A program made the translations under genes and the position numbers. Shown piece by piece: positions 1 through 63,343 of a stretch of DNA of 63,343 nucleotides (its first letter is position 1; every line of letters begins with the position of its first letter). Source of the stretch: a virus; IMG/VR virus record IMGVR_UViG_3300012927_000007, positions 1-63,343 of that record, one strand, 5' to 3'. Under the pieces are notes generated by a model, which did not search any database, had not been told where the DNA came from, and was given only the letters and a program-made list of their open reading frames with translations.

Positions 1-287
1 GCAACCTGCATGTTCCACAGGTCGGTTTCGCGGGACTCCTCGGGCACGTACAAGCCGCCTTTGGTGCGCGTGCGCGGCGTACGGATCTGCACCAGTACAT
101 CCGTGCCGAACGGGAGCAATCCGGGGTCAGCGGTCGGGAAAGCCTCATCGAGAGAGTTGTACGAGAGCGCGGACTTCGCGAACTTGGCAATGGAGAGATG
201 TTCGAGTTGCTCAGACGGAACCTCACGGTTCACACGCCCGGTAAACTCCGACTTCTTCTCACGCTTTGCTGCGACGTCGTCCCGCAC
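1..287 (-). CDS. GroES-like co-chaperonin, N-terminal part (gene crosses the window edge)
   Basis: The frame is open from a GTG at 287 down to base 1. It continues in phase at 63343 if the molecule is circular, giving a protein of about 176 aa. This part covers a charged N-terminal extension and the first half of a GroES-type barrel: LLPFGTDVLVQI, then a loop rich in R and T followed by KGGLYVPEES, the usual GroES order of first strand, mobile loop, GG and V-L/V-P. Phage GroES homologues (T4 gp31, RB49 CocO) replace host GroES in capsid folding. The gene lies beside scaffold and capsid genes, which fits. GTG 287 is preceded by GAAGAA and overlaps the upstream gene by 29 bases. The N-terminal extension of about 55 residues is longer than in bacterial GroES. 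The fold call is good; use with host GroEL is inference. Confidence 0.72.
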   Translation of the reverse strand, partial: MRDDVAAKREKKSEFTGRVNREVPSEQLEHLSIAKFAKSALSYNSLDEAFPTADPGLLPFGTDVLVQIRTPRTRTKGGLYVPEESRETDLWNMQV

Positions 288-483
288 TGTTTTCTTCGCC
301 TTCTGGCTCGTTCAAGAGCCGATTCAAAGTCTCTTCCGCAAGCCGCAGCCCTTCGAGCCGGCCAACCGCCCGACCAAACCCGAATGCGGTTTTTTCCGCA
401 TCCGCCGGGTTGGTCAGGCTGTCTTCGGCCACTTTGCTCCGGGCGGCTTGCAACTCACCGATGTACCGATCTAAAACGGACAC
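259..483 (-). CDS. hypothetical protein, 74 aa
   Basis: A charged helical protein (VLDRYIGELQAARSKVAED...) with no recognised domain. It starts with GTG at 483, which has no clear Shine-Dalgarno sequence. It sits in the late operon between the His-rich protein and the co-chaperonin and overlaps the latter's start. Its heptad-like spacing of Leu and Ala suggests a short coiled coil. A head-assembly accessory role is only a guess from position. Confidence 0.6.
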   Translation of the reverse strand: MSVLDRYIGELQAARSKVAEDSLTNPADAEKTAFGFGRAVGRLEGLRLAEETLNRLLNEPEGEENSAGRRRSKA

Positions 484-515
484 GACGTTAGTAGCTTGGC
501 CGTAAAAGTCAAGCG

Positions 516-881
516 TTAGATACGGTTACGCGTACCGCCCGTGCTGTGTCCACCGCTGCCCGCGTGATGAGCTGGGCCTTCATCCACGTGCTCATGGTGC
601 GTGGACATGATGTGCTCCGCGGTATTTTTCCCTTCGTGAACAAGGGTATGCACCCCGCCGTCGTGCCCTTTGTGCCCGGTATGCCCGTGGCCGGGATGGG
701 TGTGATGCTCGTGCGGCGCTTTGTGGCCGTGCTTACCGTGCCCGTGGTGCTCGTGCTTCATCGACGTGTGACCTCCGCTTGAGTGATGCACGGAGCCGCC
801 GTGTGCGTACCCTTCCACGTGGCCGGTCTGCGCCAGCTGCTGGTGCTTGTTGACCGGACCGCCGTACAGTTCTTTCGCCAT
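516..881 (-). CDS. histidine-rich protein with AHGGSV motif, 121 aa
   Basis: About a quarter of the residues are His, mostly as HG, HH and HEHH clusters between residues 25 and 110, with Gly, Lys and Thr between. The N-terminal third contains YAHGGSV, a variant of the (Y/F)A(D/G/H)GGxV motif repeated in several late proteins here. The ATG at 881 has GAGG eight bases upstream. Such a sequence could bind Ni, Zn or Cu ions or be a disordered protonatable linker. No enzyme signature is visible. It resembles the larger Gly/His-rich protein at 55968..56705 in style. Late-operon position suggests a virion or assembly component. Confidence 0.7.
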   Translation of the reverse strand: MAKELYGGPVNKHQQLAQTGHVEGYAHGGSVHHSSGGHTSMKHEHHGHGKHGHKAPHEHHTHPGHGHTGHKGHDGGVHTLVHEGKNTAEHIMSTHHEHVDEGPAHHAGSGGHSTGGTRNRI

Positions 882-943
882 GGGTTTGGCCTCGTGCGAG
901 AGTGAGTGGCCCGCGCGAGCGTAGCCGTTTCAATTGCGGAAAG

Positions 944-1150
944 CTACTTTGCCCCGTTCAGGACGTGACGAACCGCCCACATGGAAGCCTGTTCCATGTT
1001 GGTAACAGCAAGCGACAGCTCGCGGCTTTTACCAATCTTGTTGCACAGAAGGATGAAGTCAGCCTCCAAGCCACGCAGCTCTGCGACCTGCATACTCTGC
1101 TCACCCGACAGGGGGGCTAACTGGTTGTAGGTCGCCTCGCGCGTATCCAT
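944..1150 (-). CDS. Acb2/Tad1-like cyclic-nucleotide sponge (anti-CBASS/anti-Thoeris candidate), 68 aa
   Basis: A small, nearly all-helical protein with two helices: one around residues 14-40, one ending in SLAVTNMEQASMWAVRHVL. The second matches the signature of the Acb2/Tad1 hairpin family as I know it (a basic residue, then L-A-x-T-x-L/M-E-x-A-x-M-W-A), including T4 Vs.4, which ends in a similar EASMWA stretch. Family members form oligomers that sequester cyclic di- and trinucleotides (CBASS) or gcADPR isomers (Thoeris), so effectors are not activated. ATG 1150 overlaps the upstream stop (TAATG), which fixes the start; an in-frame extension to 1213 is unlikely. The gene sits in the late operon just after portal. 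Family call fairly strong; ligand unknown. Confidence 0.7.
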   Translation of the reverse strand: MDTREATYNQLAPLSGEQSMQVAELRGLEADFILLCNKIGKSRELSLAVTNMEQASMWAVRHVLNGAK

Positions 1151-1482
1151 TAACCACCCACTGTCGCCTTGATGCGCGCGCCGATCCGTTCCAGCCAGCC
1201 ACCTCTTTTCCAATGGTCCCCGCTGACCTGGAGCCCCAAGGTATGCACGACGTTTTCCAACTCCGTGATGCGATCCTCCAACGTCAACGGCGCTGGCGGG
1301 TCACTCGCCGCTGTCTTGATCGGCACATTGGGGAAGGGCGCCGCAGCGAAGCGTGCAACACCCGCAGGCTCAACTACTGGGGTCGTCGATGTCGGGTCGG
1401 TCATATTCAACTCCTTCTCAATTTCATTGCAAACTTGTTGTTTCCACTGCTCAAATTCCCCTGCGGCCCACGGTCTGGCCAT
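1150..1482 (-). CDS. hypothetical protein, 110 aa
   Basis: No recognised family. The middle is Pro/Ala/Thr rich and probably disordered (residues 27-70). The C-terminal third holds a helical segment (LEDRITELENVVHTLGLQV) and a basic Gly-containing tail. The ATG at 1482 overlaps the portal stop (TAATG) and its own stop overlaps the Acb2-like start, so it is translationally coupled on both sides. It is probably a head accessory protein or a small linker gene. Confidence 0.65.
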   Translation of the reverse strand: MARPWAAGEFEQWKQQVCNEIEKELNMTDPTSTTPVVEPAGVARFAAAPFPNVPIKTAASDPPAPLTLEDRITELENVVHTLGLQVSGDHWKRGGWLERIGARIKATVGG

Positions 1483-4058
1483 TACGCCGGACCGCCAGTG
1501 CCTTCATGCTCTTCAATGCCAGTGCCGGTGGATAAATTCGTAGAGTGTCCGGTCTCGATCTTCGCTGCCGATATTTCCAGCGCCGTGGTGTTGTCCGCCT
1601 GATTGATACGCTCGCGGGATTGCAGCTCAGCATCGGTGCGCTGATCGTCGCCTTGCTGCTCCAGGGTCGTTTGCTGCAATTTAGCCTGATTATCCGCCTG
1701 TTTCGACTGCGTATCTGCCTGCTGTTTGCCTTGCTGCAGCTTCTCCCGCGACTGATTATTGGCGTTAGCCACCGCAAGCGCCGCTTGACTCGGGTCCTGC
1801 TGCGGGGGTGGCATCAGCGAGTGCAGGAGTTGCTGCGCCTGCTGTATCGCGGGCGGTATTTTCGCGAGCATCTGTTTCGCGGTGTCCATGACGTGGTGTG
1901 AGATCTCCGCCAACGTCTGGTCCATTTCCTTGAGCGTCGCGGGGTCACGGAACTGTGTGAGCTTGCCGAAATCCTTCCCGGTCTCCTTAGAACCGATCTC
2001 GACCACCGTCGACAAGTACCAGTACGCCATATGCTCGGCTAAGTGCTGCAGCGCTGCGGGTAAGTACTTCGGCGCGATGATGGAGAGCATCCCGAAAAAA
2101 GGCGATAGCATGTAATCCAGCAGCACCTGAATATGCGCCAGATGGTCCTGCTCCGGGAATGCCACCACGGGCCGGCCCAACGTCATCGCGACATTCTCGT
2201 TGACCGCATTCAACTCCTGCGCCTGGGGGACCGGTTTCAGCAGATCCACCGCGTTGGGGATCTTGGTGCGCTCCAGGATGAGCGTTTCTACCTTCTGGGC
2301 GTCGTAGAGTTCGGGGTGCTGATCCGCGCGCGACTGGATAATCTGGAGCTGCGCGAACCGCTGAACGTCAGAGAATACTTGTGGGTCCGAGACCGGTACA
2401 ACATCAACTGGTCCTTCGTAATCCGCCCGGTAGGCGAGCATTTCGCCAGTATCATCGAGAATCTCCTCATCTGTGATGTACATACGGTTGATACGGTGGA
2501 GGATACCGATCAACCGATCCATCGCGTGGTGCAGCCGCATGTGAATCGCGGAGAGCACCTTCATGCCCTGCTCGATCAACGCCAGCGTCGTGCCGACCGG
2601 CATGTTGGGTGAGCCATCCTCCGACAGGTTCTCGAACGTGGTCCGAACGAGTGATTCACCCTGCTCTGTGCACCACCCCAGCAACTGGTACAACATCGTA
2701 GAGGGGGGGTTGAACGGCACCGCCATGAGGATCTTGCGGATATCCTGATCCCCCAGCGACGCGCCTTCGATCTCAGTGACGCCGCACACATTCAGATTGA
2801 GCGTCTGCCCCGCCCCGCCGCCACCTTTCAACCGCAATAGCGTCGGCAGACTGTTGACTAAAGCAGAATCCAACAAAGCCCTTAACGAGCCGGTACTAGC
2901 ACCCGCCAACGAGCCCGCATAGTGGATCAGCCCAACCGACTGCGCGCCGCGCCAGGGGAGGCACTCGAAGTCCACCACCCAACACAGATTCTCACACTGC
3001 TTGTCATCCTTTTCCCAGTTGCGCACCACCCGCAGAGTTTCCCGGGAAACCGGGTCAACCTCCACCAGATACGGGCGCGGACCTGCGCGCTCCATGACCG
3101 CATCAGGATCGGAATTGCGACGGTCGCCCGCGACCCGTAACTCATCTGTATCCTCTAGTTCCGCGAGCACTTCCACGACTAAGATACGGCGCAGTCCATC
3201 CTTGTTGTCGCCTGCGAACGTGCTCTTACCTTGGACTTTGTCGGTGGCCTGCTCCGCGCGGGTTTTATCAGGAATCTGCGAGGGTGCCATGAGGGGCACT
3301 TTGACGTAGTACCCTTGCCGAATGCGCGATTCCAGCTCGTGCTGCGTGATCGTATCGATCAGCGTGCGCCGCTCGGCGGAATAAAAATCCGTCGCCGCTT
3401 CCGGGATCAACACGTGATCGATAGGCCAGAACGTGGGGACGGGGCGCCTCTTGTCGGAGTCGTACACGAGGCGCATGTACTGTGAGCCTGCGGGGAGCTG
3501 CTGCGACAGCAGCTTTTCCAGCTGCGAGCGAAATTCCGGCATTTGCTTGCGGAACTGCCAGTTCATGTGCGCTGTCTTACGGTCTGACTTCGCAACGCGG
3601 TCTGGAGTCTGCTTACCCGGAATGAACGTCTTCACTGGCCCGTTGGGAGGCATCAACTCCCCGATCGTGTGCGACTGGTAGTACACAATCGCTTTACTCA
3701 GCATCGGGTGGGTCGCTTTCGAGCCCGCATCGAATGCCGGCGGGCTCACATCCTCCCCCGCTAAGCCGGTACGCTTGATGCCCTCCTCGTACTGCTTGTC
3801 ACGGTCCGCGCGGGATTTCTTGTCGTACTCGATCCGCTCCAACAGTTCCGTCGTGAACGAAGACAGTTGGTTGGTATCCAGCTTAGGAACTAGATTGGCG
3901 TAGAACTCATCCTCGTCTGCGGTGGGCTCCTCGTCGGGCGCACCCCCCATCTGCACGATCGCGCCGCCGTCGTCGGTGTCCGTGACCCCCGGAGAGGATT
4001 CGTTGGGCTCCCCGTCCGAGGGGTACGCAGAAGACTCCCCGCCGTCATCCAGCGCCAC
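1482..4058 (-). CDS. portal protein, 858 aa
   Basis: A large portal of the kind found in P22-like and other podoviruses. It forms the dodecameric ring at one capsid vertex through which DNA is packaged and ejected, and it docks TerL. Visible support: acidic disordered N-terminus (1-55), SFTTELLERIEYDKKSR at the start of the folded part, a long mixed core including HPMLSKAIVYYQSHTIGELMP, a helical region with ALIEQGMKVLSAIHMRLHHAM, and an extended Gln-rich helical C-terminus (about 730-850) like the barrel of large portals. The start is GTG 4058, just after the upstream TAA with AGGGG nearby. TerL lies upstream in the same operon and scaffold and capsid genes lie downstream. Length is at the upper end for portals. 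Confidence 0.9.
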   Translation of the reverse strand: MALDDGGESSAYPSDGEPNESSPGVTDTDDGGAIVQMGGAPDEEPTADEDEFYANLVPKLDTNQLSSFTTELLERIEYDKKSRADRDKQYEEGIKRTGLAGEDVSPPAFDAGSKATHPMLSKAIVYYQSHTIGELMPPNGPVKTFIPGKQTPDRVAKSDRKTAHMNWQFRKQMPEFRSQLEKLLSQQLPAGSQYMRLVYDSDKRRPVPTFWPIDHVLIPEAATDFYSAERRTLIDTITQHELESRIRQGYYVKVPLMAPSQIPDKTRAEQATDKVQGKSTFAGDNKDGLRRILVVEVLAELEDTDELRVAGDRRNSDPDAVMERAGPRPYLVEVDPVSRETLRVVRNWEKDDKQCENLCWVVDFECLPWRGAQSVGLIHYAGSLAGASTGSLRALLDSALVNSLPTLLRLKGGGGAGQTLNLNVCGVTEIEGASLGDQDIRKILMAVPFNPPSTMLYQLLGWCTEQGESLVRTTFENLSEDGSPNMPVGTTLALIEQGMKVLSAIHMRLHHAMDRLIGILHRINRMYITDEEILDDTGEMLAYRADYEGPVDVVPVSDPQVFSDVQRFAQLQIIQSRADQHPELYDAQKVETLILERTKIPNAVDLLKPVPQAQELNAVNENVAMTLGRPVVAFPEQDHLAHIQVLLDYMLSPFFGMLSIIAPKYLPAALQHLAEHMAYWYLSTVVEIGSKETGKDFGKLTQFRDPATLKEMDQTLAEISHHVMDTAKQMLAKIPPAIQQAQQLLHSLMPPPQQDPSQAALAVANANNQSREKLQQGKQQADTQSKQADNQAKLQQTTLEQQGDDQRTDAELQSRERINQADNTTALEISAAKIETGHSTNLSTGTGIEEHEGTGGPA

Positions 4059-4385
4059 TTATGGAACCCCTGTCGACTTGTTAGTAACCTTTTGATCGAG
4101 TGCGCCAACGATGCCCTGCGTTGTCCCCTGAAAGTGCGTCTCCGCGGGCTTCGCCTCCTCGTAGCGCTCGTGGAAATCCTTGTCGATACACGGGTAGGCT
4201 TCGTTCTTACCTAAGATGACCCATGAGCCTTTCTCCACGCGCACCGGACCGCTCGTGGTGTACGCGTACAACGCGCTGCCCGACTCGTTGAGCAGCTCCG
4301 GCGTCGCCCAGTGCGGCCACTGTTGACGTGGCTGCCCCTCCCAGCGGAACGCCTCTATGGTTCTAACCTTGGTGCGGTACGTCAC
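4059..4385 (-). CDS. small conserved phage protein, 108 aa
   Basis: Begins YRTKVRTIEAFRWEG and later has VEKGSWVILGKNEAYPCIDKDFHERYE. That is the layout of a widespread small phage family (K-x-x-x-I-E-A-F-x-W at the start, G-D/S-W-I-x-x-x-x-x-E-x-Y-P-C in the middle), whose function is unknown to me. I chose GTG 4385, which has AAGGAG ten bases upstream; the longer frame to 4553 runs over the neighbouring 64 aa gene. The last 25 residues look disordered. It precedes portal directly. Confidence 0.7.
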   Translation of the reverse strand: MTYRTKVRTIEAFRWEGQPRQQWPHWATPELLNESGSALYAYTTSGPVRVEKGSWVILGKNEAYPCIDKDFHERYEEAKPAETHFQGTTQGIVGALDQKVTNKSTGVP

Positions 4386-4557
4386 GAGTGAGGCGCTCCT
4401 TAGCAAGTCGATAAAGACGTTTCGGACAACCGCGCGCCAATTTTCGTTGGTTGCCGGTACCATCCTGATGACCGCCGTCCGCGCACACTTCCCACGGCAA
4501 ACCAACTGTGCGCGCGCGGATTTCTTTGCGCAGGCGCTTCGCGTTCTTGCCATTCAC
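4363..4557 (-). CDS. small basic phage protein (NGKNAKRLRK type), 64 aa
   Basis: The protein opens with NGKNAKRLRKEI and ends with ARGCPKRLYRLAKERL, matching a small basic family common beside phage terminase and portal genes; its function is unknown. GTG 4557 overlaps the upstream stop (GTGA) and has GGAGGG nine bases before it, so I prefer it to the ATG at 4602. Overall charge is strongly positive, so nucleic-acid contact is possible. Its 3' end overlaps the start of the next gene. Confidence 0.65.
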   Translation of the reverse strand: MNGKNAKRLRKEIRARTVGLPWEVCADGGHQDGTGNQRKLARGCPKRLYRLAKERLTRDVPHQG

Positions 4558-4751
4558 AGGGGGCCGCCCTCCAAGCGTAAACCGTTGTATGCCGCCCGAC
4601 AACGCAGAGCCGCGTCTGACATGTCCTGCGCGTGATCGAAGTCGTCCAAGCGTCGCAGATCTTGTGCGATAGCTACCAGCGTCTTGTGGACCGCAAGAAT
4701 GCGCGCCACGACCTCCGCGCGCTTCTCTGGAGACATCTGCTCAGCCGTCAT
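4554..4751 (-). CDS. hypothetical helical protein, 65 aa
   Basis: An all-helical small protein (AEVVARILAVHKTLVAIAQDLRR) with no known domain. ATG 4751 lies inside the last codons of terL, an 11-base overlap, so it is coupled to terL translation. Alternating hydrophobic spacing suggests a helical hairpin. It sits directly after TerL in expression order. Confidence 0.6.
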   Translation of the reverse strand: MTAEQMSPEKRAEVVARILAVHKTLVAIAQDLRRLDDFDHAQDMSDAALRCRAAYNGLRLEGGPL

Positions 4752-6231
4752 AAGGGTTGCTGCGTCGTTGTTGCTTGAGGCGCTCGGCCGCTTCGATGGT
4801 CGCCTTAATCGGATCGTTGCGCACTGTCAAGCGGATATTGAACCGCTGCATAAAGAAAAGCAAAGCTTGGGTCGCCGTATCGAGTAAATCATCGTGAGCC
4901 AGTGAGCCCTCGCCGACGTAGGTGCACAACTGGCTGATGACGGCCTCTGCCCAGTCCCGGGGCTGCCCCGGGCGCCGCAAACTCTCCACCGCCCACACCC
5001 TCCCGTGGGGGAAGAGTGGCGAGGCGCCATGGAGCTTGGAGAGCTTATCCATGGTGGTCGGGAAGGGCGTCGCGAACACCCCTTCCGAGGCCAGCATCTG
5101 GATGAGCGACTTGCCCGAGCCGGTGTCTTCGATCAGGAGCAGGTCGACCGGGCGCCCCTGGTGCGCCGGGCGGTGCGCGCGGGAGATGATCGCCGGACGC
5201 AGCAATGGCTCATTCGTATCCCCGTAGGTGAACGCGCGCTCGTGCTTCACCTTGCGGATGAGAGCGGGAAACCCTAAGTACTCCTCCCACGCATCCAGCA
5301 ACATGATGTGATCGCGACGCTCGTGCTCGAACAAGCCCCACACCGTGCACGCGGTCGGGTCTCCGGTTTGCTCTTTCTTGTTCCACGTCGCTTCCGTAAA
5401 CGCGGTGTCGAGTGACATTACGACAAAGCGGAATTTCGGCAACGGCTTGGTCGCGGGCCAGAGGCGAATGTCGGACCGCTTGACGAAGCCAGCTTCCTCC
5501 GGGTCGATGATCTCGCCGTAGATTTCCTGCCGACCGATCCGGGTCCCTTCGTACTTGGCGATGTTGTCGTAGAAAATGTCGGTGAGGTTTTCCGCATTCT
5601 CGTACGTGGAACCTGAGACCGTGACCGAGCGTGGCAGGTTGACTAACATCTTGATGAACGGTTTGGGCTTTGGCGTACCCGTCCAGAATATCTGCGGGTG
5701 TTTGCCTAAGCGCAACCCGAAGATGAGGTTGTCCCAGGTGCGCTCCGGGTAACGCCACGAAGCCACCTCACCACACACCGCACGGGCGCATTGCGGGCCG
5801 CGCAATCGCTCCGGGGTATCGGCCGAAAAGCCCCGGATGATCGCATCGTTGTAGAGCGTGATGACCGGCGGGGACTTGGTCGAATCCTTGATGAGCTGTT
5901 TGGGGATGACCGCGTGCAGCCCGGTGGGGCCGTAGAAGTCAACACCAATAAGATCGTCATGCGTGGGGGAAACAACAAAATTGTAACTGCGCGCATCTGA
6001 AGCCGCCGCCTGTCCTATCCAATTGGAGGATGAAAGCGTCTTGCCCCAGCCGCGCCCCGACTTGATGCCGAAGAAGTCCCACTTGTTGTCATCCGGGGGG
6101 ATCTGTTTCTTACGCGCGGTGCTGCGCCAGTTCAGGCGCCAGTGCAATAGCGCTAAGTCCTCGACCGAGAAGGTTTCTAGCGATTCGCGTAAACGTCGGG
6201 GGTTTAGCGCCTCTAACGCGACTGCGGCCAT
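4741..6231 (-). CDS. terL: terminase large subunit (TerL), 496 aa
   Basis: ATPase-nuclease motor that packages and cuts DNA at the portal. ATPase half: Walker A SGRGWGKT at 58-65, a Walker B-like strand ARAVCGEVASW ending in E155, and coupling motif WTGTPKP around 183-189. RNase H-like nuclease half: first Asp in MSLDTAFTE (D275), second acidic pair in LLLIEDTGSG (E368/D369), third in HDDLLDTATQA (D447/D448/D451). All expected catalytic positions are present and length is normal. TerS is about 8.3 kb upstream in the same arm. The C-terminus ends RRSNPYDG, a heptamer (RSNPYDG) also found inside the J-like protein at 24328..25209. Confidence 0.93.
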   Translation of the reverse strand: MAAVALEALNPRRLRESLETFSVEDLALLHWRLNWRSTARKKQIPPDDNKWDFFGIKSGRGWGKTLSSSNWIGQAAASDARSYNFVVSPTHDDLIGVDFYGPTGLHAVIPKQLIKDSTKSPPVITLYNDAIIRGFSADTPERLRGPQCARAVCGEVASWRYPERTWDNLIFGLRLGKHPQIFWTGTPKPKPFIKMLVNLPRSVTVSGSTYENAENLTDIFYDNIAKYEGTRIGRQEIYGEIIDPEEAGFVKRSDIRLWPATKPLPKFRFVVMSLDTAFTEATWNKKEQTGDPTACTVWGLFEHERRDHIMLLDAWEEYLGFPALIRKVKHERAFTYGDTNEPLLRPAIISRAHRPAHQGRPVDLLLIEDTGSGKSLIQMLASEGVFATPFPTTMDKLSKLHGASPLFPHGRVWAVESLRRPGQPRDWAEAVISQLCTYVGEGSLAHDDLLDTATQALLFFMQRFNIRLTVRNDPIKATIEAAERLKQQRRSNPYDG

Positions 6232-6554
6232 TACGCGTCGTCGTCAACCCACGGGCCGTCCATTTCAGGAGGTACGGGTTTGCCGCGATTTTCCTTTTCC
6301 TGCACAGTGACCTCTGCCATCTGCTTCAGTAACTCGTGCAGGGAAAAAATAAACAACGGCCCACGGTCGTGCGTACGCGGCAAGTAGCGATGTTGTATGC
6401 GGAAGTAAAACGGGTGCTCATCGTGATACCACCCCGCGGGGTGGTTTGACTCCAGCGTAGACGTAAAGACGACCTCCGGCGGAATCATATGCAGCTCGCG
6501 CAACTGCTCCGCAGTGACACGCAAAATAGCGTACCCCATGCCGCCGATTTTCAC
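6231..6554 (-). CDS. hypothetical protein, 107 aa
   Basis: No family recognised. The sequence is mixed alpha/beta with aromatic- and His-rich HEHPFYFRIQHRYLPRTH in the middle and an acidic end (PWVDDDA). GTG 6554 forms a GTGA overlap with the upstream gene and has GGAG eight bases before it; the longer in-frame ATG at 6746 is less likely. Its stop touches the terL start, so it is coupled to terL. Confidence 0.6.
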   Translation of the reverse strand: MKIGGMGYAILRVTAEQLRELHMIPPEVVFTSTLESNHPAGWYHDEHPFYFRIQHRYLPRTHDRGPLFIFSLHELLKQMAEVTVQEKENRGKPVPPEMDGPWVDDDA

Positions 6555-6796
6555 GCGGGTTTCTCCAGGTAAGCACCCAAGCGCATGCGCACGAGACCTT
6601 TCTCGGTCTGCGGAAACATCCGCACCACAACGTATTTTATATGCTTCAAATACCTCATTAACCGCGCGTTGTCTCCTTCGGCCCAGATGAACGTATCGTA
6701 CTCGTTGCCGTGCTGGTCGCGGGGGCGCGCTGGGCCTTCCTCCCACGTTATGCTGTGCTCAGCCGCAAATTTGGCCCACTCATCGCGCCCGTTCAC
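6551..6796 (-). CDS. hypothetical protein, 81 aa
   Basis: Starts NGRDEWAKFAAEHSITWEEG and contains a central NARLMRYLKHIKYVVVRMF stretch. No domain recognised. GTG 6796 makes a GTGA overlap with the gene before it, with GAAGAA upstream. It belongs to the chain of small coupled genes between terS and terL, a typical place for host-interaction genes. Confidence 0.55.
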   Translation of the reverse strand: MNGRDEWAKFAAEHSITWEEGPARPRDQHGNEYDTFIWAEGDNARLMRYLKHIKYVVVRMFPQTEKGLVRMRLGAYLEKPA

Positions 6797-7026
6797 GCGG
6801 GATTCTTCGCGGGTTTCTTGACCGCTTTCGCCGCAGCCTCCACGCATAGCCGTACTACACTCAACTCAGTACGTAGCTGTCCTAGCTGGTTGTGCACGTC
6901 CCGCAGAGCATCGCTCAACAAATGATGTGACAACACAATGTTCTGGCAAAGCTGACCCACGGGCACCAGATGAGCGGGTATCGCTTTAGGTTTACGGGGC
7001 TGGGTTTTTCTGGGCATTTTTCGCAT
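6793..7026 (-). CDS. hypothetical helical protein with basic ends, 77 aa
   Basis: A Lys/Arg/Pro-rich N-terminus is followed by a long amphipathic helix (LLSDALRDVHNQLGQLRTELSVVRL), then an Ala/Lys tail of the kind AAKAVKKPAKNPA. The shape suggests a coiled-coil protein with nucleic-acid-binding ends. I chose ATG 7026 because AGAGGTGG lies just upstream. The start overlaps the 3' end of the 204 aa gene. Confidence 0.55.
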   Translation of the reverse strand: MRKMPRKTQPRKPKAIPAHLVPVGQLCQNIVLSHHLLSDALRDVHNQLGQLRTELSVVRLCVEAAAKAVKKPAKNPA

Positions 7027-7606
7027 CGTCCACCTCTTTGCGCATTTTAGCGTTATCTTCCAACAGTGCGGCAACCTGCATGGACATGCGCGACAGCGTG
7101 TCCGTCATCGCTACATTCTGCTCCAACATTTTGCCCAGGCGCTCGTTGAGCTGCTTGTTCTGCTCCACCAGTACCGCGAGCTGGCCCGCTTCTGCCCGCG
7201 TGGCGACGGCTGAAGGTGCAGCTTGCCCCCCCACGAACCGACCCAAGGTCTCCTGCACGGGTTTCTGGTACGAGGCTTTCGTACTGGCCAACTGCGCACG
7301 CTGAGCAATCTGCGTATCGGATAATTGCAAGTCGCGGTAACTGGCCCCTGCTTTACCCGCATCCGTAGGCTTGTTGCAGGCAAGGCACGGTATCCACGAC
7401 CAGCGCATCAGTCGTTTGGCACCTACACCGCCCGCGCCGAACAGCGGCTGCGCTTTGCTGCCGCCACCGGCCGCGACGAGCCCCGGAGTCAGCCCATTAG
7501 CGCATTCCGGATTCCTACAGTCTGAACGCTGTCGACGCGGTTGCGGGCCGGCTTGCGCGCGCGCCGCCAAATCCGACAGTCCAATACTACGATCGTTAGT
7601 GCTCAC
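6992..7606 (-). CDS. hypothetical protein with two Cys pairs and coiled coil, 204 aa
   Basis: The N-terminal half has two Cys pairs (CRNPEC about residues 30-35 and CLAC about 74-77) that could hold one zinc ion. The C-terminal half is a coiled coil (LAVLVEQNKQLNERLGKML and on to MSMQVAALLEDNAKM). GTG 7606 has GAGG five bases upstream and overlaps the stop of a 39 aa frame (GTGA). Function unknown; the layout suggests an oligomeric scaffold or adaptor. Confidence 0.6.
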   Translation of the reverse strand: MSTNDRSIGLSDLAARAQAGPQPRRQRSDCRNPECANGLTPGLVAAGGGSKAQPLFGAGGVGAKRLMRWSWIPCLACNKPTDAGKAGASYRDLQLSDTQIAQRAQLASTKASYQKPVQETLGRFVGGQAAPSAVATRAEAGQLAVLVEQNKQLNERLGKMLEQNVAMTDTLSRMSMQVAALLEDNAKMRKEVDDAKNAQKNPAP

Positions 7607-7722
7607 AGTGCCTCACAGTACCAATAGCACCCGCAGGATCGCCCACGGTCCACAATCCCGCGGCAGTCTGTATCCCCGAACATCCCGCGGTGCCAAGCCA
7701 GAAAAGCAAACCCCGCGCTCAC
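7603..7722 (-). CDS. small hypothetical protein, 39 aa
   Basis: An open frame from GTG 7722 to TGA 7603. It fills the only gap in the local chain of coupled genes and overlaps by GTGA at both ends. GGGGAG lies nine bases before the start. The product is Gly, Cys and Trp rich (FAFLAWHRGMFGDTDC at the front, GCYWYCEAL at the end). Spacing and signal support translation; the sequence itself gives no function. Confidence 0.45.
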   Translation of the reverse strand: MSAGFAFLAWHRGMFGDTDCRGIVDRGRSCGCYWYCEAL

Positions 7723-8096
7723 GTCAGATTACTCCCCACGCGTTTTTCGTTAGCTTCCAACACCCACTCGCCCTCATCCAGCGCCGGGCACTCGATGATA
7801 TTGACATACGGTGCGAACGGGTTGGATTTCACGTGCGCCACGATCGAGAACACCACGTTGCGCGCCTGCATCAAGCGGATGGTGTGCACGTACAGATTGT
7901 AGAGGAACGACGGTCCCACATCGCGCGCGGCCATCTCCAGCGTCGTACGGCTCAATGCGAAATAGATATTGCCGCCGCGACCGTCCAGGAGTGGCTCATA
8001 AGAAATCTGCTCCTCGCACAGGTCAAAATAGCGTTTCGAGCGCGCCCGATCGGCGAGTTCGTTGTTGAGCGTGTCGATGCCGTTGCGGCGGGTCAC
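7719..8096 (-). CDS. hypothetical protein, 125 aa
   Basis: A mixed alpha/beta protein with a helical N-terminus (LNNELADRARSKRYFDLCEE) and hydrophobic strands such as NVVFSIVAHVKSN. Not recognised. GTG 8096 gives a GTGA overlap with the previous gene and has GGGGAG five bases upstream, so it is better than GTG 8102. A product of normal composition, probably a soluble cytoplasmic protein. Confidence 0.6.
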   Translation of the reverse strand: MTRRNGIDTLNNELADRARSKRYFDLCEEQISYEPLLDGRGGNIYFALSRTTLEMAARDVGPSFLYNLYVHTIRLMQARNVVFSIVAHVKSNPFAPYVNIIECPALDEGEWVLEANEKRVGSNLT

Positions 8097-8293
8097 GGAC
8101 ACTCCCCGAACCCCATGAGCAATATCGCAGCTTCAGCCTCCGTAGGTACTACCGAAAGCGAATTCACATCACAGTCCGCAGTGCCGGTGCGGCAGCCTGC
8201 GCAGCACGGGTGCAGATACGCCTCCCACAACTCCGCAATGCGCAGCTCGCGGATTACCGCCATAATCTTAGCAACGTCTGGTCGCTTGTTCAC
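8093..8293 (-). CDS. hypothetical protein, 66 aa
   Basis: A helical first half (VAKIMAVIRELRIAELWEAYL), then CCAGCRTGTADC, a cluster of four Cys that may bind metal. GTG 8293 forms a GTGA overlap and has GGAGG four bases upstream. No homolog recognised. Part of the small-gene chain between terS and terL. Confidence 0.55.
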   Translation of the reverse strand: MNKRPDVAKIMAVIRELRIAELWEAYLHPCCAGCRTGTADCDVNSLSVVPTEAEAAILLMGFGECP

Positions 8294-8484
8294 CCGCCCT
8301 CCAGCGCGATCCGTGCGGCCTCCGCAACCACTGGGTCGGTGTCGATCAGGTGCATGACTTCCGGGGAGACGATCAGTTGCGGTCGCGGCGGCGTGTACGG
8401 CTGCGACAGCTCATAAAATAACTTTTCGAACTCCGCGAACGTCAGGAGGCACGCAGGCGCTACGCGGTTGCTGAAGTTAGTCAC
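8290..8484 (-). CDS. hypothetical protein, 64 aa
   Basis: Contains LTFAEFEKLFYELSQPYTPP and ends VAEAARIALEGG. No known domain. GTG 8484 overlaps the stop of the Gp49-like gene (GTGA); the longer reading to 8571 would lie inside that gene, so I rejected it. Probably translated by coupling to the Gp49-like gene upstream. Confidence 0.5.
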   Translation of the reverse strand: MTNFSNRVAPACLLTFAEFEKLFYELSQPYTPPRPQLIVSPEVMHLIDTDPVVAEAARIALEGG

Positions 8485-9125
8485 GAGTCGCCAAAATCCA
8501 CACCACCACTGGAGCGGTTGATGGAATCGCGGTGCAGACGCTCCTTCAAGATATAACCCTCCAACATCCATATCCTATCGATCGCTTTCTGCCGTGCGAT
8601 CTTGCGCCCAACCGCCTCGTCGAAATTCTCAGGTGAGGCGCACGCAGATTCGCCTGTCACCGTGAAGCCGTTGCGCAACACCAGCACGCACAACGTCAGA
8701 CATGACAACGGCGCGGTATCGATGAGGCAGGCTACCTGCGGCTCCGCGGGACCCAATACTGCGGTCGCGATCTGCGGGAGCTGGTCACCGGTGATGTAGT
8801 ACTCGTATGCGATGCACCCTTCGATATGCGCCAGCGTCACGCGCGGCGCAGTCTTGCCCTCGGCCTGAATCTCTTCCGCGATTTTGTTATCGTCCACAAA
8901 GCCTCCACGTGAGTAAATATCAACCCATTTAGCGTTAGCCGCGTCCTGCAGCAGGTTACGTCGGGACGGGCGCAGCATACCCGGCTGCGGCGGGTCGAGG
9001 ATCTCGATCTCACGCGTTTCCAGACTCTCGACCGAAAGACGCGGACGGCGCAACGCTGTCCACCACCTGCGGTACCACGGGGGCCCCGGGTGGGCCATAG
9101 AAGTTAACGCTACTCCATCATCCAC
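8481..9125 (-). CDS. Gp49-like protein (N4 Gp49 / Sf6 Gp66 family), 214 aa
   Basis: Residues about 95-200 carry the complete signature of the N4 Gp49/Sf6 Gp66 family: VTLAHIEGCIAYEYYI, then LTLCVLVLRNGFTVTGESAC, SPENFDEAVGRKIARQ and a closing IWMLEGYILKERL. The family is widespread in phages; I know of no established biochemical role. The N-terminal 90 residues are extra and Pro-rich. ATG 9125 has TTGAGGTGA eight to ten bases upstream. A tRNA-like gene lies just before it in expression order. Confidence 0.85.
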   Translation of the reverse strand: MDDGVALTSMAHPGPPWYRRWWTALRRPRLSVESLETREIEILDPPQPGMLRPSRRNLLQDAANAKWVDIYSRGGFVDDNKIAEEIQAEGKTAPRVTLAHIEGCIAYEYYITGDQLPQIATAVLGPAEPQVACLIDTAPLSCLTLCVLVLRNGFTVTGESACASPENFDEAVGRKIARQKAIDRIWMLEGYILKERLHRDSINRSSGGVDFGDS

Positions 9126-9140
9126 GACTCACCTCAACGA

Positions 9141-9221
9141 CCGGCTGGTAGGACTTGCACCTACGCCTCGGGATCTGTTTTACAGCTAGCACCCGTACTC
9201 TAACTACTAAGCTACAGCCGG
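9141..9221 (-). tRNA. tRNA-like gene, long variable region (best fit Ser-GCT)
   Basis: A perfect 7 bp acceptor stem (CCGGCTG with CAGCCGG), TA at positions 8-9, a D-arm like GCTTAGTAGTTAGAG, and a perfect T-stem GTAGG/CCTAC around a 7-base loop TGCAAGT. The best anticodon arm is TACGG/CTGTA around GTGCTAG, giving anticodon GCT (serine). About 16 bases before the T-arm would form a class II-like variable arm, though it pairs poorly. The string CTGTAAA resembles a Tyr GTA loop, but its flanks do not pair. No encoded CCA. The D-stem is weak, so it may be degenerate. It lies in an ORF-free gap of the left arm. Confidence 0.6.
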
Positions 9222-9296
9222 TAACCTAACACCCGCAGCGCTTACAAACGCTGCAGTTTCTGCGCCAGCGCGCAGGCACCCAACAGATCAGCCATT

Positions 9297-9656
9297 TCAG
9301 GAAAGCTGAACAGGGGTGCCTAACGTAGGTGGGACCACCGTGTCCACCGTCGCGGTGATCGGCGGGGAGAAGTCGCCCTCGTTGCCCTGCGCATCCATGA
9401 GCGTGAACACGAAGTCATAGGAGCCGTTGCCCAGGCCGCCGGGCAGCTCGGTGGCGATCGGGTCGTCGTAGTAGGCAACGCCCCCCACGGTCTTAACGGA
9501 CAATGCAGAGATCGGACCCGCATCGATCCGCGCCGCCTGCGTGTACGAAGGGGTGAGCGGAGACGGGCCGTAGTACACGATCAGGTGATCGGTCGGATCG
9601 GGCGCGGGTGTGGGGACGGGGATTCCGAAATCCTTCAAGGGGACTGTTTTCGACAT
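9297..9656 (-). CDS. predicted fibronectin/Ig-like domain protein, 119 aa
   Basis: After a Pro-rich start, residues about 25-110 look like a single beta-sandwich. They include DHLIVYYGPS, repeated short strands, and YDFVFTLMDAQGNEGDFS followed by ITATVD, the usual end of a fibronectin type III-like repeat. ATG 9656 has AAGGAG six bases upstream, a strong signal. A paralogous fold is encoded next door (9666..10034). Such domains decorate virions or are secreted; neither can be settled here. Confidence 0.65.
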   Translation of the reverse strand: MSKTVPLKDFGIPVPTPAPDPTDHLIVYYGPSPLTPSYTQAARIDAGPISALSVKTVGGVAYYDDPIATELPGGLGNGSYDFVFTLMDAQGNEGDFSPPITATVDTVVPPTLGTPVQLS

Positions 9657-9665
9657 GTTGACTCC

Positions 9666-10034
9666 TTAGTGAGTCGGTTGGGAAAGCTTAGGGGGCGAGG
9701 GGCCGGAGGCGTACGCCGGCAAAGAAAGTACATTTTTCGAGTTGATGGAGTAAAGCCGCACGCACACCGGGTTCAGGTTAGTCGGGTAGATCCAGGCGGT
9801 TGTCGCCAAGGCGGGCACGTTGATGCCTGCCTGATAGGTGCCGAATGTCCCGCCACCGACACACGAGCCCCACTCGACGCGGTAGCCAATAAGATCGGTC
9901 AGCGGCGTGCCGTCCGTGTTCTTGGTGGGCGCGACCCACACAACGCGCTGCTTGGCTGCATGCGCGTCCTCAAAAGCGGCCAGCAGACAGCCACACAACC
10001 AATAAAGCGTTAATCGTGTTAGGGCTCGTTTCAC
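9666..10034 (-). CDS. exported fibronectin-like protein, 122 aa
   Basis: GTG 10034 overlaps the upstream stop (GTGA). The protein begins KRALTRLTLYWLCGCLLAAF and reaches AHA-AK near residue 26, a plausible signal peptide. The rest resembles a fibronectin type III-like sandwich: VVWVAPTKNTDGTPLTDLIG, GYRVEWGSC, a closing VRLYSINSKNVLS. Residues upstream of 10034 in the same frame belong to the neighbour and were dropped. An exported single-domain protein within a DNA-packaging gene chain is unusual; it could act in the periplasm or at the cell surface. Confidence 0.6.
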   Translation of the reverse strand: MKRALTRLTLYWLCGCLLAAFEDAHAAKQRVVWVAPTKNTDGTPLTDLIGYRVEWGSCVGGGTFGTYQAGINVPALATTAWIYPTNLNPVCVRLYSINSKNVLSLPAYASGPSPPKLSQPTH

Positions 10035-10624
10035 GACATGACCCGTTGCGACATGACCGCACGCTCCACATCCGTTAAGTCCCAACCAGCTACTACTAAC
10101 CACGCGTCTCCACCGATGCGGCGTAGCAGGTACGGGTCCACGGGGTAACGCTTGGTCCATTCCGCTTCCCACAGGATATGGTAATTCTCGATACCGCGAC
10201 GCGGGCGCACATCGACCGGGATGAGCGGGACGGTAGCGCACCACTCCCAGCGGTATCGATCATTAGGATCGATCTTGCGCGTAATCCCAGGCCAGTCCAT
10301 GTGAATAGTTTTGCGCGAGCGATGCCCGGGGCTGCGCTCACCGAAACGACACGCACCCCCACCGGGGTTACCCGGGTCGGCGCGGAACCAACACTCCTGC
10401 ATATCCGCGCGACAGATCGCCAGCTTCGGCAAGCCTTCCGCATTCAACCCCGCAACGCGGATACTCTCCAGCGCGCGGATGACCGTCTTGCCCTGTGCGA
10501 TGCGTTTGTAGATAGCGGCGATTTCCGCATCCGCGGGCGTCTGATACGCGCGGTGCGTCTGGTACTTCTGCCACAATTCGCGCGCTTTACCCGGGTCGAC
10601 CTGTTGGAGTGCTTCGACTTTCAT
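10031..10624 (-). CDS. hypothetical protein, 197 aa
   Basis: The N-terminal 60 residues are helical (LWQKYQTHRAYQTPADAEIAA). The middle carries CRADMQECWFRADPGNPGGGAC, three Cys that may bind metal, and the C-terminal half is rich in Trp and Arg (YRWEWCATVPLIP, HILWEAEWTKRYP). Family not recognised. ATG 10624 overlaps the previous stop (ATGA). It precedes the exported fibronectin-like gene. Confidence 0.55.
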   Translation of the reverse strand: MKVEALQQVDPGKARELWQKYQTHRAYQTPADAEIAAIYKRIAQGKTVIRALESIRVAGLNAEGLPKLAICRADMQECWFRADPGNPGGGACRFGERSPGHRSRKTIHMDWPGITRKIDPNDRYRWEWCATVPLIPVDVRPRRGIENYHILWEAEWTKRYPVDPYLLRRIGGDAWLVVAGWDLTDVERAVMSQRVMS

Positions 10625-11025
10625 AGTGTCTCCGGTTTCTCGCCGTCCAAGTCGCTGTGAATGTGGATATCAGGCGCGAAGCAGGCAACATTGGCGCAGC
10701 CCGCACCGTACCGCACGCCATCGGACAACGGGTACTCAGTGCCGCAGCCGTGACACTTGTACCAACGCAGTGTTGGGATGCCTGCAGCTTTACGCCGCGC
10801 ACGTTCCGCCGCGATCTCAGGTCCGGGGGCGTACATCAGCGTTTTGTCCTTTGGGTCAGCCCCAAAACCATACAGGTAAACGGGCTTTGGAAAGAGCCGG
10901 CGCCACACCCGTTTGTACCACGGCGGCCGGAACGGGCCTTGCTCGAACGTGCGCGCCCACTCGATGTCGGGGTAATCGCGGTAGGCTTCCTCGAATACCT
11001 GTTGCAGTTGGGAGCGCAATTTCAC
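10621..11025 (-). CDS. hypothetical protein with zinc-ribbon-like Cys pairs, 134 aa
   Basis: A basic aromatic patch (PPWYKRVWRRLFPKP) is followed by a helix and then KCHGCGTEYPL and CANVAC, two Cys pairs spaced like a small zinc ribbon (residues about 90-115). GTG 11025 overlaps the exonuclease stop (GTGA). A nucleic-acid or protein adaptor role is possible; no family is recognised. Confidence 0.55.
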   Translation of the reverse strand: MKLRSQLQQVFEEAYRDYPDIEWARTFEQGPFRPPWYKRVWRRLFPKPVYLYGFGADPKDKTLMYAPGPEIAAERARRKAAGIPTLRWYKCHGCGTEYPLSDGVRYGAGCANVACFAPDIHIHSDLDGEKPETL

Positions 11026-11756
11026 CGGATGATCCCCAAGCCGCCCGGTGACGTCTTGATTTCCTCGCGCACAGTGTCCTCGAAGGCGCGATTATCACTA
11101 TCGATTTTGCGCTGTGCTGTCCTGCCGGGGTCTTCCTGCGCTGAGCTGGACGTCGCCACACCCTGATCCTCCAGCACGGTATCCGGCAGCGGCAAGCGCA
11201 CGCGTGGCTTATCAGCTGCGACGACCCAACCGTGCTTGATGATATGCAGGAGCAACTGCCCTTCCATCCAAACATCATTCAAGCAGTAGTCGATCACCTT
11301 GCCGCGCCGGCCCTGCTGCCACCACACCGGCGCCAATGCACCGTGTCCTGTCTTGGCGATCCTCAAGGTTTCCTTGCACACCGCATCCAGGCCCCACCCG
11401 CCGTGCGTCTTGGGGTAGAACTTATCGGGGTTGAAGCCTTGCGCGATCCAGATTTGCTCCAACTCATCGTAGTGCAGCGTCTGGTCCACATCCACGCCGT
11501 GCTCGTGCAGCAGCGGTAAATCGAAGCGCCGCGTGTTGAAACCCGCGGTGGGCTCCTCCGCGATGTACTGCTGCAGCTCAGGCAGGTCCTCCTCCAAGAA
11601 CACCCGCGACAAATGCGTGTAAATGTCGTAGGTTGCAACACAGGCTATCCCCATTCCTGCAAAATCTCTCCAACCCCCGCAGTACTCAATGCCGGGAATC
11701 GGCTCCTCGCCGCGTCCGAGGATGGCTTTCTTGATTTCAACATCAATAATGATCAT
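11022..11756 (-). CDS. DEDD-family 3'-5' exonuclease, 244 aa
   Basis: RNase H-fold exonuclease motifs are in order: Exo I IIIDVE (D5, E7), Exo II GFNTRRFDLPLL (N74, D79), Exo III DYCLNDV (Y157, D161), the DEDDy arrangement. GLDAVCKETL between II and III is also typical. The C-terminal 60 residues are polar and probably disordered. The phage polymerase at 25391..27913 has its own 3'-5' exonuclease domain, so this is a second, free-standing enzyme, perhaps for RNA or small-nucleotide trimming or host DNA turnover. ATG 11756 forms an ATGA overlap. It sits with small genes rather than with the replication genes of the right arm. Confidence 0.78.
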   Translation of the reverse strand: MIIIDVEIKKAILGRGEEPIPGIEYCGGWRDFAGMGIACVATYDIYTHLSRVFLEEDLPELQQYIAEEPTAGFNTRRFDLPLLHEHGVDVDQTLHYDELEQIWIAQGFNPDKFYPKTHGGWGLDAVCKETLRIAKTGHGALAPVWWQQGRRGKVIDYCLNDVWMEGQLLLHIIKHGWVVAADKPRVRLPLPDTVLEDQGVATSSSAQEDPGRTAQRKIDSDNRAFEDTVREEIKTSPGGLGIIR

Positions 11757-12085
11757 GCGTGCGCGCGCTCCAAGTAATTTGCGTACTCTGCGTTCATAGC
11801 CACCAGCACCTGCTCTTTCGTGTGCGCTTCCTCGTTGCGGTCGGTATCCGTCTCCTCAACGTCGATCGCGATGAAGCGCTTGCAGCCGAAACAAACACTC
11901 TGGTGTGGTTGCAACTCCTGGTGCGCGAGCGCCTGAGCCGTGTGCATCTCCTCTTGAGTGGCCTCATCGAAGTGGATCATACGGTTGCAGTCGCACGAGC
12001 CGTTGCCTTCGGTCCACCAGTACACCGACTGGTCGTCGCCTTTAGCGGTCTTACCTGTGCGCAGATCAAACAAGGTGGGAATCAC
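11753..12085 (-). CDS. hypothetical protein with CxC/CxxC zinc site, 110 aa
   Basis: CDCNRM and CFGCKRF form a likely four-Cys zinc site with TEGNGS just before, and a helical C-terminus (HTKEQVLVAMNAEYANYLERA). I chose GTG 12085, which has GGAG six bases upstream; in-frame starts at 12103 and 12115 lack a good signal. It overlaps the upstream gene by 20 bases. Function unknown. Confidence 0.55.
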   Translation of the reverse strand: MIPTLFDLRTGKTAKGDDQSVYWWTEGNGSCDCNRMIHFDEATQEEMHTAQALAHQELQPHQSVCFGCKRFIAIDVEETDTDRNEEAHTKEQVLVAMNAEYANYLERAHA

Positions 12086-12359
12086 AGAACGCTCCAAAGA
12101 CATCAGGCGGACCACCCCACACCTGGAATGTTGCCTTGATTGCGGCGCGGTACTCTGGCGCCAATATCGGATGCACGATGAGGGTATCGCCCATCATGTA
12201 CGCGGCAGGCCTCATGGTCATCCCGTAACGACGCAGCCACTTGTTGTTCATACGGCGCAGGTGGGAGGCGTTCTTAGCGCGACGCTTCGGGTAAGTGCGC
12301 GCCCGCTCGTAGGTGCACGCGGCAGTCGTCTCCACGATGCGCAACGGCGTGCCGATCAT
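12066..12359 (-). CDS. hypothetical basic protein, 97 aa
   Basis: The N-terminal half is very basic (YERARTYPKRRAKNASHLRR, then NNKWLRRYG). The second half has MMGDTLIVHPIL and YRAAIKATFQ. ATG 12359 overlaps the stop upstream (ATGA). No domain recognised; the basic half may bind nucleic acid. Confidence 0.5.
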   Translation of the reverse strand: MIGTPLRIVETTAACTYERARTYPKRRAKNASHLRRMNNKWLRRYGMTMRPAAYMMGDTLIVHPILAPEYRAAIKATFQVWGGPPDVFGAFCDSHLV

Positions 12360-12553
12360 TTGGGCACTCCCGCTACCGCTTTTTTGACGTCGTCGGGGTA
12401 ATGACCGACACGCACGAATTTTCCGGTGTCCAACTCGATCTCAGTACCGGTTCGCCCGTTGTAGTCGATCTCAACCCAGTGCGTAATGCGCTCCAGGATA
12501 ACCGTCACCTCACTGGAGTTGACCCCATAACCTTTGAAGGTATGCGGCGTCAC
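12356..12553 (-). CDS. hypothetical protein, 65 aa
   Basis: A small beta-rich protein (SSEVTVILERITHWVEIDYNG) ending with VRVGHYPDDVKKAVAGVPK. GTG 12553 overlaps the previous stop (GTGA). Not recognised. One link of the coupled gene chain. Confidence 0.5.
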   Translation of the reverse strand: MTPHTFKGYGVNSSEVTVILERITHWVEIDYNGRTGTEIELDTGKFVRVGHYPDDVKKAVAGVPK

Positions 12554-12768
12554 CGCGGCAGCCCCGGATCACGAATCCACTGGGGCCACATCTGCGCCAA
12601 CGCTTCCAACACCTTGCGCGCGGTCTCGGTCGGCTGCGCATCCTCCGCCACGGTAATCCGTCCGTCCCGGTGGAACGTGATGAGGGGGCCTGTGCCGCTG
12701 TGCACCGTGAAAATCTGCTCGGTGGGGTGCGGCGTAGTGAGCGCCCACGGTTTGGTGTCGTCGTTCAT
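12550..12768 (-). CDS. hypothetical protein, 72 aa
   Basis: Contains FTVHSGTGPLITFHRDGRIT, a beta-hairpin-like stretch, followed by a helix (ARKVLEALAQMW). The strand pattern x-I-T-F-x-x-D-G-R-I is common in small phage proteins of unknown function. ATG 12768 overlaps the stop upstream (ATGA). Confidence 0.55.
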   Translation of the reverse strand: MNDDTKPWALTTPHPTEQIFTVHSGTGPLITFHRDGRITVAEDAQPTETARKVLEALAQMWPQWIRDPGLPR

Positions 12769-12947
12769 TTGCGGCGCCCCGGGAAAGCAACCGAGGAGCC
12801 GCGTCCATACGGTGCGCGGTAGTTAGGATCGTACGCATTGCCTTCCGCCTCGCGGGCTTTCGCGTTAGCCAACAAACGCCGCTGCTCAGCCGGCGACGTC
12901 TTAGGCGCGTTGTCGCCTTTGGCCAAGAAGTCGTCGAGGTAACTCAT
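12765..12947 (-). CDS. hypothetical protein, 60 aa
   Basis: Starts MSYLDDFLAKGDN with a short helix (QRRLLANAKAREAEGN) and ends with a Gly/Arg/Tyr tail (YGRGSSVAFPGRRK) that is likely disordered. ATG 12947 overlaps the stop of the gene before it (ATGA); the longer frame to 12983 would lie in that gene. No function can be read. Confidence 0.5.
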   Translation of the reverse strand: MSYLDDFLAKGDNAPKTSPAEQRRLLANAKAREAEGNAYDPNYRAPYGRGSSVAFPGRRK

Positions 12948-13165
12948 GACTTCGGCGGCGCGGTCAGCGCGTTCTCGTGCCAACTCTTACTGCGTGGGTT
13001 CTCAGGCTGGGGCGGCGTCGGGTGCAGCTTGTTGCACTGGCAGGTAGGGCAGTGCAAGCCGTCAGCTCGCTCTGGGGCTCCCCGTAGAACTGCTTGGCCT
13101 TCTTCCGTAAGCCGCCAGCCGGTGTGTCTTCCCTGTGCGTCGTACACTGGAACAGCGTCACTCAT
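12944..13165 (-). CDS. hypothetical protein with HCPTCQC motif, 73 aa
   Basis: The start MSDAVPVYDAQGRHTGWRL resembles winged-helix-like small proteins. Three Cys in HCPTCQC, with nearby His, could bind zinc. The Pro/Lys-rich tail is likely disordered. ATG 13165 overlaps the stop upstream (ATGA), so residues before it in the longer frame were dropped. Confidence 0.5.
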   Translation of the reverse strand: MSDAVPVYDAQGRHTGWRLTEEGQAVLRGAPERADGLHCPTCQCNKLHPTPPQPENPRSKSWHENALTAPPKS

Positions 13166-13308
13166 ACCGGCTCCAGCTGCACGTCGACCACCCGCAGCTT
13201 GCCCGTCAAGGTGTCCTGGATCATGGTCACCTCGCAATGCAGGTCTGGGCCGGTATCCACCCCCACCAACAAGCGCTCCCAAGGCTGCAACACGATGTCC
13301 TGGCTCAC
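13162..13308 (-). CDS. small hypothetical protein, 48 aa
   Basis: GTG 13308 forms a GTGA overlap and has GGAGG four bases upstream, an ideal signal. The product is beta-rich (DIVLQPWERLLVGVDTG, LRVVDVQLEPV). The longer frame to 13386 would lie inside the neighbour and was rejected. Function unknown. Confidence 0.5.
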   Translation of the reverse strand: MSQDIVLQPWERLLVGVDTGPDLHCEVTMIQDTLTGKLRVVDVQLEPV

Positions 13309-13652
13309 AGGCCCTCCACTTCCGGGTGCAGGAAGGTTGGAATGCCGGCCGGGTAACCCATCATTCGCTTCTGGCGACTGTGCCATTCAATGTGATCCAC
13401 AGGGTAGATGCGCACGGAGCCGTGCGTGCCCTCGAAGTGCAGCGCGTCGGGGGTGGCACGTAAGTAGGGCAGCAGGGGATCGGGCGGCTCCTGCAGCAGG
13501 TGCACCAACAGGTTGACGACCGCTCGTTTGGGATAGTTCACCGGCACGATCACGAGCGCTGTATTGCCCCCGCGTGCGACGTTGAGCGCTTCATGCACGC
13601 GCTTCTCGAACAGCAGCGCGTTGTTGGCTTTGTAGGTCGCGAGATCGCTCAC
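13305..13652 (-). CDS. hypothetical protein, 115 aa
   Basis: A helical start (YKANNALLFEKRVHEALNVA) is followed by a hydrophobic strand and helix (TALVIVPVNYPKRAVVNLLV) and a C-terminus with IYPVDHIEWHSRQKRMMG. It could be a small enzyme-like alpha/beta protein, but I recognise no family. GTG 13652 overlaps the previous stop (GTGA). Confidence 0.55.
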   Translation of the reverse strand: MSDLATYKANNALLFEKRVHEALNVARGGNTALVIVPVNYPKRAVVNLLVHLLQEPPDPLLPYLRATPDALHFEGTHGSVRIYPVDHIEWHSRQKRMMGYPAGIPTFLHPEVEGL

Positions 13653-13885
13653 GATAGCCAGCCCCGGTTGGTACGGCGTTCGGGACGCATATTAGCGTTA
13701 CACCACCCGCACTCGGGGTCCCCACAGCCGTCCTTCGAGGTTCGGAACTCGTGCTCAGGGGGCGTGGGGGCGCGGCGGCGATAGCGGTGTTGTAGGTACT
13801 TCTTGTACTGCCAATCAAACAATATGTAGCCGACGCAGCCGCCGAACACGCCCGCGACGAACCCCCAGAACAACACAAGTGTCAT
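13649..13885 (-). CDS. small membrane protein with Cys-rich tail, 78 aa
   Basis: One transmembrane segment at residues 2-23 (LVLFWGFVAGVFGGCVGYIL), then a strongly basic stretch (YLQHRYRRRA), so the C-terminus is probably cytoplasmic. CGDPECGWC around residues 54-62 looks like a metal site. ATG 13885 overlaps the stop of the 58 aa gene (ATGA). Function unknown. Confidence 0.6.
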   Translation of the reverse strand: MTLVLFWGFVAGVFGGCVGYILFDWQYKKYLQHRYRRRAPTPPEHEFRTSKDGCGDPECGWCNANMRPERRTNRGWLS

Positions 13886-14058
13886 TGCGGCCCCTCGCCC
13901 GTGTCGACCCAGTGGCGGAACTGCTCATGCGAGTAGCCATTGCGGATCGCGATGGTCAAATTCCATAGCGTATCGCGTTGTGAGCGCAAGAGCGCTTCGT
14001 AGTAGCGCTGGCCCTGCGACTTGTCGGGGAAAGGCGTACCCGTCGCGTCGAGGATCAC
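13882..14058 (-). CDS. small hypothetical protein, 58 aa
   Basis: A gene just below the usual 60-codon cutoff, from GTG 14058 to TGA 13882 (ATGA overlap with the next gene, GTGA overlap with the one before). The product is well-composed: ILDATGTPFPDKSQGQRYYE, then a helix (LLRSQRDTLWNLTIAIRNG) and FRHWVDTGEGPQ. It fills an otherwise empty gap with continuous coding. Function unknown. Confidence 0.6.
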   Translation of the reverse strand: MILDATGTPFPDKSQGQRYYEALLRSQRDTLWNLTIAIRNGYSHEQFRHWVDTGEGPQ

Positions 14059-14135
14059 AGCCTACCCCGCAAGAGTCGCCACAGGAAACGCAGACAACCC
14101 AGTAGCGTGGACTTGTGCGGGATCTCGATGATCAT
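14055..14135 (-). CDS. very small hydrophobic-basic peptide, 26 aa
   Basis: ATG 14135 overlaps the stop upstream (ATGA), the stop overlaps the next GTG (GTGA), and GAGGGCGG lies just before the start. The peptide IIEIPHKSTLLGCLRFLWRL is amphipathic with Arg clusters and could touch membranes. Support is positional only. Confidence 0.4.
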   Translation of the reverse strand: MIIEIPHKSTLLGCLRFLWRLLRGRL

Positions 14136-14362
14136 CGTCCGCCCTCGCCTTCCCAAGCGACCACGGCACGTTCCAAATCCAGCCCATCGAATGCGCGGTT
14201 GTAGATGTTGGCTGCGATGGTCTCAATGTCGTCCTCACTGAGCCAGTCGTACGCCCAACACAAAGCCGGCGGATGCCACTTACGTCCGCACCTGGGGCAC
14301 AGACCCAGCTCGATCGCCGCGACCTGCGGATGTAGCGTGTTGAAGCGCTCCTGCAGGCTCAT
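14132..14362 (-). CDS. hypothetical protein with CPRCGRKWH motif, 76 aa
   Basis: Residues 22-36 contain CPRCGRKWHPPALC, a compact Cys/His zinc knuckle, followed by a helix-rich region (LSEDDIETIAANIYNRAF). ATG 14362 overlaps the previous stop (ATGA). Function unknown; one of many small zinc-site proteins in this block. Confidence 0.55.
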   Translation of the reverse strand: MSLQERFNTLHPQVAAIELGLCPRCGRKWHPPALCWAYDWLSEDDIETIAANIYNRAFDGLDLERAVVAWEGEGGR

Positions 14363-14571
14363 CCCGCGCCTCGGCTGAGCAGTCTATCGAGCTGCGCCGC
14401 AGTCAGCTCGCACTCACCGAAACCGCGTAGCTCGTCCGTCGAGAACTCAAACGCACACAGCCGCTGCAGGTCGCGGTGCGAATCCTCAACGAATTGCAAC
14501 AGTTCAAACAACGCCTGACTCGGCGGCTGAAACGGAATTGCTTCGATTACCTCAACGCTCTCGCGGTTCAT
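14359..14571 (-). CDS. hypothetical helical protein, 70 aa
   Basis: An all-helical protein (ALFELLQFVEDSHRDLQRL, then LTAAQLDRLLSRG). ATG 14571 has GGAAGG eight bases upstream and overlaps the 3' end of terS by 20 bases, so it is coupled to TerS. The longer frame to 14601 was rejected. Its place right after terS suggests a role near packaging, but that is a guess. Confidence 0.55.
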   Translation of the reverse strand: MNRESVEVIEAIPFQPPSQALFELLQFVEDSHRDLQRLCAFEFSTDELRGFGECELTAAQLDRLLSRGAG

Positions 14572-15175
14572 CCTGCTTGCCTTCCGGTTTCGTCCGACCA
14601 TCGGCTTTTGGCTGCACTAACTTCACGATTTGCTCGATCAACGTGTTGCGCGCCACATCCGTGACGTTCAAGCCATCGGGCGTGCGCAAGTCAACCTCGG
14701 CCTTGTCCCCGTACACGTGGCGCAGGATCTTCGAGACGGTCCACTTGCGCGCATCAACCCGCAGGCGCGAGCGCTCGTAGTGGTCCCGGTCAAACACGAC
14801 CGTACGCTTACCCTTCGCGCTCAAGCGCGCCACGTAATCGTTCGAGCCGTCATCCGCGATCGTGATGATCTCATCCGCGAAGTGCTCACAGCCCTGCTCA
14901 CGCGCGATCCGGTAGCGCCGATCGAAGTCTGCGTGTTTGCGTCGCCAGCGGCACAGCACGGCCCACGCGGGCATATCCGGCATCCGACACACTTCCGCCC
15001 CGGTAAGGCCGCTGGCGAGCTGCTCGCAGATTGCTTCTGTCAGGGGGACGGAGTAATCGGCGGTCGCCGGCTTGGCCTGGGGGGGAGGGTCAACGCGGGG
15101 TGCGGCTTTTGGCGGGCGGATTACACGCTTGGGACCTCGTTTCGGCTTTTTCGTGATCTTGCGGGCGGGGGCCAA
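14552..15175 (-). CDS. terS: terminase small subunit (Sf6 gp1-like TerS), 207 aa
   Basis: TerS binds the packaging start site and delivers DNA to TerL. A basic tail (1-35) precedes an HTH-type helical region (TEAICEQLASGLTGAEVCRM) and the Sf6-type stretch CEHFADEIITIADDGSND. The oligomerisation part has RLRVDARKWTVSKILRHVYGDK, close to the conserved R-L-x-V-D-x-R-K-W of this family. The start is TTG 15175 with GGGAG six bases before it. It lies about 8.3 kb from terL with many small genes between, whereas the two are usually adjacent. Confidence 0.82.
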   Translation of the reverse strand: MAPARKITKKPKRGPKRVIRPPKAAPRVDPPPQAKPATADYSVPLTEAICEQLASGLTGAEVCRMPDMPAWAVLCRWRRKHADFDRRYRIAREQGCEHFADEIITIADDGSNDYVARLSAKGKRTVVFDRDHYERSRLRVDARKWTVSKILRHVYGDKAEVDLRTPDGLNVTDVARNTLIEQIVKLVQPKADGRTKPEGKQDEPRER

Positions 15176-15336
15176 GGTGCGCTCCCATCAAGCGACCGGG
15201 CGAAGGTACCACAAGCTTTGCGGGATGGGAAGCGAGGCGCGCGCCCGCGTGGCCAATGACTGAAGATGGCGCCAAGTCAAGGTCCACTCCACGGCGGGCG
15301 CGCAATGCGGATACTAACCGCAGCACTTGGAGCATG

Positions 15337-15555
15337 TCACGCGGATGGCTCCTCGCTGATCAGCCAGCGCGCCCAGTAGCGTGGCCCACGCGTCGGCCAG
15401 GGGGTACCGCGCAGCGCGTCCCGGGAAGCACGTGAGGCCATACGGATGCACTCCACGCAACTGCCGCAGCTGCGATAGCGCCTTGTGCCGTGGCCGTGAA
15501 TGCACGGGTTGCCTTCGAAGAAGCGCTGCGCTGCGGGCAGGCGTTGGTGGCTCAC
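15337..15555 (-). CDS. small zinc-binding protein (CxxGH...CxxC type), 72 aa
   Basis: FFEGNPCIHGHGTRRYRSCG with a following CVEC matches the short C-x2-G-H-x5-Y...C-x2-C zinc fold often seen beside or inside HNH-type phage proteins; no HNH residues are present here. GTG 15555 overlaps the upstream stop (GTGA). The competing frame 15314..15643 lacks this signature. A 160-base gap without a convincing gene separates it from terS. Confidence 0.6.
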   Translation of the reverse strand: MSHQRLPAAQRFFEGNPCIHGHGTRRYRSCGSCVECIRMASRASRDALRGTPWPTRGPRYWARWLISEEPSA

Positions 15556-15776
15556 AGGTCATCTTCCTCGTAGCGGTGCAGTCGCTGCGTGGCCACGTCC
15601 AGTTCACACTGCACCACCCCCAGATCGTGGGCGAGCGCATCACGCTCCAGAATTGCTGCGGTGAGTTGGTTGTTGAGGGTGTGCACTTCGGCGGCGTGGT
15701 CCACGAACTTTACCCACACGCCGAACGGCTCATCCTCGAACGGCCTCTCACCATCAAAGCTGTAACGTTTCAACAT
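15552..15776 (-). CDS. hypothetical coiled-coil protein, 74 aa
   Basis: After an acidic start (KRYSFDGERPFEDEPFGVWV), the rest is a coiled coil (HTLNNQLTAAILERDALAHD and on to the end). ATG 15776 has GGGGAG eight bases upstream; GTG 15779 is an alternative. Unknown function. Confidence 0.55.
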   Translation of the reverse strand: MLKRYSFDGERPFEDEPFGVWVKFVDHAAEVHTLNNQLTAAILERDALAHDLGVVQCELDVATQRLHRYEEDDL

Positions 15777-15778
15777 CA

Positions 15779-15973
15779 CTAATGCTCCCCGGGCAATGTT
15801 TCGCGGTACTGCTCCACGACGAGCGCCATGGTAGTCGCCAACGAAATCAGGACTTGAGTAGCGTAGTCGCGCCGTTCCGGCTCCATCGGTTCCGGCTCAG
15901 TCAACAACGCTACAATGGCGTTGACGTGCTCGCACACTTGCGCCAAGCGCTTGTGCTCGTCTTTAGTCAACAT
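15779..15973 (-). CDS. hypothetical helical protein, 64 aa
   Basis: Two helices (EHKRLAQVCEHVNAIVALL and YATQVLISLATTMALVVEQY) with a short acidic linker, possibly a helical hairpin oligomer. ATG 15973 has GGAGGAAA eight or nine bases upstream; residues in the longer frame to 16051 overlap the neighbour and were dropped. Confidence 0.55.
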   Translation of the reverse strand: MLTKDEHKRLAQVCEHVNAIVALLTEPEPMEPERRDYATQVLISLATTMALVVEQYRETLPGEH

Positions 15974-15975
15974 CG

Positions 15976-16122
15976 TTATTTCCTCCACCGCAGGTAAGCC
16001 AGCACCCCGCCGCCCGGCAGGAAATAGCGATAACGTATCCGCTGCGGCCACGGGGCTTTCGAGTACAGGTACGTGTCGATAACACTGAATATCACTAATA
16101 ACGTTAATAACGCTATTCGCAT
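15976..16122 (-). CDS. small single-span membrane protein, 48 aa
   Basis: A transmembrane helix at residues 2-20 (RIALLTLLVIFSVIDTYLY) is followed by a basic stretch rich in Arg and Tyr, so the C-terminus is likely cytoplasmic. ATG 16122 has GGAGC eight bases upstream and overlaps the previous gene by 10 bases. Function unknown. Confidence 0.55.
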   Translation of the reverse strand: MRIALLTLLVIFSVIDTYLYSKAPWPQRIRYRYFLPGGGVLAYLRWRK

Positions 16123-16370
16123 GTCTGCTTGCTCCAGTCGTAGTAGGAGGCGATCGAGGCTAAGCGGAAACGGCACTCGTACCATTGTAGATCCCGTTCG
16201 ATATCCTTGACGAGATTGATTTCCGGCGGCACGCGGATAGTCCACTTGTTCGGCGGCAACGATGCGACCATCGCATAGAACAGATACAGCAGCTCCACGT
16301 AACCGGCGTGGGTGGCAGGGGCTGTCTCGCGCCAGATGTAGCAGTCTGCAGTCTTGATGACTTCAGCCAC
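16113..16370 (-). CDS. hypothetical protein, 85 aa
   Basis: A mostly helical soluble protein (GYVELLYLFYAMVASLPPNK, then EINLVKDIERDLQWYECRF). GTG 16370 has GGAGG six bases upstream. Unknown family; part of the first leftward small-gene block after the putative origin. Confidence 0.55.
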   Translation of the reverse strand: MAEVIKTADCYIWRETAPATHAGYVELLYLFYAMVASLPPNKWTIRVPPEINLVKDIERDLQWYECRFRLASIASYYDWSKQTCE

Positions 16371-16542
16371 CGATGTCCTCCGGTGCTATCGCAGTTACAT
16401 AGCCGCAGGTGCACCCTAGGGGAACCGGCCCGTAGTTGCTGCTGATCGTGTGGGCGTCCATAGCCTCGCCACAGTGACACCAGTCGGGGTCGATCTCGTT
16501 GTCACACCCCGCGCACTTGGGGCGCTCTTGTGGGTCACCCAT
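16363..16542 (-). CDS. small Cys/His-rich zinc protein, 59 aa
   Basis: CAGCDNEIDPDWCHCGEAM and GCTCGY supply six Cys plus His, matching a recurrent small phage family with the pattern W-C-H-C-G...D-x-H...P-x-G-C-x-C-G-Y. Function unknown. ATG 16542 has GAGGAG eight to nine bases upstream, better placed than GTG 16551. Confidence 0.6.
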   Translation of the reverse strand: MGDPQERPKCAGCDNEIDPDWCHCGEAMDAHTISSNYGPVPLGCTCGYVTAIAPEDIGG

Positions 16543-16547
16543 CGCGC

Positions 16548-16796
16548 TCACTCCTCTTTGGGAATGACCCATTGTCTCACAGGCAACGGCACCGCCGCCA
16601 GTGCGTCCTCACTGACAACGAGGTGTGCAGCAGCAGTGCCGGGCGAGCGCTCCTCCAGCAGCCCCAGTTTTAGAAACCGCTTGACGATCTCACAGTGCTC
16701 TTCCGACCAGTTTTCGAAGCCGTCGCGGAACGGCCCGGGGGTTGTCCAGTAGTGAGTCAGGATCTCACGCTCGGCAGGGGTCGTGTGCTCTTTCAT
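16548..16796 (-). CDS. hypothetical helical protein, 82 aa
   Basis: Looks like a small winged-helix or helical protein: EREILTHYWTTPGPFRDG, then CEIVKRFLKLGLLEERSPG, then a strand (AHLVVSEDALAAV). ATG 16796 has AAAGG about ten bases upstream; the longer frame from a TTG at 16880 overlaps the next gene. A DNA-binding role is possible but not shown. Confidence 0.55.
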   Translation of the reverse strand: MKEHTTPAEREILTHYWTTPGPFRDGFENWSEEHCEIVKRFLKLGLLEERSPGTAAAHLVVSEDALAAVPLPVRQWVIPKEE

Positions 16797-16840
16797 GTTG
16801 GTATATGCCTTTTCATTTATTATCGGTGTTGGTTTGATAT

Positions 16841-16856
16841 ACGAAGCATGCTTCGT
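16841..16856. repeat. 16 bp perfect palindrome in an intergenic spacer
   Basis: ACGAAGCATGCTTCGT reads the same on both strands. It lies in the 70-base gap upstream of the gene starting at 16796. As RNA it could form a 6 bp hairpin with a 4-base loop, but no U-run follows on either strand, so it looks more like a protein-binding dyad than a terminator. Confidence 0.6.
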
Positions 16857-16866
16857 GCGTGTATGG

Positions 16867-17073
16867 TTATTCGTCGTCAATCAAGGCGCACTTACTGCGC
16901 TTCAACATCTCGATGCAGCGAAATTCAACCGCATGCAGTAACAGCTCTAACTGGGTATCTATTACCAACCCACAAGTTTTAGCGCCCCGAATATCCGTCA
17001 ATAACTCTCTCAACCACTGCTTTTCTACTGAATCCAAAGGAAATTCCGCGATTTTATCTATTTGTTTCAGCAC
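16867..17073 (-). CDS. hypothetical protein, 68 aa
   Basis: A mostly helical small protein (QIDKIAEFPLDSVEKQWLRE and LELLLHAVEFRCIEMLKRS), clearly AT-richer than its neighbours. I chose GTG 17073, which has GGAG eight bases upstream, over an upstream ATG at 17094. It is the first gene after the putative origin in leftward order and directly follows the promoter at 17127-17155. Confidence 0.55.
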   Translation of the reverse strand: MLKQIDKIAEFPLDSVEKQWLRELLTDIRGAKTCGLVIDTQLELLLHAVEFRCIEMLKRSKCALIDDE

Positions 17074-17104
17074 TGAATGCGCTCCTAGACACACATTAAA
17101 GATT

Positions 17105-17245
17105 GGTCAAGTGAAGATAATATATCTATATATATAGTATGTAGCACTAGACCAAGGCATGGACAAGTGACATGGGCAAGTGACTCTTTGGACAAGTGCT
17201 GATTAACGCTATACCACCCTTGACCCTTGACCAAGGCCCTTGCCC
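17105..17245. other. putative replication origin: AT-rich core with iteron-like repeats
   Basis: A non-coding stretch with a 25-base AT-only-like run (about 17117-17141). Four direct copies of GG(A/T/G)CAAGTG occur at 17105, 17161, 17174 and 17190, and inverted partners (CTTGACC, CTTGACC, CTTGCCC) at 17219, 17226 and 17239. It lies directly downstream of the primase-helicase gene. This combination is what iteron-type origins look like. Origin function is inference; a regulatory array for the flanking genes would look similar. Confidence 0.5.
17127..17155 (-). promoter_or_regulatory. putative sigma70 promoter for the leftward small-gene block
   Basis: On the minus strand TTGGTC (17155-17150), a 17-base spacer and TATATA (17132-17127) form a fair -35/-10 pair about 55 bases before the gene starting at 17073. 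It overlaps the AT-rich part of the putative origin, so one of the two readings, or both, may hold. Confidence 0.4.
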
Positions 17246-17341
17246 ATACATTGGCCAACTCTAAACACCTTAAAACAAAGCATTAAAGCCTCGCTTGGCC
17301 AAATCCGCACGAGAGAGGGTAAACAGCGCTCCATAACCGCC

Positions 17342-19195
17342 CTAGGAATTAGCGTTATCATCCGGTAAATGCCACCGAAATTTGGCTTTCCCCGCCTGAA
17401 TCGTCTTCACCCCGAGCTTTTCCCGCGCCCGGCGGATAGTACGATCGGTGATACCAGCTTCGTGATAGCGTTTCTCTACTTCGAATACACTCATGGAACC
17501 CTTCGTGAGCAGCTCTTTCAAAAACCGTTTAGCCTCTCCAAGTTTGGAAGTGCCATCACCGTTGCCTTCCGCTTCCGTGATGATGTGGTGCCCCGTGCCG
17601 CGCAGTTGTTTACCCCACACGATGCGCGCGATCTCGGTTTTCGGCTCCTCCTCGAAACCGTATTCGAAGCCGCCCTCACTCTTGGCGAAAGTCTTGACGC
17701 AGGTGAATACCATGTTGTTAGCGTGCTGGCCCTCACCCTCATCGATCGCAGCCGCCGCCAGTACAATGCGCGCCCGGTGCACCCACGCACCAGAGCCTAA
17801 CACCCGCTCCGCCGGGTCCTTACCCTTTGAGCCTTTGGTGAAGTGTTGTATGCCCAGCAGCACCGCGTTGTACTTAGCCGCCAGATCCGCCAGCGGGCTC
17901 AGTGAGCGGCGCACGTCGGAAGCTGAGTTGTTATCTTTCTGCACAACTACCACGATCGGGTCGATCACGATCATCGACACATCCCCGATCTCCTCGCAGG
18001 CGCGCTCCAGCGCTAACGCATCCCGCGCCGGATCGAATTCCCGCTTTTCGTTATCTTCCCGTACGCCTTTGACAAACCAGCACCGGGTCTGATCCGCCCC
18101 CGCGAAGCGTAGGCGCGGTTTGACGGTATCGCCTAAATCGTCCTCACCGGTCCAGATGATCACGTTACCCTTGGGGCATCTCGTACCATCGGGCCACTTG
18201 CCGCCCCGCGTAATAGTCGCGGCCAGCGACAGTGTTAGCGTTGATTTCATGACGCCACCACTGCCACTCAACAGATGGAATTTATTCCGGGCTAGAAACC
18301 CCTTCCACAACCAATCAACGGCCAGCTCCTCCTGTTCATCCGCACGAGTCAATACCACTTCGGTCGTTTCGGCTTTGCGTTTTGCGTCCTGCTCATCCGT
18401 CGTGAGGTGCCCTTTCTTGCGCGCGATATACAACACCTTTGCTTTGCCGTCCGTCTGTTGATAGGGCGGCTCGCAATGCTCCAGATCATATTTGAGCAGC
18501 GCCGCGCCGATCTCCTTGGTCGACATGCCGTTTTTACGGTAATAGTGCGCGCGGCTGCTCAAAGCATCGTTGCGGCCACCATCCCTGAATTTGCGCGTAT
18601 CCCGGCTGTCGGGCTCTTCGGGGGGCACGTGTCCGTTCAATTTCCTGGCGCCGCCCCGCGCCAGCTTTACGCACAACTCAACTACCCAGGACGGGGCGTT
18701 GCCGAACTCCCCGAGCGCCACCCCCCCGTGAGCCGGCCACCACACGATGTAGCCGCCCTCACCGCGCACATCCACGGTGTCCGAGCTTTTACTGATGCGG
18801 ATGCCAGAATCCGCGGGGTATTGGTACAACAAATGCTTGCCGCGCCGCGTCTGGTGCAGCCGGTACGCCCCGAGGCGCGCTTTGTGCTCCTGATACCAGT
18901 TGCCGCTCTTAGGGTCGCAGTCAATCACCAATAGGCCCGACGCTGAGCCTGTAGGAACCCCGATCAACGCCCCGGGGTAGCTCCGCCACCACTTGGCGAC
19001 TTGCGCCCCGTCTTGGGACGCCTCGTGGAAGCCGTGCTTGGTAAGTGGCCCCTTACTGACCGGATCGCACGGGAAAACGGGGTAGTCCGAAGCGACGGCC
19101 AAAGCGGCCCGAATGGCGGGCGTAACAACCCCGTCATTGACTTCCGAACTTGAATGTGATTGACGCCCTACCCGTTCATCGGATATTTTTCGCAT
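17342..19195 (-). CDS. Prim-Pol/AAA primase-helicase, 617 aa
   Basis: Fusion of an archaeo-eukaryotic primase-like Prim-Pol domain and a RepA/RecA-type helicase ATPase, the main candidate for origin unwinding and primer synthesis. N-terminal part (about 25-180): ALAVASDYPVFPCDPVSKGP, GALIGVPTGSASGLLVIDCD (D92 and D94 catalytic), a His-containing RRGKHLLYQYP, and VDVRGEGGYIVWWPA. A PriCT-like region follows (GGRNDALSSRAHYYRKNG, about 206-240). ATPase: Walker A GSGGVMKST 311-319, EDDLGD 351-356, Walker B VSMIVIDP about 406-413, QHFTKG about 446. The C-terminus is a small winged helix (TDRTIRRAREKLGVKT). It is the largest replication gene on the leftward side and borders the iteron region. Confidence 0.85.
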   Translation of the reverse strand: MRKISDERVGRQSHSSSEVNDGVVTPAIRAALAVASDYPVFPCDPVSKGPLTKHGFHEASQDGAQVAKWWRSYPGALIGVPTGSASGLLVIDCDPKSGNWYQEHKARLGAYRLHQTRRGKHLLYQYPADSGIRISKSSDTVDVRGEGGYIVWWPAHGGVALGEFGNAPSWVVELCVKLARGGARKLNGHVPPEEPDSRDTRKFRDGGRNDALSSRAHYYRKNGMSTKEIGAALLKYDLEHCEPPYQQTDGKAKVLYIARKKGHLTTDEQDAKRKAETTEVVLTRADEQEELAVDWLWKGFLARNKFHLLSGSGGVMKSTLTLSLAATITRGGKWPDGTRCPKGNVIIWTGEDDLGDTVKPRLRFAGADQTRCWFVKGVREDNEKREFDPARDALALERACEEIGDVSMIVIDPIVVVVQKDNNSASDVRRSLSPLADLAAKYNAVLLGIQHFTKGSKGKDPAERVLGSGAWVHRARIVLAAAAIDEGEGQHANNMVFTCVKTFAKSEGGFEYGFEEEPKTEIARIVWGKQLRGTGHHIITEAEGNGDGTSKLGEAKRFLKELLTKGSMSVFEVEKRYHEAGITDRTIRRAREKLGVKTIQAGKAKFRWHLPDDNANS

Positions 19196-19318
19196 GTAGT
19201 TGATTTTCCGCGAGCATGGGGCACCCGCCTGTCGCCCTCGTCAGGATAGGCAGTGCGGGTTGACCCCCCGGTTATTGTGAAAGTGCGCGGCGACGCTAGC
19301 GCCGTGAAGCTTGCCCCG

Positions 19319-19483
19319 TCAAATTTTCTTGCGCCGGAGCGGGGAGTCGGTCGGCAACTGGTGAATGCGTGCCCAGCCACAGCCGTCTGCCTTGCACTGT
19401 GGACCCCAGAAACAACGCACGGTGTCACCCGAGGGGTGCGGCTTCAACCCCGTGCAGACACGTCGGATGCGACGCACGGTCAC
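19319..19483 (-). CDS. small Cys-rich protein, 54 aa
   Basis: A frame just under 60 codons from GTG 19483 to TGA 19319. Its start overlaps the previous stop (GTGA). Four Cys (VCTGL, VRCFW, QCKADGCGW) spread over residues 10-40 suggest a small zinc fold; both ends are Arg/Lys rich. The Shine-Dalgarno-like AAGGGG is very close to the start. About 120 bases follow before primase with no convincing gene. Confidence 0.5.
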   Translation of the reverse strand: MTVRRIRRVCTGLKPHPSGDTVRCFWGPQCKADGCGWARIHQLPTDSPLRRKKI

Positions 19484-19662
19484 CCCCTTGCACGCATCAG
19501 ACTATGCAACCGTTCGCGGCAGAATCTAACCGCCATGCGTACCCGGGCACGTTGCGCACGTCGTACTACGGGGTGACCTTCCCTAACCGCATCCGCAGCA
19601 TCCCAGCGCGCGTAATTCATTTGGCGTCGGATAGCGGGGTCGTCTCGAAGTTTGTTATCCAC
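19480..19662 (-). CDS. small basic helical protein, 60 aa
   Basis: A strongly basic, Arg-rich helical protein (AIRRQMNYARWDAADAVRE, RRAQRARVRMAVRFCRERL). GTG 19662 has AGGGGAA a few bases upstream, right after the XRE gene. It could bind DNA or RNA. Composition and coupling to the next small gene support it; rival frames on the plus strand here lack start signals. Confidence 0.5.
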   Translation of the reverse strand: MDNKLRDDPAIRRQMNYARWDAADAVREGHPVVRRAQRARVRMAVRFCRERLHSLMRARG

Positions 19663-19672
19663 AGCTTTTCCC

Positions 19673-19867
19673 CTACAACGGTCGCAACGTCTCGATCCGC
19701 CGTAACCCGAGCTTTTCCAAGGTCTTAGGCGTCGGGGTAGTCTTGGTGCCCCGCTGCATTCTCCACAGATAAGCGGGGTCCAGGTCGATCGCGCGGGCCG
19801 CCGCGCGCAGCCCCCCGTGGCGCTTCACCAATCGATCAATCTGCTTTTGCAAGTCGCTCTTGGGCAT
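19673..19867 (-). CDS. XRE-type transcriptional regulator, 64 aa
   Basis: A single helix-turn-helix domain: LQKQIDRLVKRHGGLRAAAR followed by AIDLDPAYLWRMQRGTK, the standard layout of Cro/CI-like (XRE) proteins. ATG 19867 has GGAG six bases upstream; the longer frame to 19918 would include the promoter. It lies at the divergence point of the two arms. Copies of the 9-mer [C/T]GTTGTC[C/T]A sit in or next to all four nearby promoters, including its own, so it may repress both arms and itself. Binding is inference. Confidence 0.75.
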   Translation of the reverse strand: MPKSDLQKQIDRLVKRHGGLRAAARAIDLDPAYLWRMQRGTKTTPTPKTLEKLGLRRIETLRPL

Positions 19868-19881
19868 AGTAGTCTCCGCAA

Positions 19882-19918
19882 CGTTGTCCAAAGATACCAC
19901 ACCGGGAGCGCGAAACAA
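19882..19918 (-). promoter_or_regulatory. putative leftward promoter with operator
   Basis: Minus strand TTGTTT (19918-19913), 16-base spacer, TATCTT (19896-19891). Directly downstream, at the expected transcription start, is TGGACAACG (19890-19882), the reverse of the 9-mer found in the rightward promoters. It would drive the XRE gene and the left arm. Confidence 0.55.
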
Positions 19919-19922
19919 GTGC

Positions 19923-19952
19923 TTGACAGCCGTTGTCTAGCTGGGCTACAGT
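19923..19952 (+). promoter_or_regulatory. putative rightward promoter P1 with operator
   Basis: TTGACA (19923-19928), 18-base spacer, TACAGT (19947-19952). The spacer carries CGTTGTCTA (19931-19939). The expected start site, about seven bases after the -10, falls on or near the ATG at 19959, so the first rightward mRNA may be leaderless. Confidence 0.65.
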
Positions 19953-19958
19953 AGCGAC

Positions 19959-20186
19959 ATGTATACCTTACACATCACTCGACGCGGTTCCCCCACGACC
20001 CGCACCAACTACCCCACCCCCGATGCGGCAATGGCCGCTTACGACAGCCAGGAACTCGACGGGGACGCCGTCGTTCGCGAGGGGTACACCTCGGACGGTA
20101 CCCATTGGGTCGTGGCGGGGCACGCTTATGGACGGGTAATCGCGACGCGCGACGCCACCACCAACGAAAAATGGCTGCGGGAATAG
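19959..20186 (+). CDS. first rightward gene, hypothetical, 75 aa
   Basis: A small protein with a beta-rich start (YTLHITRRGSPTTRTNYPT), a helix (DAAMAAYDSQEL) and HWVVAGHAYGRVIATRD. No family recognised, though the N-terminus resembles small proteins that read a value and a residue-count field. No Shine-Dalgarno sequence precedes ATG 19959, and promoter P1 ends seven bases before it, which suggests leaderless translation. As the first gene after the divergence point it is probably expressed at once on infection. Confidence 0.65.
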   Translation: MYTLHITRRGSPTTRTNYPTPDAAMAAYDSQELDGDAVVREGYTSDGTHWVVAGHAYGRVIATRDATTNEKWLRE

Positions 20187-20187
20187 C

Positions 20188-20216
20188 TTGACTTTGTTGT
20201 CCAGACGGTCTACAAG
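20188..20216 (+). promoter_or_regulatory. putative rightward promoter P2 with operator
   Basis: TTGACT (20188-20193), 17-base spacer, TACAAG (20211-20216). The spacer contains TGTTGTCCA (20195-20203). It lies just after the first rightward gene and before a well-signalled ATG at 20245, leaving a short leader. Confidence 0.55.
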
Positions 20217-20244
20217 TACACCCATCGACAACGCAGGAGAGCAT

Positions 20245-20511
20245 ATGACCACTCACTACACCGCCGCCGGCAAATTCATCGTTCTGGTGCATTCAGACGG
20301 CGACGAGCGCAAAGCCGCCCAGTGTGGTTCGATTGCGGAAGCCGTGCAGGCTGCGAAGCTGTTGAACGACGCCAAACACTTGAACGACGTAAAGCGCCGG
20401 TACACCGACGCGGCCCGAAAAATCGCGAAGGCAGAAGCCCTCCCGGGTTTTCGCTGGACTCCGGACGAACCGACCACGTCAGCAGCTGTTGACACCGTAG
20501 ACAACGCCTGA
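20245..20511 (+). CDS. hypothetical early protein, 88 aa
   Basis: A beta start (AGKFIVLVHSDGDERKAAQ) followed by two helices (SIAEAVQAAKLLNDAKHLND, YTDAARKIAKAE). ATG 20245 has AGGAGA four bases upstream; the longer frame from 20188 would include promoter P2. Unknown function. Small alpha/beta proteins in this position are often host-takeover factors, but nothing specific is visible. Confidence 0.6.
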   Translation: MTTHYTAAGKFIVLVHSDGDERKAAQCGSIAEAVQAAKLLNDAKHLNDVKRRYTDAARKIAKAEALPGFRWTPDEPTTSAAVDTVDNA

Positions 20512-20517
20512 TAGACT
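20489..20517 (+). promoter_or_regulatory. putative rightward promoter P3 with inverted operator
   Basis: TTGACA (20489-20494), 17-base spacer, TAGACT (20512-20517). The spacer carries TAGACAACG (20498-20506), the same 9-mer as in P1 but inverted. It overlaps the end of the 88 aa gene and precedes the gene at 20557. Confidence 0.55.
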
Positions 20518-20556
20518 TCTACTCATCGCAGCAATGCACGCAACCAGGAGACCTAA

Positions 20557-20694
20557 ATGAGCCACGCAAACCAGTATTGGGCAAATAAGCTCCCGGAACA
20601 TCTGCGCCCGCAGTTCTGGGCGGAAGTCGACTTTGGTCACAACATGAGCGGGGAAACTGCTTACAACTACATCACAAAAGGTCGACGCTGCTAA
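20557..20694 (+). CDS. small early protein, 45 aa
   Basis: ATG 20557 has AGGAG six bases upstream. The product is compact and normal in composition (QYWANKLPEHLRPQFWAEVD, then NMSGETAYNYITKGRRC). It lies directly behind promoter P3. Function unknown. Confidence 0.6.
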   Translation: MSHANQYWANKLPEHLRPQFWAEVDFGHNMSGETAYNYITKGRRC

Positions 20695-20714
20695 ACCGGT
20701 TCTGTAGTCAACTC

Positions 20715-20742
20715 GATTGCGCCTGTACCAACGGACGCAATC
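20715..20742 (+). other. inverted repeat in leader of next gene
   Basis: GATTGCG and CGCAATC form a perfect 7 bp stem (20715-20721 with 20736-20742), extendable by CC/GG with one bulge. A second small stem, TGCC/GGCA, follows. The 106-base gap holds no gene. No U-run follows, so a structured leader is likelier than a terminator. Confidence 0.35.
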
Positions 20743-20800
20743 AGATGCCAACAGGCACCAGCGACGCCCCCGCGATGTGGGCGCCCCAAAGGCGACGACA

Positions 20801-21064
20801 ATGTACGCAGTACGTGTGATCAACCAAGTAGGGCTGGAAGCGGCAAATTACGGCACCGTCTATGGGGCATGTCCCGAGGCGATGCACGACAAGGGCGTTG
20901 CCGAAGACTGGGCCAAAGTGCTCAACAATTCTGGCAACTGGCCGAAGGGCAACCCCGGTTACGAGGTCGTCGAGCTGGAAACTGACCCCACGCCCTGGTG
21001 CTCAGGCTGCGGCGCGATGAAGCAATCGAATTGTCACTGCGGCCCCATTGCCGCGAACGAATAA
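20801..21064 (+). CDS. hypothetical protein with C-terminal Cys cluster, 87 aa
   Basis: Starts YAVRVINQVGLEAANYGTVY with a mixed alpha/beta core and ends with CSGCGAMKQSNCHCGP, four Cys and a His that likely hold zinc. ATG 20801 has AAAGGCG upstream; the in-frame start at 20717 would include the structured leader. Function unknown. Confidence 0.6.
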   Translation: MYAVRVINQVGLEAANYGTVYGACPEAMHDKGVAEDWAKVLNNSGNWPKGNPGYEVVELETDPTPWCSGCGAMKQSNCHCGPIAANE

Positions 21065-21071
21065 CGCAGTT

Positions 21072-21176
21072 ATGAACACCATACAGTGTGTATCAGATGC
21101 TTACCGTTTAGCCGGGTTGTTGTTGGGTATCGTGATAGGCTACCTCGTGGCCTATATGGTCCACAAACAACAGTAA
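21072..21176 (+). CDS. small membrane peptide, 34 aa
   Basis: One transmembrane helix (LAGLLLGIVIGYLVAYMV) with short polar ends (NTIQCVSDAYR before, HKQQ after). ATG 21072 lies eight bases after the previous stop, without a strong Shine-Dalgarno. It joins three other small membrane or lipid-anchored proteins in the early arm. Confidence 0.5.
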   Translation: MNTIQCVSDAYRLAGLLLGIVIGYLVAYMVHKQQ

Positions 21177-21189
21177 GAAATAGCACAAC

Positions 21190-21423
21190 ATGAGTTTGTC
21201 ATTCATCCTCACGTGCCCGGAGACCCGACAAAAGCTGTGTATCGGTCAAGGACATCACGCACCCGAACCACCGCACGCTCCTGAGATGACCGTGCTGTTT
21301 TCGGGGGAGCCGGAGACCATGAACAAACTGTACTGGTTTCTTTGCGCGACGCAAGGTAAGTCCCTGGTATTAGCCGTAGAGGATTACGGGCAGCACGTGG
21401 ATGGTTGGACAGACTTCACATGA
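21190..21423 (+). CDS. hypothetical protein, 77 aa
   Basis: Opens SLSFILTCPETRQKLCIGQG and contains a helix (MNKLYWFLCATQGKSLVLAV) and ends DYGQHVDGWTDFT. No family recognised. ATG 21190 lacks a clear Shine-Dalgarno sequence, so it may depend on upstream translation. Confidence 0.55.
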   Translation: MSLSFILTCPETRQKLCIGQGHHAPEPPHAPEMTVLFSGEPETMNKLYWFLCATQGKSLVLAVEDYGQHVDGWTDFT

Positions 21424-21450
21424 ACCAAACAACAATAGGTAGTCGCAAAC

Positions 21451-22143
21451 ATGGCCGTTAAAAAAGTACTGAAGAAAGAAGCCGCCCCGAGCAGCGTGAG
21501 CCTCGTCGTTCCGCAGGCGGACCCCGAGTTGGCCAGATCCGCTAAGCGGATGCTGTCCCAAGCTCAGGAACTGTTCGTTGGGAGTGCACAGGAGTATGAG
21601 GATGCCGCCGTTGTGCTGCAGAATCTCACCACGCGCGAGAAAGAGATCGAGGCCCAGAAGGCGAAACTGTGGGACCCACTCGCGGTGCTGACCAAGAACG
21701 TGCAGGCGCTCTTCAATCCGCCACTGAAAGTGTTGGACCAAGCTAAGAAGCTGGTCAGCGGGAAAATGGGCGTCTATGCCCTGGAACAACGCAACATCGC
21801 ACTGGCCGCACAACAGCGCGCCGACGACGAGGCAGAAGAAGCCCGTCAGAAGCTCCTCGCGAAAGCCGAGAGAGCAGCGGACGACGGCAACCACGCCCGC
21901 GCCGAGGTGTTGGAGGCGCGCGCGGACAGCGTCCAGGCCCCCACGATCGAAATCGACATCCCCAAGGTGCACGGTATTCAACTGCGCGAGCGCTGGCTGT
22001 TCGAGGTGACCGACCCGGAGGAGGTGCCACGGGAGTTTCTCATGGTCGACGAGCGCTTGATTCGCGCCGAAGTCAACGCCAAGGAGAGCCTCGCGAAGAT
22101 TCCCGGCGTGCATATCTGGTCCACGTTGAAACCGCAGGGGTAA
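21451..22143 (+). CDS. conserved phage coiled-coil protein, 230 aa
   Basis: Central long coiled coil (about 30-165), with repeated AEEARQKLLAKAERAADDG-type stretches, followed by a conserved-looking C-terminal domain: WLFEVTDPEEVPREFLMVDE and KIPGVHIWSTLKPQG. That pattern (W-x-F-E-V-T-D-P-x-x-V-P-R-x-y and a closing I-P-G-V/I) is common in phage proteins next to recombination genes, where they may serve as nuclease or annealase partners. The precise function is not known to me. Confidence 0.65.
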   Translation: MAVKKVLKKEAAPSSVSLVVPQADPELARSAKRMLSQAQELFVGSAQEYEDAAVVLQNLTTREKEIEAQKAKLWDPLAVLTKNVQALFNPPLKVLDQAKKLVSGKMGVYALEQRNIALAAQQRADDEAEEARQKLLAKAERAADDGNHARAEVLEARADSVQAPTIEIDIPKVHGIQLRERWLFEVTDPEEVPREFLMVDERLIRAEVNAKESLAKIPGVHIWSTLKPQG

Positions 22144-22149
22144 CCGGTC

Positions 22150-22485
22150 ATGACGAAAAAGAAAACGACCTACCCAAAGGACCACGACGCGTGGCCGTGG
22201 TGTAAGGCGTGCGAAAGCTACCATTCTCCGAAGCTGGCTACCTGCTTTGCACGAAAGAAAATGTACTACACCATCGGCGTGCGGTTCCTCTATGGACCCA
22301 ACTTTGGCAAGATGTACACCTACCGCGTGTGCAATCGCAACAAGGTGACTCTCGGGCAGGAGTTGGTTGCAGACACGCCCAGCGGCTCAGCAATCGTGGT
22401 GGCCGTACGGATTGACACGAAACGGCAAGACACCAACGTGGCGATAGAATACAAGTACATCACGCACAAGGTCGCGCCACTGTGA
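22150..22485 (+). CDS. hypothetical protein with N-terminal Cys motif, 111 aa
   Basis: An N-terminal knuckle (WCKACESYHSPKLATC) is followed by a small all-beta domain (YYTIGVRFLYGPNFGKMYTY, then VELVAD-like strands and VAVRIDTKRQDTNVAIEYKY). The beta domain resembles a widespread short phage module, Y-k-Y...G...Y-x-Y-x-x...G, of unknown role. ATG 22150 follows the previous stop by seven bases. Confidence 0.6.
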   Translation: MTKKKTTYPKDHDAWPWCKACESYHSPKLATCFARKKMYYTIGVRFLYGPNFGKMYTYRVCNRNKVTLGQELVADTPSGSAIVVAVRIDTKRQDTNVAIEYKYITHKVAPL

Positions 22486-22787
22486 GAAAGACACGCATCC
22501 CCACGTGCGAGCAGTGTCTTCTGCAACACCCAGCGAGTCAAGGATGTCGGGACGCGAAAATCGCGGCAGCTCCACGAATTGCAGACGAAGGACGCAACCT
22601 CGTCGGCCGCAAGCCTGAGTACCGCCTCAAAGCGATGAACAAAGCGACCGGCGAGAAATCCCGCAACACTGGCGCCGCGTGGGTCAATGCTGACGGCTCT
22701 ATCTCGATCGACATCGAGCCGTTCGTTGTGCTCCAAGGTGGCAAGGATCTAGTGTTGACGTTGTTCCCGGAAGGAAAAAAGGAATGA
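22482..22787 (+). CDS. hypothetical protein (GAAWVNADGSISI motif), 101 aa
   Basis: N-terminal Cys pair CEQC with a further GCRD, then KPEYRLKAMNKATGEKSRNT and GAAWVNADGSISIDIEPFVV ending in LTLFPEGKKE. The stretch G-A/V-A-W-x-N-x-D-G-S-I-S-I recurs in small phage DNA-metabolism proteins and may be an OB-like strand set. GTG 22482 overlaps the previous stop (GTGA). Confidence 0.6.
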   Translation: MRKTRIPTCEQCLLQHPASQGCRDAKIAAAPRIADEGRNLVGRKPEYRLKAMNKATGEKSRNTGAAWVNADGSISIDIEPFVVLQGGKDLVLTLFPEGKKE

Positions 22788-23035
22788 AGAACCGCACCAT
22801 CGCACAGCGCGCCGTGAAGTACGCCCAAGGCAAGGTGCACGCGCTAAAAACTCCAACGTATGAGGCCCCATTGGCGCAGGGCTGGCATGACGGCTACCGC
22901 GCAGCTCTACGCGACGTCACGCAGATTGGTACCGGGCTGACTTACGCAACTTCCCGTGAGTTGAGTGATGCGTTAGACAGCGTAATCGACCGTGCCGTTG
23001 TGACCTTTCGGGAAGAGTTGGGGAAAATAGAATGA
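22784..23035 (+). CDS. hypothetical helical protein, 83 aa
   Basis: Mainly helical (AQRAVKYAQGKVHALK, GWHDGYRAALRDVTQIG, SDALDSVIDRAVVTFREEL). ATG 22784 overlaps the previous stop (ATGA). It resembles the 103 aa product of 23159..23470 in the feature A-x-G-W-x-D-G-Y-x-A-A-L-R-D; the two may be paralogous. Confidence 0.6.
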   Translation: MKNRTIAQRAVKYAQGKVHALKTPTYEAPLAQGWHDGYRAALRDVTQIGTGLTYATSRELSDALDSVIDRAVVTFREELGKIE

Positions 23036-23172
23036 TCCACTGCAACAGTACATGGGACGCGTGGGGACTGCTGCTCACCGGGATCAGTATCGGCTGGGTC
23101 GGGGTACAACTAACCATGGCGGTCCTGATCGTCCGACGCTACAAACGGGAGCGACGTAATGGCCATTCGTAA
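23032..23172 (+). CDS. small membrane protein, 46 aa
   Basis: ATG 23032 overlaps the previous stop (ATGA). A transmembrane helix (about residues 10-35: LLLTGISIGWVGVQLTMAVL) is followed by a basic tail (RRYKRERRNGHS), so the C-terminus should face the cytoplasm. The 3' end overlaps the next gene by 14 bases. Confidence 0.55.
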   Translation: MIHCNSTWDAWGLLLTGISIGWVGVQLTMAVLIVRRYKRERRNGHS

Positions 23173-23470
23173 ACTACCCGGCCCGTGGGTGCCGTTCGGG
23201 AAGGGTGAGCAGCAGGAAATCACCGGCACGGATCTCGACGTAGGTCCACACCGACGTATGGCGACTCCGCTCCAGACCGCGACCCAGCGAGCACATATGC
23301 GCGGGCAAGCATTCCGGTATGCCCGAGAACGGTTGTTGAACTCAGAAAGATTGGGAATCGGCCGTGCGCCGTTCTCGCACATCGACGCGGAGACGATCGC
23401 ACAGCAGGCGTGGGCGGATGGGTACATCGCAGCCCTACGCGATATTAAAAAACAACGAGGTGAGTCGTGA
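23159..23470 (+). CDS. hypothetical protein, 103 aa
   Basis: ATG 23159 has GGGAGCGA upstream. Helical second half with AQQAWADGYIAALRDIKKQ, very like GWHDGYRAALRD in 22784..23035, suggesting a duplicated short domain. The N-terminal half is Gly/Pro/Arg rich. Unknown function. Confidence 0.55.
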   Translation: MAIRKLPGPWVPFGKGEQQEITGTDLDVGPHRRMATPLQTATQRAHMRGQAFRYARERLLNSERLGIGRAPFSHIDAETIAQQAWADGYIAALRDIKKQRGES

Positions 23471-23595
23471 AGGCGCGAGATTGGGTAGAACTTTGCGTGA
23501 TCTTGTTGGCGCTCTTGCTGTTGGGGGCGGGCCAAGCGGGGTTTTTAACCGGGTGTGGGCTGCTATTGGCCGTTTCTTGTCGGCATTACTGCTAA
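23467..23595 (+). CDS. small membrane protein, 42 aa
   Basis: GTG 23467 overlaps the previous stop (GTGA). Nearly the whole chain is hydrophobic (LCVILLALLLLGAGQAGFLT and GCGLLLAVSC), with a short charged N-terminus. It could span the membrane once or form a hairpin. Confidence 0.55.
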   Translation: MKARDWVELCVILLALLLLGAGQAGFLTGCGLLLAVSCRHYC

Positions 23596-23604
23596 GGACG
23601 AATC

Positions 23605-23832
23605 ATGAATTTTAGAAACGCATCCTTGAAAGGGCGACCAGTGTATTGCGGCGGCAATGCTACGCCGAAACTGATTCATCTCGTGCCGGGCACTGAAAGC
23701 AGGAGCCGCGCGCTGTGCGGTATCAAACCGCAAGGCTCCTCCAGTGGGTGGGATTTCAACGAGGCCTCGCCGACGTGCGTGCGTTGCATGTCGAAACTCG
23801 ACAAGTTAGAACAGAAGGAAAACGCGTCATGA
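23605..23832 (+). CDS. hypothetical protein with Cys motifs, 75 aa
   Basis: Cys at YCGGN, ALCGIK and the pair CVRC in SPTCVRCMSKL give a probable zinc site; the H in LIHLVPG may help. ATG 23605 has AAGGA five to six bases upstream. This pattern (YCG...LCG...CxxC) occurs in many small actinophage and proteophage proteins of unknown role. Confidence 0.6.
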   Translation: MNFRNASLKGRPVYCGGNATPKLIHLVPGTESRSRALCGIKPQGSSSGWDFNEASPTCVRCMSKLDKLEQKENAS

Positions 23833-24119
23833 AACCCTGGGGCACAATGGCTTTGACGCTGGTGGCGCTTCTGACTGTATTAGCGCTATTGTCGGGGTGT
23901 GACACGCTGGAGAACCGCGTCGACGCGACCCGAGACTTCGCCAGCCGACACCCCGCGGTGACCGCGGTCACGAGCGCCGTTGTGGCGGCTGGGGTTACCT
24001 ACGCGATCGAGCACCACGGTCACCATCGCGATGAGCGCTCACCATTTCGAGTCGTAGCCCCGGGGACGTCGACCACCCAGCCAGTTGACTGCGCTACGAA
24101 TCCGTATCAGTGTCAGTGA
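23829..24119 (+). CDS. lipoprotein, 96 aa
   Basis: Signal peptide with lipobox: KPWGTMALTLVALLTVLALL then SGC-D, so Cys at about residue 24 would be lipidated. Asp at +2 fits inner-membrane retention in Gram-negatives. A second hydrophobic stretch (AVTAVTSAVVAAGVTYAI) and a His-rich HHGHH follow; the tail has two Cys. ATG 23829 overlaps the previous stop. Early expression and lipid anchoring suggest a cell-envelope role such as superinfection exclusion; a spanin subunit is less likely because the lysis genes are elsewhere. Confidence 0.65.
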   Translation: MKPWGTMALTLVALLTVLALLSGCDTLENRVDATRDFASRHPAVTAVTSAVVAAGVTYAIEHHGHHRDERSPFRVVAPGTSTTQPVDCATNPYQCQ

Positions 24120-24148
24120 CGAGGAAGTAAACCAACTGGAGAAGGACT

Positions 24149-24331
24149 ATGTTGATCTTGACGAGAAGGGTCGGAGAAACCGTGATGATTGGGGACAACG
24201 TCACCATCACAGTGTTAGGGGTCAAGGGGAATCAAGTGCGTGTGGGCATCAACGCGCCCAAGGAAATCGCGGTGCACCGTGAAGAGATCTACGATCGCAT
24301 CAAGCGCGAAAAGATTGGGACCCCTGCATGA
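24149..24331 (+). CDS. csrA: CsrA/RsmA carbon storage regulator, 60 aa
   Basis: Almost identical in layout to bacterial Csr[21 protein letters not shown], then [20 protein letters not shown] and [14 protein letters not shown], including L4, R6 and the RNA-binding R44 region. CsrA dimers bind GGA motifs near ribosome sites and block or protect host mRNAs, so a phage copy could redirect host metabolism or time phage translation. Full length with no damage; GGAG seven bases upstream. The leader itself has GGA triplets (GAGGAAG and AAGGAC), which would allow self-control; that is inference. It is coupled (ATGA) to the next gene. Confidence 0.95.
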
Positions 24332-25209
24332 CCGAAGTAGGACGCCGCCCGACGTTGTACGAGCTCCTACTCGCGCTCCACGCGATCGAGAGCGTCGAGG
24401 CGGATATCGCAGCACACGACCCGGAAGCCAAAACGTTCCGGGTCGTGCTGACCTTCACCCGCGCGCAGTGTCCCAACGATTGGATCGAAGGGAAACCCAA
24501 GCCCTCGTGGATGTTCGAGCAACTCACGGAGGAGTTGGCCGCGTGGCTGCAGCAGCGCAATCGTGAGGAGCAGTGGGTCTCGAAAGAGGAGCAGATGGGC
24601 TCCTCCATCGACACCCTCATGGCGCACTATACGGAAGAGTTAAAGAAAGTCGTCAAAGCCTCCCCGCAAAACATGTTGACTCGAATGCAGAAACGCATCT
24701 TCGAGGACACCATCCTGAGACTCAAGGAATTGAAGGAGCGTCGCGCGGCGGGCGGGGTATACTCCCAGACCGAGAGCCGTCGTGAGAAAGCACGCAAGCA
24801 ATGGGAAGATGACGAGTACGAGGCGCCGAAGCGTGAAGAGGCGCAACGTCGCCAACAACGAAGCAATCCATATGATGGCGGCTTCCAATATGCCGGTTTT
24901 GACGACCTAGACCCTGAAATGGCACGGCAGGCGCGCGAGGCTTTCAGCAAACTTTTTAACGATAATGCGTACCGCTGGGGGCCGAATCATGGAACAGCCA
25001 CCCCACCGCCAAAGTCAAACAACAAACAGCCGTGGCACGTGACCCTGGGGGTGCCCATTAGCGCCACCAAGGAGGAGATTACGAAAGCGTACCGTAAACT
25101 GGTCGCGAAGTACCAGCCGCGCACCAGCGCCGATGCGGAAGATAAAGAGCGTCATGCCAAAATGACAGAAATCAACACCGCACGCGATGAAGGGTTAGGT
25201 GGGTTATGA
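24328..25209 (+). CDS. J-domain-like protein with altered HPD motif, 293 aa
   Basis: The C-terminal 60 residues follow a J domain: [20 protein letters not shown], then [19 protein letters not shown] and a closing helix. The HPD tripeptide that stimulates DnaK reads QPR here, so ordinary Hsp70 activation is doubtful. N-terminal part (1-190) is helical and charged with [20 protein letters not shown]-type coiled coil, preceded by a short beta region ([13 protein letters not shown]). A stretch QRSNPYDGG at about 180-188 matches the TerL C-terminus. ATG 24328 overlaps the csrA stop. Function may be a chaperone adaptor or a decoy. Confidence 0.7.
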
Positions 25210-25394
25210 AAACAATTGCGTTGTTACTCTCATTACTTGCGGTGTTCATCGCGGGGTGCCCACGTCAAGACCCAGAACTACCAAAAAATGTAAGTTACTA
25301 TGGCAACGTGCGCGAACTTACGCTTAAGGACGGCACTCGCTGTGCTGTCTACGATGAAGGACGCGGTGGCGGCATATCCTGCGATTGGAAATGA
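25206..25394 (+). CDS. small lipoprotein, 62 aa
   Basis: Signal peptide [17 protein letters not shown] gives a lipobox with Cys at residue 18. The mature part ends with ELTLKDGTRCAVYDEGRGGG and ISCDW, the form of a small bacterial/phage lipoprotein family (D-G-T-R-C-x-V...G-G-I-S-C-D-W). Function unknown. ATG 25206 overlaps the previous stop and its own stop overlaps the polymerase start. Confidence 0.65.
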   Translation: MKTIALLLSLLAVFIAGCPRQDPELPKNVSYYGNVRELTLKDGTRCAVYDEGRGGGISCDWK

Positions 25395-27913
25395 GAAACG
25401 CTAATTGCACTGCCTGCGGGCTCCACAAGGATGCGACCACGGTGTGTATTGACGGCGACGGTCCAAAGAACGCAGACATCCTTGTGGTGGGCCAAAACCC
25501 CGGGCAGCAGGAGGACCGCCGCGGTATCCCCTTTATCGGCCCATCGGGGCAGATCCTGAAAGCGCAACTCGCGAAAGCGGGTCTTACCACAGCGTCGATA
25601 CGGTACACCAACGCGGTGCGATGCGTGACCCCCGGCAATCGCGAGCCGACCGCGAAAGAGGTCAAGGCGTGCAAGCCGTATTTGGATGCGGAAATCACGC
25701 GTATCAACCCACCGTACATCGTCCCGCTCGGTGCACTCGCGACCAAGGCGCTGGCAAAAACTAAGATCAGCACGGCGCACGGCCAGATGATCGAGCGGGA
25801 CGGTCGCATCATTTGCCCGACGTACCACCCGGCTGCGACGTTCCGCGACCCGTCCAAACTGCAGGTGATCCAACAGGATTTCGCACGGCTGAAACGCCAG
25901 ATAGATGGCACCCTGGGCGCTACCCAGGACGCCTTCAAGTACCGCGTCGTCACGGATAGATCGATACTCAAGGAGTTTCTGGAGGCCTTCGAGGACGCGG
26001 AGGACTACGCCTACGACACCGAGACCAACGGGCTGTTCCTGCGCAAGCCGGACTTCGTGGTCCGCTCTATCGCATTCGCACTGCCTGACTGTTCGTGGGT
26101 TATCCCGCTGGAGATGCCCGGAGGATTTTATGAGCACAACTGGCAAGCACAAGCCGCCGTATTTCGGGTGTTGGCGCGCAAAGCAAAAGGCAAGTGGGCG
26201 TGCGTGTTCCACGGCAAGTACGATTCCGGGGCTATCCGCAGAGCGTATTCCGTTTCGCTGGCCTATCACTTCGACGCCATGCTGGCGCACTACCTGGGTG
26301 ATGAGAATCAAGAGCACGACCTCAAGTACGTCTCCCGCGTCGAACTCGACTGCCCCGAGTACGACCTCTCGAAAGAACTGAAGCTCAGCGACAACCCCAA
26401 ATGGCTGGAGTTGATGCAAGACCCCGCCAACCGCGAGAAGTACTGGAGGTATAACGGACGGGATGCATGGAATACGCTCCAACTCTCGTACCTCTTCACA
26501 GCGCAATTACGCAAGAATTCCGCACGGCGACGGCTGTTTTACCAACTCGTCATGCCCTCCTCGCGAGCGCTGGAGTCGATTGAGGCGGAAGGGTTGCCGG
26601 TTGATTCGCAGCAGTACACCGAGATGGAAACCCGCACTTCGATGGAGCGCGACGTGGCGCTGATAGCGTTAAACGAGAGTGCAGGTAAACCCGTCAACTG
26701 GAACTCGCCGCAGCAAATCGCCAAAGTGCTGTTCGAGGATCTCGGGTTGCCCGTGCAGTTGAAAACCCCAACCGGTGCGCCGTCGACGAGCGAAGCGGCC
26801 ATCGTCGACCTCAAGGGCAAGCATCCCATCATCAACGAGCTGCTCCACTACCGCGAACTCGACAAGATCCTGGGCACCTACCTTGAGGGGTGGAAACAGT
26901 ACATCGTCGGCAACCGTATTTACTTCTCGTATAAGCAGCACGGCACGGTCACGGGCAGATTTAGCTCCCGACTACACCAGATCCCCACGGACGGCGATAT
27001 CCGCTCTATTATCGCTATAGCGGATGACCGCGGTGAATGGGAATTCGTCGCGGCGGACTTGTCCCAGGCGGAATTGCGCATCGCCGCAGAAATGTCTGGG
27101 GATACGACCCTCATCGACATTTACCGCCAAGGGCGGGATGTGCATTGGAATACGGTGTTGTTCCTTGTCGGTGCAGGGCACATGCCGGAGTACGCTGAGC
27201 AGGCGCTAAAAACCGCGGTGGCGTTACGCCAGGGGTTCAAGCAGGGGCGTATTTCACTCGCAGATGCGTTGGAGATACTGCGCGTCGCAGGGGTAGACGC
27301 GTGCGCCAAGATGTGGAAAGAGTGGAAAACCGCCCGCACTAACGCTAAACGGATAGCCTTCGGGTTTTTGTACGGGATGTACGAAAATACCTTCATAGAA
27401 AAAGCCAAAGTTGACTATGATTGGTATTGTAGTTACAAACAGGCGCACGCGTTCCGTACGGGCTTTTTCGAGGTATACCCCGGCTTGGAGCCATGGCACA
27501 ACCGCTGCAAGCGCATCGCGCGGATCGACGGCTACGTGACCAATATGTTCGGGCGGGTACGCCGGCTGCCCGCGATTCAGTCAACCGATAAACTGGCCCG
27601 CATGGAGGCGGAGCGCCAAGCCGTCAACGCGCCCGTGCAAGGCACCATCGGCGATTGGAAAGCCGCCGCGATGGTCGAAATAGACGAGACAATCGATAAG
27701 GACCAGTTTAGACTCGCAGGCGAACACCACGACGCCCTCCTGGGGCTGGTCCGCCGAGGCTGCGAGGACGACGTATTGCCCCGTGTGCGAAAAATAATGG
27801 AGCGCCCCAAGCTCCTCAAAACCTTCAAGATCAAAATGCAGGTCCCCATGGTGGTTGACGTGAACGTCGGCGCGTGGGGCAAAGGTACGGTGTACCATGA
27901 CCCTAGACACTAA
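25391..27913 (+). CDS. uracil-DNA glycosylase / family A DNA polymerase fusion, 840 aa
   Basis: Residues 1-175 are a family 4/5-type uracil-DNA glycosylase: four Cys for a 4Fe-4S cluster (C6, C9, C78, C94), GQNPGQQEDRRGIPFIG at 34-50, YTNAVRC and CPTYHPAATF. A 3'-5' exonuclease follows (YDTETNG with D209/E211, HGKYDSG, YNGRDA with D358), then a Pol I palm: TGRFSSRLHQIPT, motif A ADLSQAELR (D556), motif B RTNAKRIAFGFLYG (K653, Y661), motif C EHHDALLGL (D781). The usual Glu of HDE is Ala here. A helical insert lies between motifs A and B (about 595-645). Replicative enzyme; the glycosylase would remove uracil at the fork. ATG 25391 overlaps the previous stop. Confidence 0.93.
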   Translation: MRNANCTACGLHKDATTVCIDGDGPKNADILVVGQNPGQQEDRRGIPFIGPSGQILKAQLAKAGLTTASIRYTNAVRCVTPGNREPTAKEVKACKPYLDAEITRINPPYIVPLGALATKALAKTKISTAHGQMIERDGRIICPTYHPAATFRDPSKLQVIQQDFARLKRQIDGTLGATQDAFKYRVVTDRSILKEFLEAFEDAEDYAYDTETNGLFLRKPDFVVRSIAFALPDCSWVIPLEMPGGFYEHNWQAQAAVFRVLARKAKGKWACVFHGKYDSGAIRRAYSVSLAYHFDAMLAHYLGDENQEHDLKYVSRVELDCPEYDLSKELKLSDNPKWLELMQDPANREKYWRYNGRDAWNTLQLSYLFTAQLRKNSARRRLFYQLVMPSSRALESIEAEGLPVDSQQYTEMETRTSMERDVALIALNESAGKPVNWNSPQQIAKVLFEDLGLPVQLKTPTGAPSTSEAAIVDLKGKHPIINELLHYRELDKILGTYLEGWKQYIVGNRIYFSYKQHGTVTGRFSSRLHQIPTDGDIRSIIAIADDRGEWEFVAADLSQAELRIAAEMSGDTTLIDIYRQGRDVHWNTVLFLVGAGHMPEYAEQALKTAVALRQGFKQGRISLADALEILRVAGVDACAKMWKEWKTARTNAKRIAFGFLYGMYENTFIEKAKVDYDWYCSYKQAHAFRTGFFEVYPGLEPWHNRCKRIARIDGYVTNMFGRVRRLPAIQSTDKLARMEAERQAVNAPVQGTIGDWKAAAMVEIDETIDKDQFRLAGEHHDALLGLVRRGCEDDVLPRVRKIMERPKLLKTFKIKMQVPMVVDVNVGAWGKGTVYHDPRH

Positions 27914-28184
27914 CTTAAAAATTGGGCTAGGCCGCCCAAAAACGTTGGAAGAGCAAATGGCCGTGCAAGCGGACATATCCGCAATGCGCAGGGCAATTAT
28001 GTTCGGGCAACGGGATAGCTCTCTCATAGCGCACTGTCTCCAAGTGGCGCAACATCAGGGGTTGAGCGGCGAGGAGACCTACGTGCTTCTCGCGTATCAC
28101 GCACTCGTGGAGATTGAGCAGTTTTGGCGCAATCAGCTGAAGCTGGCTGCGTTGGATATCCGCACGACGGGGATTACTCCGTGA
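27897..28184 (+). CDS. hypothetical helical protein, 95 aa
   Basis: Starts inside the 3' end of the polymerase gene (17-base overlap) at ATG 27897. Mostly helical: AVQADISAMRRAIMFGQRDS, HCLQVAQHQGLSGEETYVLL, HALVEIEQFWRNQLKLAAL. It may be a small partner of the polymerase or nuclease, but no family is recognised. Confidence 0.6.
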   Translation: MTLDTNLKIGLGRPKTLEEQMAVQADISAMRRAIMFGQRDSSLIAHCLQVAQHQGLSGEETYVLLAYHALVEIEQFWRNQLKLAALDIRTTGITP

Positions 28185-28399
28185 TCCTGTTCGTCAGTAA
28201 AAAACGCTACGCGATGGAACTGGCGTGCGCGAAGCGGCGCGAGGAAATGTTGCAGCGGGCAATTGACTACGCGCTCCGGGAACTGCGCCGATCGCAGCAC
28301 GCCACCGCACCCTTTCAAGACTGCGTGCGACCCGCGATAGGACGACTCTCCCGAGCGCAAGTCGACGTCAATACGGTACGGAGTGGATATGAGCCTTAA
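28181..28399 (+). CDS. hypothetical helical protein, 72 aa
   Basis: GTG 28181 overlaps the previous stop (GTGA). Charged helices: AMELACAKRREEMLQRAIDY and ALRELRRSQHATAPFQDCV. Residues in the longer frame to 28124 belong to the neighbour. Function unknown. Confidence 0.55.
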   Translation: MILFVSKKRYAMELACAKRREEMLQRAIDYALRELRRSQHATAPFQDCVRPAIGRLSRAQVDVNTVRSGYEP

Positions 28400-28637
28400 C
28401 ACTAAAGTCAAACTCCCCGAGATGGAGCGGTTCGCAGCAGCTGACCTCGAAACCGAAGTCGCTGAAAACCCGCTCACCGCAGCTTTCGAGTTGATCGCGT
28501 TGCGGAAAGTCGCCCGGCTCGCTTCGGAGCTCTGCACGGCCATCGAGCGCGGCGAGAAGGACATCGGGGGCTCTCGGCACATCCGCAACATTCTAGCGGA
28601 TCTCGGACCCGCGTGCGACGCTGTGGAGGGTCGTTAG
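28389..28637 (+). CDS. hypothetical protein, 82 aa
   Basis: ATG 28389 has GGAG five bases upstream. N-terminal TKVKLPEMERFAAADLETEV, a helical middle (AAFELIALRKVARLASELCT) and HIRNILADLGPACDAV. Looks like a small helical protein. No family recognised. Confidence 0.55.
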   Translation: MSLNTKVKLPEMERFAAADLETEVAENPLTAAFELIALRKVARLASELCTAIERGEKDIGGSRHIRNILADLGPACDAVEGR

Positions 28638-28638
28638 C

Positions 28639-28983
28639 GTGGCACCGAGCAGTGACGCGCCCCGGCGGCACAACCGGTGTACCGAACCGACACATCAACG
28701 GTCGAAAACCAACGGCCGCTGTTTGGACTGCAAACGTGCGTGGCAAGCACGGTACATGAAGAGTAAACACGGTTCGGGTAGCGCTCCATCCCGCGCGGCG
28801 ACCTTCGAGGGTAACTCGTGTGCGGTGTGCAATAGTACCCAGCGTTACGCTTATAACAAGACTTGCGTCGCGTGCGCGCGTCGGCATTCCGTAGAAAGAA
28901 GCGCAGCCAGCAATGCGTACAATGTACCCGCGGTGTTTACCCGCTGGGTGACTGCGCCATTGCCGGAGTCGACGGGTGTTTAA
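28639..28983 (+). CDS. double zinc-motif protein, 114 aa
   Basis: Two short zinc modules in tandem: RCTEPTHQRSKTNGRCLDC with RAWQARYM after it, and CAVCNSTQRYAYNKTCVAC with a basic helix. The first matches the C-x5-H-x-R/S...N-g-x-C-x-x-C module often found next to HNH nucleases; no HNH residues are present. GTG 28639 is two bases after the previous stop. Confidence 0.6.
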   Translation: MAPSSDAPRRHNRCTEPTHQRSKTNGRCLDCKRAWQARYMKSKHGSGSAPSRAATFEGNSCAVCNSTQRYAYNKTCVACARRHSVERSAASNAYNVPAVFTRWVTAPLPESTGV

Positions 28984-29944
28984 AACCGGCTTCAGCAAGG
29001 TGAAAGCTTGGCGCAGTTGCAACAAGCGTTACGACTTCGCATACAACCGCAATCTGCAGGCCAAGCGCAAACCCGCTGCGATGTTCCGCGGTACCATCCT
29101 GCATGAGATGCTCGCTGCTCGGGACACGTATGGGTTCCCGGAAGAGGTGTTCCTCCAGTACGAAGACAAGTACGGACGGCTGTTCGAGGCGGAGCGCGAG
29201 TTCTACGGCGAGAATTTCCTGGACGACATTTGGCGCATCTATCGCGGCTACGTCCGAACGTACAAAAAGAGTGACTGGAAAGTCCTTGCAACGGAGGGGC
29301 TCGTCGAGATGCAGCTCACCCCGCAAGTCTGGTTCGAAGGGCATTACGACCTCCGCGTTGAGAGTGCTGGACGCCGTTGGCTTGTCGATCGTAAAACGCA
29401 TCGAGTACTACCCACCGCCGAGGAAAGGTTCAACAATTTCCAACTGCTCTTGTACGTGCACGCATGGAACCACGAGCACAGAGCCGCCGACCGCGTCGAC
29501 GGTATCATCTGGGACTACCTGCGCACCAAAGCACCCACCATCCCCGAAGTGCTCAAGAGCGGGCAACTGACCCGCCGCAAGGATCTCGACACGGATCTGT
29601 ACACGTACCACAAGGCGATCCGCGACAACGATCTAGACGCGGACGGCTACGATTATTACTTGCGGGAGCTGGAGAAACGCTCCACCGATCGGTTCTACCA
29701 GCGGGTGCCGCTGCCGGTGCCATCGAAGGAAATGACCCAAACGGTCGTACAGGAGTTCATCCACTCAGCAGAAGCGATTCGCACCGCGAAGCAGTTCCCG
29801 CGCAACATGACGTACACCTGTAACCGCTGCGAATTTTTCCGCTTGTGCAATGCCGAGTTGTCTGGTATTAACGCTAAATTCGTCGAGAAGAACGACTATG
29901 AACAACGCCCCCCGGACGAACGTGAGGTTGGTGAAGCGGCATAA
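28976..29944 (+). CDS. Cas4/RecB-like PD-(D/E)XK nuclease with Fe-S cysteines, 322 aa
   Basis: RecB-family nuclease core: GTILHEML (H43), GHYDLRV (D125), WLVDRKTHR (D138, K140), FQLLLYVHAW (Q156, Y160). An N-terminal Cys (C15 in AWRSCNKRY) plus three C-terminal Cys in TCNRCEFFRLC (C282, C285, C291) give the four-Cys iron-sulfur layout of Cas4, AddB and related 5'-3' exonucleases. It likely resects double-strand ends for the Sak4-like annealing or strand-exchange protein nearby. GTG 28976 overlaps the previous gene by eight bases. All catalytic positions are present. Confidence 0.85.
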   Translation: MFKTGFSKVKAWRSCNKRYDFAYNRNLQAKRKPAAMFRGTILHEMLAARDTYGFPEEVFLQYEDKYGRLFEAEREFYGENFLDDIWRIYRGYVRTYKKSDWKVLATEGLVEMQLTPQVWFEGHYDLRVESAGRRWLVDRKTHRVLPTAEERFNNFQLLLYVHAWNHEHRAADRVDGIIWDYLRTKAPTIPEVLKSGQLTRRKDLDTDLYTYHKAIRDNDLDADGYDYYLRELEKRSTDRFYQRVPLPVPSKEMTQTVVQEFIHSAEAIRTAKQFPRNMTYTCNRCEFFRLCNAELSGINAKFVEKNDYEQRPPDEREVGEAA

Positions 29945-30197
29945 CCCGCGCGTCGTGCACTGCAAGCGGGAGCCGTACGATGTGCTGATCGACCGCACCA
30001 CAGAGTGGGGAAACCCGTACGTGATTGGTCCAGACGGCGATCGTTCAGATGTGATCAGGAAATACCGTCAATGGATAGAAAGCTTTCCGCACAAAAAGCG
30101 CATCATTCGTGAGAAGCTGCGCGGTAAGGTGTTAGGATGCTGGTGCGCTCCGAGGGCCTGTCACGGCGACGTTTTACTAGAGATAGCGAACGAATGA
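29898..30197 (+). CDS. DUF4326 family protein, 99 aa
   Basis: Clear DUF4326 pattern: NVRLVKRHNPRVVHCKREPY, DRTTEWGNPYVIGPDGDR, DVIRKYRQWI, then LRGKVLGCWCAPRACHGDVL. Function of the family is not established; conserved Cys and His in CWCAPRACHGD suggest a metal or ligand site. ATG 29898 lies inside the 3' end of the nuclease gene, with a purine-rich GAGAAGAACGA before it; its stop overlaps the next ATG. Confidence 0.85.
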   Translation: MNNAPRTNVRLVKRHNPRVVHCKREPYDVLIDRTTEWGNPYVIGPDGDRSDVIRKYRQWIESFPHKKRIIREKLRGKVLGCWCAPRACHGDVLLEIANE

Positions 30198-30544
30198 GCA
30201 ACGTGAAGAAGACGCGCTCGAAACCGAAGCGGGGTAAACCCAAACGCAACGTGCGGTTGGTAATCCCAAAGAAGGTACTCACTGAGGTTTTACACCGACT
30301 GTTTCAAATAGAGATGGTTACATCTAACATCGCTAATGAGTTGTATAAGCGGGAGTACCGTAGGGTATGGATGTTCGTACACAAAGGTGGAAACGACGGA
30401 CAGTCCTTAGGAGCTGAGCGCGTAATAGGTATCTCAGAAGCTAACTGTTGGGATAATGCACTTACGTTTTTCGGTGAAAATTACACCAAAGAAAACCTAC
30501 GTCAACAAGGTTGGTGCCCTGTGCCAGTGACTGTATTACTATGA
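30194..30544 (+). CDS. hypothetical protein, AT-rich gene, 116 aa
   Basis: A Lys-rich tail (KTRSKPKRGKPKRNVRLVIP) followed by a mixed alpha/beta part (IANELYKREYRRVWMFVHKG, ISEANCWDNALTFFGENYT). No family recognised. The base composition and codon use are visibly more AT-rich than neighbours, which hints at recent acquisition. ATG 30194 overlaps the previous stop (ATGA). Confidence 0.55.
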   Translation: MSNVKKTRSKPKRGKPKRNVRLVIPKKVLTEVLHRLFQIEMVTSNIANELYKREYRRVWMFVHKGGNDGQSLGAERVIGISEANCWDNALTFFGENYTKENLRQQGWCPVPVTVLL

Positions 30545-31332
30545 AGAAAATAACGCGCCCGGCCCGCTCCATCGAGAGTCGCATCAAGCCGCTCAATGAG
30601 GTAGAGCGCCACGTCGCTATGTTGTGCTACGGCGACCAGAAAACTGGCAAGACGGTATTCGCGTGCTCCTTCCCCAAGCCGCTCCTGCTGATCGATATCA
30701 TGGAGCGCGGTACCGATTCCGTTATTGACGTCGACAGCGTCGATGTAGTACCCGCCGAGAGCACCCAGGATATGGAGGATCTCTACTGGATGCTGGAGAG
30801 CAAAACCAAGTACAAGTCCGTAGTGCTGGACCAGATGACCGGCTTGAGCGCGCTCGTCATCCGCGAGATGAAGGCTAAGAAGAACCAGCGCCCCGACGAT
30901 GTGTTCTCACAGCGCTCGTACGGCCAGCTCGGCGGGTGGATGCAGCAGTGGATCTTGAATTACAGCCTTCTGGTCGACAAAGGCTACGACGTCTGTTTCC
31001 TGTCGCACCAGAAGCGCATCGAGCCCCAGGACGAGGACGACGATCGACTGGCGCCTGAGATCACCGCAGCCCTTACCGCCTCCGTCACGAATTTCCTGCT
31101 GGGTGCGGTGTCGGTGATCGGGAACCAGTTCATTCGCGAGTCGTACGACAAAAAGACGAAGGAGACCGAGATGCAACACTGCATGCGTCTGGTCAGCGGC
31201 TTCTATCGCTGCGGCATCAGACGCCCTGTGTCCGCAGGCCCGGTGCCGGAGTACATCGTCAACCCGACGTACGACAAAATTCTGAAACTGTCCAAAGGCG
31301 AGTCGCTGGCTCGCAAGGTCAAAAAACTATGA
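30541..31332 (+). CDS. Sak4-like RecA-fold ATPase, 263 aa
   Basis: Walker A GDQKTGKT at 31-38 with VAMLCYG before it, a Walker B-like strand KYKSVVLDQMTG, and VCFLSHQKRI as the third conserved strand. This is the phage AAA_24/Sak4 layout. Sak4 proteins are Rad51-like and assist annealing or recombination, usually next to an SSB-like gene. Here the SSB-like gene (31613..32389) is two genes on, and a Cas4-like nuclease lies upstream, so a recombination module is likely. ATG 30541 overlaps the previous stop (ATGA). Confidence 0.75.
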   Translation: MKKITRPARSIESRIKPLNEVERHVAMLCYGDQKTGKTVFACSFPKPLLLIDIMERGTDSVIDVDSVDVVPAESTQDMEDLYWMLESKTKYKSVVLDQMTGLSALVIREMKAKKNQRPDDVFSQRSYGQLGGWMQQWILNYSLLVDKGYDVCFLSHQKRIEPQDEDDDRLAPEITAALTASVTNFLLGAVSVIGNQFIRESYDKKTKETEMQHCMRLVSGFYRCGIRRPVSAGPVPEYIVNPTYDKILKLSKGESLARKVKKL

Positions 31333-31574
31333 GTAACGCTATCAAAGTCGTCGTCCTCGGGGACGTCGTATTGCCGCTCGTACGCGTCATGCTGGAAGAA
31401 GACTTGACTTGGTACCAGCGCGAGGAAATTTCCCGCGCCATCGACGCGTGCCGGCGCCAGTGGGTCGAGATGGGCAAAGCGCAGCAAATAGTGAAGCAAC
31501 AAAACATGCAATCACAGGGGCTTGCGGGTGTCCAGCTACCACAGGGCAACGCCCCAGCCGTTCGCGGCTACTAA
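31329..31574 (+). CDS. hypothetical protein, 81 aa
   Basis: ATG 31329 overlaps the Sak4 stop (ATGA). A beta strand (AIKVVVLGDVVLPLVRVML) leads into helices (YQREEISRAIDACRRQWVEM) and a Gln-rich tail. It sits between the Sak4-like and SSB-like genes and may work with them. Family unknown. Confidence 0.6.
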   Translation: MSNAIKVVVLGDVVLPLVRVMLEEDLTWYQREEISRAIDACRRQWVEMGKAQQIVKQQNMQSQGLAGVQLPQGNAPAVRGY

Positions 31575-31612
31575 TTTTTGTTCGAACATAACGCACGAGG
31601 AGCAACTAGCAC

Positions 31613-32389
31613 ATGGCACGACCCGCAAAAACAACCCGCCGCAAAGGCAACGTGATCTCGATCGACTTCACCGGGGTCAAATCCGGCGGCCTCGCAATCC
31701 CCGATGGACGCTACGCGGCTAAGATCATCGCAGTGGAGCAGAAGGAGGGCAAGGAGTCTGGCGAACCGTACCTAGACCTGACGTGGGAAATAACGTCCAA
31801 AAAGTGCAACAGTCGCGAAGTACGATTCGACAACTACTCGCAACAGCCGCAGGCGCTCTGGCGTCTCAAAGGCCTGTTGGAGGCGCTGGAAATCGAAGTT
31901 CCGGACGGGGAACAAGACATCGATTTCGACGAGATCATCTCGGACGAGACCGAATGTATCATTGAGTTGACCGGCGAAAAGAACAACGAGGGCAAGACTT
32001 ACGCTCGCGTCACCGGGCACGCACCTCTGTCGGATGGCGGCACGGTTGACGACGGAGAAGAGGACGACGAGAAGCCGGCGCGCAAAAAGCCCGCGAAGGA
32101 CGAAGAGGAAGACGAGCGCCCCACGCGTCGCAAGCCGACCAAAGACGAAGAAGAGGAAGACGAGCCGCCGAAGCGTCGTGGCAAGAAAGATGCCGACGAG
32201 GAAGAGGAGGATGACGACAAGCCGTCAAGCAAAAAGGTCAAGAAGGGCGCTAAGGTGAAATTCAAGGACGAGAAAAACAAGCTCACCAAGGGCACCATCG
32301 AGAGCATCGACGGGGACACCGCAACGGTGGTGACGGCAGACGACGAGACGTACGAAATTGATTTGGATGAGTTAACCGTCATCAGTTGA
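31613..32389 (+). CDS. SSB-like (DUF669-type) protein with acidic linker and KOW-like tail, 258 aa
   Basis: Residues 1-130 match the phage single-strand-binding-like family often called DUF669: IPDGRYAAKIIAVEQKEGKE, YLDLTWEITS, NYSQQPQALWRLKGLLEALE, VPDGEQDIDFDE and a closing beta strand. Residues about 140-210 form a repetitive charged linker of Asp/Glu and Lys/Pro blocks (PARKKPAKDEEEDERP and variants). The C-terminus (about 213-258) looks like a KOW/SH3-like barrel (KGAKVKFKDEKNKLTKGTIE). ATG 31613 follows GAGGAGCAAC by a few bases. The acidic linker could bind partner proteins, as the SSB acidic tail does. Confidence 0.7.
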   Translation: MARPAKTTRRKGNVISIDFTGVKSGGLAIPDGRYAAKIIAVEQKEGKESGEPYLDLTWEITSKKCNSREVRFDNYSQQPQALWRLKGLLEALEIEVPDGEQDIDFDEIISDETECIIELTGEKNNEGKTYARVTGHAPLSDGGTVDDGEEDDEKPARKKPAKDEEEDERPTRRKPTKDEEEEDEPPKRRGKKDADEEEEDDDKPSSKKVKKGAKVKFKDEKNKLTKGTIESIDGDTATVVTADDETYEIDLDELTVIS

Positions 32390-32403
32390 TCGTCCGACTT
32401 GAG

Positions 32404-32475
32404 TCCCGCCCGCGCGCCTGAATGACCCTGGACCATGGCTACGAGTTGTGGCAGGGGCACGTAGGGCGCGCGGGT
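32404..32475. other. structured intergenic element (nested inverted repeats)
   Basis: A 10 bp perfect outer stem CCCGCGCGCC/GGCGCGCGGG (32409-32418 with 32465-32474) encloses a second stem CCCTG/CAGGG (32426-32430 with 32452-32456) and a CCA/TGG inner stem. The 105-base gap between the SSB-like and Lar-like genes holds little else; a 20-codon frame (ATG 32422) runs through it without a Shine-Dalgarno. No U-run, so a small structured RNA, a pause site or a protein site is possible. Confidence 0.45.
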
Positions 32476-32494
32476 ATGGGCTGAGTAACTCAAA

Positions 32495-32734
32495 ATGCCA
32501 AGACACTTTCCGTCGAACGGCCCCTATCTCGATCAACTTGGGGTACAAAAAGAGCACGCCAAGCCGTGCCCGTATTGTGGTGCTTTATGGACTTCTCTAA
32601 CAGTAGAACCCGGGGGGTACATTCACTGTACTGCGTGCGGCGCAGACGGCCCTGAGGTAGATACAAATCGTATGGACGTGCGCGACACGCTAGAGAGAGC
32701 GTTGCTCGCTTGGAATAGACGATACATCGCGTGA
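32495..32734 (+). CDS. Lar-like restriction alleviation protein, 79 aa
   Basis: Zinc-ribbon layout of the Lar family: AKPCPYCGALWTSL, then GYIHCTACGADGPEVD and LERALLAWNRRY, matching P-C-P-F/Y-C-G ... V/H-C-x-x-C-G-A-x-G-P ... A-x-x-x-W-N-R. Rac Lar modulates EcoKI-type restriction; related proteins are common in phages and may protect incoming DNA. Early right-arm expression fits. ATG 32495 has no strong Shine-Dalgarno. Which restriction system it would affect is unknown. Confidence 0.8.
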   Translation: MPRHFPSNGPYLDQLGVQKEHAKPCPYCGALWTSLTVEPGGYIHCTACGADGPEVDTNRMDVRDTLERALLAWNRRYIA

Positions 32735-34092
32735 AGCCCCGCCCATACCAAAAAGAAGCGAAGAACAAGGCTCTCCCCCTAATGCGGGACGGCGGCGGCT
32801 TTGGCCTGTGGCTCGAACAGAGAACCGGCAAGACGTTAACCGCACTGATGATTATAGACGAGCTGCAACCCGCGCACCTGTGGGTCATCTGCCCCAAGGC
32901 CGGAGGTGCCGCGCCGGAGGTATGGTGGCGCGAGATCGGGCGTTGGATGAAATTGCACCACGGGCTGGACGACACCCAGATTCGCGTGATGAATTACGAA
33001 TGGTGGGTGAGCAAGCGCCGCACGTTGTACGCGGAGGCTAAGACGCTGCGCGACCTCATGGTAATCTGCGACGAGTCGCATTACATCAAATCCCGAGGTG
33101 CGGCGCGCTCGCGCGTCGTACGGCGGTTGGGGCGTCTCGCTCGCTGGCGACTGGCGCTTACCGGGACACCAATCGCGCAGGGCCTGCAAGATGCGTGGTC
33201 CCAATTTGATTTCATCGACCCCGCCATTTTCGGGGTGTTCGACAACACGTACGAGGACCCCAAGACTAAAAAAATCCTGTTGGAGGAGGGTTTCGAGGGG
33301 CGCTATCTCATCCGCGGTGGGTACCAGAAGCACGACGTCGTTGGTTTTCGCCACGAAGAGGAGTTTTACGAGAAATTCCACGCCCATTCGTACCGCAAGA
33401 CGCTGCGCGAGGCGCGCGATACTCCGCTGATGATCAAGTACACCCAGGTACCCGTCGAATTAGAGAAGGACACCCGCACTGCCTACGAGGAGTTGAAGCT
33501 GGATCTTGTAACGGAAATCAACAAAAAGAAGATCCACGTCAAGAGCGTCCTCGCCAGCCTCATCAAACTGCAGCAGGTGACCGGCGGTAGTGTGTTGATG
33601 GCTGCGGAGGAAGAAGGCGCTAAACCTGAATTGGTGGATATCAGCCGCGAGAAGCTCAAAAAGCTCAGCGGGCTCGTGCGCCAGATCGAAGAGAAACACC
33701 CGGGCAGGTTCATCGTGATTGCGCGGTTCATACATGAAATCGACCGCATCGCTAAAACGCTGCGCAAGATGGGGTATAGCGTTGCGGTCGTGCGCGGCGG
33801 AGAGCCGTACGATGGCAAGTTCCGTGAGGATTGCATCGTCATGCAGATCCAGGCGGGTATCGCTGTTGATATGTCCCAAGCGGACAGCATCATCTTTTTC
33901 AGCATCGATTTCAGTGTCATAAATTTCGAGCAGGCAAGGTTTAGAATCCTAGATTTCAATAAACCTGTCGGTCACTATTATTTCCTGACCTCTACCGACA
34001 CTATAGATGTTGACGTGTACACTGCAGTTACGCGTAAAAAAAAGCTGCTTACCCTGGTATGTGATACCTATCGGGGATCGTGTGAAGTTTGA
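32731..34092 (+). CDS. SNF2/DEAD-like helicase, 453 aa
   Basis: Superfamily 2 motifs: Q-motif-like RPYQKEA, motif I LWLEQRTGKT (29-35), Ia-like WVICPKAG, motif II VICDESH (114-117), motif III ALTGTP, then a second RecA-like half with RFIVIARFIHEIDRIAK, AGIAVDMSQAD and FEQARFRILDFNKP near motif VI. GTG 32731 overlaps the Lar stop (GTGA). Its 3' end overlaps the HNH gene start by 11 bases; the helicase C-terminus looks intact. Likely works in replication or recombination. Confidence 0.88.
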   Translation: MKPRPYQKEAKNKALPLMRDGGGFGLWLEQRTGKTLTALMIIDELQPAHLWVICPKAGGAAPEVWWREIGRWMKLHHGLDDTQIRVMNYEWWVSKRRTLYAEAKTLRDLMVICDESHYIKSRGAARSRVVRRLGRLARWRLALTGTPIAQGLQDAWSQFDFIDPAIFGVFDNTYEDPKTKKILLEEGFEGRYLIRGGYQKHDVVGFRHEEEFYEKFHAHSYRKTLREARDTPLMIKYTQVPVELEKDTRTAYEELKLDLVTEINKKKIHVKSVLASLIKLQQVTGGSVLMAAEEEGAKPELVDISREKLKKLSGLVRQIEEKHPGRFIVIARFIHEIDRIAKTLRKMGYSVAVVRGGEPYDGKFREDCIVMQIQAGIAVDMSQADSIIFFSIDFSVINFEQARFRILDFNKPVGHYYFLTSTDTIDVDVYTAVTRKKKLLTLVCDTYRGSCEV

Positions 34093-34534
34093 TCGTAGAG
34101 TATTCTTGAAGAAGGTTGCCCGCACCGAAACTTGTTGGCTGTGGGCGGCTAAGGCGCACAACCTTAAAGGGTACGGCGTGTGTAGGATAAATAAACGCAA
34201 CTATCTGGCTCATCGGGTAGCTTGGACGATTTTTCGTGGCGCGATACCTGCAGGGCTTTGTGTACTACACCGCTGCGATACACCCGGCTGTGTTAGGCCG
34301 ACTCACTTATTTATTGGTACGCAAGCAGATAACTTAGCTGACATGCGTAAAAAGCGACGACATCAGTACGGAGAAAACCACTCCGGTGCTCGGCTAACTA
34401 AAGAATTGATACCTAAAATACGCGCAGCATACGACGCAGGACAAAACCGTGAACGTATCGCTACCAAGTTCGGGGTCTCTAGGGGTGCGGTACTTGGAAT
34501 AGGCCGGCGAGTAACTTGGAAACATGTGCTATAA
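34082..34534 (+). CDS. HNH homing endonuclease, 150 aa
   Basis: HNH_3-type core CWLWAAKAHNLKGYGVC, LAHRVAWTIFRGAIPAG, VLHRCDTPGCVRPTHLFIGT and DNLADMRKKR, then a C-terminal helix-turn-helix (IRAAYDAGQNRERIATKFGV and SRGAVLGIG). These free-standing enzymes cut target genes and spread by repair. GTG 34082 has GGGG upstream and overlaps the helicase stop. The gene is AT-richer than its neighbours, which fits recent insertion. A paralogue sits at 55287..55763. Confidence 0.9.
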   Translation: MKFDRRVFLKKVARTETCWLWAAKAHNLKGYGVCRINKRNYLAHRVAWTIFRGAIPAGLCVLHRCDTPGCVRPTHLFIGTQADNLADMRKKRRHQYGENHSGARLTKELIPKIRAAYDAGQNRERIATKFGVSRGAVLGIGRRVTWKHVL

Positions 34535-34570
34535 TTAACGCTATTGCTACGTAGACCGAACGAGGACGAA

Positions 34571-35005
34571 ATGACCGAGATACCCCGATATCGCATCGAC
34601 GCAGAAGATGCCGATACCCTCTATGTGTCAAACAATGGCCCCCTGTGCAAGTGGGCCGACGTCGAAGCGCTCCAAAAAGCGTTGCAGGAAATGACTGCCC
34701 AAGCTCTTGCTGCTGTGTGGCTGATTCCCGACGACGAGACGCCCATCACTCTGCGCAACTTGCGCGCGGAGGCGCGCAGGGTGTTCATGGGCAAGGACAA
34801 ACAAATTATCGCTAAACTGCAGGACGAATTGGGCAACTCACAGGAAACTAACGCAACGTTGCGTCAGCAAAACCAAGCTTTGCCGCCTAGCATCGGTAGC
34901 GTGTACGTACGGGATCGCAAGCACAACTTGGACACGCTATTGCGTATTTTCGAGATCCGGCACGACTCCGGAGGTAACGTGCACATCGGGGTGTATCTAC
35001 CGTGA
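34571..35005 (+). CDS. hypothetical protein with coiled coil, 144 aa
   Basis: Opens PRYRIDAEDADTLYVSNNGP, then helices ADVEALQKALQEMTAQALAA and a coiled coil KDKQIIAKLQDELGNSQETN, with a beta-rich end (VYVRDRKHNLDTLLRIFEIR). ATG 34571 has GAGGACGAA just upstream; an earlier in-frame start at 34544 is less likely. Function unknown. Confidence 0.6.
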   Translation: MTEIPRYRIDAEDADTLYVSNNGPLCKWADVEALQKALQEMTAQALAAVWLIPDDETPITLRNLRAEARRVFMGKDKQIIAKLQDELGNSQETNATLRQQNQALPPSIGSVYVRDRKHNLDTLLRIFEIRHDSGGNVHIGVYLP

Positions 35006-35355
35006 CGGTGCGCAAATTGCCAAAGCAGCCCACTGGAAACAAGCTATTGACTCGTGAGGAGGTCAAGCAGTACGAACGCGCGTTTTATGGTCCACTGCCG
35101 GATGAGCCTCCCGTAAAAGAGCCGAAGAAGGCGCCGCGTCGCAAAGAAACACTCGCGTACGCCCTTGTGAAGCCACAAACGCCGGAGGGCTTCGTGACGC
35201 TGCCCCAGCTCGCCGCCGAGCGTGGTATGCAACCCCAGCTCGCGCGCATCTGGATCAAAAACGCAAATCTCAAGAAGCCCGGTACGCGTTGGCAATGGCC
35301 GAAGGGCTCCCCCTCTTTGAAGCGCGCACGCAAAGTGTTAGGTCTACCCGCATGA
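35002..35355 (+). CDS. hypothetical DNA-binding-like protein, 117 aa
   Basis: GTG 35002 overlaps the previous stop (GTGA). Lys/Pro-rich first half, then GFVTLPQLAAERGMQPQLAR and IWIKNANLKKPGTRWQWPKG, a helix-turn-helix-like order with a wing-like strand. It may be a small DNA-binding adaptor. No family assigned. Confidence 0.6.
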   Translation: MTVRKLPKQPTGNKLLTREEVKQYERAFYGPLPDEPPVKEPKKAPRRKETLAYALVKPQTPEGFVTLPQLAAERGMQPQLARIWIKNANLKKPGTRWQWPKGSPSLKRARKVLGLPA

Positions 35356-35585
35356 AAAAGCAACCCAAAATAGAACAAAAACCCGCCCCCAACGATTTCG
35401 CCCGCATCGCGGAATCAATTGGGCGCATCTCTGACACCGGTAAGGCTCTACGCGCCTCCGGGTTGACCCGAGATGCGACGATTGTGCTCCTCAAGCACGC
35501 GACGGGCATCCCCATGAAGGACATAGGCGCGGTGTTGAACGCGGTTGAGGATCTACGTCGTTGGTGCTTGAGTCAGCGACCGTGA
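35352..35585 (+). CDS. hypothetical helical protein, 77 aa
   Basis: ATG 35352 overlaps the previous stop (ATGA). Helices: FARIAESIGRISDTGKALRA, LTRDATIVLLKHATGIPMKD, IGAVLNAVEDLRRWCL. The second and third resemble a HTH. No family assigned. Confidence 0.6.
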   Translation: MKKQPKIEQKPAPNDFARIAESIGRISDTGKALRASGLTRDATIVLLKHATGIPMKDIGAVLNAVEDLRRWCLSQRP

Positions 35586-36034
35586 GTGAGGCATCCTTCT
35601 GGCGGTACCTGTCGAAGCTGCTGCCCCCGGACGGGCACTTCACAAGAATTGAGTCGCACGACACCGCAGCCGGATTTCCCGATGTGCACTTCACCCTCAA
35701 CGGCAATTCCGGCACCATCGAGTTGAAGGACGCCAAACGCCCCGGAGCCAAGTACCCGTTCAAAGGGGAAAGCGGGTTACGGCGTAGTCAAATAGTATGG
35801 ATGATGGAGGAGATTGACACGGCCCAGGGGCGGGTGCTACTCGCGCTCCAGTGCGGCGACCGCGTGTACCTGCTGAATGCGGATCTGTACTACGACAAGC
35901 TGCACCGCATGACCGAGGAAGACATTGCGCGCGTCGCATGGGTAAAGTGGAAAAAGGGCGCCAAGCGGAGTAAATCGGAAGACAACGAGTGGCCCCTGGA
36001 CAACCAACTACGCGACATGTTAGAGCAACTGTGA
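35582..36034 (+). CDS. PD-(D/E)XK nuclease-like protein, 150 aa
   Basis: Endonuclease core: IESHDTAAGFPDVHFTLNGN with the Asp in FPD, GTIELKDAKR with E-x-K, and GLRRSQIVWM with conserved Arg and Gln. This order (E...PD...ExK...RxxQ) is that of Holliday-junction-resolvase-like and VRR-NUC enzymes. It may resolve recombination intermediates before packaging. GTG 35582 overlaps the previous stop (GTGA). Exact subfamily open. Confidence 0.72.
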   Translation: MSEASFWRYLSKLLPPDGHFTRIESHDTAAGFPDVHFTLNGNSGTIELKDAKRPGAKYPFKGESGLRRSQIVWMMEEIDTAQGRVLLALQCGDRVYLLNADLYYDKLHRMTEEDIARVAWVKWKKGAKRSKSEDNEWPLDNQLRDMLEQL

Positions 36035-36276
36035 ACCTCTTTGTGATACCCCGCGCCGTTTTTACCCCGTTCGAGTGGGACGGGCGCAAGTGGATCAAGC
36101 GGGATGACCTGCCGCGCTTCCGTGAGCCTGAGGAGGCCGTACAGTATGGGTATGACCACCCAGAGATCAACTATCGCGACGGCAAACAAGTGTTCCTGCA
36201 ATGGCAGGAGCGCGATGAGAAGGTATTCATAAACGAATTCCTGCAGGGCGTTGGGCAACTCAAGGTGCTTCTATGA
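36031..36276 (+). CDS. hypothetical protein, 81 aa
   Basis: GTG 36031 overlaps the nuclease stop (GTGA). Beta-rich: LFVIPRAVFTPFEWDGRKWI, a helix EPEEAVQYGYDHP, and KQVFLQWQERDEKVFINEFL. No family recognised. Confidence 0.6.
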   Translation: MNLFVIPRAVFTPFEWDGRKWIKRDDLPRFREPEEAVQYGYDHPEINYRDGKQVFLQWQERDEKVFINEFLQGVGQLKVLL

Positions 36277-36494
36277 CATCGGAACGGCGTTGCAAGCACC
36301 CAAATGCGCGTGTCATCGAGTTGCGGGGCAACACGGCCACCATCCGGTGCGAGGACTGCGGTCCATTAGAGCTTTATGCGCCGATCCGGCCTTGGATCTC
36401 AAACCACGCCTGCCGGCGTGTCCACAAGGCGCCGAAGTGGGCACAGAAACTCATCGATGCGGAAGTGGCTAAACAGCAGGCGGTGACCTCGTGA
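36273..36494 (+). CDS. hypothetical protein with Cys motifs, 73 aa
   Basis: RCKHPNARVIELRGNTATIR and CEDCG give a C/H zinc ribbon; another Cys in ACRRVH. It resembles a recurrent small phage zinc ribbon. ATG 36273 overlaps the previous stop (ATGA). Confidence 0.6.
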   Translation: MTSERRCKHPNARVIELRGNTATIRCEDCGPLELYAPIRPWISNHACRRVHKAPKWAQKLIDAEVAKQQAVTS

Positions 36495-36814
36495 CCTCAA
36501 AAACGCAGTTATATCGTGTGAGCTACACGGTCCACACTGAAATAAGCGCTGAGACGCAACTGCAGGCACTCAAGATGGTGATGGAAGCCGGCGAGATATT
36601 CGACTCCGAAAAGGAGAACTGGAGCGTTCGACTCGCTCACGAGACGAAAACAGAGCATCGCCTGTGCCTGCATTACTGGGGCGACTACAGGAAGCGCTGC
36701 CAAAGGCCGGAGGGCCATGCGGGCGAACACTGGTATCTGGCACCAGCGAGCGCCATCAGCGTAGAAGTTGATTTCGGGACAATGCCACCGGAGGAACCGA
36801 CACCGGAAGTGTGA
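36491..36814 (+). CDS. hypothetical protein, 107 aa
   Basis: GTG 36491 overlaps the previous stop (GTGA). N-terminal YRVSYTVHTEISAETQLQAL; a C-terminal LCLHYWGDYRKRCQRPEGHA with GEHWYL, a C...C...H...H arrangement. Family unknown. Confidence 0.6.
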   Translation: MTSKTQLYRVSYTVHTEISAETQLQALKMVMEAGEIFDSEKENWSVRLAHETKTEHRLCLHYWGDYRKRCQRPEGHAGEHWYLAPASAISVEVDFGTMPPEEPTPEV

Positions 36815-37025
36815 ATTCCCTGACTGTCATGGCGAGCATTCGACCACTGCCCATATCGACTGGGGTCAGTATCGACTGAACGGCGGTTCTTATTGCATGC
36901 ATGTGTTCGACGGAGAGACTCGCTACTGCGGGCGCGGAGAGCGCTGGCCCGGCCATAATGACCAACCTGACTGGCCCAACCATCCGTTTGTGCCTGGCTG
37001 TCCATCGCCGGAGAGCGAGACATGA
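36768..37025 (+). CDS. Cys/His-rich protein, start uncertain, up to 85 aa
   Basis: CEFPDCHGEHSTTAHIDWGQ and SYCMHVFDGETRYCGRGERW, then WPNHPFVPGC, give many Cys and His, probably two zinc sites. The only upstream in-frame start is TTG 36768, with a weak signal and 47 bases inside the previous gene; the next is ATG 36897. A GTG at 36811 with GTGA overlap opens a different 22-codon frame, so a frameshift or a short leader peptide is possible. Confidence 0.5.
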   Translation: MISGQCHRRNRHRKCEFPDCHGEHSTTAHIDWGQYRLNGGSYCMHVFDGETRYCGRGERWPGHNDQPDWPNHPFVPGCPSPESET

Positions 37026-37174
37026 GAGCCGCTAAGCCGGACGCTGAGTTCAAACGCTTCATCGCGCTGGGCCACAAAATCGCCAAGCGTATGCGCCAGG
37101 AAGGAGTTGAAATGACGTTTCACATCAACTTCGCGCCGCTTAAACTACCCGCCGTGGGCAAAAGCGGTAAATAA
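37022..37174 (+). CDS. last rightward gene, basic protein, 50 aa
   Basis: ATG 37022 overlaps the previous stop (ATGA). Basic: KPDAEFKRFIALGHKIAKRM, then TFHINFAPLKLPAVGKSGK. It ends two bases before the stop of the first opposing gene, so the arms meet without a spacer or an obvious terminator. Confidence 0.55.
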   Translation: MRAAKPDAEFKRFIALGHKIAKRMRQEGVEMTFHINFAPLKLPAVGKSGK

Positions 37175-37176
37175 AG

Positions 37177-37827
37177 CTATGGCCCCCCGACCGTAGGCAT
37201 GATAACGCGGTTCGTATCCGCGTTGACGACCCCGGTCAGGTTGCGCGTCGCGGGAGCCATTCCAGATGATGACCGCAAGGACTGTGCCGCCTGCTGTACC
37301 ACGGGGTGCTGCATAGCCTCACGAGAGGCACGCAGGGTAGCCGCAGCCGAGGACGCATCATTGTTCGCCAAGTGTGACAGCGCATCTTTCACCGCACTGA
37401 TCGCGCGCGCCCCCAGCGTGATGACTTCCCCACCATCCGCGTATTTCTTTTTCGCTCGTCCGCCCATCTTCGCTTTGAGCTTGGGCAGCTTTACTTTCGC
37501 GCCGGCCATGTGCTGATCGATATTGTGCATCGTGTCCATGAGAGGCACGCGCGGCATGCGCATGCGCCCCGCGTTGCCGATTGGGTTTCCCAACTTGGGT
37601 AAGCTTGCGCGCATGCCCATCGGGTTACCCACGAGGGACGCAAGCGGCGAGATCGCGCCTCCGGCTGCGTGGTGTTGCATCGCGTGACTCAACAGTGCAG
37701 AGCCTTCGTCGGCGCGATTGAATTCTTGCGCAATGGCTTGTGAGGGCGCGTGTTTGAGCCCGCTGGGGTGCCATCCGTGCGCAATGCCCGCCATCAAACG
37801 TGCTTGCCGGGAACTTTTAGACGGCAT
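37177..37827 (-). CDS. structural-type protein with YADGG motif, 216 aa
   Basis: Begins with a basic segment (SRQARLMAGIAHGWHPSGLK and PSQAIAQEFNRADEG) known from phage late proteins, then low-complexity Met/Pro/Gly, then KKKYADGGEVITLGARAISA and an alanine-rich helical end. The (Y/F)ADGG motif recurs in several late proteins here. Last gene of the leftward transcript. Probably virion-associated. Confidence 0.65.
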   Translation of the reverse strand: MPSKSSRQARLMAGIAHGWHPSGLKHAPSQAIAQEFNRADEGSALLSHAMQHHAAGGAISPLASLVGNPMGMRASLPKLGNPIGNAGRMRMPRVPLMDTMHNIDQHMAGAKVKLPKLKAKMGGRAKKKYADGGEVITLGARAISAVKDALSHLANNDASSAAATLRASREAMQHPVVQQAAQSLRSSSGMAPATRNLTGVVNADTNRVIMPTVGGP

Positions 37828-37828
37828 A

Positions 37829-40800
37829 TCAGTGTGCCCCTTGCGCGGCGTGTGTTGAGTCCTCGGTGCCCCCCGCGCCCCAGTTAAGGTACTTGCCTAG
37901 CGCGGAACCCTCCCCTGCGACTTTAGCGAGGCCCATGGGCGCAATCAGCGCAGGGTCAGTAACGGCATCCGTTGCGGTCTCCCCCAGACTTTGCGCAGGC
38001 GCTACCCCGGCGGCCTTCTGCAACCGCTGCTTGAGCTGACTCAAGCGTGTTGCTGCGTCATCGGACCATTGCAGATGAGGAGACGAGGTGCCTTGCGGCC
38101 CGGGTCCATTGAGTTTGTTGATCAACGCGATGAGATTGTGCGGAGTCGCCGCGACCGCATCTAGCGCGCCCGCAGGCGTACCCCCTTGGGATGGGGTCCA
38201 GGCCCGCCCCCCGAGAGCCGGGTTACCTTGGGCGTCCAACCCATAGGCAAGGCTCGCGAGGTTGGTCGCAACCCGTGCACGAGGCTCCGCTTCTGAACTC
38301 ACCCCCATCTGGCGGGCCGCATCCGCCAATCGCCGGATAGAGGACTGTGTATCGTCCACGGGCGGCTTCTGGTGTTGGATGTAATCCCACTGGGCGTTGT
38401 GGAGTGCTTGCGCGTAAGCGTCCGCATGCTCTGGGGTATCAAACACCCCCAGGTGCTCCCCCGTTTTGTGGTAGTGCTCAATGGCTTGCTGCGGCGTGAG
38501 CTTCTGGCCATTGACCACCTGGGGGATCAACGTTTCGCCTTTGTCAGTACCAATAGACATCGACAGCGTCGTACTGATGCTGCCGTCTGGGTTCTGCAAT
38601 ACGGGGCGATCCCAGATGTCCTTGATGGTCCCCGGCTCTCGTAACCCCTCCGCAGCGGGGAGCTGCGGCGCTCCGCGCCCTACCAAGCCTCCATCCGCAT
38701 GTGCCTGGGGGCGAGTCAGCCCCCCTAGTGCGGGGTCGCTGGCGGGGACCGTAGGCGGTTGCAGGGGGGTAAGTGGCGGCGTCACAGGCACTTGCGCTGG
38801 ATCAGGAGCCTGCACGAGTGGCGGCCGGGGGCGATCCGGGAAGCGTGCTGCAATCGCGGTGTCCTGGGCCGCCCTCTGCTGCGTGAGGCGCTCCAGGAAC
38901 TCCTCCAGCTTCTGGGCCAGCTCCACGCGGCCACCCCCCGCGTACCCGGCGGACGCGGCGGGGTGCGCTGCCGAGTTCGTGCCCTCGGCGATTGAATCCT
39001 CGTACTTGCGGCGCGTCTCCTGAGTATCTCGGGCGGATGAGGTGAACAAATAGTTCCGCAGGGCCGCCAAAGCGTCGTGGATCGCGCCACTGACCCCGGG
39101 GGAGCCCGGGGAGGACGACCCTCGCGGAACCCCGCCCCCATCGGCATAACCGCGCTCACGCCGCAGTAGCGCCTCACGTAGCCGGTCGACTGGACTGCCC
39201 GTCGCGTTCCCCGGCCAGTCCACCCGCAGGTCGCCCGCGACCTTACGTAGCCGTGCGGCGGCTTGTCGACTGCGCTCAGCGAGTTGTGCGGGAGACGGCC
39301 CTTGGGGGACCGCATCCGTAAGCGTAGGCGCTCCAGGGGGCGTACGCATCTGCGCGCCCTTGGGGGATTTCGAGGGCGGCCGATACGTGACCGCGGGAGC
39401 CCCTACCGGAGGGCGTTGCGTGCCACCCTGCTCCAATACGTTCTCAAAGGGGATACCGCCGGCTTGCGGGGTGGGCGCCCCGGGCGGCGCGATGGAGAAA
39501 TCGCCCCACTTTTGCGGCCCCTGGAAATCAACCTCCGGCATTGGGGGACGCGAGATTTGCTCCCGCAGTTGCGCCAAACGGGCCGCCGCGGGGTGTTGTG
39601 CTCCAGCGGATTGCACATCGGGGGTCAGTCCCAAATTTTCCAACGTGCTGGGGGTGCTCGCGCCGCCGCCGGCATTGACCATCGACGGCGAGGGTAACAA
39701 TCCTGCGATCTGCGGGGTCACGGGTGAGCGGTTCCACCCTTCGGGCATCTTCCCGTGGTTGAAAAAGTAACTCAACTCAGGATTGGTGGAGGTCTGTGCA
39801 GCCAAATCCGGTCGCCCGCGTCGGAGGAGATCCGCCAGCTTTGCGCGTAGCATTGGGCCTGCTACAGCGCCCGCTATACCCCCTACGACAGGAACCCCCG
39901 CAAAGTGTCCCGCAGCTTCCCCAGCACCCGCGCCGAGCCCCGCCGCCATTAATCCCTCTGTTCCAGTAGCTGCCGCAGCAGGGAGCCCACTAGCAACGTG
40001 GCCCACGATAGCCGCGTTACCCGTCAACAAATGCGGGTTGCGCTCCGCAAGCTGCCCGTACACCCGCGCGTTAAAGTGCTCGCTACCTTGCGCCCCCTGC
40101 AAAGCTGCCTGTGCTTGGTAATTCTTGGCCATCTGCACGCGGGCCTGTAGCCATAGCGGAAGATCCACCCCGGGTTGCCGCCCCGCAAAATCCTCATAGG
40201 CATTCGCTAGGGAGTGGTACGCGTCCCCCAGCGCACCCTTATCCGGGTCATCTGACTTCCAGTGTGACTTGGCCCGCTCACGTGCTTCTCTGATGTTGGC
40301 GAATAGCTCATCCTTGGTGAAGTTAGGCTTAGCTAACATCGTCTCTTGGAGCGCTTCCACATCAGGGGAGCGTGGGAGCTGACTAACCTGCTGCGGTAAA
40401 TTACCCAGCGCGGTCTGCAGCTCAGGGTCTTGTGTCAAATGGTGCGGCAGCGCGTCCTCTGTCGCGTGGTATATACGCCCCGGCCCGACTTTGCGCGCGT
40501 TCTCCAGTGCTGCGACACTTGGCGTCTGCCCCGGCACAATGCCGGCATCCTTGGAAATCAACGTGTCTGTAACTGTTTGCGCCCCCGGGGACAAAAGATC
40601 CGCACGGGTGCGTAGCCCGGTGTAGCCGGCAGCTTCAGCGACTTCAGCCGGGGAGCGTGCAATGTTGGTTGTCGCGACGCGTTCAGGGAGCGCACCCCGG
40701 ACTCCCAACACCCCCGTGATATCCGGAATGGCTTCCTCAGTAGCCTCAAGCCCGGTGCGAAGCGCGGGCGACAAATCACCCTGGGCTTTTTCAACCCCGG

Positions 40801-41233
40801 TCCAATCCACCCCCTTCTGAATTCCCTGCTGCGCAAGGTCCACCCCCTGCACGAGCGGGTCATTCGAGGGCGGCAATTCTGTTGCATCGTTGACTGCGCT
40901 TCGCACTTTCTGTGCAGCCTCAGGGCCTCCGGCCATACCCGCATAGCCGCTTGCAACCTTACCCCCAAGTCGAGTAACCCCTTGGCCCAAGCGTTCCGCC
41001 ATGCCCACCCCGGGCAGGTCGCTCAGCGCTTTGACGATCTCCTCAGGACCCCACTCTTTGCGTAAACTCTTATGGCCGCCGTCCTCAGTGACTGCGTAGA
41101 ATCCTTTAGGCGGCGCCTTACCTTCCGGCCACGTGTCGCCTTCCTTGGGCGCGCTCGCAACCGGTTGCGCGGAGGTTAGATCAAACCCCCCGCTTTGGGG
41201 TACTGGCTGTGCGCTGGCGAGGTCGAATGCCAT
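37829..41233 (-). CDS. large internal (ejection-type) virion protein, 1134 aa
   Basis: A long low-complexity protein rich in Ala, Gly, Pro and Gln. Two tandem FDL(A/T)SAQPV units at the N-terminus, helical segments (FTKDELFANIREARERAKSH, NYQAQAALQGAQG), a strongly hydrophobic Gly/Ala stretch (EGLMAAGLGAGAGEAAGHF and VPVVGGIAGAVAGPML) able to enter a membrane, and HADGG/YADGG/YAGGG motifs towards the C-terminus. With its two neighbours it forms the set of three large late proteins usual for podovirus ejection proteins. No enzyme domain seen (no lytic transglycosylase motif). ATG 41233 directly follows the previous stop. Confidence 0.65.
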   Translation of the reverse strand: MAFDLASAQPVPQSGGFDLTSAQPVASAPKEGDTWPEGKAPPKGFYAVTEDGGHKSLRKEWGPEEIVKALSDLPGVGMAERLGQGVTRLGGKVASGYAGMAGGPEAAQKVRSAVNDATELPPSNDPLVQGVDLAQQGIQKGVDWTGVEKAQGDLSPALRTGLEATEEAIPDITGVLGVRGALPERVATTNIARSPAEVAEAAGYTGLRTRADLLSPGAQTVTDTLISKDAGIVPGQTPSVAALENARKVGPGRIYHATEDALPHHLTQDPELQTALGNLPQQVSQLPRSPDVEALQETMLAKPNFTKDELFANIREARERAKSHWKSDDPDKGALGDAYHSLANAYEDFAGRQPGVDLPLWLQARVQMAKNYQAQAALQGAQGSEHFNARVYGQLAERNPHLLTGNAAIVGHVASGLPAAAATGTEGLMAAGLGAGAGEAAGHFAGVPVVGGIAGAVAGPMLRAKLADLLRRGRPDLAAQTSTNPELSYFFNHGKMPEGWNRSPVTPQIAGLLPSPSMVNAGGGASTPSTLENLGLTPDVQSAGAQHPAAARLAQLREQISRPPMPEVDFQGPQKWGDFSIAPPGAPTPQAGGIPFENVLEQGGTQRPPVGAPAVTYRPPSKSPKGAQMRTPPGAPTLTDAVPQGPSPAQLAERSRQAAARLRKVAGDLRVDWPGNATGSPVDRLREALLRRERGYADGGGVPRGSSSPGSPGVSGAIHDALAALRNYLFTSSARDTQETRRKYEDSIAEGTNSAAHPAASAGYAGGGRVELAQKLEEFLERLTQQRAAQDTAIAARFPDRPRPPLVQAPDPAQVPVTPPLTPLQPPTVPASDPALGGLTRPQAHADGGLVGRGAPQLPAAEGLREPGTIKDIWDRPVLQNPDGSISTTLSMSIGTDKGETLIPQVVNGQKLTPQQAIEHYHKTGEHLGVFDTPEHADAYAQALHNAQWDYIQHQKPPVDDTQSSIRRLADAARQMGVSSEAEPRARVATNLASLAYGLDAQGNPALGGRAWTPSQGGTPAGALDAVAATPHNLIALINKLNGPGPQGTSSPHLQWSDDAATRLSQLKQRLQKAAGVAPAQSLGETATDAVTDPALIAPMGLAKVAGEGSALGKYLNWGAGGTEDSTHAAQGAH

Positions 41234-42607
41234 TTACTTCTTCACTTCTTCGTATGACTTGCCGTCCGGTGAGACGTACGCTTGATTGCCGTCCTTGTCG
41301 ATGTGAAGCGCCCAACCTTTGGCGTTTGTGGGCGCAGCGACACCCGCGGGGGTAGTCTTGGCTTTCGCTCCCGCTAACCCCTGCGAGGCAATGTACTGCT
41401 GCAGCGTCATGTCGGGGTTCTGCTCGTGGAGCTGCTCCAGTTTGGTCACGTCATTGTGCGAGAACGGCACCGACGTCCGCAACATGTTGACCATGTCCTG
41501 AATTTCGTCTTTTTGCTCTTGCGGTATTTTGGGGTTGTGCAGGTACGGCTCGATACCCTTCTCGACGATCTGCCGGTACTCCGCCAGTTTGTGAAGGCGC
41601 GTATATCCCGTATCCCCCTCACGCAATTCAAGTTTGCCGAAAACGTCATTGAGCCCTTGTGCCGTCTGCAAGCCGCCAGACTCCACCATTGCGAGGTTCT
41701 TAGCCAACCCCGGCAGCATCGTCATATAAGACTGCACCTCCTGCGGAGCCAGCTGGTTGGTCAGGACGCCTTTGGCGGAAGCAAACAAACTCTGCCCTGG
41801 AGATGCGCCCACGCCAAAGAACCCGGAAGAAGCTCCCGTGGGTAAATTCGTGATGTTATCCACCGCCGCGGTTGCCTCGTTCGCGGACGACAGCACCCGC
41901 TGGAACAGCGCACCGCTACGCGAGTCAAGTCCCGCGCCCTTCGTAGTCGGAGCCGGAGCACCGAATGGGGTTGCCTTACCCGTGGATGAATCTACCATGT
42001 AGGTTTGCTTGGCAGGAGTACCGTCAGGGCCGGCAACGTCGTGCTCCACCATGGAAAAGTGCGGGGTACCCGTGGTCGGCTTGGGCGGCTGCGCAGTAGC
42101 TCGCATCGCGGTATCTAACATCCTGCCTTGAGTCTTTTCCTGCAACTCCTGCAGCGCCAATCTGGCTTTCAAAGAATCCCGGTCGACCCCGGAGAGTTTT
42201 TCCGCAAGTCCCGTATCCTCGTCCCCCTGCTGCTGTTGGAACTGCTGATTCTGTTGGCGCCAGTCGGCTACCGCACCGGCCGCCTTGCTCCATTGATCCG
42301 GGATTCCGTGCGCAGATGGGGAGAGCATCGCCTGCGCGAATCGCAGTCCCAGCACGCTCGGATCCATACGCTGGGAGGCCAAGCGCTCGCGGGCCTGCTT
42401 CAACGCGTTGCGTGCTTCCTGTGCATTCGCATCGAAGTCCTGCAGGAGTGCCGCTTCGCCTTTGGTGTCGACCCCTTCCGGGTGCTGCTTGAGATAACTT
42501 TCCCCCCATGCGCGCCCCTCCGGGGATACCGGCGGCGCCTGTAGCGAGCCCAACGCGCTCTGCGGGGGCGCGTCGGTATCGTCGGTCACTGCGTCTAATG
42601 CGCTCAC
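41234..42607 (-). CDS. internal virion protein candidate, 457 aa
   Basis: Mostly helical with coiled-coil stretches (NAQEARNALKQARERLASQR, LKARLALQELQEKTQGRM), then a central domain (SGALFQRVLSSANEATAAVD, GLAKNLAMVESGGLQTAQG). C-terminal short repeat-like beta part (GWALHIDKDGNQAYVSPDGK). No known enzyme. Lies between the other two ejection-type genes. Confidence 0.6.
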   Translation of the reverse strand: MSALDAVTDDTDAPPQSALGSLQAPPVSPEGRAWGESYLKQHPEGVDTKGEAALLQDFDANAQEARNALKQARERLASQRMDPSVLGLRFAQAMLSPSAHGIPDQWSKAAGAVADWRQQNQQFQQQQGDEDTGLAEKLSGVDRDSLKARLALQELQEKTQGRMLDTAMRATAQPPKPTTGTPHFSMVEHDVAGPDGTPAKQTYMVDSSTGKATPFGAPAPTTKGAGLDSRSGALFQRVLSSANEATAAVDNITNLPTGASSGFFGVGASPGQSLFASAKGVLTNQLAPQEVQSYMTMLPGLAKNLAMVESGGLQTAQGLNDVFGKLELREGDTGYTRLHKLAEYRQIVEKGIEPYLHNPKIPQEQKDEIQDMVNMLRTSVPFSHNDVTKLEQLHEQNPDMTLQQYIASQGLAGAKAKTTPAGVAAPTNAKGWALHIDKDGNQAYVSPDGKSYEEVKK

Positions 42608-43857
42608 GCCGCCCTCCGCAAATGATCCAAGCCGCTACGCGGTTTTGCGAACCGCCGCGTGGGGCCACCGCGCGCGCCGCCGCCAAGAGCGCTGCCGACC
42701 TGACCCGAATTGAGCCCCGCGTACAGCCCGATTGACTGACTCAGCGGGGAGGCGCCCGTTACGGGGGCGTACGCGGTATTTGAGCCTTGCGTCATCCCGG
42801 GGGTAGTCGTTGGGGTAGCCGTCCCCTGGAGCATCTGCGACAGCCAGGAAGCCTGCTGGTAGGGATATTGCTGTTGGTTCAAGAAGTCCTGATATCCCAA
42901 GTTGAGGTTCTGTTGGTTCTGCCCTTGCTGTTCTTGGCCCACGGTATCGAGCGCACCCGCGCCTTGTAGCCCCAGGCTCTGCCCCGTCTGGGCCAAAGTG
43001 CCGAGCGTATTGGCTCCTTGCAGACCCAGTGCGCCTTGCTCGTACCCGAGGCCACCACCAATCTGTCCCAGTGAGCCCAACGCACTGGCGCCTTGCAGCC
43101 CCAGCGAGCCCTGCTGACCTGCAATACTCGCAGCGGTAGATCCAAGTCCAGCCTCTTGCTGAGCACCCTGCAACCCCGCAGTCTGCGCCTGTTGGTATGC
43201 TTGACTGAGCGCAGCATTGCCCGTTGACTGGATGCTCTCCGCGAGCTGGTTAGCGCCTTGCGTCTGTGCCCGCAGGTCAGCGGACGAGCCGGATTGTCCC
43301 GCAGCCGCATATTGTTGTTGGATGGAAGGCTGCAGCTGGTTCTGCCAGAACTGCCCCGCCTGCGTCTCGGCCGCGCCGATCACGTTCTGCGCGTACGGGT
43401 TCATCTGCGCCGCAGTCGGACTGAGCGCGCTTTGGATCATGCTATTGGAGTTCGCCAAGTAGGGGGACGCCGCGCTGTATCCCGCGTTCGCCGTGCCCAA
43501 CGCACTTTGAATCCCCGCTTGCGCCTGCGGCAGATACCCCAACGCGCTGTTGATCGCGCCGGGCTGCGCAGAAGCACCCGCTAACGCACTGGCTTGATCC
43601 AGCGGTTGCTGATACTGCCCCTGCAGGTTCTGCACCGTTTGAGCCGCGCCCGTTTGCGCATCCGTCTGGGGGGCAATTCGTGGGCCACCGTAGGTTTGAT
43701 ACGGTTGGGATGCGACTGAATTAGCCTGCGCCAGAATGCCCTGCGTGTACTCTTGCAGCCACGTCGGGACGTTGCTTTGACTCTGGCTGTAGTTGGTCCC
43801 CTGCGCCGGGGTTTGCCCCTGGAACAGAAAACTCAGTGGGCTACCTGTGCTGCTCAT
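42604..43857 (-). CDS. Gln/Gly-rich repeat virion protein, 417 aa
   Basis: Starts SSTGSPLSFLFQGQ and VPTWLQEYTQGILAQA, YGGPRIAP, then a long Ala/Gln/Gly-rich helical region. Between residues about 225 and 325 a short unit repeats: LGLQGASALGSLGQIGGG, LGLQGANTLGTLAQTGQS, LGLQGAGALDTVGQ. Such sequences form helical bundles of internal virion proteins. The start overlaps the next upstream gene region by one base. Likely an ejection protein or a tail hub component. Confidence 0.6.
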   Translation of the reverse strand: MSSTGSPLSFLFQGQTPAQGTNYSQSQSNVPTWLQEYTQGILAQANSVASQPYQTYGGPRIAPQTDAQTGAAQTVQNLQGQYQQPLDQASALAGASAQPGAINSALGYLPQAQAGIQSALGTANAGYSAASPYLANSNSMIQSALSPTAAQMNPYAQNVIGAAETQAGQFWQNQLQPSIQQQYAAAGQSGSSADLRAQTQGANQLAESIQSTGNAALSQAYQQAQTAGLQGAQQEAGLGSTAASIAGQQGSLGLQGASALGSLGQIGGGLGYEQGALGLQGANTLGTLAQTGQSLGLQGAGALDTVGQEQQGQNQQNLNLGYQDFLNQQQYPYQQASWLSQMLQGTATPTTTPGMTQGSNTAYAPVTGASPLSQSIGLYAGLNSGQVGSALGGGARGGPTRRFAKPRSGLDHLRRAA

Positions 43858-45942
43858 TTACTTGGCTCCCCCGCGCAGGTATGCCTCGGGCGCCTTGGAC
43901 TTCATGAACTGTTTCCCCTTCACGAGTTGTTTGCCGGCGTGCTTTCGCACTCGTACGCGCAACTGGTCCAAAGCCCGTGCGCCCGCCTCGTTGGAGCCGT
44001 TCCCCAGCATCGAGACGGTTCCGCCGTCCATCACGTACTCCCCGCCCGAGAGCTTGGCATCGACGTCATCAGAGGTCCCGTCCCCGTGGCCGGGGTCCGG
44101 CACGTAACTATCTCCTTGCGTGGAATCGAATGCCCCCCCGTGCGCCATGGTAGTAGCGCCGGGCAATATGGGTTGAATAGTCTTCATCCCTGGAGCGGTG
44201 CCCGGGGCGGCTACCCCTGGAGACGGCGTCACCGCCGGAGACGCCCCGGTGCCTGGGGACACTCCCGGTACGGTCGGGAGCTGGTTGTTGCTGAAGAAGC
44301 TCTGCTCCGGCCCTTGCCCATACGTGTACCAATTGGCGACGTTCGGTTGTGTGTACGAGCGGTTGTTGGTAGGAGTCGCGATCGACGGCGGCGGTCCGTA
44401 GCCGGCTGGCGTAGCCGGCGCGGAAGCCGCTTTGTTGCCGCCCAACGCCGCAGCAAGCAGGGGGGCCAATGCGCCATACTGCTGCAGGAGTTGCCCCATG
44501 GAGGAGACCCCGAGGGCGCTCCCCAAACCACTCAATGCGCCGCCTGATCCCAACACACTACCCGTCTGGGTGCTCAAGCCGGGGATTTTGGAGGTTTGCA
44601 ACGCAGGGTTATTGCCCTCTTGCAACCCGCCCGGCACGGGGTTCGCATTTTCATTGACGTTGAACTGGCTCCCGTCCGCGTTGTATCCGGTAGACGGGGT
44701 ATTGTTGTTCAGGTACTGCTGCAAATTCTGCTGGCTATCGTTAGGCGCCACCAAGCTGCTGTAATCCACCGGCGACGGTTGGTACAGGTCAGAGAGCGTG
44801 TTGGTGTAATCGGCATAATTGAGGTAACTACCGCCGTCCGCGAAATGTCGCTTGCGGTTGGCGAAGGACCCCTCGTACAACTGGCGCAGTCGTGCGCTGG
44901 TTTTTGAATTACGCTTCATAGATCCGCCCCGCGCTGCTTTGTTTGCTGACTTGCCCGTAGGCCCTTTGTTGCCCACTTGCTGTAAAAGCTGACTTGCTTG
45001 ATTGAATTGGTCGGGGACGTACTGCTGACCCCACCCCATGCTGGGTACCATACCCGTGCTGTAAACTAACTGTTGTATATTGGCGGGGATGTCTTTTTGC
45101 GATTGCCCAAGAAGCCCGTTTACTTGTTGAGCTATCTGGCCTTTGTCTCCGCTGGCAATGGCCGACTGAAGCGAGTTCTGTACGCCGCTCCAGTATTTCG
45201 GAGTCAGCTCCACTGCGGGAGTCTGAGTATCGAGATACCCTGACAGCAACATGCCGGCTATGGGGACGTACTGTCCAATCGTGCTAAGCGCGGTACCTGC
45301 GGCAGACCCTGCAGCGCTCCCTGCTCCAGCTCCCGCAGCGGCCCCACCAGCTCCGGCTCCTGTGCCAGCCAGGGAGCTTGCGGTGTTGTATAAATCGTAA
45401 GCGTTTAGAGCAGCCCCTCCGTACCCGCCAACTCCGCCCTTCTGCAACCCGGAATAAATCCCGAGCGCATCCCCTGCCATGCCAACCCCCGGCACCGTCC
45501 CGCTACCTCCGACAGTATTAGCCAGCTTGCCCGCGTTGATCGCAGCCCCGGCGTACCCCACCGGGGTTCCAGAACTCAAACCGCTGTAAATCCCCAACCC
45601 GGCCGCCGCCCCCGACAAGGCGCTATTGCCACCCGCCACGCTGTTCGCATCCGCTAATCCCTGCTTTGCCAGCCCCAGCGCTGGCGAAGGTCCACTTGAC
45701 CGCGCCGCAGGAGAGGGTGCCAGTGCTCCTGCAGGGTTCGTCGCAGGCGGGGAGGTCAGCGCGGAGGAGGGCGCCGGTGTGGTCTGCGTGGCTTGCGCTG
45801 TTGGGGGAGCTTGCGCCCCCTGCGGCGGGGACGAAGGCGCAGGCGCAGGATAGCTGCCCGCAATCGTATAGGAACCCCCGGACGATGGGGCAGGAGACCC
45901 GTACAGGCTGATCAACCGGCTCCACAGACCGTCGTTGCTCAT
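43858..45942 (-). CDS. large virion protein with FADGG and YVMDGG motifs, 694 aa
   Basis: N-terminus Pro/Ala-rich (PAPSSGGSYTIAGSYPAPAP), then Gly/Ala-rich hydrophobic stretches (about 150-230). Central KRHFADGGSYLNYADY and a Gln/Asn-rich part. C-terminal HGDGTSDDVDAKLSGGEYVM then DGGTVSMLGNGSNEAG, LRVRVRKHAGKQL and EAYLRGG; this C-terminal module (S-D-G-E-Y-V-M-D) is widespread in podophage late proteins. ATG 45942 overlaps the previous stop (ATGA). Probably internal or tail-hub associated. Confidence 0.7.
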   Translation of the reverse strand: MSNDGLWSRLISLYGSPAPSSGGSYTIAGSYPAPAPSSPPQGAQAPPTAQATQTTPAPSSALTSPPATNPAGALAPSPAARSSGPSPALGLAKQGLADANSVAGGNSALSGAAAGLGIYSGLSSGTPVGYAGAAINAGKLANTVGGSGTVPGVGMAGDALGIYSGLQKGGVGGYGGAALNAYDLYNTASSLAGTGAGAGGAAAGAGAGSAAGSAAGTALSTIGQYVPIAGMLLSGYLDTQTPAVELTPKYWSGVQNSLQSAIASGDKGQIAQQVNGLLGQSQKDIPANIQQLVYSTGMVPSMGWGQQYVPDQFNQASQLLQQVGNKGPTGKSANKAARGGSMKRNSKTSARLRQLYEGSFANRKRHFADGGSYLNYADYTNTLSDLYQPSPVDYSSLVAPNDSQQNLQQYLNNNTPSTGYNADGSQFNVNENANPVPGGLQEGNNPALQTSKIPGLSTQTGSVLGSGGALSGLGSALGVSSMGQLLQQYGALAPLLAAALGGNKAASAPATPAGYGPPPSIATPTNNRSYTQPNVANWYTYGQGPEQSFFSNNQLPTVPGVSPGTGASPAVTPSPGVAAPGTAPGMKTIQPILPGATTMAHGGAFDSTQGDSYVPDPGHGDGTSDDVDAKLSGGEYVMDGGTVSMLGNGSNEAGARALDQLRVRVRKHAGKQLVKGKQFMKSKAPEAYLRGGAK

Positions 45943-46163
45943 AGCCGCACGCACTCTACGAACCGCTCAGCCCATAAGCGCCAGTCGGTATACCCCTCAG
46001 GTACGGGCGGGGAAAATCGCGCGACAGCCGGGATAGCAATTGTGCTGTAAGCCCACTCCAGCCAGTCATCCCCTAGCAATCGCATTGGCGGCGCAGAAGT
46101 CGCTAACGTCAAATTCACCGCATCCGTCCACTGGTGCAGAGTCATCTGGCGCGGGTCGATCAC
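45939..46163 (-). CDS. hypothetical protein, 74 aa
   Basis: Small protein with many Trp (LHQWTDAVNLTLATSAPP, DDWLEWAYSTIAIPAV, DWRLWAERFVEC). GTG 46163 overlaps the previous stop (GTGA). Between a tail and an internal protein gene, so possibly a small virion or assembly protein. Confidence 0.6.
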   Translation of the reverse strand: MIDPRQMTLHQWTDAVNLTLATSAPPMRLLGDDWLEWAYSTIAIPAVARFSPPVPEGYTDWRLWAERFVECVRL

Positions 46164-47725
46164 TTGGTGTACCTCCCGTCTGTCTCCTCAACATGCGCCA
46201 GCGTATTCCCCAAGGTGTAATCCCCCCCGGGGGTGTTGCTCTCAAATTGGAACGCCAACAAACGCGCGTTCTGTTTCAGGTACGCCAGCTCCTGGTCGGT
46301 CGTGGTAATGGTCCCCGGGATAGTCACCAGCGGCGATTGGTCCTGCGTTACACGCGCGTTCGCCCGCGAGAACACGGATACTTTGAGGTCAGTTGCCGCA
46401 CTACCGATCGGGGTTAGATCAGGCTCGATCAAGCTTACCCGGTATGCCTTGTCCTTCGGGGGGTTGCGGGTAATGGGGGAAAACTCACTCGTCTTGAAAT
46501 ACGAGCGGATCGGGAATGTCGCACCAGAAGCTACTTTGTCCAGCCCCGTCTCATGCTGCCACAACGTGTACCCGGTGGAAGTCTGCACCAGATCCATGAA
46601 GTACGGCTTATTGAACACGCGCGGCGAGGTGCCCGCAGAGCGACTACCTCCACCGGTACCTGAGACCGCATCCGGCAGTGGCGTGTCGAACCATGTATTG
46701 AGATACGTGTTGAACACGATAGCCCAGTTGCATTCCGTAGCGCCAAACATCGGCGCGCACCACCAGATTTCCCCGAACGACTGCACCTTGATCGCGAATA
46801 CCTTCTGTCGCTGCGCAAAGTTCAGATTCTTGAAGAACCACTCCACATTCAAGTTGTTGGGCAACTCGCGCACGATACCGTTGAACAGTGAGAAGTGGTC
46901 CACCTCGGGCCAGTAGTAAATCCCGTCGAACTCGACAATAGATTGTGAGGACAGCACCGAGACTTCCGCCGAGATCGTGTTGAAATTGAACGGTATCCCC
47001 GCCAGCAATGCCGGGTTGTACGTCGCCACCACTAAGTCAGCCAGCGTCCAGAAGATAGCCGCAGGGCCGCCCGAGCCGTTACGCAACGGGAGGCCCTTGA
47101 CTACTTTCTGATCCGAAACGAACGCGGAGTTGAACGTCGACCCCGGGGTGATGTTGTTGATCTGCGAGATGTCGATCCGGCCATAATTGCTATACCCGAT
47201 CAGGTAAGGCGCAATCGCGACGACGCCACCACTCACGTTGGGCATACCGCTGGCGACTAACTTGCTAGTCGCAGCGGCGGGTCCGTAGAAAATCGGGGTC
47301 TCGACTGAACTGGTGATATCCACCAGATTCTGCCCCGGGCTGCCGACAATGGTCGTCTGCCCGCTGGTGGTGTCGTAGAACTGATCTAACATCCACAGGT
47401 TGTTGACGTTCGCGGTAAACCCGGAAGCCGGCGTACGGTCTGCTTGGAACCCCGGGTTGCCGAACTGATCCGACTGCACCTGCGTGCAGAAACTCTGCGA
47501 GCCTAAGTGGATGTAGTTCGTGCCGCCAAAGAAATACGCATCCATCCCCCGCACCACTTCGGGCAGTTGGGACGTGATCGATTTGTAGCCTGCGATCTTG
47601 CGTGGTAGCCCCCGTCGATTGAACCGCACCCATAGGCCGTCCTTGTACTCATCCCCTTCGAAAAGCGTGCCGTCCCGCTTGATCCCGGGTTTGGAGACGA
47701 TCTTGAAGGGCTCTGTCGTAGGCAT
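46160..47725 (-). CDS. P22 gp10-like tail/stopper protein (beta-rich), 521 aa
   Basis: Looks like a beta-propeller stabilisation or stopper protein: GLWVRFNRRGLPRKIAGYKS, EVVRGMDAYFFGGTNYIHLG at the N-terminus, repeated strand pairs (PYLIGYSNYGRIDISQ, SQSIVEFDGIYYWPEVDHFS), FNTYLNTWFDTPLPD and TGYTLWQHETG. P22 gp10 family proteins close the tail after packaging. Typical size. Next to JAB and fibre genes. The family call is from pattern only. Confidence 0.68.
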   Translation of the reverse strand: MPTTEPFKIVSKPGIKRDGTLFEGDEYKDGLWVRFNRRGLPRKIAGYKSITSQLPEVVRGMDAYFFGGTNYIHLGSQSFCTQVQSDQFGNPGFQADRTPASGFTANVNNLWMLDQFYDTTSGQTTIVGSPGQNLVDITSSVETPIFYGPAAATSKLVASGMPNVSGGVVAIAPYLIGYSNYGRIDISQINNITPGSTFNSAFVSDQKVVKGLPLRNGSGGPAAIFWTLADLVVATYNPALLAGIPFNFNTISAEVSVLSSQSIVEFDGIYYWPEVDHFSLFNGIVRELPNNLNVEWFFKNLNFAQRQKVFAIKVQSFGEIWWCAPMFGATECNWAIVFNTYLNTWFDTPLPDAVSGTGGGSRSAGTSPRVFNKPYFMDLVQTSTGYTLWQHETGLDKVASGATFPIRSYFKTSEFSPITRNPPKDKAYRVSLIEPDLTPIGSAATDLKVSVFSRANARVTQDQSPLVTIPGTITTTDQELAYLKQNARLLAFQFESNTPGGDYTLGNTLAHVEETDGRYTK

Positions 47726-48261
47726 TACGAGTCCGCCGGGGGTATCAGGGGTTGTTGGGCCATTTGCTGCGCCTTCTGCTGCAGGACCCGCAGTCGGGCC
47801 TGGATGGCCGCACTGTCAACAGGGTCGCCGGTAGCGACCTTGCGGGGAAATTTACTCCCCGGTGCGGGCATGTTTTCGGACGCGGTTTGTCCCGGCACGT
47901 ACTTGCGGATTGCGCCATCCTTCATGAATTTGATATAGCTGGGCACTTTCAACTGCGCGGCCACTTGCAGGTCATCCGGGGAGAACAGCTGCCCATCCGC
48001 ATCATTGCCCGGGTGTGTATGGTAGATGCCCGCGATCTTCCACCCCTTCTGCACCATGGCTCGCAGCGCGAAGTGGTCGTGCTGCTGCGAGGGGATCGGC
48101 GTGGTCGAGAAATACTGCCCGTTTGGATGCTGCATGAGAAGTCCAGCGGATTCCTGGTCTCCATCACTAATACCGTGGAGCGCACTCCAAGCGCTCGTGT
48201 CGAGGTCGCCCTGGCCCGTGTCGTTGGGGTCTACAGATGCGGTAGGGAGTTGATTAGGCAC
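47725..48261 (-). CDS. JAB/MPN (JAMM) metallopeptidase-like protein, 178 aa
   Basis: JAMM motif is clear: WKIAGIYHTHPGNDADGQL with H81, H83 and FSPDDLQVAA with S94 and D97; E37 in DQESAG may be the distal Glu. The core after it (KVPSYIKFMKDGAIRKYVPG) and the whole size match DUF4329/JAB-like domains. Phage JAB proteins cleave proteins or peptidoglycan-linked peptides near tail tips. The C-terminus is helical and Gln-rich. Start is GTG 48261. Confidence 0.78.
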   Translation of the reverse strand: MPNQLPTASVDPNDTGQGDLDTSAWSALHGISDGDQESAGLLMQHPNGQYFSTTPIPSQQHDHFALRAMVQKGWKIAGIYHTHPGNDADGQLFSPDDLQVAAQLKVPSYIKFMKDGAIRKYVPGQTASENMPAPGSKFPRKVATGDPVDSAAIQARLRVLQQKAQQMAQQPLIPPADS

Positions 48262-48897
48262 TCAGGTCCACCGAATCACAGCTTTGCCGACGTTGCCCGC
48301 ACCGCTGGTAGATGCCACGTTGCCGCCTACTCCACCTGCGTTGCCCGTGCCGTTTGTCCCAACTATTCCCGCCGCTCCGGCGCCCGGTGTTCCCCCAGCG
48401 CCGTTGGCTCCGGTGTTGCCTGTCGTATTGGTTACGTTGCCGCCCGAAGCGGTGCCTCCCCCGCCCAACGTAGTGCCATTGTTAACACCGCTCACGGTGG
48501 TTGAGGTCGCGGGGGCGCCGCCTTTGCCGCCGCCTGCGCTCATCGTTGTGAACGTGCCGGAGAAGGTGCCTGCAGCGATTGTTACGCCAGTACCCCCGTT
48601 GCCTTGCACTCCCGCTGTAACAGAAGCGCCCCCGGTTCCTATGGTCAGTGTGAACGTTTGGCCAGAATGTCCCGACACCGGCACCGAACTCTTGTTATAC
48701 CCGCCCGATCCGCCGCCCGCTCCGGTTCCAGAACCAGAACTGAAACCTCCGCCGCCTGCCCCAGTATCGCCGAAACCTTCCATCGTGGCCGTAGTGGCGC
48801 CCGGAGGTATCGCCGGAGACTGCGAGGTCGTAAACGTTTGCGTGAACGCAACGAACGGCGCACCAGAGGCCAGAAGTACATTGAAAATGCCAGTCAC
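48262..48897 (-). CDS. glycine-rich adhesin-like tail protein, 211 aa
   Basis: After a beta start (FVAFTQTFTTSQSPAIPPGA) residues about 45-200 are a Gly-rich segment with G-G-x-G motifs and alternating polar residues: TGAGGGGFSSGSGTGAGGG, GGTGVTIAAGTFSGT, TPGAGAAGIVGTNGTG. Such stretches form polyglycine II sandwiches in T-even-like gp38 adhesins and Gly_rich_2 tail proteins. The end VGKAVIRWT is a typical closing strand. GTG 48897 overlaps the fibre stop (GTGA). Likely the tip of the fibre encoded upstream. Confidence 0.65.
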   Translation of the reverse strand: MTGIFNVLLASGAPFVAFTQTFTTSQSPAIPPGATTATMEGFGDTGAGGGGFSSGSGTGAGGGSGGYNKSSVPVSGHSGQTFTLTIGTGGASVTAGVQGNGGTGVTIAAGTFSGTFTTMSAGGGKGGAPATSTTVSGVNNGTTLGGGGTASGGNVTNTTGNTGANGAGGTPGAGAAGIVGTNGTGNAGGVGGNVASTSGAGNVGKAVIRWT

Positions 48898-51677
48898 GAG
48901 AGGCCCGCTCCACTGATGAGCGCCACACTCGCACTGGCGAACAGCAATGTCGCGATTCCTGCGCCGGTAAGTGTGCGGCTGCCCGTTGAGGCGCCGTTGC
49001 CAGCCCACTGTAATGTCATGCCGGCGCCCTGCGCGATAGTGAGCGATGCGCCGTTGCCGATGAAAATGGACACCACGGCGCCTGCGGAAAATACTGCGTT
49101 GTTGACAGTGAATGTGAGCCCGTTTGCGGAGGCTTGCACCGACTTGCCGCGGTCTGCGGCTACGAGCGTGTAGTTGGACCCCTGCACGTTGAGCGGGGTG
49201 TCTTTGTAACCCAACTCGAACAAACTTGTGCCGTCGTTGCCAAATACGACGCCGTCCCCTCGCACCTTGAAATACGCGACAGATCCAGCTTGATTTTGGA
49301 CAAGTAGTCCATAGTCTGCGCTAGTCGTGCCGGCGTTAGCCGCGATGCCAAAAGATACCCCGGAAGTAGAAGAGCCTGTTGCCAGCAGTCCTAGTTGTCC
49401 AGCGACCCCCACTAGAGATAACGTTGTGCCGCCGCCGGGGGCGGGGATTGTCCACGCTCCATTAGTATCTATAGTGAGTCGGTTGGCCGCCGCCGTCCTA
49501 TCGAACAGATTAAATACTCCGGTCGCACTTCCGCCTGATAAAATGCTCCATATGCGGGTTCCGGTTTGTCCGTCCTGTATATCTACCCGGCCGCTGACAC
49601 CTGAACCCCCGGTGAAAAGCCCAGTGGCCACCCCCGCGACAGGACCAGTCACAGTTAAAGGTACGCCACTAGACGGTGCGTTGATTGTTACGTTGCCGGC
49701 AGTACCTATGAGCAGAGAATTGGCGCTAGGGCCCGCAAAAAATGCTCCATCACCTCGAACTAACAAATAGTTAAGAGTAACGGCTTTGTTCTGTACTTGC
49801 AGTGGAAAATCAGCACTGTTTGTGCCCGCATCGATCACCAGACCATACGACTGCCCCGTTGTAGCACTTCCGGTTATTTGAACAGCCTGGATGTTAGCTG
49901 CCCCGTTGACACTCAATGTGGCGCCGCTTGCAGGGGCGTTTATAGCAACCCCGCGGGTGCTCAATACTTTAAGTATCTGATTCCAACCCGCGTTGTATTG
50001 CCACAGCTCAGTCTGTCCGCCAGAATTTTGTAAAGTAGATGCGGTGGTGTTTGTAGTATCAAACAACTCGATATTGGGGCCGTTCGCTACTATGTTAACA
50101 GTTGACCCGGCACGAGATATCTGTATATCCGCAGCGTTACCAGTAGCACCTTGCCCGCTGGACGCTAAGATAGTTGTCGCGCCCGCGCCCCCTCCGGTAA
50201 CAGCCAACGCCGTGCCGCTGGAGGGGGTGTTTATGGTCATTCCGGTCGTACCGGCCGTAAACCCCCCGGAACCCCCCGGATTGACAACTAACTGCCCATC
50301 CCCACGCACCTGTAAATAGTTGGTGCTGGCCGCTTGGTTACGGACAAGGAATGAGATATCCGACCCATTCGTGCCCGCGTTGATGACTTGCCCGAAGCCT
50401 TGACTCGCTGTACTACTTGAAGTGACGCTTATCGCGTATGCACCGGCAACGCCCGTGACCGAAAGCGTAGTGCCACTAGCGGATGCATTGATGACCCACT
50501 GGCCCGCCGAGCTTATTACCCCACGCTGCACCCCCGCCGTGGAGATGCCAAGTACGTCCGTGCCGGCTTTATAGAAGCCCATCGTCGTGTCGGACGCGAA
50601 CGTGATGGAGGGCGCCGCAGCCGTACCATCCCCAAACGTTACGCCGCCGCCCGTGATCGCGTTGACGATGTTGAGGCCGTCACAGTACAGAATCGTACGG
50701 TTGGCCTGAGGCACAACGAACGTCGTCCCCGCACCGCCCGCCGAGATCGTCAGTGTGAAAGCGCCGGTGGTCTCGTTATCGATCCAATACTGCTGAATCG
50801 ATGCGGGCACCACGATAACGGTGTTGCCCGCCAGAGCGCCCGTGAACTTGTACGAGATGCGGTTGAGCTGCGCCCCCGCTAATATGACATTGCCCGAAGC
50901 GCCCGCAAGGCTGATGGTCACGAAGTTGAACGAAGACGCGACCGACTGACCAAAACCCAATGTGATGAGGTTCGTGCCATCACTGATCAGGACGCACGAG
51001 TCGTTCGGGTTGAAGCTCTTGCTGGAGGTCCCGTCGATGTTCCCTGCGGCAGGGGCCAACGTGAGCACCCCCGTGCCGGCGTTCTTGATGTAGCAAAACC
51101 AATCCGACCCCACGGTTGCCGGAGCTGGCGCGGTAAACGTACCCCCCGATCCGCCGGTCCACTCCACACACGCCGCGCGGTCGCTGTTCTGGATCGCATA
51201 GTTGGACCCCTGCGCATTGATGAAGATGCGCTCGTTCAGGGTCGTCGTGATAGCCTTGAGCCCGTTGCCCGCCAACGCCGCAGCGTTAGCGCTGGAGGCC
51301 CCCGCACCGTACTGGAACACCCGCCACGTGCCCGCGAGCGTCGAGTTGTCCGAGATGTAAATCTGCCATACCTGTCCGGAAGCAATAGCCGCGATCGTGG
51401 CGCCAGAGGCGTCCAGCACCGAGAAGGTATTAGCCCCAACATTGTTGAACAACGCGCAGTACCCGACCCCCACTTGGCGCGCATCCGAAAGCTGGATCGT
51501 CAAGGCTCCCACGGTCGCCGTGACGTCGATGATCTCCGCGACAGACGGCGCGGTGATGTTGGATTCCAGCGGCCAGCCCAGGATGACGTTGGCGGAAATG
51601 TTCAGCGCCAGGTACGTCGGGATCGCAGGAGCCACGACATTTCCACCGAACACCGTCTGATAAATACTGCCGGCCAT
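48894..51677 (-). CDS. tail fibre with alternating beta repeats, 927 aa
   Basis: A secreted-style beta-rich fibre: N-terminal virion-binding part (AGSIYQTVFGGNVVAPAIPT), then repeats. Type A units at about 393-465, 576-650 and 741-812 share INA/TIPAP-x-SG/GGTTLSV, then AGTN/T-S-A-D-x-x-LLVQN and YxxVRGDG. Type B units at about 479-562 and 662-740 share TINxPSSG, LFD and N-x-L-T. The order is A-B-A-B-A. The C-terminus has SNYTLVAADRGKSVQASANG and a Gly/Ala end. GAGG lies six bases before ATG 51677. Host receptor binding likely. Confidence 0.75.
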   Translation of the reverse strand: MAGSIYQTVFGGNVVAPAIPTYLALNISANVILGWPLESNITAPSVAEIIDVTATVGALTIQLSDARQVGVGYCALFNNVGANTFSVLDASGATIAAIASGQVWQIYISDNSTLAGTWRVFQYGAGASSANAAALAGNGLKAITTTLNERIFINAQGSNYAIQNSDRAACVEWTGGSGGTFTAPAPATVGSDWFCYIKNAGTGVLTLAPAAGNIDGTSSKSFNPNDSCVLISDGTNLITLGFGQSVASSFNFVTISLAGASGNVILAGAQLNRISYKFTGALAGNTVIVVPASIQQYWIDNETTGAFTLTISAGGAGTTFVVPQANRTILYCDGLNIVNAITGGGVTFGDGTAAAPSITFASDTTMGFYKAGTDVLGISTAGVQRGVISSAGQWVINASASGTTLSVTGVAGAYAISVTSSSTASQGFGQVINAGTNGSDISFLVRNQAASTNYLQVRGDGQLVVNPGGSGGFTAGTTGMTINTPSSGTALAVTGGGAGATTILASSGQGATGNAADIQISRAGSTVNIVANGPNIELFDTTNTTASTLQNSGGQTELWQYNAGWNQILKVLSTRGVAINAPASGATLSVNGAANIQAVQITGSATTGQSYGLVIDAGTNSADFPLQVQNKAVTLNYLLVRGDGAFFAGPSANSLLIGTAGNVTINAPSSGVPLTVTGPVAGVATGLFTGGSGVSGRVDIQDGQTGTRIWSILSGGSATGVFNLFDRTAAANRLTIDTNGAWTIPAPGGGTTLSLVGVAGQLGLLATGSSTSGVSFGIAANAGTTSADYGLLVQNQAGSVAYFKVRGDGVVFGNDGTSLFELGYKDTPLNVQGSNYTLVAADRGKSVQASANGLTFTVNNAVFSAGAVVSIFIGNGASLTIAQGAGMTLQWAGNGASTGSRTLTGAGIATLLFASASVALISGAGLS

Positions 51678-51678
51678 G

Positions 51679-52341
51679 TCAATCCTCGTTGCGCACGGCG
51701 GCGCGGTCTACAGAGCGCATCAAGTCTTCCTTCTCCAGAGTCGAGACCGCCTCTTCATATAGGGGTTGCCACGTCTGCATGCGCTCGTCGTTCTTCAAAA
51801 ACGGGGTGCACTCCATCAACGTGCGGTACAACAAGGTCTCCGGGGCGTAGCTGGTCCAGAAGTTCGTCTGGTTCGAACTGTCGAGGAGTTGCGGCAATCC
51901 GTAGTAGAGGATCTGCCACGGGTAGGCAATTACCGGCGTCGGCACGATGAGCCAGTGCGCGTAGTCGTAGTCCGCGTAGTACATCGGCTGCGCCGTCAAG
52001 GTGAGGTCAGGCCAGTAGCTCAAGCAGTACTCGTACTGTCGCGCAAATAGCGGTGTCGCGGAATTCTGCGCAGCGTCCGCCGGGGTCGCGATACCGAAGT
52101 TCATCGAGATCGTACGACGCCAGCCGTTCGGCTTGGTGTACACCGCGTTGCCCGCGGCTAGTGCCCCAACGATGGGGATGTTCATCCCGAGGATCTTGAG
52201 ACGCCGCGCAATCGCCCGCTCCGCGTTGTTGATCAACAGCGGGAAGAGGTTGAAAACGGTGGGGTCAGTCGTGCCGCTCCCACGTTCAAGATAGGCTTGC
52301 AAATTCGAGATCAACGAGTTGAACGTGAGAGCGACAGGCAT
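51679..52341 (-). CDS. head-tail adaptor-like protein, 220 aa
   Basis: Layout of podovirus connector/adaptor proteins: TFNSLISNLQAYLERGSGTT, INNAERAIARRLKILGMN, GWRRTISMNFGI, YCLSYWPDLTLTAQPMYYAD, YPWQILYYGLPQLLDSSNQT and TLMECTPFLKNDERMQTWQP. This N-to-C order is typical of the gp4/T7 gp11-type adaptor. It connects portal and tail. Start at ATG 52341. Confidence 0.75.
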   Translation of the reverse strand: MPVALTFNSLISNLQAYLERGSGTTDPTVFNLFPLLINNAERAIARRLKILGMNIPIVGALAAGNAVYTKPNGWRRTISMNFGIATPADAAQNSATPLFARQYEYCLSYWPDLTLTAQPMYYADYDYAHWLIVPTPVIAYPWQILYYGLPQLLDSSNQTNFWTSYAPETLLYRTLMECTPFLKNDERMQTWQPLYEEAVSTLEKEDLMRSVDRAAVRNED

Positions 52342-52551
52342 TTACGCGACCTGCGGCATATCAGGCGGCAGCGCTGCACCGTTCGGTACAGGTGCTGGGG
52401 GCGCCGGTTGCACGCGCGAGGCGGTCAGCGCAGCTTTCGCCTGCTGCACCTCGCCGATGACTTGAGCCAGGGGCATGAACTCGCCCCACAACGGGCAGCT
52501 GCGCGACATGAGCAGCGCTTCGATATTCGTCAATGTCTGAAGTGAAAGCAT
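52342..52551 (-). CDS. hypothetical protein, 69 aa
   Basis: Helical first part (SLQTLTNIEALLMSRSCPLW, AQVIGEVQQAKAALTASRV), then Pro/Ala-rich tail. ATG 52551 has GAGGACGAA just upstream; residues further 5' in the longer frame were dropped. Between holin and adaptor. Confidence 0.55.
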   Translation of the reverse strand: MLSLQTLTNIEALLMSRSCPLWGEFMPLAQVIGEVQQAKAALTASRVQPAPPAPVPNGAALPPDMPQVA

Positions 52552-52561
52552 TTCGTCCTCT

Positions 52562-53089
52562 TTACGGTTGTTTAGCGATAGATGCGATGGTTGCGTCTTT
52601 GTCGCGCGCTCCGGCAGTAGTACCGAAGTAATACGACAGCACGAGCACTGTCGCGGAATCAAAAGTCCCGAGGATGCGCCCCAGAACCACCCCATCCACG
52701 GTTTTGGGTTGTCCCCACACGATGATGAACCCCTCCAGGAGAGCCGTCAGGATGATGACGGTGTAGGCTAAAATCTGTGGAGTTCGGTCCCGCACGGACA
52801 TCTCACGCCCTCGCGCACTGGCGGTGTCCGCTGCGGCTATCCGGTCCTCCTCCACCCCGAGGTCCGCCAAGTGCGCCTGGAACGCATCGTTGGCCTCCTT
52901 CATTTTCAACATGACTTGCGGATCCCCGGAAAGAACCGCATTCTCCAACGCCTTTTGGTCGCCCTTCGGAGTACCCAACTTACTCGCGAGGAAATTACCC
53001 GCCAACCCACCCAACGGGCCGCCGAAAGCGGTTCCGATCAGGGGCGCCACGGTAGCCACCACCTGTTTGAATTCGTCCCCAAAACTCAT
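52562..53089 (-). CDS. holin (Holin_3TM-like), 175 aa
   Basis: Hydrophobic N-terminus (ATVAPLIGTAFGGPLGGLAG), a long charged helix, then two clear membrane helices (ILAYTVIILTALLEGFIIVW and SATVLVLSYYFGTTAGARDK). The ending Y-Y-F-G-T-T/S-A-G-A/S-R-D-K is typical of the 3TM holin family. Holins open the inner membrane to free the endolysin, whose gene is adjacent. Start ATG 53089 has GGGGTG upstream. Confidence 0.82.
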   Translation of the reverse strand: MSFGDEFKQVVATVAPLIGTAFGGPLGGLAGNFLASKLGTPKGDQKALENAVLSGDPQVMLKMKEANDAFQAHLADLGVEEDRIAAADTASARGREMSVRDRTPQILAYTVIILTALLEGFIIVWGQPKTVDGVVLGRILGTFDSATVLVLSYYFGTTAGARDKDATIASIAKQP

Positions 53090-53091
53090 GA

Positions 53092-53550
53092 TTACACCCC
53101 ATCCAGAAACAAAGCTTTTTCGAGTTGTCTACGCCGCAGCAGCCCCGCATTAGGCGCGCCGTTAACGTGGTCCCACGCCAGGAACTGCTCCGCGGCCGGG
53201 CCAATCTGTCCATTGTTGAGTAAATGCAGCAGGGTGGATTCCACCCATACTTCCCCCGTGCGGTGCTCCAAGACGACCGTGCCGGCGTTGTATGCAAGGC
53301 TCACCAGCGCATCAAACTGGTGCTGGGTCAGGGGGACTTTCACATCGTGGGTGACGCCGGTTTCCTCCACCGCAAGATCCCCCATGAGCCAATCCAGCGC
53401 CTTCTGTGGAGTGCACGTGGTGCTCTCCGTGACGTCGGACCCTGTGTGTCCCCACCCCGCCGTGAGTACCCCTCCGGAATCCCGGTAAGCCTTGTCGCGG
53501 TAGTTCTCAAAAAACTGGATTATTGCAATACCTAAAGGACTGGTACGCAT
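53092..53550 (-). CDS. endolysin, T4-type lysozyme (GH24), 152 aa
   Basis: Catalytic triad as in T4 lysozyme: FFENYRDKAYRDSGGVLTAG with E15, D24 and T30, and the usual GWGHTG after it. Later QHQFDALVSLAYNAGTVV and RRRQLEKALFLDG complete the fold. It cleaves peptidoglycan. No signal or SAR sequence, so release needs the holin (52562..53089). ATG 53550 has GGAGAAGG upstream. Confidence 0.93.
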   Translation of the reverse strand: MRTSPLGIAIIQFFENYRDKAYRDSGGVLTAGWGHTGSDVTESTTCTPQKALDWLMGDLAVEETGVTHDVKVPLTQHQFDALVSLAYNAGTVVLEHRTGEVWVESTLLHLLNNGQIGPAAEQFLAWDHVNGAPNAGLLRRRQLEKALFLDGV

Positions 53551-53897
53551 CACACCTTCTCCAACCGGGCCACACGATCGTTGAGCCTATCCATGGCGCC
53601 AAAATACGGATCGGCGTTTTCGTGCTTCCAATCGCGTAGATCATCAATGTCCTTTTCCGCTCTACGGAGCCTGTCCGCGTGAACCCCAAAGTCCTCCAAC
53701 TTGGTTTCTATACGCTTCAACGTGCTGGTGTTCTCCCGGTGTAGCTGCATGCGCTCTTTTTGCATGTCGTTGAACTTGCCGTCCAACTCTACCCGGGTAA
53801 TACGATTGGCCATACGACGCTCCACGGTCCACACCCACGCAAGGAGGGCGCCTGTTGGTACTAATGCTATTTCCACCCAACCGATGACTTCATCCAT
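53550..53897 (-). CDS. membrane-anchored coiled-coil protein, putative i-spanin, 115 aa
   Basis: One N-terminal membrane segment (VIGWVEIALVPTGALLAWVW) followed by a long charged coiled coil (DGKFNDMQKERMQLHRENTS, TLKRIETKLEDFGVHADRLR). This matches an inner-membrane spanin or an XhlA-like lysis protein. It lies next to lysozyme and holin. No o-spanin lipoprotein was found beside or inside it, so the call is tentative. ATG 53897 or GTG 53903. Confidence 0.5.
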   Translation of the reverse strand: MDEVIGWVEIALVPTGALLAWVWTVERRMANRITRVELDGKFNDMQKERMQLHRENTSTLKRIETKLEDFGVHADRLRRAEKDIDDLRDWKHENADPYFGAMDRLNDRVARLEKV

Positions 53898-53906
53898 CGG
53901 CACGGG

Positions 53907-54194
53907 TTAGCCGCTCTGGTTGGCGATCAACTGCTGATCCTGAGCTGCGAGGGCTGACGGTACGTTGATGCTGGTGTCGGGGCGCACGAACGGTAAGGTA
54001 ATATCCTCCGTCTCACGCGCCGGCAGGCGCCACGGGTCCAGCACGTCAAGGTCATCTTTGCAGACCATGAGGCCCGGTGAGTTTGGGTCAGAAGACAACT
54101 CACCCAAGGGAAGTTTTGCACTACATCGACCGCACAGCCCCACTCCAAGGGTGGCTTGCCCGGTGGTATCAACAAAATAAGCGGGTGACTGCAT
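53907..54194 (-). CDS. small virion-type zinc protein, 95 aa
   Basis: GLCGRCSAKLPLGELSSDPN, then LMVCKDDLDVLDPWRLPARE and a tail with LPFVRPDTSINVPSALAAQ. A similar C-x-x-C...V-C...D-P-W-R/K-L-P-A-R pattern occurs in small phage proteins next to tail genes. Function unknown. ATG 54194 directly after the preceding stop. Confidence 0.65.
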   Translation of the reverse strand: MQSPAYFVDTTGQATLGVGLCGRCSAKLPLGELSSDPNSPGLMVCKDDLDVLDPWRLPARETEDITLPFVRPDTSINVPSALAAQDQQLIANQSG

Positions 54195-54198
54195 AGCG

Positions 54199-55290
54199 TT
54201 ACCGTGTGTAAGCTCGGATGTTAGGGCGCATCATGACGGGAGACGAGTCTGTTTCAGACGCCCACCCTTCCGCCCAGCGGTCCTTGTCTTCTTGCAGAAG
54301 AGCCGCTTTATCCGTATCGCTCATTCCCTTGGCGATCTCGGGGATCATGAACATCAACTCTTTGGCAGTGCGGGTGAGGATCGCGAGAAACCAGCGCTGA
54401 GGCACTTCAATCGTCTGCGTCAGCGTCCCCACATCCTGCACGTAGCGCTGCACGTACAATACGATCTGGGAGAACGTGAACTGCAACTGCGGTGAAGGCC
54501 ACAACGTCAGAGTCGGTTGCGGGATGCTTTTGTTGTACCAAAACTCAAGCGGCCGCCCCTGGAACCACTTGTTAGGGTAGTTTGAATAATTATCCCGGTT
54601 GATCTTCGCGATGGGGATTTCCTGTGGAGCCGCCCCCGTCACGAACTCCGTCACGTTGAGTGTCGTACCCCCAGAAGCCTGCAGCCGTACGTACAGAACG
54701 CCAGCTTCGGGGATGCCCTGCACATCTATCCACTGCCATTGACCGGTGATCGCAGCCAGCGCGGTGTTGGTGTAGATCGGCGTGAAAGTGATTCCGTCCG
54801 TGGAGGTCTGAATAGCGACGCTCCATGTTCCCGTCGCGTTGGGTAGAATACCAAAGACGACCGGTTGCCCCGCCCCCGGGAATTGCACGGTGAGCGCGCC
54901 GTTGGGTGCAGTCTGCGTGCACGCGGTCGCTAGGTTATTGTCGAACGCGTTAGCCGCGACGCCCCCCGCTGAAGAGGTGTAGATGATGCCCGGCGCGGGA
55001 AGCTGTAACTGCGTGATGTTGCGCAGGTTGGCGTTGAGAACATCCACCGTGCCCAGCGGCGCGAGCACATCCTGGACCGCATCGTAGATCGGCAGGACGA
55101 CTTTCTGGACCGCCCAGAGCGCGACGCCTTTGGAGGCGAGCGTCGACAGCGCGAGGTACAACAGATCCTGCGCAATCGCGATGTATTCGGGGGTGATCTT
55201 CTGTGGAGCGAGCTGACTCCGGCCGAAAGCCCGATCTATTAATTTTCCAGTGTTGAATACAGTAGTCGACACCGTCCCGGAGGTAGTCAT
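54199..55290 (-). CDS. virion structural protein with discoidin-like domain, 363 aa
   Basis: Helical start (IAIAQDLLYLALSTLASKGV, ALWAVQKVVLPIYDAVQDVL), then a region like an F5/8 type C (discoidin) sandwich: ANAFDNNLATACTQTAPNGA, TWSVAIQTSTDGITF, YVRLQASGGTTLNVTEFV. The C-terminal part is NRDNYSNYPNKWFQGRPLEF, WPSPQLQFTF, YVQRYVQDVGTLTQTIEVPQ and RWFLAILTRTAKELMF, known from phage tail-region proteins. ATG 55290 overlaps the HNH stop (ATGA). Possibly a baseplate-like or connector protein. Confidence 0.65.
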   Translation of the reverse strand: MTTSGTVSTTVFNTGKLIDRAFGRSQLAPQKITPEYIAIAQDLLYLALSTLASKGVALWAVQKVVLPIYDAVQDVLAPLGTVDVLNANLRNITQLQLPAPGIIYTSSAGGVAANAFDNNLATACTQTAPNGALTVQFPGAGQPVVFGILPNATGTWSVAIQTSTDGITFTPIYTNTALAAITGQWQWIDVQGIPEAGVLYVRLQASGGTTLNVTEFVTGAAPQEIPIAKINRDNYSNYPNKWFQGRPLEFWYNKSIPQPTLTLWPSPQLQFTFSQIVLYVQRYVQDVGTLTQTIEVPQRWFLAILTRTAKELMFMIPEIAKGMSDTDKAALLQEDKDRWAEGWASETDSSPVMMRPNIRAYTR

Positions 55291-55763
55291 ACAGACACAT
55301 GCCGCCAAGTTTTACGACGCAGTACGTCAGAAATCCCCTGTTGCGATATACCGAATTGCTGGCCAATAGCCTTCTGCGTCCACCCGTTTTGGTGGAGCAT
55401 AAAGATATCAACAATCCGCTCCTCTACTAAGACTGCGCTGCCTTGGTCACTACCACGCGCAGGAGTAAAGCGACCCTTTCGCAACATGTCGTCTGTATTG
55501 TCTTGAAAAGTACCTAAGAACAAGTGCTTAGGGTTAACACACGCACGATTGTCACAGCGGTGCAATACGCACTTGGCTGGTGGGATGGGGCCTTTGAACA
55601 ACTGCCAAGCGATTCGGTGCGCTAGGTGCTGAAGCCACTTGCCCTCACGTTTCACCCCAAAAGCCCCGTAGCCCGGCCCCCGCGTAGCGCCTACCCAAAG
55701 CCAGCATGTGGGGGTCTTCCGCACTTTGGAAAGGAACCGAGGTTTGATGCCCGAGGTGGCCAA
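55287..55763 (-). CDS. HNH homing endonuclease, 158 aa
   Basis: HNH_3 core CWLWVGATRGPGYGAFGVKR, LAHRIAWQLFKGPIPPAKCV, HRCDNRACVNPKHLFLGTFQ and DNTDDMLRKGR, plus a C-terminal HTH (HQNGWTQKAIGQQFGIS). Closely related in layout to the HNH at 34082..34534. TTG 55763 has AAGGAG eight bases upstream, but that signal lies in a hairpin (55767-55791). Overlaps the next gene (ATGA). It is inserted in the head/tail structural operon. Confidence 0.9.
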   Translation of the reverse strand: MATSGIKPRFLSKVRKTPTCWLWVGATRGPGYGAFGVKREGKWLQHLAHRIAWQLFKGPIPPAKCVLHRCDNRACVNPKHLFLGTFQDNTDDMLRKGRFTPARGSDQGSAVLVEERIVDIFMLHQNGWTQKAIGQQFGISQQGISDVLRRKTWRHVSV

Positions 55764-55766
55764 GTC

Positions 55767-55791
55767 GCGCGCTCCTTAAGTGGAAGCGCGC
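55767..55791 (-). promoter_or_regulatory. hairpin over the HNH ribosome binding site
   Basis: GCGCGCT and AGCGCGC (55767-55773 with 55785-55791) form a perfect 7 bp stem around an 11-base loop. In the mRNA the AAGGAG of the HNH gene lies half in the loop and half in the 3' side of the stem, which would reduce translation unless the mRNA begins within the hairpin. T4 homing endonuclease genes use a similar device in long early transcripts. Confidence 0.5.
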
Positions 55792-55812
55792 CTGCACAAC
55801 GATCGCGGCACA

Positions 55813-55910
55813 CTAGCGGACGAAAGTTCCCGCCAGCAGCGAGCCTAGCGGCTTGAACTTCACGTTACAAGAGCGAGAGCCCCCAAAAAATATTTCGCAA
55901 AAGCGTCCAT
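55813..55910 (-). other. two coupled mini-ORFs upstream of the HNH gene
   Basis: ATG 55910 with strong GAGGGGGAA opens a 16-codon frame (DAFAKYFLGALALVT) ending at 55860. GTG 55863 (GTGA overlap) opens another of 16 codons (KFKPLGSLLAGTFVR) ending at 55813. A third frame (GTG 55813, 40 codons, to 55691) runs into the HNH gene. They may be remnants of a gene cut by the HNH insertion, leader peptides, or chance. The rest of the 204-base gap shows no other gene. Confidence 0.3.
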
Positions 55911-55967
55911 TTCCCCCTCGCCCACGGCGTCTATAGAGAAGGAACCTAGGAAGACACGGACGTCACC

Positions 55968-56705
55968 CTACTTTACCCCGTGCCCGCGCGGCGGGGCCGT
56001 ACGCACATGCTTGGCCACCTCCTGCTTGGCGATCCGGCGTGCGGGCACCGGGCCGCCCCCAGCGCGCGCCAGAGGTCCTGGGCCGGGCATGGGCAAGGGG
56101 TGACGCATCGGCAGCTGGGGGCGCGCAGGCAGCCCCTGAGGCCGCATCCCCATACGTCCGCCCAGGCCCCCGGGGGGCATCGCATTGACCATCGGAGGCA
56201 TAACCGCCCCGCCAGGGGCGTACATCGCACCGCCGGCGTTCTTGTGCGGGATCTTGCCGCCATGCTTGTAATCCGGGCCGCCCGCGGGAATGTGCGTCGA
56301 ATCATGCACAGAGCCCCCGCCCGCGAAGGTCTCCGCGTGCTTCTCCGCCGCCGAATACGAGTGGCTCACTGAGTGCGTCCGACCACCCTTCGCGTGGAAA
56401 TGCTTGTGCACGTGGAAGTGCTTGGTAGGGCCCCCTTTCTTGAAGCCTGCGGTGAGGGGCGTTTTGCCGCCGTGCTCGGCGAGCTCCACCGTGGGGGCCT
56501 CCTTACGCAACGTGGCGGCGTTGCCCTGCATACGATTGCCTTCTTTCGGGTAAACCTCCGCATGGCCGGGGTTGGTGTCGACCTTGTCGACCGGGCCGCC
56601 GCGCGCGAGCCGGTTGAGCGTACTGCCGGTGCCGCCCCCGATCGAGCCGCCGTCCCAGTGGTGGTGTCCCCGGAGAGCCCGCGAGGTATCTTTAAAGCCT
56701 GACAT
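55968..56705 (-). CDS. Gly/His-rich protein with repeated GG motifs, 245 aa
   Basis: Low-complexity: LRGHHHWDGGSIGGGTGSTL at the start, KHFHVHKHFHAKGG in the middle, ETFAGGGSVHDSTH, YAPGGAVMPPMV, and a Pro/Arg-rich end. Contains several versions of the (A)(D/G/R/P)GG-x-V motif. His clusters resemble those of 516..881. AGGAG seven bases before ATG 56705. Probably a virion or assembly protein with metal-binding ability. Confidence 0.65.
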   Translation of the reverse strand: MSGFKDTSRALRGHHHWDGGSIGGGTGSTLNRLARGGPVDKVDTNPGHAEVYPKEGNRMQGNAATLRKEAPTVELAEHGGKTPLTAGFKKGGPTKHFHVHKHFHAKGGRTHSVSHSYSAAEKHAETFAGGGSVHDSTHIPAGGPDYKHGGKIPHKNAGGAMYAPGGAVMPPMVNAMPPGGLGGRMGMRPQGLPARPQLPMRHPLPMPGPGPLARAGGGPVPARRIAKQEVAKHVRTAPPRGHGVK

Positions 56706-56714
56706 ACAAAGCTC

Positions 56715-57089
56715 CTATACAGGAATACTAGAGCCCGTGAGGATGACTTGCAGGTCGCCTGTGCCAACTTCGGATTGCAGTGCGACTCTAACGTAAACAT
56801 CCGTGCTGACTGGAATAGCGTCTACAACTGCGCTTACTTCAGGGACGTAGTAAAGCTTTCCTCCCTCATCTACTCCAGTAAGCGTTAATCGCCTAATAAT
56901 GTTGTCGTAATCCGGTGAGTTAGTCCCCAGATTAACTACCACATCCTCCAACCCGCTACCGGATGTGCAGATGAACTGTACGTCTAGAGGATAAAAAAGC
57001 GTATTCGATGGGGTTGTACCCAGTAGCGTATTACCTTGGGCGGTTAAATCAACCCCTTCTACATGCAGTGTATGGTCATAAACAGACAT
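56715..57089 (-). CDS. beta-rich structural protein, 124 aa
   Basis: All-beta: VYDHTLHVEGVDLTAQGNTL, FYPLDVQFICTSGSGLEDVV, YVRVALQSEVGTGDLQVILT. Looks like a small decoration or collar protein. ATG 57089 chosen, with only weak signal; the longer frame to 57134 would overlap the previous gene. More AT-rich than its neighbours. Confidence 0.6.
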   Translation of the reverse strand: MSVYDHTLHVEGVDLTAQGNTLLGTTPSNTLFYPLDVQFICTSGSGLEDVVVNLGTNSPDYDNIIRRLTLTGVDEGGKLYYVPEVSAVVDAIPVSTDVYVRVALQSEVGTGDLQVILTGSSIPV

Positions 57090-57099
57090 TTGAACAATC

Positions 57100-57675
57100 C
57101 TATTGGATAACCCGAACCACGTAAGTAGACGCAACTGGGGTCAGCGCAGCAAGCGCGCACACCTTCACAGTGACAGTATTCGCTGAAGTTACCTGCGCAT
57201 CCCAGATAATGCCGTCCCCTGGATACGTGTTAGGATCAGTCAAAGCGACCATGGAAGTAGTAGCTCCAGTCACGGTGGCGGTACCCGTCGCACACGTCGC
57301 AGGAGTTAAAGCGCCGCCGCCGATACTCCCGGAGGTGCCTGAAAGAATTGGAGTCGTCCCTGCGGGGAGGTCCGCGGTAACGATTGCACGTAACCCAACC
57401 GCGCCACTGGACCCGTTCGGGCTAGCCAGGACTTGATTCTGTGTCTGACCCCCCGCGAACGTCCCCGCAAGGGTGCCCGTTCCCGTAACCGGGGAACCCG
57501 CCACCGTGAACACCGAGGGTAAAGTCAACCCGACACTGGCAACGGTTCCACCGCCGCCCCCGTTTGGGCCGCCATTGTTAATCCCCGTGGATTGGGCGTA
57601 CAGCACCAACGGGATAGCTACCGCGAAACTGACCGCAATACATAACCAGACAGCCGCTTTACGTACGGGGTTCAT
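57100..57675 (-). CDS. virion surface protein with hydrophobic N-terminus, 191 aa
   Basis: N-terminal hydrophobic segment (AVWLCIAVSFAVAIPLVLYA) like a signal or anchor, then a fibre-like start GGGGTVASVGLTLPSVFTVA and AGSPVTGTGTLAGTFAGGQT. C-terminal beta domain (GDGIIWDAQVTSANTVTVKV). ATG 57675 overlaps the previous stop (ATGA). Could be a head fibre or surface protein; the hydrophobic start is unusual for virion proteins. Confidence 0.6.
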   Translation of the reverse strand: MNPVRKAAVWLCIAVSFAVAIPLVLYAQSTGINNGGPNGGGGGTVASVGLTLPSVFTVAGSPVTGTGTLAGTFAGGQTQNQVLASPNGSSGAVGLRAIVTADLPAGTTPILSGTSGSIGGGALTPATCATGTATVTGATTSMVALTDPNTYPGDGIIWDAQVTSANTVTVKVCALAALTPVASTYVVRVIQ

Positions 57676-58307
57676 GAGACCATCCCTGATTGCTGCACGA
57701 TGATTTTACCCGCACCGTTACCGGAGTTGGTGAGCAAGCGAATCGCGGAGACCGGCGCCCCGATAGATCCTGATTGGGTCGTGGACGCGCCGACCAGATT
57801 GGCCCCGGCGGAGAACCACGTGAACGGCCCTGGCGCTGCGCCAAAAACATCATCCAACGTCCACTGCACCGTGTAATTCAGCGTCCCTGTCACAATGACG
57901 CCCACTGAGATATCTGTCGGACCCAGGTACCTATCCACGGGTATTTCCTGGGAGCCACCGATCTGCAGCGTATCCACGGTCACGGCGGAAGCGACCGCCG
58001 CACTGACCGCGATCTGCGTCACCGTACGATAATTCAGGGTCGTCTGCACAGTATTGGCATTAGGCCCGGCGATCGTCTGCGAGATGACCCGCCCCTGGTC
58101 ATCCGTCCCGGTCACCGTGAAGTTGACCGCAGAATCATTACCCGCAGAAGTAATCCCAACGGTCTGCTGTGCAGCCAACGTCGCGACGCCTGCGGAAGCG
58201 AGCGTACCGTTGATCAGGAGGTTGCCCGCCCCCGCGGTGGTTTGGGACGCGCAGATAGCCCCGACCGCCGCAGCGGCCAGGGTACGCGAAAACGTTACTG
58301 GGCGCAT
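57672..58307 (-). CDS. beta-rich virion protein, 211 aa
   Basis: A hydrophobic N-terminal region (TLAAAAVGAICASQTTAGAG) followed by beta-sandwich repeats: TSAGNDSAVNFTVTGTDDQG, TQIAVSAAVASAVTVDTLQI, YTVQWTLDDVFG. Strong GGAGG before ATG 58307. Likely a head decoration or outer capsid protein. Confidence 0.65.
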   Translation of the reverse strand: MRPVTFSRTLAAAAVGAICASQTTAGAGNLLINGTLASAGVATLAAQQTVGITSAGNDSAVNFTVTGTDDQGRVISQTIAGPNANTVQTTLNYRTVTQIAVSAAVASAVTVDTLQIGGSQEIPVDRYLGPTDISVGVIVTGTLNYTVQWTLDDVFGAAPGPFTWFSAGANLVGASTTQSGSIGAPVSAIRLLTNSGNGAGKIIVQQSGMVS

Positions 58308-58316
58308 GACGCCTCC

Positions 58317-59093
58317 TCAGAACGCCGGCGTAGCGTTGATGTTCACCCGGTCCTTAGCGACTTGGAAAAGGTCGATCAGCAAGGTCGGGGTCGCTGCGGT
58401 TCCTTTCACCCCGATCTGCGGAGCAAGTAGCGTAGCCCCAGGGAAGTTCACAGGAGCAGCCACCGCGCCGCGCGCGTTCGCCGTCACCCCGGGACCGGAC
58501 ACTTCCCAAAGGATGCGCCCGTTGGGGGCGGTCGGGTAAACCCCGCCATCCCAATACCACTTGTAGGTACCCAAAGCTGCCGCCACGACGTTCACCCCCA
58601 GCGCCACCGTCGTCAACACGCTGCCGACCGCAACGTTGATACTCAACGCTCCCGCGCCGACCGCGTCACTGGAAAACCACACCCCATCCGTGATCGCCGT
58701 GAACGGAGTCGTCGTGATGTTGGTAAGACCTGCGATCAACTGACTTGAGTTGGCCAGCGTGGAAAGCTGAAGTAACCCCTCGTACCAACTCCGAAAGCCT
58801 TTGACGAGCGAAAAACTCGCTACCGATCGCTGCAAAGCGGCTATGAAAGCGGTCGTCGCCGCGATGAGGTTGATGGCGCCGCCATCCGCCGACGCGAGCG
58901 CTACGGTCGCCCCGGTACCCGTCAGCGTGTACCCATTCGTAGTCCCCGCCGCGACTGGGCCGCTGTAGTAATCGAAGTCATCGATGTAGATATGCAGCTT
59001 GCTCTCGTCCTGCACCGGCAGGTCGGAAAAAGTCTCCGTATCGCGAGCGTTGGTCTGCCCGAACTGGTTACGGGTAACTTGGTTGTCGAACAT
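58317..59093 (-). CDS. virion structural protein, 258 aa
   Basis: Mixed beta structure with SKLHIYIDDFDYYSGPVAAG, GATVALASADGGAINLIAA, GVWFSSDAVGAGALSINVAV, YKWYWDGGVYPTAPNG and PTLLIDLFQVAKDRVN. The layout (DDF...D-G-G-A...L...W-Y-W-D-G) is typical of a common phage head-region family. AGGAG before ATG 59093. Function probably capsid-associated. Confidence 0.68.
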   Translation of the reverse strand: MFDNQVTRNQFGQTNARDTETFSDLPVQDESKLHIYIDDFDYYSGPVAAGTTNGYTLTGTGATVALASADGGAINLIAATTAFIAALQRSVASFSLVKGFRSWYEGLLQLSTLANSSQLIAGLTNITTTPFTAITDGVWFSSDAVGAGALSINVAVGSVLTTVALGVNVVAAALGTYKWYWDGGVYPTAPNGRILWEVSGPGVTANARGAVAAPVNFPGATLLAPQIGVKGTAATPTLLIDLFQVAKDRVNINATPAF

Positions 59094-59113
59094 GTAGGCA
59101 GACTCCTAAAAAC

Positions 59114-59401
59114 TTAGTTATGGAATTCCATGTAGGACACCATACCCACAGGGCCGGCGCTCTGGGCGTACACCGCGTCCTGCGTGGGGATGTCGTAATT
59201 GATCCCGCCGTTGTTGGTCCCGAACGGCGGGTAGCCCGTAGCAGCCCCCAGAGCCGTGTCCGCGATGTAGATCGGCACACTGCTGGTCAGCGTCAACTTG
59301 GTCCGCGTGCCCAGCGCTGGGCGAATCTGTACTGCCGCAGTCGCCGTCACCGCAACCTGCCCGGTAGCAATCGTAGTCGAGGTGTCGTTGATCGTAGCCA
59401 T
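59114..59401 (-). CDS. small virion protein, 95 aa
   Basis: Beta-rich: TSTTIATGQVAVTATAAVQI, RTKLTLTSSVPIYIADTALG, NYDIPTQDAVYAQSAGPVGM. Similar small proteins lie near capsid genes in many phages. ATG 59401 has no clear Shine-Dalgarno; a 32-codon frame ends just before it (TGATATG), so coupling is possible. Confidence 0.65.
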   Translation of the reverse strand: MATINDTSTTIATGQVAVTATAAVQIRPALGTRTKLTLTSSVPIYIADTALGAATGYPPFGTNNGGINYDIPTQDAVYAQSAGPVGMVSYMEFHN

Positions 59402-59402
59402 A

Positions 59403-59501
59403 TCAGGAAAGAGGCGCGCCCCGCGCGAAAAGTGGATAACCCAAGCTAACGGGGACGAATCCGCGCTTGGGGCTGCACAGGTAGAACGGGGCGCCCCTCA
59501 T
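59403..59501 (-). CDS. possible leader ORF, 32 aa
   Basis: ATG 59501 to TGA 59403, ending one base before the next ATG. The peptide is basic and hydrophobic (GAPFYLCSPKRGFVPVSLGY). AAGGG lies about ten bases upstream. It fills most of the gap after the capsid gene, along with GC-rich inverted repeats. Might be a leader that couples translation of the 95 aa gene; weakly supported. Confidence 0.3.
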   Translation of the reverse strand: MRGAPFYLCSPKRGFVPVSLGYPLFARGAPLS

Positions 59502-59518
59502 ACTTTACGGGCCCTTGT

Positions 59519-60439
59519 TTACAACCCCGGCGTGCCGTAGAGGCATCGCGGATCCGTGAACGACGGAATGTACCGTTCTGTGGCCTTGTACCGCATGGAA
59601 TCAGTCTCGAAGTCACCCTCCATGCTCTTCTCCAGCGTCCGCCGCATGGCAAGCTTCAACCCCTGCCGCACATCCGTCTGGATGAACCACGCCGTCTGGG
59701 ACGTGAGCCGTGCGATGTTGGCCTGCCCCTTCGGCAGCAACCCCAGGGACTTGATGGGATTGACGTCGTTGTTGGCCGTACCCGCCCGCAACACGCTCTT
59801 GAGGAGCACCTCACCCTGCATCACGTTCGAGGGCGACGTGACCAACTGCAGCGGTGTCAAGCGGATGCGCTTGCCGTTGTTATCCACCGCGTTGCGGACC
59901 TGGATGAGCATCTGCTCAAGGGAGGTCTGCGAGAGCGCAGCGGCCGTGGTGAGCTGGTTCGAGAACGAGCCCGCAGGAGGCGCCAGGGGGTGATTGGTCG
60001 CGATCAGCGCCACACCGTCTCCGCCTGCGAAGGAGGCGTTGAAGGCGTTGTTGATCACATTCGCGCACAACGTCTCCTTCGTCTCCACCAGCGACTGAGC
60101 CAGATGCTCCGCGTAGATCGTGCCGATCTTGATGTGGTCACCGTCTTCGACCAGTACTTTGGTCAGCGCGAAAGCCAACCCGAAAACGGCGTACAGATAG
60201 CGCTGGATGAACAGCACGCCTCCAGACTGGTAGGTCACCGGGGTGCCGTCCGGCAATGCCGGAGCCGCCCCCATCCCGAAGAGCACCGGCTCCTCGTGAT
60301 AGTTGCGAGGAGTGCCGCGGAACTCGCGGAAGAGCATTTTCCACTCATCCGCGCGTTGATCGTAGATACCGTCAAAAGTCTCGTTGAGAATGGGCTCAAC
60401 GACTGAGCGGAAGTCTGTACTCCGCATGGGAAGTGCCAT
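59519..60439 (-). CDS. major capsid protein, 306 aa
   Basis: HK97-fold type major head protein: long N-terminal helix and arm (FRSVVEPILNETFDGIYDQR), KTKETLCANVINNAFNASFA-like spine (here ETKETLCANVINNAF), GGDGVALIATNHPLAPPAGS, SLEQMLIQVRNAVDNNGKRI, RLTPLQLVTSPSNVMQGEVL, and a C-terminal MEGDFETDSMRYKATERYIP. AGGAGA three bases before ATG 60439. Scaffold gene two genes upstream. GroES-like co-chaperonin of the phage may help it fold. Confidence 0.88.
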   Translation of the reverse strand: MALPMRSTDFRSVVEPILNETFDGIYDQRADEWKMLFREFRGTPRNYHEEPVLFGMGAAPALPDGTPVTYQSGGVLFIQRYLYAVFGLAFALTKVLVEDGDHIKIGTIYAEHLAQSLVETKETLCANVINNAFNASFAGGDGVALIATNHPLAPPAGSFSNQLTTAAALSQTSLEQMLIQVRNAVDNNGKRIRLTPLQLVTSPSNVMQGEVLLKSVLRAGTANNDVNPIKSLGLLPKGQANIARLTSQTAWFIQTDVRQGLKLAMRRTLEKSMEGDFETDSMRYKATERYIPSFTDPRCLYGTPGL

Positions 60440-60475
60440 AGTAGTTCTCCTGTGGCGTTAGGTTGCGGAGTTGGG

Positions 60476-61144
60476 TTAGTACGGCGCGCCGGGGATCGGC
60501 AAGTCTTGGTGCAGAGCAATCTCTACGTGTACCTGAGTGAAAGCGTCCCCAGGGTTGTTGTCGATACGCTGCGAGAACCCAACAATGCGAAGCTGGTTCA
60601 GCAATGTCGGAGAGGCTGCAGTACTCAACGTAGCAACGTCCAGCCCTACGGTAGAGAAGCCGGTAGTCGCGTTGCCGTTGGCAGAACCGTTAGCCGTGAT
60701 GGACGCCAAGTTGCCCATGGCCGTCGCGGGCACGACGCCGTTCGCTTGGATCTCATAACGAATACGTGGATCACGCGTGATCCATGCCACAGTCGGTGAG
60801 CCTGCGAACGGTACTGTCGCCGCAGGCCAAAAGTTGGACACCGTACGCCGGCCGGTCGCCAGCGTGAATTCGACCCCTTGGAACGAGCCCAAAATCTTGT
60901 TTGCAGCAACAAGGCTACCCGCAACTACGGATGCGCCCAACGCAGCCGCTTGCACGAGGTTACTGGTTCCCGCGCCCCCGGTATCGATCTGAATAGGGGA
61001 GTTCAGGAAGATGTTGTTGGCGTAGCCGCTCGCGATAGTGTAGCCGCCATAGGGCTGACCACCGCCAGAGCCAAACGCAGGCCGGACTACGCCGGACTCA
61101 TGAGCAACGGGCGCTAGCCCGTACGGATTGTACGCAAGTGACAC
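60476..61144 (-). CDS. head-associated structural protein, 222 aa
   Basis: Starts LAYNPYGLAPVAHESGVVRP and QPYGGYTIASGYANNIFLNS, then beta parts (GVEFTLATGRRTVSNFWPAA, YEIQANGVVPATAMGNLASI) and VHVEIALHQDLPIP. A layout typical of a protein encoded next to phage capsid genes; likely a decoration or vertex component. Start GTG 61144 with GAGG upstream. Confidence 0.7.
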   Translation of the reverse strand: MSLAYNPYGLAPVAHESGVVRPAFGSGGGQPYGGYTIASGYANNIFLNSPIQIDTGGAGTSNLVQAAALGASVVAGSLVAANKILGSFQGVEFTLATGRRTVSNFWPAATVPFAGSPTVAWITRDPRIRYEIQANGVVPATAMGNLASITANGSANGNATTGFSTVGLDVATLSTAASPTLLNQLRIVGFSQRIDNNPGDAFTQVHVEIALHQDLPIPGAPY

Positions 61145-61176
61145 GGTAGGAGCCTCACAGATGAGATAGTCATCCG

Positions 61177-61755
61177 CTAGCTCTCCAACTCTTCAGATTC
61201 GCAGAAGTTGGGAGCATCACGGGCCTGTCCCAAATCCTCTGTGCCGGGGTCTACCATCGGTGCACGCATCTTGCCGCCACGTTTCGCAGCCTGCGCTGCG
61301 ACCTCACCCGCCTGAAGAGCTTCGTTGTAGATGCTCTCTTCGTTGCGGGCGGGCTCGTTGTGGTGCAACTCTTCCATAAACAGTTGGTAGGTACTCAAGG
61401 GGATTTTCATCCCTACCATTTCTCGCCACGTGATGATGCCGGGGAAATCCGCCGACTTCTGGTCCGTGAACGTGAAATCGGGCGCCTCTGCGCGCGCGAT
61501 ATAGGTGTACCCCAACATCTCGCGACCTTGCGGAGTGTCGCTTGGATGCGTCGTGGAAACCCAGCACACATGGTAGCCGGGTATCCGCGGTAGGTTAGGC
61601 AAAGAGGACTGGAAATTCGCACGTTTCAACAACTCAACGCGCTCACCGTCAGTCAGCTGCCTGCGCTGCGTAATCGCACGATCATTCATCGCGCGATCTT
61701 CGCGGCTAGCCGCATCCTTTCGAACTCGCTTAATCGATTGTCTTGGGTTTGCCAT
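61177..61755 (-). CDS. conserved head-region protein, 192 aa
   Basis: LPRIPGYHVCWVSTTHPSDT, MLGYTYIARAEAPDFTFTDQ, ITWREMVGMKIPLSTYQLFM and EELHHNEPARNEESI. This order (G-Y-H-x-C-W-x-S-T-T...GY...N/R-E-M...K-x-P...H-H-N/D-x-P) recurs between scaffold and capsid genes of many podophages. Function unknown. Disordered basic N-terminus. Confidence 0.7.
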   Translation of the reverse strand: MANPRQSIKRVRKDAASREDRAMNDRAITQRRQLTDGERVELLKRANFQSSLPNLPRIPGYHVCWVSTTHPSDTPQGREMLGYTYIARAEAPDFTFTDQKSADFPGIITWREMVGMKIPLSTYQLFMEELHHNEPARNEESIYNEALQAGEVAAQAAKRGGKMRAPMVDPGTEDLGQARDAPNFCESEELES

Positions 61756-61766
61756 GGGGCGCCTCG

Positions 61767-62873
61767 TTATCGCGGACGCCGGCCGGCTTCCCGGTCGTAC
61801 TGTTGGTAGTACCTAAGTTGACGCTCCCGAAGTACGGGGTCGTCCCAAATACCTTTTTCAATCATGGCCGCTTTTCGATCTTCGTCGATGTAAACCTCGC
61901 CTTTACCCAGGACGCGCTCGCGACCGCCTACCTTCATGGTGGGGCCGGAGGGTTTACGCTGGCCGTTTCCGTTGCCGTTCACTCGACGATGACCGCGGTC
62001 ATCGTCGCGGTCGTCCTCATCATCGTCCCGGCCGTCCGTGCGATAGCGCTCAGGCAGTCTACGTGCCGCGCGTCGGTCCACCTCGGCCCAATACGCGGGA
62101 GTCGCAGGGGACAGCCGCCCCTCCTGGAACACCCCTTGCTCGATAGCGTATGCAATGCGGGAATCTTCGTCGCGGAGATCAGGGTCGAACCATGAGTTGC
62201 TGCGCTTCCACTCCGCCGCACGGGTCGAGATGGCAGGGTCAGGTCCCACAGGCTGCGCGGTGGTGTTCTGGCGCTCCTGCGCCGCGCGTACCGTCTGTTG
62301 TTTGGCGCCCTGATACTGCCGCAGCCCGTCGCGTAGCTCATCGCGAACGCGCAACGCTTCCGCAATCGACCCCTCGTCGCCGGACTTGACGGCTTGCGCG
62401 AAAAGCGACTCCGCTTCTCGGATCTGGTCCTGCGCCTGGGAAATACGACTGTCGATCGCGAGCACATCGCTTTGGGTCTGGCGAGACTCCATTGCGGCCA
62501 GCCGCCGTGACTGGTCACGCTCCAACTGCTCGTTGCGCTGGCGTAAGAAACCCAGCTCCCGCTGGTCGCGATCGTACTTCTCACGCTTGCGACGACGGCG
62601 CTTCTGTTCCCGGCTTAAGCCGCCCTCATCATCCGCACCCTCGTCCGCGTGCCCGGTGCGCTCATCCGCGCCCGCTGCCCGGCCCTCCTCGCCGCCTTCG
62701 CCTTCCGGGTACTCGTAATCATCACCAGCCCCGCCTGCGCGATCATCGGTTGTGCCGCCTTGAGGTAGATCTGCATCCGCCCCCGGGCCAACTACGGTGA
62801 TTTCTTCTTTTGCGTCTTGTTTGTCTGCCATTTTTAGTTGGAGACGGGACGTCATCACGACGTGCCGCTCCAC
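61767..62873 (-). CDS. scaffolding protein, 368 aa (start uncertain)
   Basis: Acidic disordered N-terminus (DDYEYPEGEGGEEGRAAGAD), then a long basic coiled coil (KRRRRKREKYDRDQRELGFL, RISQAQDQIREAESLFAQAV), then a C-terminal part with RLSPATPAYWAEVDRRAARR and MKVGGRERVLGKGEVYIDED. This is the usual shape of podovirus scaffolds, which fill the procapsid and leave on maturation. It lies upstream of capsid genes. GTG 62873 is the longest start; ATG 62855 and ATG 62831 are alternatives. Confidence 0.78.
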   Translation of the reverse strand: MERHVVMTSRLQLKMADKQDAKEEITVVGPGADADLPQGGTTDDRAGGAGDDYEYPEGEGGEEGRAAGADERTGHADEGADDEGGLSREQKRRRRKREKYDRDQRELGFLRQRNEQLERDQSRRLAAMESRQTQSDVLAIDSRISQAQDQIREAESLFAQAVKSGDEGSIAEALRVRDELRDGLRQYQGAKQQTVRAAQERQNTTAQPVGPDPAISTRAAEWKRSNSWFDPDLRDEDSRIAYAIEQGVFQEGRLSPATPAYWAEVDRRAARRLPERYRTDGRDDDEDDRDDDRGHRRVNGNGNGQRKPSGPTMKVGGRERVLGKGEVYIDEDRKAAMIEKGIWDDPVLRERQLRYYQQYDREAGRRPR

Positions 62874-62887
62874 CTCTTCTGTCGTCC

Positions 62888-63100
62888 TCAGGTAGGTTCG
62901 GGCGCTTCCGGCGGTTTCGGATCTTCGTGGCCGTAGCGCGTCAAATCTTCTGCGATCAACGCCAACTCAGCGTCGATTTCTTTGATTCGGTCGGGGGCTT
63001 TGACCAACATCGCCCGCTCTTGCGACCGGTTCGAACGGCGGTGCAGAAGCGCGCTGCGCATCTCCGCATCATGTTGGTTCTTGGGGGTCCACTCACTCAT
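62888..63100 (-). CDS. hypothetical helical protein, 70 aa
   Basis: Helical charged protein (HDAEMRSALLHRRSNRSQER and IKEIDAELALIAEDLTRYG) with a Pro-rich end. ATG 63100 overlaps the co-chaperonin stop (TGATG). It lies between co-chaperonin and scaffold and may be a head-assembly cofactor. Confidence 0.6.
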   Translation of the reverse strand: MSEWTPKNQHDAEMRSALLHRRSNRSQERAMLVKAPDRIKEIDAELALIAEDLTRYGHEDPKPPEAPEPT

Positions 63101-63343
63101 CAGATGTACGCCACGGTGTCCAACACCTTGTCGTCAGGGATACGCCCTTTCATCACCAGATCATCGAACAACACGAACAGCGCCTTGCCGTCCTCGCTGC
63201 CGGGCACGTCCGCCCACCAGCGGTCACCGCCGTACTTCGGCACGCGTACGTAGTCGCCAATTTTGCACCATGAGCCTTCCGGCCACGGCGCGAGCGTCTC
63301 CCGGTTGCAAAACGCCACCGGCCCCATCGCGATCACTTTGGCA
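63100..63343 (-). CDS. GroES-like co-chaperonin, C-terminal part (gene crosses the window edge)
   Basis: Continues the protein begun at 287..1. This part carries the second half of the GroES barrel: NMQVAAKVIAMGPVAFCNRE (split by the edge), SWCKIGDYVRVPKYGGDRWW, then GKALFVLFDDLVMKGRIPDD and a closing strand. It corresponds to GroES V-x-V-G-x-G, G-D-x-V-x-F/P...Y-G-G and the final I-x-I/V. The apparent start inside this part is not a real start because the frame is open to the edge. TGA at 63100 overlaps the next ATG. Confidence 0.72.
   Translation of the reverse strand, partial: AKVIAMGPVAFCNRETLAPWPEGSWCKIGDYVRVPKYGGDRWWADVPGSEDGKALFVLFDDLVMKGRIPDDKVLDTVAYI

Follow-up and report, generated by a model that had tools for sequence, protein, structure and literature searches.

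The Cro proteins of lambda, 434, and P22 are about 60-70 aa long, consist of a helix-turn-helix (HTH) domain only, and are encoded by the first gene of an early operon leading to replication genes. They use symmetric operators of the 17-18 bp class over divergent early promoters and repress their own synthesis. Cluster A mycobacteriophages (L5, Bxb1, and TipsytheTRex) have one repressor and no Cro/CI pair, with sites at early promoters, and related phages have distinct operator specificities (PMC6550527). The Cluster A repressor is a monomer with two DNA-binding domains and recognizes 13-14 bp sites that lack dyad symmetry and number 20-30 genome-wide (PMC6550527, PMC9283540).

The locus described here encodes a 64-aa protein that resembles lambda Cro in size, gene position, and operator type, and that would likewise be autorepressing; as judged from sequence, its palindromic operators lie on divergent early promoters, including its own. 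Unlike the Cro systems, with their three-part OR and OL, there is one operator per promoter, extra operators occur at P2 and P3, and we found neither a CI-like partner sharing the operators nor an integrase. The 64-aa sequence is not detectably related to lambda Cro, and the only match to any Cro was to Pfl 6 Cro (E 0.73). Given that no CI partner was detected, that the operators are single, and that sequence kinship is not recognizable, we file the protein under small autoregulating phage HTH repressors rather than in the Cro family. As in Cluster A, one repressor appears to act at early-promoter sites and operator specificities are split among relatives; unlike Cluster A, there are four 18-bp palindromic sites within 0.62 kb and the protein is one short domain. 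Structural modeling also suggests a likeness to the restriction-modification controllers C.Esp1396I and C.AhdI, small stand-alone XRE-fold dimers that act on their own promoter and are among the fold matches, but no restriction-modification genes lie beside the 64-aa gene.

Two other phages have comparable genes. In phage ctpbd312 (MW202545.1), a virion relative, a 66-aa HTH-like protein (10735-10935) is also the first leftward gene product at a divergent junction, but the protein appears unrelated and the class A palindrome described below is absent there, with one stray match elsewhere. The 'transcriptional repressor' of Plectonema phage Lbo240-yong2 (OP828577.1) is 41% identical over 56 residues (E 8e-5), but its gene has 121 codons and lies in a one-direction operon, and a 12-kb stretch contains no class A palindrome.

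The divergent junction and its first leftward gene

The window, the stretch of DNA analyzed, comprises an entire IMG/VR virus record (63,343 bp), in which no end repeats were found. By match, its products include a portal protein, large and small terminase subunits, DNA polymerase, endolysin, a Prim-Pol/AAA_25 primase-helicase, additional helicases, a Sak4-like protein, and CsrA. Judged by portal, the named phages closest to it are Caulobacter phages RW, KcrB, RLK, and GB2A (42% identity), and a DNA similarity search against named phages gave no match to the window. Leftward genes run from 19,867 and rightward genes from 19,959, with the following features at the junction:

17342-19195, minus strand: 617-aa Prim-Pol/AAA_25 primase-helicase (PF09250 4.9e-24, PF13481 5.5e-33), presumed to be in the same operon as the 64-aa gene
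19673-19867, minus strand: 64-aa HTH protein (Cro/CI-type fold), known from translation and homologs in six relatives; proposed autorepressor
19959-20186, plus strand: 75-aa ORF after P1, with its ATG at the predicted start site
20245-20511, plus strand: 88-aa ORF after P2, with an AGGAG ribosome-binding site and the P3 operator within its 3' end
20557-20694, plus strand: 45-aa ORF after P3, with an AGGAG ribosome-binding site

The small HTH gene is thus the first leftward gene, as an earlier, sequence-only reading of this DNA had it. About 480 bp separate this gene from the start of the primase-helicase downstream, so a transcript common to the two is an assumption; their synteny is retained in three relatives (G001, G004, and G012). 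On the other side, the P1 transcript may be leaderless, given that the ATG of the 75-aa ORF coincides with the predicted start site: the -10 hexamer ends six bases upstream of this ATG (19947-19961), which would leave the transcript leaderless or nearly so. No homolog of the 75-aa ORF was found in the three relatives searched. Farther along the rightward early arm are a 60-aa CsrA homolog (24149-24331; Pfam CsrA 4.6e-26), a phage-borne post-transcriptional regulator, and, immediately after csrA, a 293-aa protein with a C-terminal DnaJ domain (24328-25209). Rfam identifies a tRNA gene at 9140-9221 on the minus strand (48 bits).

The product of the first leftward gene (MPKSDLQKQIDRLVKRHGGLRAAARAIDLDPAYLWRMQRGTKTTPTPKTLEKLGLRRIETLRPL) is essentially one HTH domain, as in Cro-type repressors. 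An AF2 model (pLDDT 79) has four helices (5-17, 20-26, 31-39, and 47-52) and a low-confidence tail. It appears similar in fold to XRE DNA-binding domains, with matches to SinR (TM 0.63-0.66), DdrO (0.60), the CapH N-domain (0.61), and also HipB, with Foldseek probabilities of 0.99-1.00 and E-values of at least 0.04; no structural match had E < 0.001. In Pfam, the protein scores 13.9 bits against HTH_3 (PF01381), for which the cut-off is 23, and HTH_31 is below its cut-off too, while five of seven homologs match HTH_3 at E < 0.1 (best 0.0048). A single-protein scan recovered no homologs and an alignment-based scan recovered three, two of which are apparently one locus. We found no description of this protein family in the literature. 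An HTH_3 match at 55311-55391 was set aside, as it is part of an HNH_3 homing-type endonuclease with an HTH tail (55287-55763, minus strand) that lies amid structural genes and gives the record its only HTH_3 match.

Predicted operators at the four promoters

The sequence-only reading proposed that four promoters share one 9-mer. YGTTGTCYA matches the window at exactly the four sites it named (19882-19890, 19931-19939, and 20195-20203 on the plus strand and 20498-20506 on the minus strand), and a search of the rest of the genome, which it had suggested as a check, returned no further copy. The refuting case that it had named, a 9-mer just as frequent off the promoters, is therefore not what the sequence shows. 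Shuffled sequence is expected to give 1.67 matches, and four are reached in 10 of 100 shuffles, so the total by itself says little. All four copies lie within 625 bp; the largest such cluster in 400 Markov-1 sequences is two.

The 9-mer had been taken for the operator itself. The real unit is larger: each 9-mer is mostly one arm, with a flank, of an 18-bp imperfect palindrome. The operators of P1-P3 have the form GTWGNC-N6-GNCWAC, and that of the leftward promoter, PL, is GTTGTCCAAAGATACCAC:

19891-19918, minus strand: predicted promoter PL; -35 TTGTTT (19918-19913), 16-bp spacer, -10 TATCTT (19896-19891), preceded by TGG (extended -10)
19923-19952, plus strand: promoter P1, TTGACA-18-TACAGT
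20188-20216, plus strand: promoter P2, TTGACT-17-TACAAG
20489-20517, plus strand: promoter P3, TTGACA-17-TAGACT
19883-19900, plus strand: PL operator GTTGTCCAAAGATACCAC, presumably weaker, with an asymmetric arm; -16 to +1 of the leftward promoter
19932-19949, plus strand: P1 operator GTTGTCTAGCTGGGCTAC; -27 to -10
20196-20213, plus strand: P2 operator GTTGTCCAGACGGTCTAC; -27 to -10
20488-20505, plus strand: P3 operator GTTGACACCGTAGACAAC; -36 to -19

The promoters are as had been described, with good consensus matches: all four predictions score at least 15, compared with a background 95th percentile of 13.7. The exact palindrome occurs three times in the window, every time at one of P1-P3 (0.26 expected; none of 100 shuffles reaches three). 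With two mismatches allowed it becomes uninformative (122 matches versus 86 expected). Since the 9-mer was chosen after the fact, the independent test that counts is a matrix built from the relatives only, and this ranks P1, P3, and P2 first to third in the whole 63-kb window. The same matrix gives PL 6.6 bits versus 18-22 for P1-P3. At PL the left arm is kept and the right arm is TACCAC; read leftward, the latter contains TGGTA, part of the extended -10 (TGGTATCTT), and this double duty may explain its departure from consensus.

Relative to the estimated start sites, the operators occupy few registers. Window P1 and P2, and P1 and P2 of G004, are at -27 to -10. Window P3, P1-P3 of G001, P1 and P2 of G014, and P1 of G005 and G012 are at -36 to -19, with G015 within one base. 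PL is at -16 to +1 in the window, G004, G001, and G014. All of these operators overlap core promoter elements, as expected of sites for a repressor. The sites described below as class B lie around the start site or start codon at PL, where promoters are less clear; the class B PL promoters and that of G001 are poor sigma-70 matches. An asymmetric, stoperator-like reading of the sites was dropped, given a second arm at fixed spacing in every site and no site outside the region. Replication iterons were also dropped, as the sites are 49-292 bp apart and each is on a promoter.

Conservation and change among related contigs

In six related viral contigs we identified the same protein, 64-67 aa long, together with palindromes at both divergent promoters. 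A primase-helicase search yielded G001 (64.5 kb) and G004 (60.7 kb), and terminase scans together with a scan for an RNA element yielded G005, G012, G014, and G015. An exonuclease-like protein (21451-22143) used as bait led to distant phages lacking the repressor, in which the two palindrome matches look stray.

In G001 and G004 the small protein is in the same place and is 43% and 54% identical, respectively (local alignments). G001 has three copies of the exact palindrome of window P1-P3, here termed class A, and G004 has two, all of them beside the homologous gene and none elsewhere. At the background rate of 0.86 per 63 kb (from 443 kb of control loci), the Poisson P is about 3e-6 for G001 and 1e-4 for G004. 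Cluster P values are about 1e-4 to 1e-7 each, that of the window not being independent of the motif choice. The PL operators align in three genomes: GTTGTCCAAAGATACCAC in the window, GTTGTCCCAGCGTACCAC in G004, and GTAGCCAAATCCTGCCAC in G001. In G014, P1 and P2 have GTTGAC-N6-GACCAC, the only two matches to GTNGNC-N6-GNCNAC in its 62 kb, and the PL operator is GTGGTCAAAAGCTACCAC.

The other relatives have another operator. In G005 and G012 we found no class A site; GTTKC-N8-GMAAC (class B) occurs there only at the two divergent promoters, and it is absent from G000, G001, and G004. G015 is also class B, with a degenerate PL site. The three class B proteins form a separate branch of the protein tree (98/98), matching the operator classes. 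In all three, the recognition helix (xRxYLWxLR) has Arg at two positions that are never Arg in class A proteins. Because the seven proteins share one tree, the class change counts as a single concordant event rather than many. The phages of these classes have terminases 77-84% identical to that of the window. That protein and operator change together is the best evidence that the 64-aa protein binds these sites. Conservation and covariation across the six relatives argue strongly for three proposals of the sequence-only reading, that the operator is shared, that the HTH protein is its likely binder, and that both arms are controlled. G004 and G005 encode in their rightward arm a small protein with a LuxR-type HTH (L048:2352-2519; L070:3129-3395), which may be a second regulator in these relatives; tblastn gave no match to it in the window.

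A conserved structured RNA element with no match in Rfam separates the P3 gene from the ORF that follows. G005 and G012 have similar copies, and G001 has a diverged one (E about 1e-5). Its copies are as follows:

20689-20805, plus strand of the window
L070:1410-1531
L073:2145-2258
L005:2015-1899, minus strand

The element, which precedes an early ORF, consists of a long irregular stem, then ACCARCGACGCC, then a short hairpin. Nine of 26 pairs have changed on both sides and still pair, versus 2.8 in shuffles, a generous count because the alignment had been fitted to the model and one of its members is a match of this element on the reverse strand. It is a candidate cis-acting RNA or attenuator in the repressor-controlled arm.

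Proposed mode of repression and alternatives

That the 64-aa protein binds these palindromes is, from the comparisons above, highly likely. We put at roughly 70% the fuller model, in which it is a Cro-like repressor of both arms during lytic growth. The protein, a single-domain HTH repressor, would bind as a dimer to the 18-bp palindromes at PL, P1, P2, and P3, each of which lies on promoter elements (in the spacer between the two hexamers, on the -35 and spacer, or on the -10 and start site), and once bound would block RNA polymerase. Host polymerase would fire all four promoters early after infection. The leftward transcript would carry the repressor gene and then the primase-helicase, and the rightward transcripts would begin with small early genes and continue into the block for replication and recombination. 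Accumulating repressor would shut P1-P3 and then its own PL, via the less symmetric and presumably weaker site. The outcome would be a pulse of early expression, with the repressor held at a set level.

The locus is in all likelihood a genuine, if rather ordinary, off-switch for early genes. The "compact switch" of the sequence-only reading survives in that one regulator appears to serve both arms, but a two-state device would need a second repressor, and an HTH_3 search of three records plus ORF scans found no CI-like gene, although small or divergent ones could escape. With neither a CI-like partner nor an integrase found, a single autorepressor is probably the better model. The arrangement had also been called unusual for a phage without integrase; three records agree on the absence, but with at least seven records having the system, and with ctpbd312 as a relative that has a different small HTH gene at this divergent position, "unusual" is hard to sustain.

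The same protein and operators could instead provide immunity, silencing both arms in an integrase-less temperate phage maintained as a plasmid or in pseudolysogeny. The control of both arms by one repressor would suit such a life, as would the two operator classes among phages with such similar terminases, a pattern like that of immunity repressors (PMC6550527). We nevertheless consider it unlikely, because searches found no integrase or serine recombinase (PF00589, PF00239) in G000, G001, and G004, records that may be incomplete, no partition gene in a scan of 50 more ORFs of the window, and no copy of the protein in bacterial (host) genomes. The gene is also placed ahead of the primase-helicase, under a promoter that its product would shut, and no maintenance promoter was seen.

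Palindromes alone cannot name their binder, and the window has a weak match to another phage HTH family (phrog_686; parent ORF not identified among ten ORFs), so the operators could belong to a different phage or host regulator, with the 64-aa gene only a neighbor. This is very improbable given that operators and recognition helix, invariably adjacent, switch class in concert across seven genomes, and that the closest named virion relative, Caulobacter phage RW, lacks in the stretch 1-36000 both a homologous gene at the first leftward position and the class A palindrome. The fixed place of the motif between -35 and -10 at P1 and P2 of the window and G004 might suggest a promoter element for a sigma factor or polymerase, but the motif is palindromic, has other registers elsewhere and the opposite sense at PL, and accompanies ordinary -35 and -10 hexamers, which makes that idea barely credible. 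A protein that both represses and activates, for example by aiding P2 or P3 from a flanking site, would fit the three registers, one of which (-36 to -19) touches the -35. We regard this as a slim prospect, as every site overlaps core promoter elements, where binding normally represses, and no upstream site of the activator type was seen.

If the Cro-like model holds, one 64-aa protein could shut both early arms of such a phage. For a repressor family not described before, in phages of ~60 kb that only metagenomes have yielded, the comparisons predict an operator code whose two specificity classes are swappable and testable. They also illustrate how comparing relatives can reveal a dyad behind what looks like an asymmetric motif. 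More tentatively, this may be an early control system with one protein, no CI, and no integrase that has diverged, in recognition helix and operators alike, into two classes probably blind to each other. If so, operator specificity would diversify even without lysogeny, for example under competition among co-infecting phages.
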